Source: Methylovulum sp.
GTDB taxonomy: Bacteria; Pseudomonadota; Gammaproteobacteria; Methylococcales; Methylomonadaceae
NCBI GenBank assembly: GCA_030653435.1
Contig: JAURZI010000047.1
Coordinates: 1-38,526 of the forward strand
DNA length: 38,526 nt
Direction: 5' to 3'
Part shown: positions 1 to 38,526 of the stretch, piece after piece
Numbering within the stretch: position 1 is the first letter of the stretch
How the letters are laid out: each line of letters begins with the position of its first letter
The notes under the pieces: model-generated
Seen by the model: only the letters and a program-made list of their open reading frames with translations
Told to the model about the DNA's origin: nothing
The model's database searches: none
Translations under genes and position numbers: made by a program

Positions 1-82
1 GAAGCAAGGCCTCCATTCGCTCACGTAGCTTTGGGTGTTGGTTAAGGCGGCTGATAAAAAGCTGATCTTTGTTTGTGTCCAT
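1..82 (-). CDS. 5' end of a minus-strand gene, possibly an insertion-sequence protein (partial)
   Basis: Reading leftwards from an ATG at 82-80, the frame is open to the window edge and gives 27 residues beginning MDTNKDQLFISRLNQHPK and going on with LRERMEALL. This short, helical, charged start resembles, from memory, the N-termini of proteins carried by some insertion sequences, but too little is present to name a family. Its position directly upstream of a GGDEF-EAL gene that has lost the front of its PAS domain supports a mobile element ending somewhere in 83-153. An ordinary divergent gene is equally possible. No ribosome site was obvious. Confidence 0.4.
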   Translation of the reverse strand, partial: MDTNKDQLFISRLNQHPKLRERMEALL

Positions 83-153
83 GGGCTAAGTCAAGTTAAA
101 TAACGGTATTTTACAGAATCCCCACACTTTTAATCACACCCCTGCTCAACCCC

Positions 154-1635
154 TTGCTCGTGAACAAACAGGAACTCAGGCAGGTTTGCCAAAATGGCCG
201 GATTATCTGGGTGCGGGCGACGGCCCGCTTTGCGGAACGGGGGAATGAGCGCTACAGTTTGCTACTGGTTTGTGAAGATGTCACCGAAGCGCATAACCTG
301 ACCGAACAAATTGCCTATCAGGCCAGCCACGATGCGTTGACAGGGTTGGCAAACCGCGCCGAATTCGATAAGGCGGTCACCCAAGCATTAAGCCAAGCGC
401 ATGTCGATAATTCTGAACATGCCTTGTGTTATCTGGATCTCGATCAGTTTAAGGTGGTGAACGACACCTGCGGGCATATTGCCGGTGATGAGCTGCTCAG
501 GCAATTAGGCGATGTGCTAAAAAAGCAGCTGCGGCGGCATGATTTTATCGCCCGCTTGGGCGGGGATGAATTCGGAGTGTTGATGTATGATTGCTTGCTC
601 AATGAAGCACAGTTGGCTTGCGAACAGATACGCGACGTTATCAGGGATTTTCATTTTGCCTGGGAAGACCGGAGTTTTACCATAGGTGTCAGCATTGGCG
701 TGTCATCAATCAACAACACCTCCAGCAACGCAGTCAACCTGCTTAAAGAAGCCGATGCCGCCTGCTATGCAGCGAAAGACAAAGGCCGCAACCGGGTCCA
801 TGTGTACCGCCCCGACGATAAGGAATTGGCGATGCGGCATGGCGAAATGCAATGGGTCACCAAAATTCAGCACGGCCTTGAGCACGACCGTTTTTGCCTT
901 TACGGGCAACCGATTGTGCCGATTAACGACCAGCTGGATGAAGGCCTGCATTTTGAAGTGCTGGTGCGCTACCGTGATGAAAACGGCGGCATTATTCCCC
1001 CCGGCGCCTTTTTACCGGCTGCCGAGCGTTACAATCTGGCCTCGGCAATGGATCGATGGGTCATTAGGCATTTGTTTGAATGGATTGCCCAAAAACCGGG
1101 CTTTCTGAATCAGCTGTCGCTATGCTCGATTAATTTGTCCGGTTTATCACTGACCGACGAAACCATGCTGGCGTTTATTTTTGAGCAATTTAACATCTGG
1201 GGCATCCCTACCCACAAAATTTGCTTCGAGATAACAGAAACCGCCGCGATCACCAATTTATCCCATGCCACGACATTCATCCATTGCCTAAGGGAAAAAC
1301 ACTGTTTATTTTCCCTCGATGATTTCGGCAGCGGTTTGTCTTCTTTTGCTTACTTGAAAAATCTGCCCGTCGATTTTCTTAAAATCGACGGCTTGTTTGT
1401 TAAGGATATTTTGGATGATAAAGTTGATCTCGCGATGGTAAAATCCATTAACGAAGTCGGCCATATCATGGGCAAAAAAACCATTGCCGAATTTGTCGAA
1501 AACCAACAGATCTTTGAATTGCTTGCGGAGCTGGGTGTCGATTATGCCCAGGGCTACGGCATTAGCCAACCTGTGCCGCTGGACAATTTGACATTGATTA
1601 GGCCTTTTAGGCAGCCATCACTTGCACAAGACTAA
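154..1635 (+). CDS. PAS(partial)-GGDEF-EAL cyclic-di-GMP cyclase/phosphodiesterase, probably N-truncated
   Basis: This is a bifunctional c-di-GMP signalling enzyme. Residues 1-47 match only the back half of a PAS domain (NGRIIWVRA...CEDVTE), without its first 60 or so residues. The GGDEF domain follows: RLGGDEF has the intact GGDEF at residues 136-140, and RRHD at 127-130 is a product-inhibition I-site at the canonical five-residue spacing. The EAL domain has EVL at 268-270 (the catalytic Glu is kept), then INLSG, FEITET, DDFGSG, KIDG and QGYG, so phosphodiesterase chemistry looks intact. The only starts are TTG at 154 or GTG at 160, with no clear ribosome site, and the frame is open back to 100. 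Together with the missing half-domain this suggests 5' loss, perhaps by the element on the left. The stop overlaps the start of the next gene. Family certain, functional state uncertain. Confidence 0.85.
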   Translation: MLVNKQELRQVCQNGRIIWVRATARFAERGNERYSLLLVCEDVTEAHNLTEQIAYQASHDALTGLANRAEFDKAVTQALSQAHVDNSEHALCYLDLDQFKVVNDTCGHIAGDELLRQLGDVLKKQLRRHDFIARLGGDEFGVLMYDCLLNEAQLACEQIRDVIRDFHFAWEDRSFTIGVSIGVSSINNTSSNAVNLLKEADAACYAAKDKGRNRVHVYRPDDKELAMRHGEMQWVTKIQHGLEHDRFCLYGQPIVPINDQLDEGLHFEVLVRYRDENGGIIPPGAFLPAAERYNLASAMDRWVIRHLFEWIAQKPGFLNQLSLCSINLSGLSLTDETMLAFIFEQFNIWGIPTHKICFEITETAAITNLSHATTFIHCLREKHCLFSLDDFGSGLSSFAYLKNLPVDFLKIDGLFVKDILDDKVDLAMVKSINEVGHIMGKKTIAEFVENQQIFELLAELGVDYAQGYGISQPVPLDNLTLIRPFRQPSLAQD

Positions 1636-3782
1636 TGGCCATACTATCCAAACTTCCCATAACTGTCCGGTGCCTGATTTTTAGCTGCTGCTACAGTGTA
1701 AGTCTTGTTAGGGCTGACGGCGCTAAAATCGATGATTTTTTTGCCTTGTCACCGGCAGAACTCGCCGCCATACCGGTTACGATTGCTACCGGCACACCGA
1801 AGCCGGCATTCCAGTCCGCCGCGATCACCAGCGTGATTACTGCCGAACAAATTAAGGCTATGGGCGCGACCGAGCTGCATGAAGTCCTGGAAACGGTGCC
1901 GGGTGTCCATGCCAGTATCCAGGACGTTTTTTATGATTACACCTACAGCATGCGCGGCATCAGCAATTCGGGCAATTCGCAAGTCCTGGTGTTGCTCAAC
2001 GGCACCCGCATTACGACACCGCTGCGCGGAGGTCTGATGACCGGCACGGAATTGCCGATCGAGGCCATCCAACGCGTCGAAGTGATCCGGGGGCCGGGCT
2101 CGGCCTTGTATGGGGCTGACGCTTTTGCCGGTGTCATCAATATCATCACCAAAAAAGCCGACGACATTAACGGCACGAAAGTCGGCGTCCGCGCCGGTGA
2201 ATGGGTCACACAAAGCGCCTGGGGCCAGCAAAGCGCCCATTGGGCGGGTTGGGATCTCGCCACCAGCCTGCAATACCAGCACACCGATGGCGATGGCGGG
2301 CGTATTATCCATGCCGACAGCCAAACCGCTTTTGACAATGCCTTTGGGACGCAGGCCTCCCATGCACCCGGCGCAATGAATACCGACTATGAAACAGTAA
2401 ACGGGCACTTTAATCTGCAACGCAAGCATTGGGATATTGGCTTATGGGCTTTTAATGCCGACTGGGGCGCGCGTGCAGGTGGTGCAAACGCGCTGGATCC
2501 CAAGGGCGCCATTAATGGCGAACAATATTTAGGCGATGTGCGGTTTTCAACAGCAGACTGGTTTGATAATTGGGAACTGATGGCGCATGTCAGCTATCTG
2601 CACACCTATTTCCTTGCAAATGTGCAACTTTTTCCCGATAACGCGCTACTGCCGATAGGCAGCGACGGCAACATCAAGTCCCCGTTCAGTAACGGCCCGT
2701 TGGTTTTTTTCCCTGATGGCGTCAATTCCACTAGCGGTCGGGAAGAGAGCATCCCGGCCTTTGAGTTGAGTTCGGTATACAAGGGTCTGAATCGGCATGT
2801 GCTACGTATGGTCAGCGCGTTCCGGTATGAACAAATTACCGTCAGCGAGAGTAAAAATTACGGTACCGGCGTCATTAATGGCAGCCAGCCCGTCGTCGAT
2901 GGCACGCTAACCAATGTGACCGGCACCGCTTTCGTCTATTTACCGGATACGCAGCGGTCCATTTGGTCGTTAGTGGCGCAAGACGAATGGAGCCTCGCCG
3001 ACAACTGGCAATTGACCACCGGCGTGCGTTACGATGACTATTCCGATTTTGGTGACACGATGAATCCGCGTGCCGCCTTGGTTTGGGACATTACCGAACA
3101 GCTCACCAGCAAGCTGTTGTATGGCAAGGCATTCAGGGCGCCCAGCTTTTCAGAGCTAGGCTACCAGAATAATCCGGTACAACTGGGCAATCAGCATTTA
3201 AAACCGGAAATCATTGACACCTACGAATGGGCTTTTGATTACCGGCCTTTTTCCTCATTAAGGACTGCTGTCAATGTCTATTATTACGACATTGACAATC
3301 TCATATCCGCCGTACCCGATACCAATGGCGTCACCAGCACCTTTCAGAACAATGGCCATCAAAATGGCTACGGCACAGAGTTTGAGTGGGATTGGCATGT
3401 ACTACGGCAATGGAACATCCGGGGCAATTACGCATGGCAACATGCCATGAACAGAAGCACAGAGCGACCCGTGACCGGGGCGCCTGAGCATCATGTCTAT
3501 GTCGCCCTGGGCTGGCATGTTTCCCCGCAATGGCAGCTACAGCCGCAACTTAATTGGATAGGCGGCAGGACTGGCGAGCCAGGCGACAACAGGGCGCTGT
3601 CCGACTACGAAACCGTAGACCTGACCTTGCGCGGCAAGAAACTGTTCAAGCACCTTAACCTGTCGGCTTCTTTACGCAATGCGTTCGATGCCGATGCGCG
3701 TGAATTGGCAGGGATGCGCTTGCCGGAAAACCTGCCTTTGCAAGGTAGAAGCTTTTATTTTGAGGCCTCGCTTGAGTTTTGA
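1635..3782 (+). CDS. TonB-dependent outer-membrane receptor
   Basis: A 715-residue TonB-dependent receptor. It has a hydrophobic leader up to about residue 27 (ending SLVRADG), a plug domain from about 45 to 170 (ITAEQIKAMGATELHEVLE, VPGVHASIQ, YSMRGISNSGNSQVLVLLNG, VEVIRGPGSALYGADAFAGVINI) and a 22-strand-type barrel ending in aromatic Phe (EASLEF). The final F fits a BAM recognition signal. Ligand is unknown; the overall look is that of the BtuB/siderophore/haem group. Its ATG at 1635 overlaps the TAA of the upstream c-di-GMP enzyme (TAATG), so translation is probably coupled and has no strong ribosome site of its own. Pairing of a receptor with a c-di-GMP enzyme suggests that uptake and signalling are co-expressed. 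Confidence 0.93.
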   Translation: MAILSKLPITVRCLIFSCCYSVSLVRADGAKIDDFFALSPAELAAIPVTIATGTPKPAFQSAAITSVITAEQIKAMGATELHEVLETVPGVHASIQDVFYDYTYSMRGISNSGNSQVLVLLNGTRITTPLRGGLMTGTELPIEAIQRVEVIRGPGSALYGADAFAGVINIITKKADDINGTKVGVRAGEWVTQSAWGQQSAHWAGWDLATSLQYQHTDGDGGRIIHADSQTAFDNAFGTQASHAPGAMNTDYETVNGHFNLQRKHWDIGLWAFNADWGARAGGANALDPKGAINGEQYLGDVRFSTADWFDNWELMAHVSYLHTYFLANVQLFPDNALLPIGSDGNIKSPFSNGPLVFFPDGVNSTSGREESIPAFELSSVYKGLNRHVLRMVSAFRYEQITVSESKNYGTGVINGSQPVVDGTLTNVTGTAFVYLPDTQRSIWSLVAQDEWSLADNWQLTTGVRYDDYSDFGDTMNPRAALVWDITEQLTSKLLYGKAFRAPSFSELGYQNNPVQLGNQHLKPEIIDTYEWAFDYRPFSSLRTAVNVYYYDIDNLISAVPDTNGVTSTFQNNGHQNGYGTEFEWDWHVLRQWNIRGNYAWQHAMNRSTERPVTGAPEHHVYVALGWHVSPQWQLQPQLNWIGGRTGEPGDNRALSDYETVDLTLRGKKLFKHLNLSASLRNAFDADARELAGMRLPENLPLQGRSFYFEASLEF

Positions 3783-3797
3783 TCGGGCTAGCCTGTT

Positions 3798-3834
3798 ATG
3801 CCGGGGTCGCTTATAAGCCGCACCGGGCATTTTG
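3798..3834 (+). terminator. Possible terminator after the TonB-dependent receptor
   Basis: Arms ATGCC/GGCAT close an imperfect stem extended by two further G-C pairs past one G.G mismatch. A palindromic GCTTATAAGC lies in the loop, and TTTGT follows. It sits 15 bases past the receptor stop. The T run is short, so this is a weak candidate. Confidence 0.3.
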
Positions 3835-3938
3835 TCCCCCTCCCCAGTTACGTTGCCGTCTAGCCGATCGGTTGGCCGGCATTGACAGAAATGGACGTTT
3901 TTTATACCCGCTTTATATCCAGTTTTGGGGTAGTTTGT

Positions 3939-5153
3939 TTAGTTAACGCCAATCTTTTCTAGGTTGAAGCCCCAATGCTGGGCATCTTCCCTGTTAATGA
4001 TCGTATCAGATGACCGCGAAAGGTCTAGCAGTTCCGGGAGAAGATAGGTCATCGAATGAGTGGAATAAAATACTTTGACCATGGGCTTGAGCAGATTCCC
4101 CTCTATCTGTTCGATAACTACGGCAAGCCGTCCTGATTTAAGTTTTACCAGCGTGCCTGAAGGATAGATGCCTATTGTCCTGACGAAAGCGGTAAAAATA
4201 TTTTCGTCGAAATGCCCATCCCGCCACTCCGTCATTTTATGGAGCGCTTCGCCGGGTTCCCAGCTCGCTTTGTAGCAACGCGTCGAGGTAATAGCGTCGT
4301 AGACATCACAGATGGCGCCCATGCGGGCAAATGTAGTCAATGTATCTCCCGAAAGTTGGTTAGGATAGCCTTTGCCGTCGACCCTTTCATGGTGATGTTG
4401 GCACACGTCCAGTGCAATACCGTTTACACCGTTAGAGATATTGAGCAGTTCCCAGCCTTTTGGGGGATGGGTTTTCATAACGGCGAATTCTTCAGCCGTC
4501 AACTGTCCGGTTTTGTTAAGTATCTGGTCTGGAATGTATATTTTGCCTACATCATGCAATAAACCGGCTATGCCGACTTCTGTCAACAAGGCGTTGTCCA
4601 AACCCAGTTCCTTTCCTAGCGCAATCATTAGCCCGCTTACAGCAATCGAGTGCATATAGGTGTAATTACTGGCATTTTTAAGCCGTACCACACTGAGTAA
4701 TGCACCCGGATTGCGGGCGATGGATTGATTGATTTCTTCTACCAGATCGGCGGCTTGATCCATCTTGATAGCATTGCCCATGCGTGCTTCACTGAACATC
4801 GAGATTACGCTCTGTTTCGCGTTGGCGACAATTTTCTTGGCTTGTACCAACTCTTCTTGCAGCGTCACCCGGGGTTTTAGCTTATTTGCCCCAGCAGCAA
4901 TTTTTTGCAGCGTATTGTTGACGTGGTGTTTTTCTTCTTCAAAGGAAACCGAGTTTACTTTGGACGTTATATCCAGCCCTTTTCCAGTGTCTATCCATAC
5001 CTCTTTGATGTGATACTCAAAAAGGCTCTCCACATCTGTTGCTTTCGTTAACTTGAAGGATTTTTGCCAAAAGGGATTATCCATCCAACTGCCACAGATT
5101 TCGTGGATATACATGCCCACCTGAACATCTTTGACGTTAATTTTTTTCAGCAT
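3939..5153 (-). CDS. DUF3391 / HD-GYP domain cyclic-di-GMP phosphodiesterase
   Basis: A 404-residue cytoplasmic enzyme expected to hydrolyse c-di-GMP. The N-terminal 120 or so residues match the DUF3391 domain (starting MLKKINVKDVQVGMYIHEI). The HD-GYP domain follows: YMHS with H168, LLHDVGK with H200-D201, MKTHPPKGWE, then CQHHHERVDGKGYP with the GYP signature at 262-264 and DVYDAI. All metal ligands of the family appear present. No signal peptide or membrane segment is seen. The start is supported by AAGAGGT about 6 bases upstream of the ATG on the minus strand. It faces the TonB receptor convergently and lies upstream of nothing else on its strand, so it is probably a single-gene unit with its promoter in 5154-5430. 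Confidence 0.93.
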   Translation of the reverse strand: MLKKINVKDVQVGMYIHEICGSWMDNPFWQKSFKLTKATDVESLFEYHIKEVWIDTGKGLDITSKVNSVSFEEEKHHVNNTLQKIAAGANKLKPRVTLQEELVQAKKIVANAKQSVISMFSEARMGNAIKMDQAADLVEEINQSIARNPGALLSVVRLKNASNYTYMHSIAVSGLMIALGKELGLDNALLTEVGIAGLLHDVGKIYIPDQILNKTGQLTAEEFAVMKTHPPKGWELLNISNGVNGIALDVCQHHHERVDGKGYPNQLSGDTLTTFARMGAICDVYDAITSTRCYKASWEPGEALHKMTEWRDGHFDENIFTAFVRTIGIYPSGTLVKLKSGRLAVVIEQIEGNLLKPMVKVFYSTHSMTYLLPELLDLSRSSDTIINREDAQHWGFNLEKIGVN

Positions 5154-5305
5154 AACGACCTCTTAATGTCTGCCTTATAGCCATTATTACGGCGTAGGAA
5201 GCCCAGTTATCCGGTATTTATACTTCGCATTGCCATGTTGACGGTTTATCCGCGCCAGACTATACATCGTGTATCACACGTGTTGTTTATTGAACCATTC
5301 TATAC

Positions 5306-5327
5306 GGGTACGCGATGCGTGGCCTAC
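5306..5327. repeat. Dispersed palindromic repeat, single half copy (GGTACGCGATGCGT type)
   Basis: The stretch GGGTACGCGATGCGTGGCC followed by TAC is nearly the same as the right half of the element at 25337-25390 (GGTACGCGATGCGTACCTAC). Two intergenic copies 20 kb apart point to a dispersed REP-like or MITE-derived sequence. This copy lacks the left arm seen at 25337. Confidence 0.6.
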
Positions 5328-5407
5328 AAAAAAAACAAGTGGCATCTGCTCAGGGGTGCGAGTGTTACCATCCGCATCTTGCTAAGCAGGCTGTTTTGCC
5401 CTATAAG

Positions 5408-5430
5408 CCCCTAAGCGCACTACGTAGGGG
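5408..5430 (-). terminator. Possible terminator hairpin after the chemoreceptor-like gene
   Basis: CCCCTA (5408-5413) and TAGGGG (5425-5430) form a perfect 6-bp stem with an 11-base loop, starting 4 bases after the stop of the minus-strand gene that ends at 5434. There is no T tract after it on the minus strand, so a terminator role is only possible. Confidence 0.3.
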
Positions 5431-5433
5431 TGT

Positions 5434-6648
5434 TTATGACCCAGCTGGCTTATCGACACCGTGGGTGGCGCGTTCTTCCTTCATCGTGTAGCTCAAGTGC
5501 AACTCAGTCAGCATTGTTTCTGTGTCTATGGGTTCAAGCGCTTCGCTGCTATGGCTTTGTGCAAGATAGTCAGGGAACGAGTCGATGCTGTCGCGGACAT
5601 GGGACAGGGTTTGGCTAAGACGATCCTGGAACTGGAATAATTCCAGCGATAGGGCTATTTCTGTTTTAATGCCTCTTGCACTATCACCGATATGATCCGA
5701 GGAGTCTTTTAAGCCAGAAAAAACATGCTCAAGATCGCTCAGCACATCGGAGATGATGCAATCGGCTTGGAAAACCCTATCGGCGTCGTGTATGGAGTTT
5801 TGTGCGGCAACATTAAACGCCTCATTAATGGCATCGCTGACTTGCACTACCTTGTCGGTGATATTTTTACCGGTGGTTCCAGAAATTTTTGACAATTTTC
5901 TGACTTCATCGGCGACCACGGCAAAACCACGTCCCGCATCACCTGCCCTGGCGGCTTCTATCGCGGCATTCAGCGCCAACAAATTGGTTTGATGGGCAAT
6001 GGCGGTAACTTGTCCCGCCATGCTTTTCATTTCTTCAATATAACCCAGCAGGCCGCGCGTTTCTTCCAGCATGTGCTGTTTGTCTTGTAATGCAACATCG
6101 AGGTTGGCCACCACTTTACCGAGTCTGTCACGGCTGGATTCAAAAACACCGCCGTCGCCTTTGGCGAGTGCGGCTTGCGATTCTTTCAGCAAATGGTCAA
6201 GGTTAGTGACAATGCCGTCGAAGCGTTCAGTCAAATCATTGATGGCTGTTTCCATTTTTGTACGGGACGCCTCAATGTGTGCAGACCAGACCGGCGTGAC
6301 GCGCTGACCAAACGAATCGAGACTGGCAAGATAGTCCCTGATGGCTGACGCCGGTTTTTCAGCGGTTTGCGCGTCGTCCATTAAACGATGCAGGTTGTGG
6401 TCGGTTTTGTCCAGACGTTGAGCGAGATCGTTGATATCGGTATCGAGCACGCTTTTGGATGCGTCAATATGCGCCGACAACGCCGAGGCAATTTGTGTAG
6501 CCAGCGCGTCAAGTCCCTCCGGTGTATCGTCAACACATGGTGTTTGTTGTGCTGTATGTTTCGCCGGTCTGCGTTTAGAGGCTATCCAGTAGCCTAAGGC
6601 TGCGGAAATGGCAGCGGTCAAAAATAGTTGTAGTAGAGGGTAAGCCAT
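5434..6648 (-). CDS. Membrane-anchored methyl-accepting chemotaxis-type signalling protein without a sensor domain
   Basis: About 404 residues from the ATG at 6648, chosen over a GTG 18 bases upstream because AAGAG lies 7 bases before it. One hydrophobic segment (residues 2-23, [20 protein letters not shown]) is followed by SKRR, so the rest is cytoplasmic. A long charged helical stretch (about 30-200) leads to the conserved chemoreceptor tip at about 211-254 ([20 protein letters not shown], then [15 protein letters not shown]). There is no periplasmic ligand-binding domain and no PAS or HAMP is evident. The C-terminal helix after the tip is short and heterogeneous. Signals would have to come from membrane state, cytoplasmic ligands or partner receptors. 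No che genes lie nearby. Confidence 0.85.
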
Positions 6649-7048
6649 TAAAAAACTCTTAAGCACTCAAGTAGTTAACGGCAACAGCTGAAAGCTTTGC
6701 CGTAATTACTTTATTAATATTGATGTTATTATGGCGATAATAACGCCAATAGCTGTAATCAGCCAATATTTCAGAGTAAAGAGGGGGCATGCCCGCCCGA
6801 TTCTATTGGGGAAGAAAAACAGGAATTAATAGGGTGAACATGGCATCGGTAATGGCAAGCTTACCCTTTATCAGTGGGCGAACAGGGTCCCTGCGTGGAT
6901 TTGGAGGCCTGGAATACCAGTCGGTATTATCCTCCGTCGCAGTGAATCGCGCAGGCATGAAGCTAGGCCGGAATGATCGCTAGTGTTGCGGTATAATGCC
7001 CTTCAAAGCGGCATCAGTTTCCGCGCAGACCTTATCGAGTCCCTACCC
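6649..7048. other. 400-bp divergent intergenic region
   Basis: This lies between the chemoreceptor-like gene and the cvfB-like gene and should hold both promoters. Visible items are a small TGGCG/CGCCA stem around 6733-6755, an AT-rich stretch at about 6700-6730 that could hold the minus-strand promoter, and a GGGCATGCCC palindrome near 6785-6794. An open frame at 6789-6983 looks non-coding. Nothing else is recognised. Confidence 0.5.
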
Positions 7049-7882
7049 ATGATCAATATCGGCAAAATCAATACACTAAACGTAGTCAAGGAGCAAGGTG
7101 CGGAGGTTTATCTCGATAGCGGCGCATCGGCCAAGGTGTTGTTGGCGGATAAGCGCCTGCCTGTCGGCTGCGCTATAGGTGATGCCCTGGATGTGTTTGT
7201 TTACGTGGACGCCGACGGGCACTTGGCGGCGACGGCCAAGCTACCGACTGCCCAGGTTGATGATATTGCCTGGTTGAAAGTGGTCTCTATCAATTATACC
7301 GGTGCGTTTTTGGATTGGGGTCTACCCAAGAACTTGTTGCTGCCTTTCGGGGAGCAACATCATGAGGTGGTGGTTGGTGAGTATTATCTGGTCAAACTAT
7401 TTCTTGATGACCAGAGCCGCGTTGCCGCGACGACCAAGATCAACCGTTTTATTGAAGAGACATCGGTTTATTTTAAGCCTGGGCAAAAAGTGTCCTTGCT
7501 CATCGCCGATAAAACCGAACTGGGCTTTAAAGCGATCATCAACCACACGCATTGGGGCGTGCTGTATCAAAACGAGCTGTTTCAGCCGGTTAGCCTAGGC
7601 CAAAAGCTGGACGGTTATATCAAGCAGGTCAGGGATGATTACAAAATCGATTTGACTTTGCATGAACCCGGCTACGGCAAGGTCGAATCGTTGACCGACA
7701 AGATTTTGGCGAACTTGCACAGCAACGGCGGTGTGCTGGCACTGAGCGATAAAAGCCCGCCGGAGCTTATTTATGCGACCTTTGGGGTCAGTAAAAAAGT
7801 ATTTAAGCAGGCGATTGGCGCTTTATATAAAGACCAGAAGATTTTGCTGGATAAAGCCGGGATCAGGCTGGTCGGATCTTAA
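7049..7882 (+). CDS. cvfB: CvfB/YitL-type S1 RNA-binding protein
   Basis: From the ATG at 7049 the protein is about 277 residues, the usual length of this family, and begins MINIGKINTLNVVKEQGAEV as CvfB proteins do. The open frame reaches further left, but that extension is not family-like, so it was cut. It shows tandem S1-like OB folds: LDSGASAKVLLADKRLP, then LKVVSINYTGAFLDWGLPKN, then the segment KAIINHTHWGVLYQNELF with GQKLDGYIKQVRDDYKIDLT, and a C-terminal winged-helix-like region (ATFGVSKKVFKQAIGALYKD). Members bind RNA and affect virulence factor expression in Staphylococcus; the role in Gram-negative bacteria is not established. A hairpin follows the stop, then the alcohol dehydrogenase gene. 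Confidence 0.88.
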   Translation: MINIGKINTLNVVKEQGAEVYLDSGASAKVLLADKRLPVGCAIGDALDVFVYVDADGHLAATAKLPTAQVDDIAWLKVVSINYTGAFLDWGLPKNLLLPFGEQHHEVVVGEYYLVKLFLDDQSRVAATTKINRFIEETSVYFKPGQKVSLLIADKTELGFKAIINHTHWGVLYQNELFQPVSLGQKLDGYIKQVRDDYKIDLTLHEPGYGKVESLTDKILANLHSNGGVLALSDKSPPELIYATFGVSKKVFKQAIGALYKDQKILLDKAGIRLVGS

Positions 7883-7886
7883 CGTA

Positions 7887-7908
7887 AGGCGATTTCCAAG
7901 AATCGCCT
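7887..7908 (+). terminator. Hairpin between cvfB-like gene and alcohol dehydrogenase
   Basis: AGGCGATT (7887-7894) and AATCGCCT (7901-7908) form a perfect 8-bp stem with a 6-base loop, beginning 4 bases after the cvfB stop. It is followed by AACATCCTTCTAC rather than a clean T tract, so it may be a weak terminator or an mRNA-end stabiliser. Confidence 0.4.
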
Positions 7909-7938
7909 AACATCCTTCTACACTAACAGGAGCATTCT

Positions 7939-8985
7939 ATGTACAAAGCCATCGGCTATGCCGCGCATACAGCCACAACCCCGCTCGTGCCGTTTAACTT
8001 TGAGCGCCGTGAGCTTACCCCGAACGATGTCCAGATTGAGATACTCTATTGCGGCGTTTGCCACTCCGACATTCATCAGGTGCGGAATGAATGGGGCGGC
8101 TCTACATTCCCGATGGTGCCTGGGCATGAGATTGTCGGCAAAGTGACGGGCATCGGCAGCGCGGTCAGCGCTTTTAAAATAGGCGACAGCGTTGGCGTAG
8201 GTTGTCTTGTCGATGCTTGCGGTGATTGCCCCGATTGCCGGGACGATCTCGAACAATACTGCAACGGCGCCGTTTTTACCTACAACAGTTATGACCGGCA
8301 CACGGGCGGCAGCAATTATGGCGGCTATTCGAACAGCATCGTCGTTGCCCAGCATTTTGTGCTGAAAGTGTCTGACCGGCTTGAGTTGGCGGCGGTCGCA
8401 CCGTTGTTATGTGCGGGCATCACGACGTATTCGCCGTTAATGCACTGGCAAGTAGGCAACGGCGATAAAGTCGGCGTTGTCGGTTTAGGCGGCTTGGGGC
8501 ACATGGCGGTTAAATTCGCCCATGCGCTAGGTGCACATGTCGTGTTGTTCACGACGACTCCGGGCAAGGCGGACGATGCCAAGCGCCTGGGCGCCGACGA
8601 AGTGGTCATCTCTAAAGACCCCGACGCCATGGCCCAACACCTCGCCAGCTTCGATTTTATCTTGAATACGGTAGCCGCCCCGCATAACCTGGATGCCTAT
8701 ACCGCATTGCTGAAACGCGACGGCACCTTGTGCCTGGTGGGCGTGCCCGAACATCCGCATCCGTCGCCTGCGGTGGGCAACCTGATTTTCAAACGCCGCA
8801 GCATTGCCGGTTCGTTAATCGGCGGCTTGAAAGAAACCCAGGACATGCTGGATTTTTGCGCTGAGCATAACATCACGTCAGACATAGAAATTATTGCTAT
8901 CCAGCAGATTAATGAGGCTTACGAACGGGTGCTGCGTAGCGATGTGAAGTACCGGTTTGTCATTGATATGGCGAGTTTGGTTTGA
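7939..8985 (+). CDS. Zinc-dependent NAD(P) alcohol/aldehyde dehydrogenase (YahK-like)
   Basis: A 348-residue medium-chain dehydrogenase/reductase that interconverts alcohols and aldehydes. Catalytic zinc ligands are C41 (GVCHSD), H63-E64 (PGHE) and C158 (PLLCAG); structural zinc cysteines are C94, C97, C100 and C108. The nucleotide-binding turn is VGLGGLGHMAVKFAHALG, followed by TTTPGK after the second strand, which favours NADP(H). The closest family I recognise is E. coli YahK and the cinnamyl-alcohol-dehydrogenase-like group, broad aldehyde reductases. The start has a good ribosome site (AGGAG, 7 bases before the ATG). In a C1-metabolising host it could detoxify aldehydes, but that is inference. 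Confidence 0.93.
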   Translation: MYKAIGYAAHTATTPLVPFNFERRELTPNDVQIEILYCGVCHSDIHQVRNEWGGSTFPMVPGHEIVGKVTGIGSAVSAFKIGDSVGVGCLVDACGDCPDCRDDLEQYCNGAVFTYNSYDRHTGGSNYGGYSNSIVVAQHFVLKVSDRLELAAVAPLLCAGITTYSPLMHWQVGNGDKVGVVGLGGLGHMAVKFAHALGAHVVLFTTTPGKADDAKRLGADEVVISKDPDAMAQHLASFDFILNTVAAPHNLDAYTALLKRDGTLCLVGVPEHPHPSPAVGNLIFKRRSIAGSLIGGLKETQDMLDFCAEHNITSDIEIIAIQQINEAYERVLRSDVKYRFVIDMASLV

Positions 8986-9042
8986 TGCACGGGGATGGCG
9001 CGCGTAGCCGTCAGGTCGGCCATACCCGCGCCAAAGCCAACA

Positions 9043-11616
9043 TTACACCAGCTTTTTCAGCCGGTACAGCAAATCCAGCGCCTGCCTGGGACTCAGTTCA
9101 TCCGGGTTGGTGTCTTCCAGCAAACCGACTGCCGGGTGGCATTCCTTGGATGAGAACAAATCCAGTTGGTTAACGCCGGATTCCTGTTGTTGCCCGATAT
9201 AGGCATTGTTTTCCAGTTGCAGTAATTTGGCCTTGGCGTCATCGATCACGGAACGCGGTACGCCGGCCAGGGCAGCGACTTGCAAGCCGTAGCTTTGGTT
9301 GGCCGGGCCTGCTTTGACGGCATGCAGAAAAATAATGCCGTCACCATGTTCCATCGCATCCAGATGCACGTTGTGGATGGCTTTATGTTCATTGGCTAGC
9401 GTGGTCAATTCAAAATAATGGGTCGCGAACAAGGTAAAGGCTTTGGTTTCTTGGGCAAGATGATTGGCGCAGGCCCAGGCTAAGGACAAGCCATCGAAAG
9501 TGCTGGTGCCTCGGCCTATTTCATCCATCAAGATCAGGCTGTGGGCCGTGGCGTTGTGCAGGATATTGGCGGTTTCCGACATTTCGACCATAAACGTGGA
9601 ACGACCGCTAGCCAAGTCATCCGAAGCGCCTATGCGCGTGAAAATCTTGTCCACAGGGCCTAGGCTCAAAGATTTTGCCGGTACATAACAGCCGATATGC
9701 GCGATCAATACGATCAACGCGGCTTGGCGCATGTACGTTGATTTACCGCCCATATTGGGGCCGGTAATCACCAGCATCCGCCGCTGCCTGGAAAATGACA
9801 GGTCATTGGGCACAAACGGTATGTCGGAGATTTGCTCGACCACCAGATGCCGCCCGGCTTCTATCTCAATGCCGGATTCCGGTCTGAGCGTCGGTCTGGC
9901 CAGATTCAGGGTGTCGGCGCGCTCGGCAAACGTCGTCAGCACGTCGAGCTCAGCCAGGGCTGCGGCGCATTGCTGCAACGCTGTCAAAGACTCGCCCAAG
10001 ATGCCCAGCAACTCCTCGTACAAGGCTTTTTCAAAAGTCAGCGATTTTTCCCGCGCGCTGAGCACCTTGTCCTCAAAGGCTTTTAATTCTTCGGTGATAT
10101 AGCGTTCGGCGCCTTTTAAGGTTTGTTTACGATGGTAATGGGCAGGCACTTTATCGCTGTGTAAGTGCGATATTTCGAGGTAATAACCATGCACCCGGTT
10201 GTAATTGACTTTAAGCGTGCTGATGCCGGTTGCGGCTTTTTCACGCGCTTCCATGTCGATTAAAAACTGGTCGGCATGTTGACTTAAATATCGCAGCTCA
10301 TCGAGTTCCTGATGATAGCCGGTGGCGATGACGCCGCCGTCACGGATCAGCACCGGCGGATTGTCGATGATGGCTTTGGTGAGCAGCGCCAGCAGTTTGG
10401 GCTGTTCGCCGACCTGTCGGCATAACTGGCTAAGCTCCGGGTTGTCGTGCCGGGCCAAGGTTTGTTGCAGGGCGGGCAGCACGGCGAGCGTGTTACGCAA
10501 AACCAGCAAATCGCGTGGCCGCGCCGATTTCAGGGCAATGCGCGAACTGATGCGTTCAATATCGCCAACTTGCCGTAATTGTGTATGGACCTCGCGGAAT
10601 AAGCCTGCTTGGAGCAAGGTCTCGACACAGGCATAACGGGCATTTAACGTAATGTGCTTGCGTAGCGGGCGGTTCAGCCAGCGCCGCAAACAGCGGCCGC
10701 CCATTGCCGTCGCCGTTTTGTCGAGCACGCCGAACACGGTGTATTGCAGCTGCCCGGACGGATGCGTGTCCAGTTCAAGGTTGCGACGGCTGGCGGCGTC
10801 CAGCACAATGCAATCATCGCTGCTTTCTATGCGTATGCCCTGGATGTGCGGCAATGCGTTTTGTTGGGTGTCTTTAACGTATTGCAGCAAAGCGCCCGCA
10901 GCGGCAACGGCTAGCGGCAGGCCTTCACAACCGTAGCCTTTTAAATCCAGCGTCTTAAACTGTGCCAGTACGCGTTGCCTGGCGCTGGCTGCATCAAAAT
11001 GCCAAGGCGGCCTGCGGCACAAGCCGTTGCGCTGTTTCAGCTGTGCCGGCACGGACCAGTCTTCGCTAAACAGTAATTCGGCAGGATTCATGCGGCTTAA
11101 TTCGCTGAGCAATTGGTCGTCAGAGTGCACTTGCTGCAACACAAACCGGCCGCTACCCAAATCCAGGCAGGCAATGCCGTGTTGGTGTTGGTTGGAGCAC
11201 AGCGCCACCAACAGGTTGTCCTTGCGGTCTTCCAGCAGCGCCTCGTCGGTGACCGTGCCGGGCGTGACAATACGCACCACTTTACGATCTACCGGACCTT
11301 TGGACGTTGCCGGGTCGCCTATTTGTTCGCAAATCGCAACCGACACGCCGCCGCGCAATAATCTGGCGAGATAGCCTTCCGCAGCATGATAGGGGATGCC
11401 GGCCATCGCAATCGGCGCGCCTGCCGATTGCCCGCGGCTGGTCAAGGTAATGTCCAGCAGTTGCGAGGCTTTTTTGGCATCGTCAAAAAACAGTTCGTAA
11501 AAATCACCCATGCGGTAAAACAGCAAGGTGTCGGGATAATCGGCTTTGATGCGTAAATATTGCTGCATCATCGGGGTGTGTGCAGAATGGCTGTTTGTGT
11601 CGGTGGGCGTGTTCAT
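9043..11616 (-). CDS. mutS: DNA mismatch repair protein MutS
   Basis: 857 residues, full length for MutS. The mismatch-recognition Phe-x-Glu is in GDFYEL (F39, E41). Connector, lever and clamp regions follow. The ATPase has Walker A in GPNMGGKST near residue 620, then the signature TFMVEMSE, Walker [13 protein letters not shown] and FATHYFE. The C-terminal tail carries QLDLFSS, which resembles a beta-clamp-binding peptide of the QxxLF type, and ends in the usual helix-turn-helix dimer region ([17 protein letters not shown]). Start taken as the first ATG ([10 protein letters not shown]); the second Met pair at residues 16-17 is possible, as no strong ribosome site is visible. It ends 57 bases from the convergent dehydrogenase stop. 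Confidence 0.98.
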
Positions 11617-11629
11617 GGTTGTTCAGTCA

Positions 11630-11694
11630 GGGAAGGCGCGCATGGCGCGCCCATATTTGAGTCCTTTTAGCAAGGTGCGCCTTGCGCGCCTCCC
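11630..11694. repeat. GC-rich double palindrome (REP/MITE-like) upstream of mutS
   Basis: Two adjacent palindromes, GGCGCGCATGGCGCGCC and GGTGCGCCTTGCGCGCC, are separated by 27 bases. The outer ends GGGAaGGCGCGC and GCGCGCCTCCC are inverted complements apart from one extra base. The whole can fold as one long hairpin or as two. It fills the gap between mutS and the upstream minus-strand gene (ending at 11712), where it could act as a transcription attenuator. Confidence 0.6.
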
Positions 11695-11711
11695 GCCAAG
11701 CATGTGGAAAA

Positions 11712-12656
11712 TTATTTGCCCAGACGTCCGGGCAGTTCGACCATGGCTTGCCGAACCTCTTCCCTGGTGCCGATAACCGCCAGGCAGCGGTAACTGTATC
11801 GGCCCGGTTTTATAGCCTGTTCCCGAAACACGCAACTCCATTTGCTGGTGGACGGGTAGATAAAGCGCCCGTAGCCGGATCTGGCTTTAGGCAGCATCGG
11901 TGAATAAACCCCCATGGCATAACGTCCGTCCGGCGTGGACAGGATTACGGGCAGGGCTTGCTCGCCTTCTCCGGGAGCGGGCAACAAGCGCCCGTTGGGA
12001 TCAACCACATCAACGCGGCTGAAGTCATTGGGCAAGTGCGCCGATAGGGCCTCGAATGTAGCCTCCTGGTGAGCTTCGGGTACATCATATTGGACGCGGT
12101 AATCAATGACGTTGGCCAGGCCGGCAACGCCGACAGTAATTTGCTTATGCAGGATATGCTTGCTAAGCACGGTTTCGTTCTGGCTGTATAAAAGGTCGGG
12201 CCGTGCGCCGCAGTAATCTTTGCCATGGGTTTTGTTCGCTTTGGGCTTGCGGTAACGGGTTTTGGGCGGCGTCCAGAAGGCCATTTGCGTTGTTGTCTCC
12301 ATGATATGGTCATTAACGCTAATGTCCAGCAACAGGCTGGATGTGGTTTTGCCTTTATCGTTCTGCGCCCCGGCTTCGGTAGGGTTGTAGCAGGCGCCCA
12401 TGCCGTCAAAAAACGAGGCGCTTTGGAATTCGCGACCGTTATCGGCGGCATCTATAAATTCCTTGCCCCGGAACCGGATAGAACTGACCGCTCCGGCAAA
12501 CAACCGACTGGCAGTGATCTCCAGCACCGAATCGAACACTTTTTGGCTCAGCACCCACACGCCTGGGCCGCGTTGGACATTATCCGGCTGTTGTACGGCG
12601 GCTGATGCCGTGTGCAAGGTCAATAACACGGCGGGCAGCCATAGTAGCGTTTTCAT
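11712..12656 (-). CDS. Exported protein of unknown function
   Basis: 314 residues with a clear signal peptide (MKTLLWLPAVLLTLHTASAA, cleavage near 19-20), so it is periplasmic or secreted. I do not recognise the family firmly. The segment GKEFIDAADNGREFQSASFF followed by CYNPTEAG has the look of mutarotase-like beta-sandwich proteins that bind sugars, but this is a weak impression. Two cysteines in the second half (DYCGARP and KWSCVF) could pair after export, and a third is in GACYNP. GAGGAG precedes the ATG at a good distance. It lies 11 bases after the GNAT gene on the same strand, so the two are probably one operon, perhaps running on into mutS through the palindrome at 11630. Confidence 0.75.
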   Translation of the reverse strand: MKTLLWLPAVLLTLHTASAAVQQPDNVQRGPGVWVLSQKVFDSVLEITASRLFAGAVSSIRFRGKEFIDAADNGREFQSASFFDGMGACYNPTEAGAQNDKGKTTSSLLLDISVNDHIMETTTQMAFWTPPKTRYRKPKANKTHGKDYCGARPDLLYSQNETVLSKHILHKQITVGVAGLANVIDYRVQYDVPEAHQEATFEALSAHLPNDFSRVDVVDPNGRLLPAPGEGEQALPVILSTPDGRYAMGVYSPMLPKARSGYGRFIYPSTSKWSCVFREQAIKPGRYSYRCLAVIGTREEVRQAMVELPGRLGK

Positions 12657-12667
12657 GTTCAGCTCCT

Positions 12668-13516
12668 CTAGCCTAATTCCAGGCTGGTTACGCCGTATAG
12701 ATTGCTTAAATCTATTGCCGGGTTTTGTTGTGTGTACATGCGTGCCGTCTCAAACACTGGTTGCATGCCATAGCTGGTGACGAGGTTTAAGGCATGCTGG
12801 TTCGGTTCGGGAATATCGATAAAAAAATCGCTGTCGTCAGGGATATGGCTTAATAAGGCGCTTAGCAACTGTGCAGCATCGCCAGGGCTATCTGCAAATA
12901 AAGGGCCTATCCGGTAGCCGCCGTCACAAGCCCGAATGACGCCATAACCGCTGATTTTGTTTGCAGATAACGCCGCCAGTGCCGCCCCCTGTTTTTGCTT
13001 AATCCAGGATTGCAGGAATCCGGCCCTGGAGGCCGGGAAGTAGCGGCTGTCATACTGGAGCAAGGCGTCAAACGGCACGGCGTCTATTGCGGCTATATCC
13101 GGGCCTGGCGCAGCTTGTGCGCTGTCATGGGCGCCCTGGTAGCGCACGTTGCGGCAGGCGATATGGAAACCTGATTTTTGGTAATTGTGTTGTTGTTCGA
13201 TTACGCCATCAAGGCCAATATTGCGGCCTTGCAGATAAGCCATCGCCGTTTGCCACAAGCGCATGCCAAAACCCTGTCCACGCCATTCGGGCTTGACGAT
13301 ATAGAAGCCGATAAAGCCAAAATCGTCACCGTATTTGACGGCGGAAATACAGCCTATGGGCTCGCCATCAAGCAAGCCAATAAAAAATCCGTTCGGGTCG
13401 GTGGGATAAAAATGCCCGGCGTCGTGCAGCCCTGGCCGCCAGCCCTCCAGTTTTGCCCAGGCCAGCGCCAGATCGATTTCGGGGCGTGTCATGCTGCGAA
13501 TAATATAATTGCTCAT
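12668..13516 (-). CDS. GNAT-family N-acetyltransferase (two GNAT-like halves)
   Basis: 282 residues. The N-terminal half is a classical GNAT fold: GLLDGEPIGCISAVKYG, then FIGFYIVKPEWRGQGFGMRL, whose RGQGFG is the acetyl-CoA pyrophosphate loop. The C-terminal half (about 160-282) resembles the second GNAT-like domain found in the family with Acetyltransf_18-type tails (GYGVIRACDGGYRIGPLFAD). Substrate unknown. GAGGAAC lies just upstream of the ATG. It is the first gene of a minus-strand unit with the exported protein 11 bases downstream. Confidence 0.88.
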   Translation of the reverse strand: MSNYIIRSMTRPEIDLALAWAKLEGWRPGLHDAGHFYPTDPNGFFIGLLDGEPIGCISAVKYGDDFGFIGFYIVKPEWRGQGFGMRLWQTAMAYLQGRNIGLDGVIEQQHNYQKSGFHIACRNVRYQGAHDSAQAAPGPDIAAIDAVPFDALLQYDSRYFPASRAGFLQSWIKQKQGAALAALSANKISGYGVIRACDGGYRIGPLFADSPGDAAQLLSALLSHIPDDSDFFIDIPEPNQHALNLVTSYGMQPVFETARMYTQQNPAIDLSNLYGVTSLELG

Positions 13517-13758
13517 TCTGTTCCTCGGTCAATTTAGTGGTCAGCCATAGTAGCAAAAACAGGCCGCAATGCGGAGCCGCTGCCAAAGCCATGGGCAAGC
13601 CGCTTTAATGGGAATGCTTTATTAATCGGTTCCAGCAGATATTAAGTGCAGTTCACGCATAATATTTCCCCGATGCTGACGCAATGCCCGTGGGCTGGAT
13701 GAAAAAGCAGGGCGGGATGTCTGGATAGCGATCATCAGTCGACGCTACGGCGTTTTCG

Positions 13759-13794
13759 GCCTATATTGCTGACGACGCCGACAGCAATATAGGC
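13759..13794. repeat. Perfect 13-bp inverted repeat
   Basis: Arms GCCTATATTGCTG and CAGCAATATAGGC flank a 10-base loop. It lies about 210 bases upstream of the flavoprotein start, without a T tract on either side. It may be a mobile-element relic, an operator or a hairpin in a leader RNA. Confidence 0.6.
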
Positions 13795-13991
13795 GATGAT
13801 ACCGTTATCGCGCAATGATTTCTTCGGGCCGCAAGCCGTCGCCCTGATGGGAGGCCTAACGATAGCCCTTGCTGACGGTGTTTTTCCTGCCCGTGCGCCA
13901 TGCCGCTTGGTTTAAGGTAAAGCGGGGAGTATCGGTACGGTTAACCCAGTAAACTGTGTCCTGGTTTTTTTTGATAACTTCCTGGTGTGAC

Positions 13992-13995
13992 GGAG
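13992..13995 (+). promoter_or_regulatory. Ribosome binding site that fixes the flavoprotein start
   Basis: GGAG lies 6 bases before the ATG at 14002. An in-frame GTG at 13987 starts before this site and is therefore unlikely to be used. Confidence 0.65.
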
Positions 13996-14001
13996 ATAAA
14001 A

Positions 14002-16149
14002 ATGTACGCTACCCGCATCGTATTACTGCTCGTTATTGCAACGTTGATGGCCGTGTTTTTTGCCCTGGGCGGCCCGGACTATTTGACGCTGGCGGCGCTT
14101 AAATCCCAGTACGCCGGGATCATCGCCTTCAGTGAGGCGCACAGGGCGCAAGCCATCGCCTTTTATAGTTTGATATATATTGTGGTCACCGGCTTGTCCT
14201 TACCCGGGGCGACTATGTTAACGCTGGCAGGCGGTGCGGTTTTCGGCCTGTTTTGGGGTACCGTGATTGTGTCTTTTACCTCGACGCTAGGCGCAACACT
14301 AGCCTTTTTAGCAGCGCGTTTTTTATTCAGGGAGGCCATTGCGGAGCGTTTTGGCGACCGGCTTAACGCCATCAACGACGGCATCGAACGCGACGGCGCT
14401 TATTATTTGTTCACGTTAAGACTGGTGCCGTTATTCCCATTTTTTGCCATCAACTCGCTGATGGGTTTGACGACATTAAAAACGTCCACGTTTTATGCCG
14501 TCAGCCAACTGGGTATGCTGGCGGGAACCTTGGTTTACGTCAATGCAGGCACCCAGTTGGCCAGGCTGGACTCGTTGGCGGGCATTTTATCGCCCACGTT
14601 AATCGTGTCCTTTGCTTTATTGGGCGTGTTTCCTCTGCTGGTAAAAAAAATCCTCGATGCTGCCGAGGCCGCCAAGATTTATCGCAACTGGACCAAACCG
14701 CCGCACTTTGATAACAATCTGGTCGTCATCGGCGCCGGTGCGGGCGGACTGGTGACGGCTTATATAGCCGCCACAGTTAAGGCCAAGGTAACCCTGGTGG
14801 AAAAGCATGCTATGGGCGGCGATTGCCTGAATACCGGTTGTGTGCCGTCAAAAGCGCTGATACGCTCCGCAAGGTTGTTGGCACAAATCCGCCGCAGTGC
14901 GGAACTGGGCATTAAAGCCGCCAGCGCCGACTATGCCTTTGCCGACGTGATGGAGCGGGTGCAAACCGTTATCAACACCGTTGCGCCGCATGATTCCATC
15001 GAGCGTTATACCGGACTGGGCATAGAGGTTATTACCGGCACGGCAAACATCATTTCACCGTGGGAGGTTGAAGTTAAAACCGCCACGGGCACGCATACCC
15101 TCACTACCCGCGCCATCGTCATTGCCGCAGGCGCAAAGCCTTGGGTGCCGTCTATTCCGGGTTTGGCCGAGATCGGCTATTTTACGTCGGACACGATCTG
15201 GCAGCTGCGCGAGCAGCCTAAGCGCTTGTTGGTGTTGGGCGGCGGGGCGATAGGCTGCGAGCTGGCCCAGGCTTTTGCGCGTTTGGGTTGTCAGGTGACC
15301 CAAGTGGAAATATTGCCGAGATTGTTGATGCGCGAAGACGAAGACGTGTCCGCCATCGTAGAAACCCGTTTTCAGCAGGAAGGCATACGGGTTTTGCTTG
15401 GGCATGACGCCCAGCAGTTTATGCAGGAAAACGGTGAAAAAATACTGGTCGCCGGGCATCAGGGCCGCGAAGTCCGTATTGCGTTCGACCAGGTTTTGCT
15501 GGCGCTGGGCCGCGCGGCGAATGTTTCCGGCTATGGCGTCGAAGCGCTGGGCATTAAGCTATCGCCGCGCAATACGATAGCCGTCAACGCATTTCAGCAA
15601 ACCAATTACCCGAATATCTATGCTTGCGGCGATGTCGCAGGCCCTTATCTGTTTACGCATGCGGCGGCGCATCAGGCCTGGTATGCGGCGGTAAATGCCT
15701 TGTTCGGCGGTTTCAGATCATTCCGCACCGATTATTCCGCGCTGCCTTATGCAACGTTTATTGACCCCGAACTGGCGCGGGTCGGCCTGAATGAGCGGGA
15801 GGCCAAGGCACAAGGCATCGCTTATGAGGTCAGCACCTACTCTCTTAATGAACTGGATCGGGCGATCACCGACAGCGTGGGGATAGGTTTCGTCAAGGTG
15901 CTGACCCAACCCGGCAAGGATAAAATCCTTGGTGTGACTATCGTCGGCGAGCAAGCCGCAGAGTCGATTGCCGAATTCGTGTTGGCGATGAAGTATAAGC
16001 TGGGGTTGAACAAGCTGCTGCAAACTGTCCATATTTATCCGACCATGGCAGAAGCGAACAAATATGCGGCCGGCGTCCGGAAGCGCCGGCATGCCCCGCA
16101 AACACTGCTAAAATGCCTGCATTATTACCATGCTTGGCGGCGACATTAA
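14002..16149 (+). CDS. TVP38/DedA-type membrane domain fused to a mercuric-reductase-like FAD disulfide oxidoreductase
   Basis: About 715 residues from the ATG at 14002. Residues 1-215 form a polytopic membrane domain of the TVP38/TMEM64 (VTT, SNARE-associated) type, with SLPGATMLTLAGGAVFG and the conserved LRLVPLFPFFAINSLMGLTT. The rest is a class I pyridine-nucleotide-disulfide oxidoreductase: FAD motif VVIGAGAGGLVTAY, redox disulfide GGDCLNTGCVPSKA (C275/C280), NAD(P) motif LLVLGGGAIGCELA, FAD site IYACGDVAG and the C-terminal HIYPTMAE His-Glu pair. It lacks the N-terminal HMA domain and the C-terminal Cys pair of true MerA, so Hg(II) reduction is not supported. Membrane-tethered, substrate unknown. 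It is followed 62 bases later by arsS; similar pairings recur in proteobacteria, to my recollection. Confidence 0.9.
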   Translation: MYATRIVLLLVIATLMAVFFALGGPDYLTLAALKSQYAGIIAFSEAHRAQAIAFYSLIYIVVTGLSLPGATMLTLAGGAVFGLFWGTVIVSFTSTLGATLAFLAARFLFREAIAERFGDRLNAINDGIERDGAYYLFTLRLVPLFPFFAINSLMGLTTLKTSTFYAVSQLGMLAGTLVYVNAGTQLARLDSLAGILSPTLIVSFALLGVFPLLVKKILDAAEAAKIYRNWTKPPHFDNNLVVIGAGAGGLVTAYIAATVKAKVTLVEKHAMGGDCLNTGCVPSKALIRSARLLAQIRRSAELGIKAASADYAFADVMERVQTVINTVAPHDSIERYTGLGIEVITGTANIISPWEVEVKTATGTHTLTTRAIVIAAGAKPWVPSIPGLAEIGYFTSDTIWQLREQPKRLLVLGGGAIGCELAQAFARLGCQVTQVEILPRLLMREDEDVSAIVETRFQQEGIRVLLGHDAQQFMQENGEKILVAGHQGREVRIAFDQVLLALGRAANVSGYGVEALGIKLSPRNTIAVNAFQQTNYPNIYACGDVAGPYLFTHAAAHQAWYAAVNALFGGFRSFRTDYSALPYATFIDPELARVGLNEREAKAQGIAYEVSTYSLNELDRAITDSVGIGFVKVLTQPGKDKILGVTIVGEQAAESIAEFVLAMKYKLGLNKLLQTVHIYPTMAEANKYAAGVRKRRHAPQTLLKCLHYYHAWRRH

Positions 16150-16211
16150 TGGTTTTTCTCCGGCAATCGCCACGGCCTACGAAGACAGACCAAAACTATC
16201 GGGATGACTAT

Positions 16212-17168
16212 ATGCTTGATTCGCTACCCTATTTGCAAGACTCCGACTTTCCGGTCATTACTCGCCATCAACTGGAGATCCTGCAAGTCAATCTGGGCTA
16301 TTTATGCAACTTGAGTTGTACCCATTGTCACGTCAATGCCGGCCCCAAACGTACCGAGGTCATGGCTAAAACGACGGTCGACCAAGTGTTGGCCTTCATT
16401 GACCATAACGGCGGCGGGTTGCATACGCTGGATTTGACGGGTGGCGCACCGGAAATGAACCCTCATTTCCGCTATCTGGTGACCGGGGCCAAAGCCAGAG
16501 GGCTTAAGGTCATAGACCGTTGTAATCTGGCGATATTGCTGGAGGACGGCTTCCAGGATATGGGCGAATTTCTGGCGCATCATCAGGTAGAGATCGTGGC
16601 GTCGTTACCGTGTTATCTTCAGGATAATGTCGATAGGCAGCGCGGCAAGGGCACGTTCGACGCCAGCATCCGCGCGTTGCAGGGTTTGAATGCGCTAGGT
16701 TATGGCATGCCCGGCAGCGGTTTGTCGTTAAACCTGGTTTTTAACCCGCAAGGCGCGAGCCTGCCGCCCGAACAACAGGCGCTGGAGCAGGCCTATAAGC
16801 AGCATTTGCATGCGGGTTACGGCATTGTCTTCAACCACTTGTACGCGTTAACGAACTCACCTGTGCAACGTTTCGGCAGCGTATTGTTAAGCTCCGGGCA
16901 ATTTGATACTTATATGGCGTTGCTGAAAACGCACTACAATGCCGCAACGCTAGCTAAGCTGATGTGCCGCAACACCTTGAGCGTGGACTGGCAGGGTTTT
17001 GTTTATGATTGCGATTTTAACCAAATGCTGGGCTTGCCTTTAGGCGGCGGGCAACAAACCCATATCACCCAGGTTCCCGCATTGGCCGGTAAACCTATCC
17101 ATACCTTGCAACATTGTTACGCTTGTACGGCGGGACAGGGCAGCAGTTGCAGCGGTGTTACCCAATGA
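16212..17168 (+). CDS. arsS: Arsenosugar biosynthesis radical SAM protein ArsS
   Basis: About 318 residues from the ATG at 16212 (GGGAT about 7 bases upstream); an upstream extension of the frame is not family-like. The radical SAM cluster motif is CNLSCTHC (C32, C36, C39) after LEILQVNLGYL, followed by HVNAGPKRTE and LDLTGGAPEMNP. The C-terminal DUF3641 region has LMCRNTLSVDWQGFVYDCDF and ends in HCYACTAGQGSSCSG, both typical of ArsS. The enzyme joins the adenosyl group to dimethylarsinate on the way to arsenosugars and needs methylated arsenic, normally made by ArsM, which is not in this window. Its stop overlaps the next gene (ATGA). Confidence 0.93.
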   Translation: MLDSLPYLQDSDFPVITRHQLEILQVNLGYLCNLSCTHCHVNAGPKRTEVMAKTTVDQVLAFIDHNGGGLHTLDLTGGAPEMNPHFRYLVTGAKARGLKVIDRCNLAILLEDGFQDMGEFLAHHQVEIVASLPCYLQDNVDRQRGKGTFDASIRALQGLNALGYGMPGSGLSLNLVFNPQGASLPPEQQALEQAYKQHLHAGYGIVFNHLYALTNSPVQRFGSVLLSSGQFDTYMALLKTHYNAATLAKLMCRNTLSVDWQGFVYDCDFNQMLGLPLGGGQQTHITQVPALAGKPIHTLQHCYACTAGQGSSCSGVTQ

Positions 17169-17974
17169 GGCCGGATAGTTTGGCTGTCACGCAAAGCCTG
17201 CACGAACACGAAACCGTAGAACTGGCAACAGACAGCATTCACCTCTGGTTTGCCTTCCCGCATGAAATCACCGACCCTGATCTGTTGGCGCGTTATGCAC
17301 AATGGCTTAGCGCAGAAGAGCTGGCACAACAACAACGCTTTTATTTTGCCAAACACCGCCATCAATACCTGATAACCCGTGCCTTGGTGCGCTCAACCTT
17401 ATCCTGTTATGCCGATGTTGCGCCTGGCGACTGGCGTTTTTCCCGCAACGCCTACGGCAAGCCGGAAATCATGCCCGGCCTGACGGACATGCCGATACGG
17501 TTTAATCTTTCGCATACCGATGGCTTGGTCGTGTGCGCGGTGGTGTTGCAGCATGACTTGGGCGTGGATGTTGAGTTCAGGGAAAGGGCCAGTGCGGCGG
17601 TCAATATTGCCGAACATTATTTTTCGGCCCCGGAAGTCGAGGCGCTTTACCAGCTTCCGTACAGCGAACAAAAAAACCGTTTTTTTGATTACTGGACACT
17701 TAAGGAAGCGTATATCAAGGCCAAGGGCATGGGCTTGTCATTGCCGCTGGACCAATTTAGCTTCCATCTTGCCGACAACAGGCCGCCGGTCATCAGCTTT
17801 GACGACCGTCTGACCGACCATCCGCAGCACTGGCAGTTCTGGCGTATCAGGCCCAGTGAGCAACATGTCGCAGCCGTTGCCGTCAACGCGCCGACTAGCC
17901 GTATCTTCCAGATGGCTATAAAAAAAGTAGTGCCGCTGGTTGGCACGACGGTTTTTGCGTGTGAGTTTTTATAA
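17165..17974 (+). CDS. Sfp-type 4'-phosphopantetheinyl transferase
   Basis: 269 residues from the ATG at 17165, which overlaps the arsS stop by 4 bases (ATGA), so the two are translationally coupled. It transfers phosphopantetheine from CoA to carrier proteins. Family motifs are NAYGKPEI, FNLSHTDG (114-120), GVDVE (133-137, metal-binding Asp/Glu) and WTLKEAYIKAKG (177-188, catalytic Glu and Lys). The length of more than 220 residues and these motifs put it in the Sfp/EntD group rather than AcpS. This group usually serves polyketide, peptide or polyunsaturated-lipid synthases; none is in the window, but a type II thioesterase lies 2.6 kb on. Its 3' end overlaps the convergent lipoprotein gene by 6 bases. 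Confidence 0.93.
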   Translation: MRPDSLAVTQSLHEHETVELATDSIHLWFAFPHEITDPDLLARYAQWLSAEELAQQQRFYFAKHRHQYLITRALVRSTLSCYADVAPGDWRFSRNAYGKPEIMPGLTDMPIRFNLSHTDGLVVCAVVLQHDLGVDVEFRERASAAVNIAEHYFSAPEVEALYQLPYSEQKNRFFDYWTLKEAYIKAKGMGLSLPLDQFSFHLADNRPPVISFDDRLTDHPQHWQFWRIRPSEQHVAAVAVNAPTSRIFQMAIKKVVPLVGTTVFACEFL

Positions 17975-18736
17975 GGTAGGCACAGCCAGGAATTTGCGGT
18001 AATCAATCGAGACTTTAAGCCCCGCAAAATTGCCGGCCATGTTAAAGAGTTCGTGGTTTTTTTTATCAAAACTGAGCTTGACTTCATTCAAGGCGTTATT
18101 TTCATAACCTTCTTCAATGCGCGGCGAATCGAGCAAAAAATGGTAGATATAAATTTCCTGCTCCGCCTCGTCTTTAATTTCCAGCGGTTCACCCAGTTGC
18201 GCCAGGACAGCGGCTTTTTTGGGCAATTCGGCGGAAATCTTGCCCAACAAATCGGTATTGGCTTTTAGCTGTTTTTTTTCTTTGTCGATATTGGCCCCTG
18301 CGATGGAGCGCAAAGATATTTCTAAAAACTGGGGCGGGGCTATTTGCAGGAACAGCGAAGAGAACGACCATGCCGTCAGGCGTTTTTCTTGGTTGAACAA
18401 TAAATCGGAATAAAACTTGATTTCCGGCGCAACCGGTTTGTTGTCGGCATCGACTTTGCGGAACCAATAGCGCCAATGCCGTCCGCCGCTTGTAGTCGGC
18501 GTATCTGCGCTGGGATACAGTTTGGACAGGGAAATAAAATCCTGGTTGTAAAGGATCGGTTTTTTAAACTGCAAGGTAAAATCATCGGTGACGGCAACCG
18601 TAAAATAACGATCAAATTCATTCATCTGCAAATACGTTTGATAAGCGCGTATCCAGTACAGGCAGCCGGTCAGGGATACGGTCAGCACCAATAGGGCTAT
18701 GGCGCGCAGGCCTCGATTAACCAGTAAAGACGCCAT
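17969..18736 (-). CDS. Predicted lipoprotein of unknown function
   Basis: 255 residues with a lipoprotein signal peptide: hydrophobic core ALLVLTVS and lipobox LTGC, so Cys25 should be lipidated. The residue after Cys is Leu, not Asp, which favours the outer membrane. The body is soluble, charged and rich in FYW, with no recognised domain. It starts 4 bases after hslO ends on the same strand, so hslO and this gene very likely form an operon with this gene second. Confidence 0.75.
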   Translation of the reverse strand: MASLLVNRGLRAIALLVLTVSLTGCLYWIRAYQTYLQMNEFDRYFTVAVTDDFTLQFKKPILYNQDFISLSKLYPSADTPTTSGGRHWRYWFRKVDADNKPVAPEIKFYSDLLFNQEKRLTAWSFSSLFLQIAPPQFLEISLRSIAGANIDKEKKQLKANTDLLGKISAELPKKAAVLAQLGEPLEIKDEAEQEIYIYHFLLDSPRIEEGYENNALNEVKLSFDKKNHELFNMAGNFAGLKVSIDYRKFLAVPTL

Positions 18737-18740
18737 TGCT

Positions 18741-19610
18741 TTAATGCCGTGTTTGGGAATCTAGCGTTATGCCGCCCTGGTTCAACAGGCTTGCAATATC
18801 CACCGGATCGAAAACATAACGGGCGCCACAGAATTCGCAGATGACTTCAATATGCGGTTGTTCCCGCAGGATGTCTTCCAGTTCCGCCCGGCCCATGGCC
18901 TTTAGCGTCCTTTCTATTCTCGATTGCGAGCAGGTGCACTGGAAACTGATCGGTTCAGCGTCGAACAAACGGACTTTTTCTTGATTAAACAGGCGATACA
19001 GCAGGGCTTCGCAGTCCAGTGCCAGCAATTCCTGCTCAGTGACGGTATCAGCCAAGATGCTGAGGCGTTCCCAGTCTTCCTCGGCATGTGCTTGTGCGGG
19101 CAGCTCCTGCAATAATAATCCCGCAGCATGCGTGGCATCGGCGAACAGCCACAAGCGGGTTTTCAGTTGCTCGGACTGGGCAAAATAGCTTTCCAGCGCG
19201 GTTGCCAGATGATCGCCTTCCAACCCGACGATGCCTTGATAAGGGTCGGCATTGTCCGGTTCTATCGTTAACACCAACCGTCCATTGCCAAACACCGCGT
19301 GCCCCGGGCCGCTTGCCGTTTGCGTATGGCTTCTGACCAGCCCCCTGATTTTTCGGTCATGCGTCGATTGGGCGACCAGGGTTTTGATGTCGCCGTCGCC
19401 TTGCACCTGAAGGATCATCGAGCCTTTAAATTTAATAGTCGCCGATAGCATCACGACAGCCGCCAAGGCTTGCCCCAGTATCTGTTGTATAGCTTCCGGG
19501 CCTTGCTGATGCTGCTTGGCCGTTTGCCAACTCTCGGACAATTGCACCCATTCGCCGCGGACACCCAGCTCTTCAAATAAAAAACGGTGTAAAACATCTT
19601 GTTTAATCAT
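18741..19610 (-). CDS. hslO: Redox-regulated chaperone Hsp33
   Basis: 289 residues, full length. This cytoplasmic holdase is switched on by oxidative unfolding. The N-terminal domain has FLFEELGVRGEWVQL and GQALAAVVMLSATIKFKGSM. The C-terminal zinc switch has CTC (C225, C227) and CEFC (C258, C261) with RIERTLKAMGRAEL between them, exactly as in E. coli Hsp33. It starts at the first ATG; no clear ribosome site was seen. It is divergent from msrA, another oxidative-stress gene, across about 195 bases. Confidence 0.97.
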   Translation of the reverse strand: MIKQDVLHRFLFEELGVRGEWVQLSESWQTAKQHQQGPEAIQQILGQALAAVVMLSATIKFKGSMILQVQGDGDIKTLVAQSTHDRKIRGLVRSHTQTASGPGHAVFGNGRLVLTIEPDNADPYQGIVGLEGDHLATALESYFAQSEQLKTRLWLFADATHAAGLLLQELPAQAHAEEDWERLSILADTVTEQELLALDCEALLYRLFNQEKVRLFDAEPISFQCTCSQSRIERTLKAMGRAELEDILREQPHIEVICEFCGARYVFDPVDIASLLNQGGITLDSQTRH

Positions 19611-19756
19611 GTTGGTGTGTTCGGGTCATGTCGTTAAGGTTTGTGTTTTGTTATAAGCCGTGCTTCCCTTCCCTGGCTTGGGTGGTGTGCCTGCCCGATA
19701 ATGGCGAGGCCATGATGCGGCTTTATGGCAAGTGCCGGAATCGTTACGCGCTTTAT

Positions 19757-19762
19757 TATAAT
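19757..19762 (+). promoter_or_regulatory. Candidate -10 box for msrA
   Basis: A perfect TATAAT sits 44 bases before the preferred msrA start at 19806. The -35 region is poor. If transcription begins near 19769, starts further upstream than 19806 cannot be used. Confidence 0.4.
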
Positions 19763-19805
19763 GCAGAATCATAGTAACCTTAGGCCAATCGCTTACCAAC
19801 CCGAT

Positions 19806-20444
19806 ATGATCTCTATGTTTTCAGCAAAAAAGCTGGTGTTGCCGAACCCTGACCAGGCATTGCCTGGCCGGGATAAATCCATGCCTATCATTAACCGGCA
19901 TTTTGTCAGCGGAAACCCGATTGCACCGCCGTTTCCTGAAACTATCCAACAGGCTTTATTTGGCCTGGGCTGTTTTTGGGGCGCGGAAAGAAAATTTTGG
20001 CAATATCCGCATATCTACAGCACGGCAGTCGGCTATAGCGGTGGTTATACCCCCAACCTGACCTACGACGAACTCTGCACCGGCATGACCGGCCATAATG
20101 AAGTCGTCAAAGTGTTTTATGACCCGTCGTTAACCTCTTATATGGACTTGTTGCGGTTATTCTGGGAAGCGCATAACCCCACGCAAGGCATGAGACAGGG
20201 CAATGACATCGGCACCCAATACCGCTCCGCCATTTATACCTACACCCAGGGGCAACTCGATGCGGCGTTGGCGTCAAGACAGCATTACCAGGACAAACTG
20301 ACCCGCGCGGGTTTTGGCCAAATCACGACCGAAATTATGCCCGCAGGCGAATTTTATTATGCCGAGGATTACCATCAGCAATATCTGGCCAAAGAACCGA
20401 TGGGCTACTGTGGTTTGGGCGGTTTGGGCGTGGCGTTCGATTAA
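19806..20444 (+). CDS. msrA: Peptide methionine sulfoxide reductase A
   Basis: It reduces methionine-S-sulfoxide in proteins. The catalytic motif is [13 protein letters not shown], followed by [42 protein letters not shown] and [12 protein letters not shown], with a resolving Cys in MGYCGLGG. The protein begins like E. coli MsrA ([19 protein letters not shown]), so the start is 19806 or 19815; an in-frame extension back to 19725 has no family similarity and crosses a TATAAT box. Only one C-terminal Cys is evident, where E. coli has two. Neighbouring hslO on the other strand also answers oxidative stress. Confidence 0.95.
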
Positions 20445-20523
20445 TGACCTATCTGCCGACAATCACCGGCTAATCTGTTTTATTCCAAATCTCTTATTCC
20501 CAAATTTCTTTTATTCAATGAGC

Positions 20524-20527
20524 GAGG
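20524..20527 (+). promoter_or_regulatory. Ribosome binding site for the thioesterase
   Basis: GAGG lies 5 bases before the ATG at 20533, favouring that start over an ATG at 20518 and over longer in-frame readings. Confidence 0.55.
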
Positions 20528-20532
20528 CATCC

Positions 20533-21225
20533 ATGGAGCTTTTTGCATTTCCGTTTGCAGGCGGCGGGGAACACTGTTATCGGGAGTTGGGCCCTTATTT
20601 GCACCATGCCGTTTTACGGACCCAGGCCATACCGGGACGGGGTCGTTTGATAGGTCAGCCCTGCATCCGGCGCATAGACGGCATGGTCGATTACCTATTG
20701 GCGCAATTGGCGCCTGAACTTGGCCAACCTTATGCGTTGTTCGGGCATAGCATGGGCGCTTTTGTCGCTTATATGCTGACCAGAAAAATTATCGCCCATC
20801 ACTTACCGCCGCCCAAGGTGTTGATTTTTTCAGGACGAAAAGCACCTACGGTTGTCGATCCTGAGCCCAAGCATAAATTGCCGGATGAGCTGTTCAGGAA
20901 AATGTTGCAGGATTTGGGCGGGATACCGGATGTCGTTTGGCAGGACAGCGAACTGATGGCGTTGTTTGAGCCTATCATACGGGCTGATTTTGAACTCATT
21001 GAAACCTGTTTATATACCCAATGTGAGCCCGTCAATATACCGATCCACCTATTGATGGGCAAAGAGGATAAGGTCACCCGCGCTGAAGCCGAAGCTTGGC
21101 AAAAAGAAAGCACGCAACCCTTGTCCATCACATATTTTGACGGTGGGCATTTTTATTTTCAGGATGACTGGCAAGCGCTGGCGGGAAAAATAAACGCAGT
21201 TTTGGCTACGCTGGAACAGCCGTAG
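20533..21225 (+). CDS. Type II thioesterase (alpha/beta hydrolase, NRPS/PKS editing type)
   Basis: About 230 residues from the ATG at 20533. It starts MELFAFPFAGGGEHCYREL, the usual opening of type II thioesterases, and has the nucleophile elbow GHSMGAFVAYML, a mid segment FSGRKAPTV, the late acidic motif LLMGKEDKVT and the active-site His in GGHFYFQDD. These enzymes clear misloaded acyl groups from carrier proteins of peptide or polyketide synthases. No such synthase is in the window, but the Sfp-type transferase at 17165 points the same way. It follows msrA by 88 bases on the same strand. Confidence 0.88.
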   Translation: MELFAFPFAGGGEHCYRELGPYLHHAVLRTQAIPGRGRLIGQPCIRRIDGMVDYLLAQLAPELGQPYALFGHSMGAFVAYMLTRKIIAHHLPPPKVLIFSGRKAPTVVDPEPKHKLPDELFRKMLQDLGGIPDVVWQDSELMALFEPIIRADFELIETCLYTQCEPVNIPIHLLMGKEDKVTRAEAEAWQKESTQPLSITYFDGGHFYFQDDWQALAGKINAVLATLEQP

Positions 21226-21278
21226 CGCCACGTTGTCAGCCATGTCAGCTTGGCACTGAACAGGTATGGGCTTAAACG

Positions 21279-22670
21279 TTAAAAAGAAAACGAAGAGCTG
21301 AAGCCATAAGCGCTGTCTATACCGGTTGCTATGGTGTATTTAAAGCTGAGTTTAAATTCCGTGCTGGCCAATTTATGCCTGGCCTTTTTCACTAACTTCT
21401 TTTTATCGATTGCCAGCACCTCTTTGGCCGTCTCCAGGGCTTCAAGCTTGAATTTTGATTTTGATGCCGGCCTAAGGCCTATATCGAAACCGATTTCCTG
21501 CTGATTATCGATAGCCAGTTTCGTGCCCGTTATGCGCGTGTCGGCAAAGGTGATGTCCGCCATTAATGTGCGTCCAAACAGATGATAGTCAAAGTCTTTA
21601 ACCAATTGCACGCTGTTGCGGTAAATGCTGTTGCTAATCGTGGGGATTTCGATGCTATTGCCGCCTACCAGCAAGTCGGTATAAGCCTTTACAGACTCGA
21701 CGGTATAGTAATTGTACTGGTTCTGCACAACCATGTTGTAGCCCTTACCAACCGGTATGCCCAGATTGCTTTGCAGACCGCCGGAATAAATGACGCTGGT
21801 CTCAACATTGTTTTGCTCCGAACCGATGGCCCCTACCCGGAACAACGGGACCAAATCCCATTTTACTTTCCCGGTATCGATAAGTTTTGACATGGGAATA
21901 CGCAAACCCGAGCCGACAGAACCGCTAAAAGACGCGATACCGTCGGTTTCTATATAGGTTAGCGGGACATTTAACAACAACGCCCAGCCGTCCTTAAACT
22001 CCCAATTGTAACTGATAGGAAAGCTGTAAACGTCGGCCGTTTTGCCGTCAGCGTTATAGCTGGCAAACCCCGTCAATACGCTCAAATGGCTTTCGCGTTC
22101 CCCTCCGGCCAATTCTTTTAAGACATTTGCGCTTAAACCTGAGCCGTCAATGGCGCTGTCCAAGCCCGGCGTTCTAGGTAGATACCCGGACACCCCGCCG
22201 ATTGTGGACAATGCGGATTCTGCGTTTACTTTTTGAAAAATCCCGCCAGAATTGTTTTTTACCCAGAATTCCAACTGCTTGACGCTATCTTTGCGTGTCG
22301 CCCCATCAAATGACTCGTGGATGCCCAAAGACTCAGAAGTCATCGTGATACGGTTGGAATTGCTTGATGTGGAAATGACGACCGGATTACCCTGAATATC
22401 AGATGTGGCCACGACCAGAGGACGGTCTGCCCCGTGGTCGTAAGCCGGGTTATTGATAACCTTGTGGTCTATCGTATCGCTAAATTCCTGCGCCGTTGAA
22501 AACTCATAAGTTTCGAAGAGGCGTTGGCCGTCAAGATAAGTGATTTCGACATGGGTGGTGATAGGGCTGAAATCACCGCTATACACTGGAGCAGAGATAG
22601 CGCTTATCGCTAGTGCGGCCCAAAAGTTATTGGGCCGTCGTTTTGACATGAGGTTGTTATCGGTACGCAT
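21279..22670 (-). CDS. Outer-membrane beta-barrel protein of unknown function (paralogue 1)
   Basis: About 463 residues from the ATG at 22670, supported by GGGGT about 6 bases upstream; an ATG at 22649 (MSKRRPNNFW) is an alternative. The signal peptide ends near SAPVYS-GDF. The C-terminal part alternates polar and hydrophobic residues and ends SAYGFSSSFSF, a terminal Phe typical of BAM substrates. A central block, VYSFPISYNWEF...LLLNVPLTYIETDG, is clearly related to the next gene upstream on this strand (TITFPFGYTFKI...IVSVPFTYIDTQG). The N-terminal 200 residues form a separate soluble domain. I do not recognise a named family. Confidence 0.75.
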   Translation of the reverse strand: MRTDNNLMSKRRPNNFWAALAISAISAPVYSGDFSPITTHVEITYLDGQRLFETYEFSTAQEFSDTIDHKVINNPAYDHGADRPLVVATSDIQGNPVVISTSSNSNRITMTSESLGIHESFDGATRKDSVKQLEFWVKNNSGGIFQKVNAESALSTIGGVSGYLPRTPGLDSAIDGSGLSANVLKELAGGERESHLSVLTGFASYNADGKTADVYSFPISYNWEFKDGWALLLNVPLTYIETDGIASFSGSVGSGLRIPMSKLIDTGKVKWDLVPLFRVGAIGSEQNNVETSVIYSGGLQSNLGIPVGKGYNMVVQNQYNYYTVESVKAYTDLLVGGNSIEIPTISNSIYRNSVQLVKDFDYHLFGRTLMADITFADTRITGTKLAIDNQQEIGFDIGLRPASKSKFKLEALETAKEVLAIDKKKLVKKARHKLASTEFKLSFKYTIATGIDSAYGFSSSFSF

Positions 22671-22800
22671 TGGCATTACCCCGGTGATGTTGCATGGCTT
22701 CGTGTGTGGATTAAAGCATACGTTGCCGGGTAGTTGAGACAACTAACGTACAGCACAAACCGGCAAACTCAGCGCAAGGACTGGCAACAAATTAGGGCTC

Positions 22801-22845
22801 TGCCCTTTAGCTGCAAACGACGGCACGGTTTGCAGCTAAAGGGCA
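22801..22845. repeat. Perfect 17-bp inverted repeat between the two barrel genes
   Basis: TGCCCTTTAGCTGCAAA (22801-22817) and its exact complement TTTGCAGCTAAAGGGCA (22829-22845) are separated by 11 bases. On the minus strand it begins about 74 bases after the stop of paralogue 2 and lies upstream of paralogue 1. There is no T tract, so it may be a factor-dependent terminator, an mRNA-protecting hairpin or a small mobile element. Confidence 0.75.
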
Positions 22846-22918
22846 AAAGGGCATTAACCGTTACCTTGGCTATGGACTATACAGAGATAGCGGCTGTGAG
22901 GAAAGTAGTTCCGGCGGA

Positions 22919-24166
22919 TTAAAACTGGTAATTTAGGCCAACCCGATAGCCTTCTACGTTTTTACCGGTAGCGCTAAACAAATAGTTGGCATTAAAACCT
23001 AAGCCGCCCACCCAGTTTTTACTATTTACGGTTTTAACCGACATGCCCAATTCGTTGTATTGGTCAACGAATAATCGGGAACCAAAATATTCTGTATCGG
23101 TAAAATTAGCGGCGATATACAGCTCATTGCCGAGAAAATGGCTGCCGATATTTTTACCCAGCGTCAGGCCGTTTTTAATGATGTAGTTTTGCAGATCAGG
23201 GTCTACCGAATGTCCGTCCATATCGTAAGGCAATGAGGTATAGTAGCCCGCCATATTGCCCACGGTCAGCTTGAAAGTATTGGGGTCTAAGGCATCGAGG
23301 TCGAAAGTGTATTTGCTGGTTAACGTACCGGAAGCGATATGCCCGACATCCGCCAAATCGAATGAGCCCCTAAAACCATAGGCAACCGCTGGTGTCAGCA
23401 CCCATTGTTTGTTAATACGATATTGGTAAGCAAAACCGGCTCCGCCATCATAAGACTGTGCGCCCTGGGTGTCGATATAAGTAAACGGCACGGATACGAT
23501 GAGCCGTTGCCGGTCATCTATTTTGAAGGTATAGCCGAACGGGAAGGTGATGGTATCAACCGATTTGCCGCTTAGCGCGTAATGGCCGTAACGGGCTCCG
23601 GCGTCGAAGCTATTTTTGGCGGAAGGCTTTGCCGAGTCAGTGGGCCAGTCATCTGAAGTGCCTAGCAAATAAGCGTTTTCGACCATAATGCCCATGATAC
23701 TCGATGGGTTGCCGCCCAAGGGATCAGCCGGGTCAACTTTAGCCAACTCTTTATTAATGGGCGCGCTGTAACCTTTGAGTATATTTTCAACTTTTGTGTT
23801 CAGTTGTTGGGTTACGGCGCTGGACGAGATGCCGGAACCCGCAGCCACCTTAACCGATTCGGTAACGCCCAGGCTAGGCAAGGTGACGATGACGTTGGTG
23901 GCGGACACTTTTTCAAACTGGACAGGCACGCCTTTAAAATCCAGGTTGACAACGGCACCTACGGTGCTGGTCACGCCAGGGAAAAGCCCTTGGTACTGGT
24001 CGGGGTTGTTGGCGGCATTGATGGCTTCGTCAAAATTGGCAAAACTGAGCGTTCTGGTAATGCCGTCTATCGTAACCGTTGTAGAAAAATTATCGGCTAT
24101 GGCAGCGTGGCTGAGCCACAGCATGGCAACTGCGCCGACGGATAAAAGTGTATTGTTTGCTTTCAC
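22919..24166 (-). CDS. Outer-membrane beta-barrel protein of unknown function (paralogue 2)
   Basis: 415 residues starting at a GTG (24166) with AGGAG 6 bases upstream. The signal peptide is MKANNTLLSVGAVAMLWLSH then AAIA before DNFST. The N-terminal region (25-180) is a soluble domain with valine-rich strands; from about 200 on it is a barrel (TITFPFGYTFKI, VSVPFTYIDTQG, LTPAVAYGFRGSFD) ending VEGYRVGLNYQF with terminal Phe. The barrel block is shared with the neighbouring gene at 21279-22670, showing an old tandem duplication with diverged N-termini. Role unknown; transport or adhesion are possible. Confidence 0.78.
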   Translation of the reverse strand: MKANNTLLSVGAVAMLWLSHAAIADNFSTTVTIDGITRTLSFANFDEAINAANNPDQYQGLFPGVTSTVGAVVNLDFKGVPVQFEKVSATNVIVTLPSLGVTESVKVAAGSGISSSAVTQQLNTKVENILKGYSAPINKELAKVDPADPLGGNPSSIMGIMVENAYLLGTSDDWPTDSAKPSAKNSFDAGARYGHYALSGKSVDTITFPFGYTFKIDDRQRLIVSVPFTYIDTQGAQSYDGGAGFAYQYRINKQWVLTPAVAYGFRGSFDLADVGHIASGTLTSKYTFDLDALDPNTFKLTVGNMAGYYTSLPYDMDGHSVDPDLQNYIIKNGLTLGKNIGSHFLGNELYIAANFTDTEYFGSRLFVDQYNELGMSVKTVNSKNWVGGLGFNANYLFSATGKNVEGYRVGLNYQF

Positions 24167-24352
24167 GAAGCGCTCCTGTAATTTTTTGAGTTGTTAGCAA
24201 CAAAACATGGCGGGCGGATCATAACATGTTGCTGCCCTGCATGATTTATCTAGGGGTGAGCCATATTAATCCGCAATAGTCCGTGACAGTGCGTCTATCT
24301 GTGGCTGCCGTTAAACAGCAATGCCGCCGCCAACTCCAGTTACGGGCAATAG

Positions 24353-24379
24353 TGGCGTGGGTGCTAGCCCCCCACGCCA
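24353..24379 (-). terminator. Strong hairpin after the exported-protein gene
   Basis: TGGCGTGGG (24353-24361) pairs perfectly with CCCACGCCA (24371-24379) across a 9-base loop. On the minus strand it begins 35 bases after the stop at 24414. No T tract follows, so it is a terminator-like hairpin rather than a proven terminator. Confidence 0.4.
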
Positions 24380-24413
24380 AACCTATCCCTGTATAAAACA
24401 GCTCCCTTTAAGA

Positions 24414-25112
24414 TTAATGCAATATCACTCCAAACTCGCCTTTAGCCAGCCTGACACTGTAAGCGACCGGTGTTGCCACGGTGGTGTCGGCGCGGATCAA
24501 ATTGATTTCGACGTAATACTCGTTATTTTGGAAATCAAAAGTATGGGTGAATTGCTTGATGTCTTCGTTTGCCACCACGCTGGCTGATGTGTTGCTGTTG
24601 AATGTCGCGATGGTTGATTCGCCGAGCGTGGCCCGGTTGACTTTTCTGAGTGATGCGCTGACCTGGGCTTTGGTGCTGATGCCGTCCGTATCTTTATAAC
24701 CGACAATCAACGCATTCCAATCCGCGCTTTTCCAGTAAGCCGGCGTGCCGAACAAATCGCCAGGCGCAGCCGGTATGGCCGGCACATAATCGTAGATAGG
24801 CGTAACATTGCAGCGTACAGTGATGGGCTGGTAAGTCGGGTTAGGCCGGGTGATGACCGCGCTATTGCCGGATGCTGCGACATTGCTGACAAACACGCCG
24901 AAATTGCTGACGTTGGCACCCAGATAGCGGAATTGTGTGCCGGAAAACTCGTGTTTTGCGGTTGATGATTCATCAACCGAACAAGACGATGCCGTAGCCG
25001 TCCAGGCAGGCAGGTAATCGCCCCAATCTTGTGGTAAAGCGGAAGCGCTGGTGGCGGTCACGATAGCGCCGGTAGCCAGCAGGATGTTTAATGTGTTGCG
25101 TAATGTTTTCAT
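24414..25112 (-). CDS. Secreted or periplasmic protein of unknown function
   Basis: 232 residues with a signal peptide (MKTLRNTLNILLATGAIVTA, then TSASA before LPQDW). Only two cysteines remain in the mature protein besides none in the leader: one in SSCSVDES and one in VRCNVTP, well placed for a disulfide. The mature part is rich in Thr, Ser, Asn and Val and probably all-beta. No known domain is recognised. GAGGAA lies about 8 bases before the ATG. With the two barrel genes it makes a run of three exported proteins on this strand, separated by 247 and 176 bases, so probably not a single operon. Confidence 0.7.
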   Translation of the reverse strand: MKTLRNTLNILLATGAIVTATSASALPQDWGDYLPAWTATASSCSVDESSTAKHEFSGTQFRYLGANVSNFGVFVSNVAASGNSAVITRPNPTYQPITVRCNVTPIYDYVPAIPAAPGDLFGTPAYWKSADWNALIVGYKDTDGISTKAQVSASLRKVNRATLGESTIATFNSNTSASVVANEDIKQFTHTFDFQNNEYYVEINLIRADTTVATPVAYSVRLAKGEFGVILH

Positions 25113-25490
25113 GGTCGTTTCCTCAATAAGTGTGATGAATAAGTTAGGATGTCTGAATGCTTCGGACAGGTCATAGCTTACGCATATCGCTTATGGATCA
25201 CCGTGATATAGTTACCTGACTCGGCGGTATTAATGGTGCTTGTACTTTCATCTTGGTGTGGAAGGCGTATAGGCTCGTCCAAAGAGAGGCGGGACAAAAC
25301 CGATCTGGACAAGTCTATGCCCTGAAGTGTCATTGTGTAGGGTACGCATAACGATAACAATCAACATAAAGGTACGCGATGCGTACCTACGAAAGCATTG
25401 TAAAAACGTAAACATGACCTGCGAAGTGTATTACCAAGCAAGCCCGAAACAGGGAGGTCTGTTAGAACCTATGCGCTTGCCCGTTCCGGC
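25113..25490. other. 378-bp intergenic region holding a small palindromic element
   Basis: No supported gene. The short minus-strand frame at 25178-25360 has no ribosome site and no recognisable protein character. The notable content is the repeat at 25337-25390. Confidence 0.5.
25337..25390. repeat. 54-bp element with terminal inverted repeats (GTAGGTACGCAT type)
   Basis: The left end GTAGGGTACGCAT and the right end ATGCGTACCTAC are inverted complements apart from one extra G. The right end also forms an internal palindrome, GGTACGCGATGCGTACC. A partial copy is at 5306-5327. This fits a small non-autonomous element or REP-like repeat dispersed in the genome. Confidence 0.65.
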
Positions 25491-25826
25491 TTATTGTTTC
25501 TGTGCGGCGCAGCTGATACATAAATGGGAATAAGGCAGGGCTTTCAAACGCTCTGCCCTGATGGGCTCGCCGCAAGCCGTACAAATGCCGTATTCGCCGC
25601 TGTCTATACGTGCAAGCGCCTGTTTGATCAGTGCGGCTTCTACCCTGGCGGCATTGCCGAGATAGTCCAGCACCTGGTCGTTCTCAACTTGTGTGGCCTG
25701 TTCGGCAAAGTCTTTTTCTATAGGTTGGTCGGTATGCTTGACTTCATCGGTGATTTTCGCAAGACGCTCATTGAGCTCCTCCAGCATGTCGCATAAGGTT
25801 TGTTTGACTTCTTCATAGTTTTTCAT
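25491..25826 (-). CDS. DksA/TraR-family zinc-finger protein (short type)
   Basis: 111 residues. An N-terminal helical region (KQTLCDMLEELNERLAKI, then coiled-coil-like residues to about 60) is followed by the family segment EAALIKQALARIDSGEYGIC and a C4 zinc finger with C82, C85, C103 and C106 (CTACGEPI...RLKALPYSHLCISC). Proteins of this type bind RNA polymerase through the secondary channel or act as small zinc proteins of less certain role. At 111 residues it is shorter than DksA (about 150), so it is not the main DksA. AGGGA lies 5 bases before the ATG. Confidence 0.9.
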   Translation of the reverse strand: MKNYEEVKQTLCDMLEELNERLAKITDEVKHTDQPIEKDFAEQATQVENDQVLDYLGNAARVEAALIKQALARIDSGEYGICTACGEPIRAERLKALPYSHLCISCAAQKQ

Positions 25827-25948
25827 AGCAATCCCTGATTTGTGTAGGATTTAAGTCTTGCCCTATACTTAGGCCGTATAGCTGCTTTCCAGCTTAACCG
25901 TAGCGGGCAGACCGATTCTTTATAACTCCAGCATCCTAATCATTACCT

Positions 25949-26851
25949 ATGCAAAATGCAATTAATCAGCTTCTGGACTCAGCCAATCAGATTATTCTGG
26001 GCAAAGACCATAAAATCCGTCTTGCCTTGTGTTGCCTGTTGGCACACGGACATTTGCTGATAGAGGATATCCCCGGCGTAGGCAAAACTACGTTGGCGCA
26101 TACCTTAGCCAAATTGCTGGGCTTGCATTATCAGCGCATCCAGTTTACCAGCGATATTTTGCCTGCGGACATTTTGGGCGCATCGGTATTCGACAGTAAA
26201 AATCATGAATTCAAATTTCATCCCGGTCCTGTTTTTAATCAGGTTGTACTGGCGGATGAAATTAACCGAGCCACCCCGAAAGCGCAAAGTGCTTTGCTGG
26301 AAGCGATGGAAGAAAGTCAAGTGACGATTGAAGGCAGCACTTATCCGTTGCCCCAGCCGTTTTTTGTCATTGCCACGCAAAACCCGTCGCATCAGATTGG
26401 TACCTTCCCATTGCCGGAGTCGCAATTGGACCGGTTTTTAATGCGTATTGAGCTGGGCTATCCCGATGCCGCCGCAGAAAGGGCATTGTTGGCAGGAGAA
26501 AGTCGGCACCGCTTAATCGAATCCTTACCGGTTGTCCTGCCCCCTGAGGTGTTGCAGGACATCCAACTAGCGGTAACCCAGGTTTATGTTTCGGACGCCC
26601 TGCTCGATTATTGCCAGGCGCTGATTGCTTTTACCCGTGAGTCGCCGGAATACCCCTGCGGCCTGTCACCAAGAGGCGGGCTGGCATTGCTCAGAGCCGC
26701 CAAAGCCTGGGCGTTTATGGCGCGGCGCGATGCGGTGCTGCCTGAGGATCTGCAAGCGGTGCTGGCTGCGGTGGCTGGGCATCGTTTGCGGTCGGGGAAC
26801 AGCAATTCGGAAGCCATAGTCGCGCCGCTGTTACAGGTCGCCATCCATTGA
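25949..26851 (+). CDS. MoxR-type AAA+ ATPase
   Basis: 300 residues. Walker A is in IPGVGKTTLA (43-48), the Walker B region is VVLADEIN (about 99-106), the sensor is FFVIATQNPSHQIGTFPLPE, and an arginine-finger region is in QLDRFLMR. The C-terminal lid domain contains SPRGGLALLRAAKAWA, conserved in the family. MoxR ATPases act as chaperones or metal-insertion helpers and commonly precede a DUF58 protein. The stop overlaps the next start (TTGA), so the three genes 25949-29758 form one operon. No clear ribosome site was seen upstream. Confidence 0.95.
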   Translation: MQNAINQLLDSANQIILGKDHKIRLALCCLLAHGHLLIEDIPGVGKTTLAHTLAKLLGLHYQRIQFTSDILPADILGASVFDSKNHEFKFHPGPVFNQVVLADEINRATPKAQSALLEAMEESQVTIEGSTYPLPQPFFVIATQNPSHQIGTFPLPESQLDRFLMRIELGYPDAAAERALLAGESRHRLIESLPVVLPPEVLQDIQLAVTQVYVSDALLDYCQALIAFTRESPEYPCGLSPRGGLALLRAAKAWAFMARRDAVLPEDLQAVLAAVAGHRLRSGNSNSEAIVAPLLQVAIH

Positions 26852-27786
26852 AACTGTCCGCGTTAAAAGCACGGGTGCAGGCGCACCGTTTTTTTGCCGG
26901 TGAGCCCGCCACCGCTGCGCCTGTTGAGCTCAACCACCGGCGCATTTTTATTTTGCCCACGCAGCGCGGGCTGGGCTTTGTGGTCGTACTGGCCTTGTTA
27001 TTGCTGATCGCTTTCGTCTATAACAATAATCTGGCGTATTTGCTGACTTTTTTACTGGCTAGCGTTTTTTTTATCACGATTTTGCACAGCTTTAAATCCT
27101 TATCCGGCCTAAGCCTGCAAAAAGGCCAGGCACCGGCGGTTTTTGCCGGAGCGCCCGCAGGTTTTACCGTGCATATCGATAATCCGGGCGCTAGACGGCA
27201 TCTGCAAATTGCGCTGGAAACCACGGAAAGCGTGAGCATACCCGCGCACAGCAAGACCCGTGTCACGCTGTATTCGGCCACCCGCAAACGGGGATGGCAT
27301 CAGGCCGGTAAGATCACGGTTTCCAGCACCTATCCATTAGGGCTGTTCCGCGCTTGGTCGCCGATACGCTTTGAGCTTAAAGTGCTGGTTTACCCCAAAC
27401 CCGCCGCACAGGACAGCCCTTTCCCGGAAACCGCTGCTGTAGAGCAGCAACAAGGCTACAGCAAAAAAGGCGCCGATGATTTTTACGGTTTGCAGGGTTA
27501 TCAGGCGGGCGATTCCATCAAGCATATACACTGGAAAGCCTATGCCAAAGGTTTGGGCGTGTTCAGCAAACAATACAGCGGCGGTAGCTCGGCTGAGCTT
27601 TGGCTGGATTATGACGAAACCCAAGGGCATTCCACAGAGGAACGCTTAAGCCAGTTATGCCGCTGGGTGCTGGATGCCGAACAGGCAGGCCTTAGCTATG
27701 GTTTTGCGCTACCGGGCTTGAAATTGCCGATAGGCGGCGGTGAGCCGCATTCCAGCCAATGCCTGGAAGCATTGGCGTTGTTTTAG
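26848..27786 (+). CDS. DUF58-domain membrane protein
   Basis: 312 residues starting at a TTG that overlaps the MoxR stop. Two adjacent membrane segments lie at about 35-75 (GLGFVVVLALLLLIAFVY and AYLLTFLLASVFFITIL). The DUF58 signature GDSIKHIHWKAYAKG is near residue 225. The family resembles von Willebrand A folds and works with MoxR ATPases; its biochemical role is not established. It ends 22 bases before the transglutaminase-like gene. Confidence 0.92.
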   Translation: MKLSALKARVQAHRFFAGEPATAAPVELNHRRIFILPTQRGLGFVVVLALLLLIAFVYNNNLAYLLTFLLASVFFITILHSFKSLSGLSLQKGQAPAVFAGAPAGFTVHIDNPGARRHLQIALETTESVSIPAHSKTRVTLYSATRKRGWHQAGKITVSSTYPLGLFRAWSPIRFELKVLVYPKPAAQDSPFPETAAVEQQQGYSKKGADDFYGLQGYQAGDSIKHIHWKAYAKGLGVFSKQYSGGSSAELWLDYDETQGHSTEERLSQLCRWVLDAEQAGLSYGFALPGLKLPIGGGEPHSSQCLEALALF

Positions 27787-27808
27787 TACAGGTTTCAAAC
27801 TAGCCATC

Positions 27809-29758
27809 ATGAATCCCCACCGTCAGGTTTTGATTTTTCTGCTGTCGTCCATCGGACTGATCGTGTTGCCGCATGCCGGCCATTTACCGATAGCCATTAT
27901 CGCATTTTTTTATCTGCTGCTGGTCTGGCGCTTTATCGGTGTGTGGCAACCGCAACGACTGCCCCGTAAATGGCTGATCCTGCTATTGACGGTCTGCGGC
28001 ATCGCGTTGTTGTACAGCCAACATCAGGGCTTGTTCGGGCGCGATGCCGGAACCCGCTTGTTTGTCGTTGCGCTGGGCCTTAAGTTAATGGAGATTAAAA
28101 GCGAGCGCGATTTATATCTGATCAGCTTTCTGGCGTTTATCGTTGCCGCCTCGCAGTTTTTGTACGAACAAAACCTGTTGATGGCGGCTTATATCCTGAT
28201 GGTGTGTTGCAGCTTGCTGGCAACGCTGGTGTCCATCAACAGCCGCGAACCGGAGCCTGTGGCGGCGTTGAAAACCGCGACGGTCATCGTCGCGCAGGCC
28301 TTACCGATGGCGATACTGCTGTTTATACTCTTTCCGCGTGTCGAAGCGCCGCGCTGGATGCTGCTGAATGACAAGCAGCAAGCCAAATCGGGTTTGGGAG
28401 ACAGCATGGAACCGGGATCCATTACCGACTTGGGTATGTCGGACGAACTGGTGTTCCGGGTGAAGTTTGCAGGCAGCATGCCGCCGCCTGCCCAGCGTTA
28501 CTGGCGTGGGCCGGTACTGGAGCATACCGACGGCAAACGTTGGACGCGCTCTGCGAACAGGGATTTCGGGCCGTTTATGGATAAGCCCAGCTATCGGGGC
28601 ATGCGCTACCCATATACGATATTGATGGAGCCCCGCGATAAAAACTGGGTGTTTGCGCTGGATTTGCCCGCAGAATTCGCCAAACCGCTAATCCGTAACG
28701 CCTATTACCAGCTGATTACGCCGGAAAACCCCGATAAACGCGTTGAATATAAGGTTAGCTCTTACCCTGAGTACAACACCGGCTTCATTACCCGTACCGA
28801 GTATGAAAATGCCACGCAATTGCCCGCTACGCCATCGGCGAAAATTAAACAGCTGGTCGGGCAATTACAGGGCTTTGACAGCCCGCCCGAAGCCTTCATC
28901 CAGCGTTTGCTCAAGCATTTCAAGGTTGAAGATTTCCATTACACGTTAACGCCGCCGTTGATGGAACAGCATCCGATTGAAACCTTCTTGTTTGAAACGC
29001 GCTATGGATTTTGCAGCCATTATGCCGCCGCCTTCGTGTATTTGATGCGTGTCGCGAACATCCCCGCGCGGGTCGTGACGGGTTATCAGGGCGGCGAATT
29101 CAACAAAGTCGGCAACTTCCTGGAAATCAGGCAAGCCGACGCCCATGCCTGGGCTGAAGTCTGGTTGGAACACAAAGGCTGGGTCAGGTTTGACCCGACG
29201 GCCGCCATTGCGCCCGAACGCATAGAAAAAAGCTTCAATCTCGATGAACTGGTGCCGGGCGGGGTGATCCGATTTGCCCCGGCGGGCGACAATGCGTTGA
29301 CGGCGTACCACTGGCTAAAAGAGGCGCACCAGCTCTGGCGCCATGTCGATTACAACTGGCAGCGTTGGGTCATCAATTACAATAGCCTGAACCAGTCGAA
29401 ATTTCTGTCCTCGTTAGGTATAGATAATCTCCAGGCGATGTTGTACTGGATGATAGCTGGCATAGGCGTGATAACGGCGGTGCTGAGCTGGGTGCTGCTG
29501 CATCAAAAACGGCAGCACACCGACAGGGTTTTGCGTGTTTATCAGCGGTATTGCCAGAAACTGGCCAAGCACGGTCTAGTCCGCGGACTCGCAGAAGGGG
29601 AGCGGGATTTTGCCGAGCGCGTTAAAGCCAAGCTGCCTGGACAGGCTACCGACATCGAGAGTATCACTGATATTTTTATCAAATTGCGTTATGGCAGGGT
29701 GTCTGCCGCAGAAGATTTTAAGCAGCTGGTGCAAAGGGTCAAATTGTTTAAGGCCTGA
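27809..29758 (+). CDS. tgpA: TgpA-type membrane transglutaminase-like protein (DUF3488)
   Basis: About 649 residues from the ATG at 27809; a longer in-frame reading from 27740 would lie inside the DUF58 gene and adds a non-membrane stretch, so it was cut. Several membrane helices at the N-terminus (to about residue 180) are followed by a periplasmic transglutaminase core. Catalytic Cys is in TRYGFCSHYAAAFVYLMR, His in ADAHAWAEVW and Asp in VRFDPTAAIAPER. One more helix near 555-575 (AMLYWMIAGIGVITAVLSWV) leads to a C-terminal DUF4129-like tail. TgpA is essential in Pseudomonas aeruginosa and sits in the same moxR-DUF58-tgpA order. Its substrate is unknown. Confidence 0.93.
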   Translation: MNPHRQVLIFLLSSIGLIVLPHAGHLPIAIIAFFYLLLVWRFIGVWQPQRLPRKWLILLLTVCGIALLYSQHQGLFGRDAGTRLFVVALGLKLMEIKSERDLYLISFLAFIVAASQFLYEQNLLMAAYILMVCCSLLATLVSINSREPEPVAALKTATVIVAQALPMAILLFILFPRVEAPRWMLLNDKQQAKSGLGDSMEPGSITDLGMSDELVFRVKFAGSMPPPAQRYWRGPVLEHTDGKRWTRSANRDFGPFMDKPSYRGMRYPYTILMEPRDKNWVFALDLPAEFAKPLIRNAYYQLITPENPDKRVEYKVSSYPEYNTGFITRTEYENATQLPATPSAKIKQLVGQLQGFDSPPEAFIQRLLKHFKVEDFHYTLTPPLMEQHPIETFLFETRYGFCSHYAAAFVYLMRVANIPARVVTGYQGGEFNKVGNFLEIRQADAHAWAEVWLEHKGWVRFDPTAAIAPERIEKSFNLDELVPGGVIRFAPAGDNALTAYHWLKEAHQLWRHVDYNWQRWVINYNSLNQSKFLSSLGIDNLQAMLYWMIAGIGVITAVLSWVLLHQKRQHTDRVLRVYQRYCQKLAKHGLVRGLAEGERDFAERVKAKLPGQATDIESITDIFIKLRYGRVSAAEDFKQLVQRVKLFKA

Positions 29759-29870
29759 GCATAGCTAGTCTGGCGTTGCGCCGCTAACCCGTACTGCATA
29801 CACCTCGCGCATAGCAGGGCAAGGTAGCCCAACACCAAACAACTGCGTCTCCACGCTTAAACCTATCCAA

Positions 29871-29949
29871 CATCATCATTCCGCGCTAACCTCTAAACAA
29901 GCTGGATTAGCCGCGCCTGGAATGCCAGGCCGGTACCGGATTGATGATG
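29871..29949. repeat. Nested inverted repeat between tgpA and arsR
   Basis: Outer arms CATCATCATTCCG (29871-29883) and CGGATTGATGATG (29937-29949) match in 12 of 13 positions. Inside lies GCCTGG-aatg-CCAGGC (29915-29930), a perfect 6-bp stem with a 4-base loop. The gap 29759-30048 holds no gene. It could terminate tgpA transcription or be a small mobile-element relic. Confidence 0.55.
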
Positions 29950-29991
29950 AGAACCTTAAAACGGATATCGGTTTCCGGGTAGCGGCAAATA

Positions 29992-30028
29992 GTCATTAAA
30001 ATGACATATTCATTTTTTAATATATACC
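29992..30028 (+). promoter_or_regulatory. Candidate arsR promoter with overlapping operator
   Basis: GTCATT-AA-AATGAC (29992-30005) is a perfect inverted repeat that overlaps a possible -35 box ATGACA (30001-30006). A -10-like TATACC follows at 30023-30028, 16 bases on. The start codon of arsR is at 30049. An operator over the -35 box fits autorepression by an ArsR-type protein, but no binding consensus was checked. Confidence 0.45.
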
Positions 30029-30048
30029 ATAGTAAGGATATACTAAGC

Positions 30049-30429
30049 ATGGAATTAATTAATCTCTATAAGTGCCTTTGTGATGTGCAACGTTTACGGA
30101 TACTTAACCTGCTTAAGGAAGGCCCGTTATGCGTGTGCCATTTGCAAGAAATTCTTGGGGAAACACAGGTCAAGATTTCCAAGCAACTGCAATATATGAA
30201 AAAACTGGGCATTGTTTTGGCCCGGCGGCAAGGAGTATGGATGGTCTATAGCTTGCCGATGCCGCCCCATCCCTTGCTTTTGGCAAACTTGCAAGGCTTG
30301 CAGACCTGCACCGATGAGTTTCCGTGGTTCGCCGAGGATTTGAAAAACCGTGCCCTTATCCTTCAACGCTTCGCCGATAACCTGGCGGAATGCCCGCAAG
30401 TGGTCTACCAATCCGCTAGTGGCTGCTAG
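30049..30429 (+). CDS. arsR: ArsR/SmtB-family repressor with CVC metalloid motif
   Basis: 126 residues from the ATG at 30049; an ATG at 30001 lies inside the putative promoter, so it was rejected. The winged helix spans about 5-80: LCDVQRLRILNLLKEGPLCV, CHLQEILGETQVKISKQLQY and the wing RRQGVWMVYSLP. C28 and C30 form the CVC pair of the ELCVCDL motif (here PLCVCHL), which in E. coli-type ArsR binds As(III)/Sb(III) and releases DNA. Further cysteines (C9, C11) lie in helix 1. It heads a same-strand run with the exported ArsC-like protein (51-base gap) and the DsbD-like gene. Confidence 0.92.
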   Translation: MELINLYKCLCDVQRLRILNLLKEGPLCVCHLQEILGETQVKISKQLQYMKKLGIVLARRQGVWMVYSLPMPPHPLLLANLQGLQTCTDEFPWFAEDLKNRALILQRFADNLAECPQVVYQSASGC

Positions 30430-30480
30430 GTTTGTCGGTGTTAATCACCGCCGCCATTAAACCAACCAGAAGAGGATAAT

Positions 30481-31188
30481 ATGATTTTCAAAAGCTACCG
30501 TTTCGTACAGTTTGTTTTCGCCGTTTTATTGCTGGGCCTGGCTAGCCCGGCAAGCGCCAGCCAAGACGATGTCTTGCCGGCTATTCGGCCTTATATCGCC
30601 AAAATAACCCAAGAATTCGAACAGATTCCTGTCGAGCGGCAGCTGCAATTGAAAAAAACAGCACTGTTTGTCCGTTCAAAAATCCAAGCCGGTGAAATAG
30701 CGCAACTGACTTTCATCTGCACCCACAATTCACGCCGCAGCCATCTGGCACAAATCTGGACGCAAACCGCCGCCGCTTTTTACGGTGTCGGTGGCGTACA
30801 GACGTTTTCAGGCGGCACGGAAGCCACGGCGATGAATATCCGCACAGTTGATGCGTTACGCCGAGTGGGTTTTATCTTGACCGACTCCACCGGTGGAGAA
30901 AATCCGGTATATCTGGTCAAGTATTCCACGACTAAACCGGAGTTACGTGCTTTTTCCAAACTTTATAATGCCGATGGCAACCCGCAAGACAATTATGCGG
31001 CGCTGATGACCTGCTCCCAGGCGGATAAAAACTGCCCGGTTGTGCAAGGCAGCACGTTACGGATTCCCATTCATTACGAAGACCCCAAACTTGCAGATAA
31101 CCTGCCGGAGGAAATAGCCCGCTACGATGAACGCACACGACAGATAGGCCGCGAAATGTTTTATATGATGGCCCAGGTCAACAGCTGA
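30481..31188 (+). CDS. Exported arsenate-reductase/LMW-phosphatase-like protein with all three ArsC cysteines
   Basis: 235 residues. Residues 1-26 are a signal peptide (KSYRF, core VQFVFAVLLLGL, ASPASA cleavage). The mature part has the phosphatase loop CTHNSRRS (C80 to R86, CX5R, aligned with CTGNSCRS of ArsC) followed by HLAQIW. CSQADKNCP (C178, C185) has the spacing and context of the Cys82/Cys89 relay of S. aureus pI258-type ArsC. These are the only three cysteines in the protein. By family knowledge this predicts thiol-coupled arsenate reduction; export to the periplasm is unusual, since known ArsC is cytoplasmic. GAGGA lies 5 bases before the ATG. The next gene could supply electrons. 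A phosphatase role is the alternative. Confidence 0.85.
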   Translation: MIFKSYRFVQFVFAVLLLGLASPASASQDDVLPAIRPYIAKITQEFEQIPVERQLQLKKTALFVRSKIQAGEIAQLTFICTHNSRRSHLAQIWTQTAAAFYGVGGVQTFSGGTEATAMNIRTVDALRRVGFILTDSTGGENPVYLVKYSTTKPELRAFSKLYNADGNPQDNYAALMTCSQADKNCPVVQGSTLRIPIHYEDPKLADNLPEEIARYDERTRQIGREMFYMMAQVNS

Positions 31189-31244
31189 ATCCTATAGTCC
31201 ACCGGCGCGGCTTGGGCCGCGCCGTCACTGCGAGAATTGTGTTT

Positions 31245-32603
31245 ATGAAACCGATTTATTTGATCACCGCCTTGTCGTTGATGTTGGTAACGGGTATTGC
31301 CTATGCGGATAGCCCATTGAGCGCCATGAATGCTTGGGTTGACGGCCAACTTGCATCGAACCAGTCTTCCTTGGCGGCTTATGCTTTCCTGATGCTGGGC
31401 GGCTTGCTGGCCAGTTTGTTGCCTTGTGTTTATCCGCTTTATCCTATCACCGCCAGCATTATTGCCGGACGCTCGCAAGGCGATGTGCCGCGCGCATTGC
31501 ACCCCGCGCTTTATTACGTCGGGCTTGCCAGCATTTATTTTCTTTTTGGCCTGATTGCCGCCGCTACGGGCGGCGCGTTTAATGAACTGCTGCGCTTGCC
31601 GGTCACCAATCTTTTGCTGGCCCTGTTATTTTTGGTGCTGGCGTTGGCTACGGCGGGTTTTCTGCATGTCCCCTTATTCAGCGGCAATGGCCTTGGCGAT
31701 AAAACGCCAGGGCTTGCCGGAACGTTTCTTATGGGTATGGGCGCGGGACTGTTGTCGTCATCGTGTGTCGGCCCGTTTGTCGTGGGCATTCTCGTTGGGA
31801 TTGCCAGCCAAACCGATGGCTTGACCTTATATGCCACGCTGATTGCCGCCTTGAAAATGCTGGCGTTCGGCTTGGGGTTGGGAATCCCTTTCCTGCTTAT
31901 TGGCTTATTCGGTGTCAGACTGCCCAAATCCGGCTCTTGGATGAAATATGTGCAATGGGCATTAGGGGCGCTGATCCTGTATTTTACCTACGCTTATCTG
32001 GAAAAAGGCTTGTCCGGCTACGGCTTTAAGCCTGAGCATATCCAATTGGTGTTTTTCGGCGCATTGCTGTTGTTGTTTTCGCTATATCACGTATGGGAAG
32101 GCGAAAACATGCACGGTTTTCGGCGTATGGAAAAGTCATTGTTCACGCTGTTTGCGTTGGTAGGCGGTTTGGTATTGGCGCAAGGCGTGTTCACCTCATC
32201 CGCTACGGCAACGATTGCGGCACCAACAAGCACGGCGGCCATTGCGACGGAAACCAAAGGCGAGCTGACCTGGTATTTGAACCGTGAAGATGCCGTCAAG
32301 GCCGCCCGTGAACAAGGCAAGCCGATTTTCGTGGATTTTTTTGCTTACTGGTGCGCCAACTGTAAAGAGTTCGAGCACTTGACTGAAACAAACCGCGAAC
32401 TGATTGATGGACTTAAAAAAGTTGTGCTCCTTAAGGTTTACGATAACGACCCTGAATTCAAGGTGTTCCAAAACGACCCGCGTTACCCTGAGTTGAAAGT
32501 GGGTCTGCCGTTTTTTGTCATTGCAGATGCCGATGACCATTTGATTTACAAAACCAGTGATTACACGCGCACTGATGAGATGCTGCTTTTTATGGCTGAA
32601 TAA
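31245..32603 (+). CDS. DsbD/CcdA-like thiol-disulfide transporter with C-terminal thioredoxin domain
   Basis: 453 residues from the ATG at 31245. A short leader (MKPIYLITALSLMLVTGIAY) is followed by about 8 membrane helices. The two membrane redox cysteines are C61 in LLPCVYPLYPI and C174 in SSSCVGPF, matching the DsbD beta domain. The C-terminal domain is thioredoxin-like with YWCANCKEFE (C370, C373). The N-terminal immunoglobulin-like alpha domain of classical DsbD is absent, so electrons would pass from the thioredoxin-like domain straight to a client. It follows the exported ArsC-like gene by 56 bases, which makes that protein a natural client. A general cytochrome c or disulfide role is possible. 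Confidence 0.92.
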   Translation: MKPIYLITALSLMLVTGIAYADSPLSAMNAWVDGQLASNQSSLAAYAFLMLGGLLASLLPCVYPLYPITASIIAGRSQGDVPRALHPALYYVGLASIYFLFGLIAAATGGAFNELLRLPVTNLLLALLFLVLALATAGFLHVPLFSGNGLGDKTPGLAGTFLMGMGAGLLSSSCVGPFVVGILVGIASQTDGLTLYATLIAALKMLAFGLGLGIPFLLIGLFGVRLPKSGSWMKYVQWALGALILYFTYAYLEKGLSGYGFKPEHIQLVFFGALLLLFSLYHVWEGENMHGFRRMEKSLFTLFALVGGLVLAQGVFTSSATATIAAPTSTAAIATETKGELTWYLNREDAVKAAREQGKPIFVDFFAYWCANCKEFEHLTETNRELIDGLKKVVLLKVYDNDPEFKVFQNDPRYPELKVGLPFFVIADADDHLIYKTSDYTRTDEMLLFMAE

Positions 32604-32833
32604 ACGCTGGCATCCCGTTTTAGCCTTTAGGTTTCCAGACATGCGTGATCCCTTGCGGTTTTGGTGCTTTCAGGCTGGTGCGTAACGGGCGCTTATTATG
32701 CCATTGGCGGTTGGGCTGGTATGATGCGGGCCAGTATGCGCTATTCTTTCTGCAATGCTATTGTGGATAAGATGGCAGGCGGAAACGCCAACGTCGCAAA
32801 GAAACTAAAGCCTAACAGCTGCCGGAGCTTACG

Positions 32834-34039
32834 ATGCGCCTTGAGGACACCTTCCATCAAGCTATCATTGCCATAACATCCCAATGGTTACGGACCTTGC
32901 TTATTGTCGTGGCAATGGGCATAGGCGTGGTTTCCGTGACGGTGCTGATTGCACTCAGTGAAAGTGCGCGCAGTTATATTGTGCATGAGTTTGAAGCCTT
33001 GGGCACGCATCTGGTCATCGTGTTGCCCGGACGTACCGAAACAACCGGCGGCCCACCGCCATTATTCGGCGAAACGCCCAGGGATTTGACTCTGGAAGAT
33101 GCCGACTCATTAGCACATATCCCTTATGTCGCGGCGGTGGCGCCGTTGACGATAGGTTCTGCCCCAGTCACCTTTGCAGGGCTGGAACGGGAAACCAATG
33201 TATTTGGTTCCACGGATGCACTGTTGCGGGTACGGCATCTCACCCTGGCGCAAGGCCGTTTTTTGCCGAAAACCGAGACCGATCATGCTTCATCTGTTTG
33301 TGTTATCGGGCAAACAATACGCGAACAATTATTTGCCAATGCCCCGGCCTTAGGGCAATGGCTGCGGATTAACGACAGGCGGTTTCGCGTTGTCGGCGTT
33401 TTGGCCTCGGAAGGTGAATCCATCGGTGTCGATTTTGATGAGATGGTGATTATTCCTGTCGCCTCCGCCCAGGCCTTATTCGACACCCATTCTTTGTTTC
33501 GGATCTTGATCGAAACCAAGTCCAGGGATGCGATGCTAAAAGCGGTTGATGCGATCAAAAAAACCATCAAGCTTCGCCATGAGGGCGAAGAGGATATCAC
33601 CATTATCACCCAGGACAGCGTCGTCAATGCCTTCAATAAAATTCTGACTGCGCTGACCATTGCCGTGGCCTGTATTGGCGGTATCAGCCTGATTGTGGCC
33701 GGAGTGCTGGTAATGAATGTCATGTTGGTCAGTGTCACGCAACGGACTGCCGAAATCGGCCTGCTCAAAGCCTTGGGCGCATCACGACATCAGGTGCTGT
33801 GGCTGTTTTTGGCAGAAGCCCTGCTGTTGTCATTGGTAGGCGCATTGGTCGGTTTGTTGATCGGTCAATCGGTTATCTCAGCCATACAGATGGTTTATCC
33901 GAAATTTCCTGTTGAGCTCCCTGAATGGGGGCTAGTGTCAGCAATAAGCGTTGCAATCGTAACCGGTTTACTGTTTGGCGTGCTGCCTGCCCGCAAAGCG
34001 GCAATGCTGGATCCTATCGCCGCGTTGGCTAAACACTAA
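32834..34039 (+). CDS. MacB/FtsX-type ABC transporter permease, first of a pair
   Basis: 401 residues. One membrane helix at about 20-45 (WLRTLLIVVAMGIGVVSVTV), a large periplasmic MacB_PCD domain to about 270, then three C-terminal helices (about 280-305, 325-350, 360-385) with the FtsX signature VMLVSVTQRTAEIGLLKALG and ARKAAMLDPIAAL at the end. It has no ATPase of its own. GGAG lies 6 bases before the ATG. The second permease follows after 2 bases. Such pairs usually work with an ATPase and a periplasmic adaptor to export molecules or act mechanically across the envelope; neither partner is in the window. Confidence 0.93.
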   Translation: MRLEDTFHQAIIAITSQWLRTLLIVVAMGIGVVSVTVLIALSESARSYIVHEFEALGTHLVIVLPGRTETTGGPPPLFGETPRDLTLEDADSLAHIPYVAAVAPLTIGSAPVTFAGLERETNVFGSTDALLRVRHLTLAQGRFLPKTETDHASSVCVIGQTIREQLFANAPALGQWLRINDRRFRVVGVLASEGESIGVDFDEMVIIPVASAQALFDTHSLFRILIETKSRDAMLKAVDAIKKTIKLRHEGEEDITIITQDSVVNAFNKILTALTIAVACIGGISLIVAGVLVMNVMLVSVTQRTAEIGLLKALGASRHQVLWLFLAEALLLSLVGALVGLLIGQSVISAIQMVYPKFPVELPEWGLVSAISVAIVTGLLFGVLPARKAAMLDPIAALAKH

Positions 34040-34041
34040 TC

Positions 34042-35241
34042 ATGACGTTCCTGGACATACTGAGTCTGTCATTCCGAACGGTCGCGGCCTATAAATTGAG
34101 GTCTGCACTGACAGCCTTGGGATTAATTATCGGTATTGCCGCAGTCATCATCCTGACATCATTAGGCCGCGGCCTGCATAGTTTTGTGATTGCTGAATTT
34201 ACCCAGTTTGGGACCAATATCATAGGCGTGCATCTAGGGAAAAAATCCACGTTTGGGCTGTCCGGCGCCACCATCAGCACGGTACGCCCCTTATCCATGG
34301 CAGATGCAGCCAGCTTGGGCAAGTTGGGCGGGATACTTGCCGTTGTGCCGGTAGTGCAAGGCAATGCGCGGGTTGAAACGGATACCAAACAGCGGCGCAC
34401 CAACGTCATTGGCGCCGGGGCCGCCGTCCCTGAAGTATGGAAAATACGCCCCGTCTTAGGCCGGTTTTTACCTTCAGGTGAAGAGTCTAATCCGCGCGCG
34501 TTCGCCGTGCTTGGCGATAAGTTAGCCACCGAGCTGTTCGGACAGGTCAGTCCTTTGGGCAAACGGATACGCATTGGTAGCGACCGTTACCGCGTGCTTG
34601 GTGTGATGGAAAAAAAAGGCCAAATGTTGGGATATGATATGGATGACACGGTATATATCCCTGCGGCAAAGGCGCTGGAAATGTTTGATAGGGAGAGCCT
34701 GATGGAAATCAATTTGCTATATGGCAATAACGTACCGGTAGCCACCCTGCTAAAAAGCATTAAGCAGTTGCTCATGGCCAGGCATGGCCGGGAAGATTTT
34801 ACGCTGGTCACCCAAAAGCAAATGCTGGAAAGCATGGATTCAATCCTGGCTATTCTAACCATGGCCGTGGGGGCTTTAGGGGGAATATCCCTGCTGGTCG
34901 GTTCAGTCGGCATCATCACCATTATGACCATAGCCGTATCGGAACGGGTGTCCGAGATTGGCTTATTGCGGGCCATAGGCGCGGAAAGAACCATCATATT
35001 CAAATTATTCTTGTTTGAAGCCTTAACTTTAAGCGCAGTGGGCGGGCTGATCGGGGTTTTGGCGGGTATTGGCATCGTCGGTTTAACCAGCAAGCTAGTG
35101 CCCGCGCTTCCGGTTGAATTGGCCTGGAGTTACATCGCCGCTGCTTTTATCCTGTCTTTGTTGATAGGCATCGTTTCCGGGGTGTTGCCGGCAATCAGGG
35201 CCGCCCGTTTGGAGCCGTTACAGGCTTTGCATTCTGAATAA
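34042..35241 (+). CDS. MacB/FtsX-type ABC transporter permease, second of a pair
   Basis: 399 residues with the same layout as the preceding permease: helix near 20-40 (KLRSALTALGLIIGIAAVII), MacB_PCD domain with the typical GADRYRVLGVMEKKGQ-like segment (here GSDRYRVLGVMEKKG), and three C-terminal helices with ITIMTIAVSERVSEIGLLRA and a final RAARLEPLQALHSE. The two permeases are paralogous but clearly diverged, suggesting a heterodimer. It is the last gene before the AT-richer segment, so the ATPase and adaptor genes that normally follow may have been lost or displaced. Confidence 0.93.
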   Translation: MTFLDILSLSFRTVAAYKLRSALTALGLIIGIAAVIILTSLGRGLHSFVIAEFTQFGTNIIGVHLGKKSTFGLSGATISTVRPLSMADAASLGKLGGILAVVPVVQGNARVETDTKQRRTNVIGAGAAVPEVWKIRPVLGRFLPSGEESNPRAFAVLGDKLATELFGQVSPLGKRIRIGSDRYRVLGVMEKKGQMLGYDMDDTVYIPAAKALEMFDRESLMEINLLYGNNVPVATLLKSIKQLLMARHGREDFTLVTQKQMLESMDSILAILTMAVGALGGISLLVGSVGIITIMTIAVSERVSEIGLLRAIGAERTIIFKLFLFEALTLSAVGGLIGVLAGIGIVGLTSKLVPALPVELAWSYIAAAFILSLLIGIVSGVLPAIRAARLEPLQALHSE

Positions 35242-35250
35242 GCCAGTTTG

Positions 35251-35272
35251 TTTTGCTCAATTTCAAGCAAAA
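35251..35272. terminator. AT-rich hairpin at the end of the permease operon
   Basis: TTTTGCT (35251-35257) and AGCAAAA (35266-35272) form a perfect 7-bp stem with an 8-base loop, beginning 10 bases after the permease stop. It could act in either direction, but there is no long T tract. It marks roughly where the DNA becomes AT-richer. Confidence 0.3.
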
Positions 35273-35419
35273 TATTAAGAAGTTGGACAATTTTTCTAAC
35301 CCAAGCAAACCTTAATATTTAATCAATAGCGATTATCCAATCAAGAGCAGAGTTGATTGTCAGAAAACGACCCATATGAGACATTCAGTCATTTCCCCGT
35401 AAGCACAGAAAGCTGTCTT

Positions 35420-38392
35420 TCAACATTTTGTCTTTCGTAAACCATTTAATATTTGATTAAGTTGATTTGCGTTTCCAATTTCCAAGGTTGGGAGCGTTGC
35501 CTGCAATAAGTCAATTAATCTTTCTAAATATGAACCATCTTCCACATTACAAGCTTGAGTAATAGGCTTTTCATAGAAAGAAGGACACTTGAGTAAAAAG
35601 CGCTGGTTATCCAAAATGAAAGTCCATTTGGCGCTTAACCAAACATAAGCGGATTTAGCTATTACACTACGGCTATTAGTTTGACCAGAGACTTGCAGTA
35701 TCTTAAACACCAATTCAAAAACCTGTTTCGGTGATGGTATTACTTTATTTTCTATTGCGCGGCGATGAAGAGCTAATTGCTCAGCTATAGAAGTGTTGTA
35801 ATCTATACTCTGCGTGTCACCTTTCAAAGAATTCAACAATTCGGTTCGAATTTTGAAACCTTGATTTTCTACTAAACAGTTAATTAGCAGATCCGGGGCA
35901 GCAATATTATTTGAAAAAATGCAATTTGCGCCAAAGCATAATACAAATTTTTCTGCAATTTCGAAGAGTTCTTCTTGCTGATTTTGAGTTGGAATCGGTA
36001 TCGAGCCATAGGTTACACTATGAATATCAAAGCTGTTTGAGTAGTCACCCCGATCTCTTACATAAGCAAGCTCGGCTATTGTTTCCTTTAAGGCCTCAAT
36101 GAAAAGTGTAGTATCGAGCAATGTAAAAGCTTTTCTCATTTTGGAAGGCGATAATAAAAGCTCACCTTCGAATACTGACCCTTTTGGCAAATAGGCTGTC
36201 AAGTTTTGAGTTATTCCAACATCTAAGCAGCTGTAATTTTCCAACGCTGCAAGCATATACCAAGCCATTTCGATTGGAGCGAGGTATCGCTTTCCAATTT
36301 CTGAATGGGGTTCTGGGTTACTTACAATTCCAGGATATATTTTCGTTTCTTCATCATCGCTATGAAAATGTTTTTCGCCGGTTATATTTTGAGTAAGCCA
36401 TAATAAAATGTGGCGACAGGTAGCATGGCAGTGAGCAGCACGTAGAGAACTTTTTGGATCGATATTTTGGAGTTCTTGTAGAACGGTTATGAAATCACGT
36501 AGACATGTTTCATGGTCACCGGAATGCCAACTAGCCAACGCAGCATCAGCCATCAAACCAACCCGCATTGGAATCATCTCGGAGATACTACATTCTTTGG
36601 CAGCATTGCTGCCATAAAGGTAATAGCGTCTCGCCGTTTCAAAGTCGCCTTGATTTTCAGCACTAATAGCAGCTTCACGACCCAAAAAAGCTTTCTCAGT
36701 TTTGCTAAGCAGTGCATCACCTTCGATTAATATCGTGGACAACTCCAGGCTGCTTTGGTGATCTTTTGCACGGTAGAGTACTTTGGCTTTTGCTCGCACA
36801 AGTTCTGAATTAGTTTCACCATAAAGCACCAATCCTTCATCAAGAATCACCAACGCTTGGTCTTTGTTATTGCCATATTCATCAATAATGAGAGCACGGA
36901 ATTTTCTGCAACAGACAGCTAGATTATTCTCCCCCCAAGATTTGGCAAGCTCTTCCAAGCGAACAAAAACGGCGGAATGAATGGAAGGGTTGATTGTTTT
37001 TGCATCATACTCACCTAGCCAAGCGCCCATAACCAACACATCCACTTCAAATTCTTGTTTATTAAAAAGCTTAAACAATTTTTGACGAAGTTTTAGGCTG
37101 CATGAATTAACAAACTCAAAAACCGGAAGTAGTTCAGAAATCTGTTTAATTTGCTGAGCTTGATTTATAAACATGAAACCCAAAAGCGGAACGCCATCTA
37201 TCTCATCCGAAATAGTTTCGTTCGATAAATGATCTGGGAGATATTCTTCTTGGCTTTCAAAGAGCACATCTAATTTATAAATTAAATTCCAGAAATGTGG
37301 AATTGCACCAAATTTTGATGTTGTGAGAAGTAATTTCACATACACCGCAAGCGTAAGTATATTTCTCCCCGCAATATTATCGACGCGGTTTGATTCTGCT
37401 TCGAAGCTCTTCAGTACATCCGAGAACTTCTCATTTTTTTCCTCCATGTGGCAAAGCAAAAGTAGTTGTACACCCCGAAACATTTGGCTCACATTTGGAT
37501 CATCTTCATAAGCGAAGCGATCAGTTCTCATAAGCCTGAATAAGATGAAGTGAGGAGCAAGCATCTCAATAACGCTCTGCTCTTCTTTAAGTACAGACAA
37601 ACACAAGCCGATAATAACTAGAACGTTTTTGCCTGATAATGCAGCAAGAAGCGCTGAATTTGCTTCGATAGGACTTAGTGATTTCTCTTTCAGAATAGAA
37701 TTTGCTATCTCGAAATTTATTTTTTGTTTTTGGTCGTCCGTTAATGTGTTATTTCCTAAATTTGATAGCAAAGGGGACAAAGCGAACCGATCCCGCTCAT
37801 GTTGATCCACCCAGGAGCCAATTAATCGGTCAAAAAATAATCCGCCATCAGAAACTACGGGGGAAATTTGCGCCATATCAAGAACAAAACTCCGTTTAAA
37901 GCTACCAGACTTAAGGGATAAGCGTTCTAGTAACCGCCTACTATTTTTCGGCAACTCATTCAGCAGCCTTTCTCTTGACTGTAAGTGAATCTGCTCAATG
38001 GCAGGGTTGCCACCAAGCAAGGATCCAAGGGTATTAAGCTCCTTTGTGTCCCAGCCATTATTCTGCATACTTTGAATTGCAGCGATTGCAAGTTGAGGGT
38101 GTCCGCCGCCGGAGATAAGGTGAATGTATTTAACCCAACTCGCATTTTGCACGCCCAAGCCAGTCAGAATCTCTTGTATGTCATTTTCAGTGAATTCAGT
38201 AATTTTTTGCCCAATAGCTGTTGGCAGATTGGCACAAAAGAGAAAGTCGGAACTTGGTAATCTGGGAGAGGTAAATAGAAGAAGTAAGTCTGTCCGATCA
38301 CAGACTGATTTCAAGAGCAATAATTTTTCGCTGATGTGCGGTTCGAACTTGCATTCAAAGTCATCAATCAGTAAACCTGTAATAGATCTCAC
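35420..38392 (-). CDS. STAND (NACHT/NB-ARC-like) NTPase, C-terminal portion with helical/TPR-like repeats
   Basis: 990 residues from a GTG at 38392. It opens inside an NTPase fold: Walker B LLIDDFE (7-13), a sensor strand LLLLFTSPR (36-44) and the GxP-type motif SGGGHPQLA (94-102), followed by a winged-helix-like region. Walker A is missing from this frame. From about 250 on the protein is helical; 535-650 looks like TPR repeats (AENQGDFETARRYYLYGSNA, SGDHETCLRDFITVLQEL). STAND proteins with such tails often sense phage or cell damage, hence a likely defence role. Base composition is visibly AT-richer than the neighbours, suggesting transfer. It is convergent with the permease operon. The upstream frame at 38389-38526 overlaps by 4 bases and may be its front half, one frame off. 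Family firm in general, function inferred. Confidence 0.75.
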   Translation of the reverse strand: MRSITGLLIDDFECKFEPHISEKLLLLKSVCDRTDLLLLFTSPRLPSSDFLFCANLPTAIGQKITEFTENDIQEILTGLGVQNASWVKYIHLISGGGHPQLAIAAIQSMQNNGWDTKELNTLGSLLGGNPAIEQIHLQSRERLLNELPKNSRRLLERLSLKSGSFKRSFVLDMAQISPVVSDGGLFFDRLIGSWVDQHERDRFALSPLLSNLGNNTLTDDQKQKINFEIANSILKEKSLSPIEANSALLAALSGKNVLVIIGLCLSVLKEEQSVIEMLAPHFILFRLMRTDRFAYEDDPNVSQMFRGVQLLLLCHMEEKNEKFSDVLKSFEAESNRVDNIAGRNILTLAVYVKLLLTTSKFGAIPHFWNLIYKLDVLFESQEEYLPDHLSNETISDEIDGVPLLGFMFINQAQQIKQISELLPVFEFVNSCSLKLRQKLFKLFNKQEFEVDVLVMGAWLGEYDAKTINPSIHSAVFVRLEELAKSWGENNLAVCCRKFRALIIDEYGNNKDQALVILDEGLVLYGETNSELVRAKAKVLYRAKDHQSSLELSTILIEGDALLSKTEKAFLGREAAISAENQGDFETARRYYLYGSNAAKECSISEMIPMRVGLMADAALASWHSGDHETCLRDFITVLQELQNIDPKSSLRAAHCHATCRHILLWLTQNITGEKHFHSDDEETKIYPGIVSNPEPHSEIGKRYLAPIEMAWYMLAALENYSCLDVGITQNLTAYLPKGSVFEGELLLSPSKMRKAFTLLDTTLFIEALKETIAELAYVRDRGDYSNSFDIHSVTYGSIPIPTQNQQEELFEIAEKFVLCFGANCIFSNNIAAPDLLINCLVENQGFKIRTELLNSLKGDTQSIDYNTSIAEQLALHRRAIENKVIPSPKQVFELVFKILQVSGQTNSRSVIAKSAYVWLSAKWTFILDNQRFLLKCPSFYEKPITQACNVEDGSYLERLIDLLQATLPTLEIGNANQLNQILNGLRKTKC

Positions 38393-38526
38393 CGTTCGTC
38401 CAAATTTACCCCCAGTTCATGAAATAATGGCAAACTAACGCCATTTACCATGGAAACATCACTGAACATAACGAAAATCGAACGGTCTGACGACATACCG
38501 CTACTATTGGCACAAATCCAGAAGAT
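38389..38526 (-). CDS. Possible front part of the STAND NTPase in another frame (partial)
   Basis: The minus-strand frame is open from the window edge for 45 codons and ends with TGA overlapping the GTG of the next reading frame. It reads IFWICANSSGMSSDRSIFVM and ends LPLFHELGVNLDER. Content and position suit the stretch between Walker A and Walker B of a STAND NTPase, and a single -1 shift at CGG-TGA would join it as NLDER-VRSITGLLIDDFE. It may instead be a separate gene ending in a normal 4-base overlap, or non-coding, as 45 open codons are not strong evidence alone. Confidence 0.45.
   Translation of the reverse strand: MFWICANSSGMSSDRSIFVMFSDVSMVNGVSLPLFHELGVNLDER

Follow-up and report, generated by a model that had tools for sequence, protein, structure and literature searches.

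The window, by which we mean the whole 38,526-nucleotide stretch of DNA analysed here, belongs to a Methylovulum sp. genome of 4.66 Mb that is 99.95% complete. An arsS gene lies within it, ~13 kb upstream of the genes described below. On one strand, the window carries a gene for an ArsR-type regulator, a gene for an ArsC-like protein and a gene for a DsbD-like transporter, in that order (Table 1), with intergenic gaps of 51 nt between the first two and 56 nt between the second and third. The initial annotation had read this order as a metalloid-type ArsR with a CVC site, an exported three-cysteine ArsC-like protein and a DsbD-like protein that lacks the alpha domain and keeps a CANC thioredoxin domain; domain matches and cysteine positions agree with that reading. 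The upstream neighbour of arsR encodes a transglutaminase-type membrane protein (TgpA_N, Transglut_core) and the gene downstream of the DsbD-like gene encodes a permease resembling MacB (192.4 bits, below the cut-off of 966); neither of these immediate flanking genes suggests a link to arsenic. Promoter and terminator counts were no higher than in shuffled sequence. The three-gene set is confirmed to be more than a chance arrangement, as its order recurs in other genomes and dN/dS is low. Against two or three orthologues per gene, dN/dS is 0.07–0.15 wherever dS is unsaturated, which places all three genes under purifying selection.

Table 1. Features of the three-gene set at positions 30049–32603 (+) of the window
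Feature	Position	Strand	Basis
candidate ArsR operator/promoter stretch CATATTCATTTTTTAATATAT	30005..30025	+	upstream alignment
arsR, metalloid-type ArsR/SmtB repressor, CVC (LCVCH) site	30049..30429	+	HTH_metalloreg, HTH_5
predicted exported ArsC-like protein, 235 aa, CTHNSRRS loop, C80/C178/C185	30481..31188	+	cysteine triad, fold model
predicted signal peptide, ArsC-like protein residues 1-26, A24-S25-A26 site	30481..30558	+	rule-based only
short DsbD-type transporter, 452 aa: DsbD_TM, C-terminal CANC thioredoxin domain, no alpha domain	31245..32603	+	domain matches

The ArsR protein scores above cut-off in both HTH_metalloreg (71.6 bits, cut-off 55) and HTH_5 (40.6, cut-off 22). The CVC site of classical ArsR binds As(III), and the LCVCH motif is present in all eight ArsR sequences, that of the window included. 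Because KCLCD and the start VEL/MEL were part of the ArsR search pattern they give no evidence of conservation, whereas LCVCH lay outside that pattern. We place the start of the gene at 30049, not at the in-frame ATG at 30001, because the first in-frame start codon of five orthologues (L011, L056, L057, L217 and L220) is a GTG there. A 21-base candidate operator is exact in four of the eight upstream regions, with one mismatch in two and three mismatches in the remaining two. When ≤1 mismatch is allowed the pattern matches once in the window against 0.02 expected, a count that is no independent test because the pattern was derived from the same alignment of eight upstream regions.

The ArsC-like protein has cysteines only at positions 80, 178 and 185. 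It falls below the arsenate reductase cut-offs of TIGR02691 (arsC_pI258_fam; 33.4 against 174.3 bits) and NF010053 (34.9 against 215), and has as its sole Pfam match PF01451 (LMWPc) at 13 bits, below the cut-off of 23.2; judged by the cut-offs of the curated ArsC and DsbD families, neither this protein nor the short DsbD is a member. A scan of 41 family members against TIGR02691 gave a match at E≤1e-3 for every one. Across the 134 rows of the family alignment, CTHNSRRS, C80, C178, C185, D201 and K203 are invariant, and P202 is present in 132; a CX5R loop with a nucleophilic cysteine (C80-THNSR-R86) is found in 134/134 rows. The rows exclude three fragments (L060, L061 and L184), the broken G538 match, additional weak pieces from G532 and G724, and 13 genomes represented by a single match with an E-value above 1e-5; three copies found later (L216–L218) also stand outside them.

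A structure model of this protein, built from an alignment of 41 of the 134 rows with signal peptides removed, has a mean pLDDT of 95 and a pTM of 0.93, with two helices preceding the core. Arsenate reductases make up the top 16 PDB matches, with D. indicus ArsC2 in first place and the Trx-ArsC complex 2ipa among them, and phosphatases come after these; the TM-scores of the 16 are 0.73–0.84 by target length and 0.45–0.55 by the longer model, at 17–22% identity. C178 and C185, seven residues apart, align to the cysteine pair of 1lju and 2cd7. As modelled, the fold matches best that of a thioredoxin-coupled arsenate reductase. The window protein has the fold, the CX5R loop, the spacing of the cysteine pair and the D-P loop in common with ArsC of S. 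aureus pI258 and B. subtilis and with D. indicus ArsC2, but differs from thioredoxin-coupled ArsC in its predicted export, in its N-terminal helical extension, in scoring below the family cut-offs and in its loop, CTHNSRRS, where an Arg replaces the second loop Cys.

The family is common in Bacteroidota, mostly without a signal peptide: at E≤1e-3, 133 of 395 Bacteroidota genomes have a match, although 13 of them have none with E of 1e-5 or lower. It is found in 8/201 genomes of the window's order, one copy being broken. A 299-genome sample of the window's phylum yielded matches in seven genomes; the one strong match is that of the window genome itself, and the other six have E of 1.6e-4 to 9.0e-4. 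Four of 72,556 plasmid records hold a copy, all at <60% identity.

The N-terminus of the window protein is hydrophobic, contains an A-S-A site and passes a strict signal-peptide rule that combines a basic start, an uncharged core and either AxA or a lipobox. The same rule is passed by all seven members of the window protein's clade (the Bacteroidota member through its lipobox) and by all three later copies. Among the 134 rows, it is passed by 8 of the 12 classed as exported and by none of the 122 classed as not exported; the exported class was picked by eye from a hydrophobicity list, with L090 and L110, near its lower end, left out. Outside the signal segment, the triad cysteines are the only ones in the nine exported copies of the window's family, a pattern that would suit an oxidising compartment. 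The signal segment has a dN/dS of 0.41, against 0.12 for the gene as a whole. We predict from these features that the ArsC-like protein is exported, unlike the cytoplasmic thioredoxin-coupled ArsC.

The third gene encodes a protein with matches to DsbD_TM (93 bits) and Thioredoxin_7 (42.4 bits). Its match to the DsbD model NF001419 begins only at model position 164 (175.5 bits, cut-off 330), which indicates that the alpha domain is absent. It shares with E. coli-type DsbD a DsbD_TM region with a cysteine pair and a C-terminal CxxC thioredoxin domain, and differs from it in lacking the alpha domain. C61, C174, C370 and C373 are kept in 9/9 copies of the short form, whose signal peptide was judged by eye. 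A structure model made from nine sequences was poor (mean pLDDT 58, pTM 0.47) and was kept out of the fold search. Five of the 201 genomes from the window's order hold a copy with ≥76% identity (that of G370 is broken), the next-best DsbD match has 39% identity, and most lower-identity matches are open frames of 600–770 aa. This drop in identity and the longer frames of the other matches indicate that the short DsbD is a separate, additional protein; the window genome itself also has a full-length DsbD, a 642-aa frame 38% identical to the short form. A search of 72,556 plasmid records for the short form found none (E≤1e-40).

A lack of conserved linkage in other genomes had been set beforehand as a possible refutation of a functional set, and such linkage was found. 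A short DsbD is present in 9/201 genomes of the window's family, one of them broken (G370), and in 1/395 Bacteroidota genomes (E≤1e-60), that of G546; the Bacteroidota search scored at most four candidates per genome and may miss weaker copies. No further copy was found in 199 genomes of G546's order (E≤1e-80). All nine intact short DsbDs (eight from the family, including the window, and one from Bacteroidota) directly follow, in the same orientation, a gene for an exported ArsC-like protein. The gap between the two genes is 6–64 nt in most loci, with 265 in G330 and 354 in G421 when measured from the longest frame. In G370, both the ArsC-like gene and the short dsbD are broken. The pair stands without an arsR beside it in G421. 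In G408, arsR and an exported ArsC-like gene have no adjacent DsbD; this genome is not among the 41 with a DsbD-like match (E≤1e-30), and its inclusion in that search is uncertain. Five other Bacteroidota copies of the exported class, only one of which passes the strict signal rule, also have no short DsbD adjacent. When flanks were compared across the nine paired loci plus G408, ten in all, taking up to three genes of ≥110 aa on each side at E≤1e-5, only two pairs of loci shared any gene: a second ArsC-type gene in G378 and G950, and one neighbour in G962 and G972. The ArsC-like gene and the short dsbD have been kept together while their surroundings changed.

A DsbD gene adjoins 6/12 exported members and 1/122 others (Fisher 8.6e-7), the lone non-exported case being another ArsC-like gene in G546, next to the DsbD already counted there. 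A tree built from the 134 rows groups the window family's six exported proteins (100/100) and joins them with the G546 Bacteroidota lipoprotein in a single starred clade (96/85); on this tree the export label requires four changes, two of them forced by starred branches. Because they come largely from one clade, the linkage counts are not independent, and the over-representation of DsbD next to exported members is largely one old association, spanning ~50% protein identity, and not many independent events. The searches covered 1,936 genome draws, with many genomes drawn twice, and the pair may therefore also occur in further lineages.

The neighbourhoods of the 134 members show that this is largely an arsenic-operon family, with the window protein as an exported branch. 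ArsR, Acr3, ArsM, ArsA or ArsD lies ≤3.5 kb from 112/134 members (10/12 exported, 102/122 others); because ArsR is not specific to arsenic, we repeated the count without it and obtained 85/134 (5/12 exported, 80/122 others). ArsR and Acr3 occur together near 67/122 non-exported members, and ArsR-ArsM-DUF6428-Acr3 near six. These neighbour labels derive from scores against reference proteins, which were themselves confirmed with Pfam and NCBIfam. The exported pair is itself found in ars operons in two genomes: G378 has arsR, exported ArsC, short dsbD, second ArsC and acr3, and G950 has arsR, arsI, second ArsC, exported ArsC and short dsbD, with Acr3 at 461.1 (cut-off 282.8) and ArsI at 129.8 (cut-off 116). 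These operons bear on the suggestion that the three genes are a self-contained module: sets of arsR, ArsC-like gene and dsbD do recur, but in G378 and G950 the pair is embedded in a longer ars operon, and in G421 it has no adjacent arsR.

We consider it fairly probable that the locus encodes an arsenic-responsive, thiol-driven reduction pathway in the periplasm, in which electrons would pass from cytoplasmic thioredoxin to the short DsbD, to the exported ArsC and finally to arsenate. The thiol mechanism of the pI258 and B. subtilis ArsC is known and, together with the invariant triad, is our model for the chemistry of C80, C178 and C185. In this pathway, ArsR would repress the genes until As(III) or Sb(III) binds its CVC site, and the ArsC-like protein would be exported by its signal peptide. 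C80 would then attack arsenate within the CX5R loop; arsenite would leave, and oxidation would move to C178 and C185, ending as a disulphide. By analogy with DsbD, the short transporter may carry electrons from cytoplasmic thioredoxin through the membrane cysteines C61 and C174 to the periplasmic C370 and C373. Because the short form lacks the alpha domain, the onward electron route of full-length DsbD, its CANC thioredoxin domain probably reduces the C178-C185 disulphide directly. We infer the substrate, the electron transfer, the induction and the benefit of this relay from sequence comparison. The initial annotation had proposed a periplasmic thiol relay, and comparative data (the linkage, the invariant cysteines and the ars operons of G378 and G950) support it. 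We are more tentative about one extension, which we regard as plausible but not quite probable: that the alpha-less DsbD is dedicated to the exported ArsC, and that arsenate would be reduced before it enters through phosphate transporters. To our knowledge, such a pathway would be the first periplasmic arsenate reduction to do without both a molybdenum enzyme and a respiratory chain.

Signal peptides were judged here by rule, and the N-terminal segment might be a start-site artefact of a protein that stays in the cytoplasm. We hold this to be extremely improbable, as a hydrophobic core with AxA or a lipobox recurs in 7/7 clade members and 3/3 later copies and in 0/122 non-exported rows, the reading frame of the segment is kept under relaxed selection, and the Bacteroidota member has a lipobox. 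Little more can be said for a periplasmic phosphatase of the LMW-PTP fold that acts on proteins or small molecules. LMWPc is the only Pfam match, at its sub-threshold 13 bits (cut-off 23.2), and two plasmid records annotate family members as protein-tyrosine-phosphatase; however, a cysteine pair like C178/C185 has no role in phosphatases and is invariant in 134/134 rows, and the ars gene context and the 16 leading PDB matches to arsenate reductases make such an enzyme very improbable. A different substrate deserves more weight, although we still think it unlikely: the relay could be real, and its regulator of the arsenic type, but the compound reduced could be a different oxyanion or an organoarsenical reaching the periplasm. 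This would fit the score far under the equivalog cut-off for arsenate reductase (33.4 bits, cut-off 174.3), the loop CTHNSRRS in place of the CTGNSCRS of classical ArsC, the arsS gene ~13 kb upstream in the window, and the ArsI gene beside the pair in G950, as ArsI acts on organoarsenicals. It is harder to square with the arsR and acr3 genes that adjoin non-exported relatives in 67/122 rows, or with the invariance of the triad and of D201 and K203 in the acid loop.

The short DsbD could instead be a general reductase that repairs periplasmic thiols damaged by As(III), with the ArsC-like protein a mere neighbour or one client among several, for example an arsenite-binding buffer. DsbD-type proteins do reduce several partners, and G408 keeps the ArsC-like gene without an adjacent transporter. 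However, all nine intact transporters are paired with the ArsC-like gene, both genes are broken together in G370, the alpha domain that serves many clients is the part lost from the short form, and the window genome already has a full-length DsbD; general repair is thus a rather improbable account. The arsenate relay that we favour also has evidence against it. Exported-class copies without an adjacent short DsbD exist in G408 and in five Bacteroidota cases, the window protein is below the NCBIfam arsenate reductase cut-offs, and periplasmic production of arsenite has no obvious benefit. One idea, that arsenite outside would be safer for cells without an aquaglyceroporin (MIP), was rejected, as no pattern emerged in 39 genomes: MIP is over cut-off in 3/8 intact-pair genomes (G330, G962 and G499) and in 15/29 others, and G370 and G408, counted apart, have none.

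ArrAB is a molybdenum respiratory enzyme, unrelated to the thiol chemistry proposed here. It likewise reduces arsenate outside the cytoplasm and is termed a periplasmic arsenate reductase in PMC11279179; in PMC1974809, the same term appears in an account of arsenite oxidation. The nearest published system is the group of ars operons with CcdA and thioredoxin, in which, according to PMC2963123, a DsbD-superfamily transporter and thioredoxin-type proteins are linked to arsC, as here. In those operons CcdA has no thioredoxin domain and ArsC is cytoplasmic, whereas the window genes encode a predicted signal peptide and a fused thioredoxin domain. That 2010 survey, which found membrane electron carriers in ars operons, judged transmembrane flow less likely, ArsC being cytoplasmic (PMC2963123). 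Searches of open-access literature turned up no account of a DsbD partner for an exported ArsC, and the portions of PMC6620896 and PMC9144182 consulted contain nothing on such a pairing. A conserved exported ArsC with its own transmembrane reductase makes the question of transmembrane electron flow directly testable. If the proposed pathway is true, the clients of DsbD-type proteins would extend to an oxyanion reductase, and environmental arsC counts may conceal a class that acts outside the cytoplasm.

The textbook route of arsenate detoxification is the cytoplasmic ArsC. The second ArsC proteins of G378 and G950 score 72–84 bits in the arsenate reductase models, below 174.3. Like the ArsC of a separate arsR-arsC-acr3 group elsewhere in the window genome, they have no signal peptide by eye, so exported and cytoplasmic types of ArsC coexist. 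In that separate group, Acr3 is over its cut-off (461.1 bits), ArsC is over the LMWPc cut-off (69.8) and scores 67.5 in the arsenate reductase model, and ArsR is over the Pfam cut-offs and at 54.7 against 55 in NCBIfam.

Besides the exported ArsC-like gene of the window and the short DsbD gene beside it (a DsbD-type transporter without the alpha domain), there are further ArsC-like genes and ArsC family matches. In the window's own genome, PF03960 (ArsC family) gives three matches above its cut-off, on contigs C134, C37 and C49. Two genomes of the window's family, G450 (locus L058) and G445 (L059), carry ArsC-like family members without a predicted signal peptide, and these are placed in a part of the 134-row tree other than that of the exported ArsC-like proteins. 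A member without a signal peptide also occurs in G546, a genome from the Bacteroidota, as the second ArsC-like gene of its locus.

In G370 (L060, L061 and L220), the pair is present as remains: the ArsC-like gene is reduced to fragments and the DsbD-like gene is in pieces. A separate contig of this genome carries an orthologous arsR and two additional ArsC-type genes.

Locations of features in the window and in G546
Feature	Location	Strand	Remarks
720-aa protein preceding ArsS	window 13987-16149	+	FAD disulphide oxidoreductase region, residues 244-695
ArsS radical SAM protein (arsenosugar biosynthesis)	window 16113-17168	+	442.6 bits, cut-off 300
Lipoprotein ArsC-like gene, short DsbD and second ArsC-like gene	L062 3958-6685 (G546)		all in one row

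The ArsS gene precedes the arsR set by about 13 kb. The oxidoreductase region of the protein preceding it is of the MerA/lipoamide dehydrogenase type, with scores under those cut-offs.
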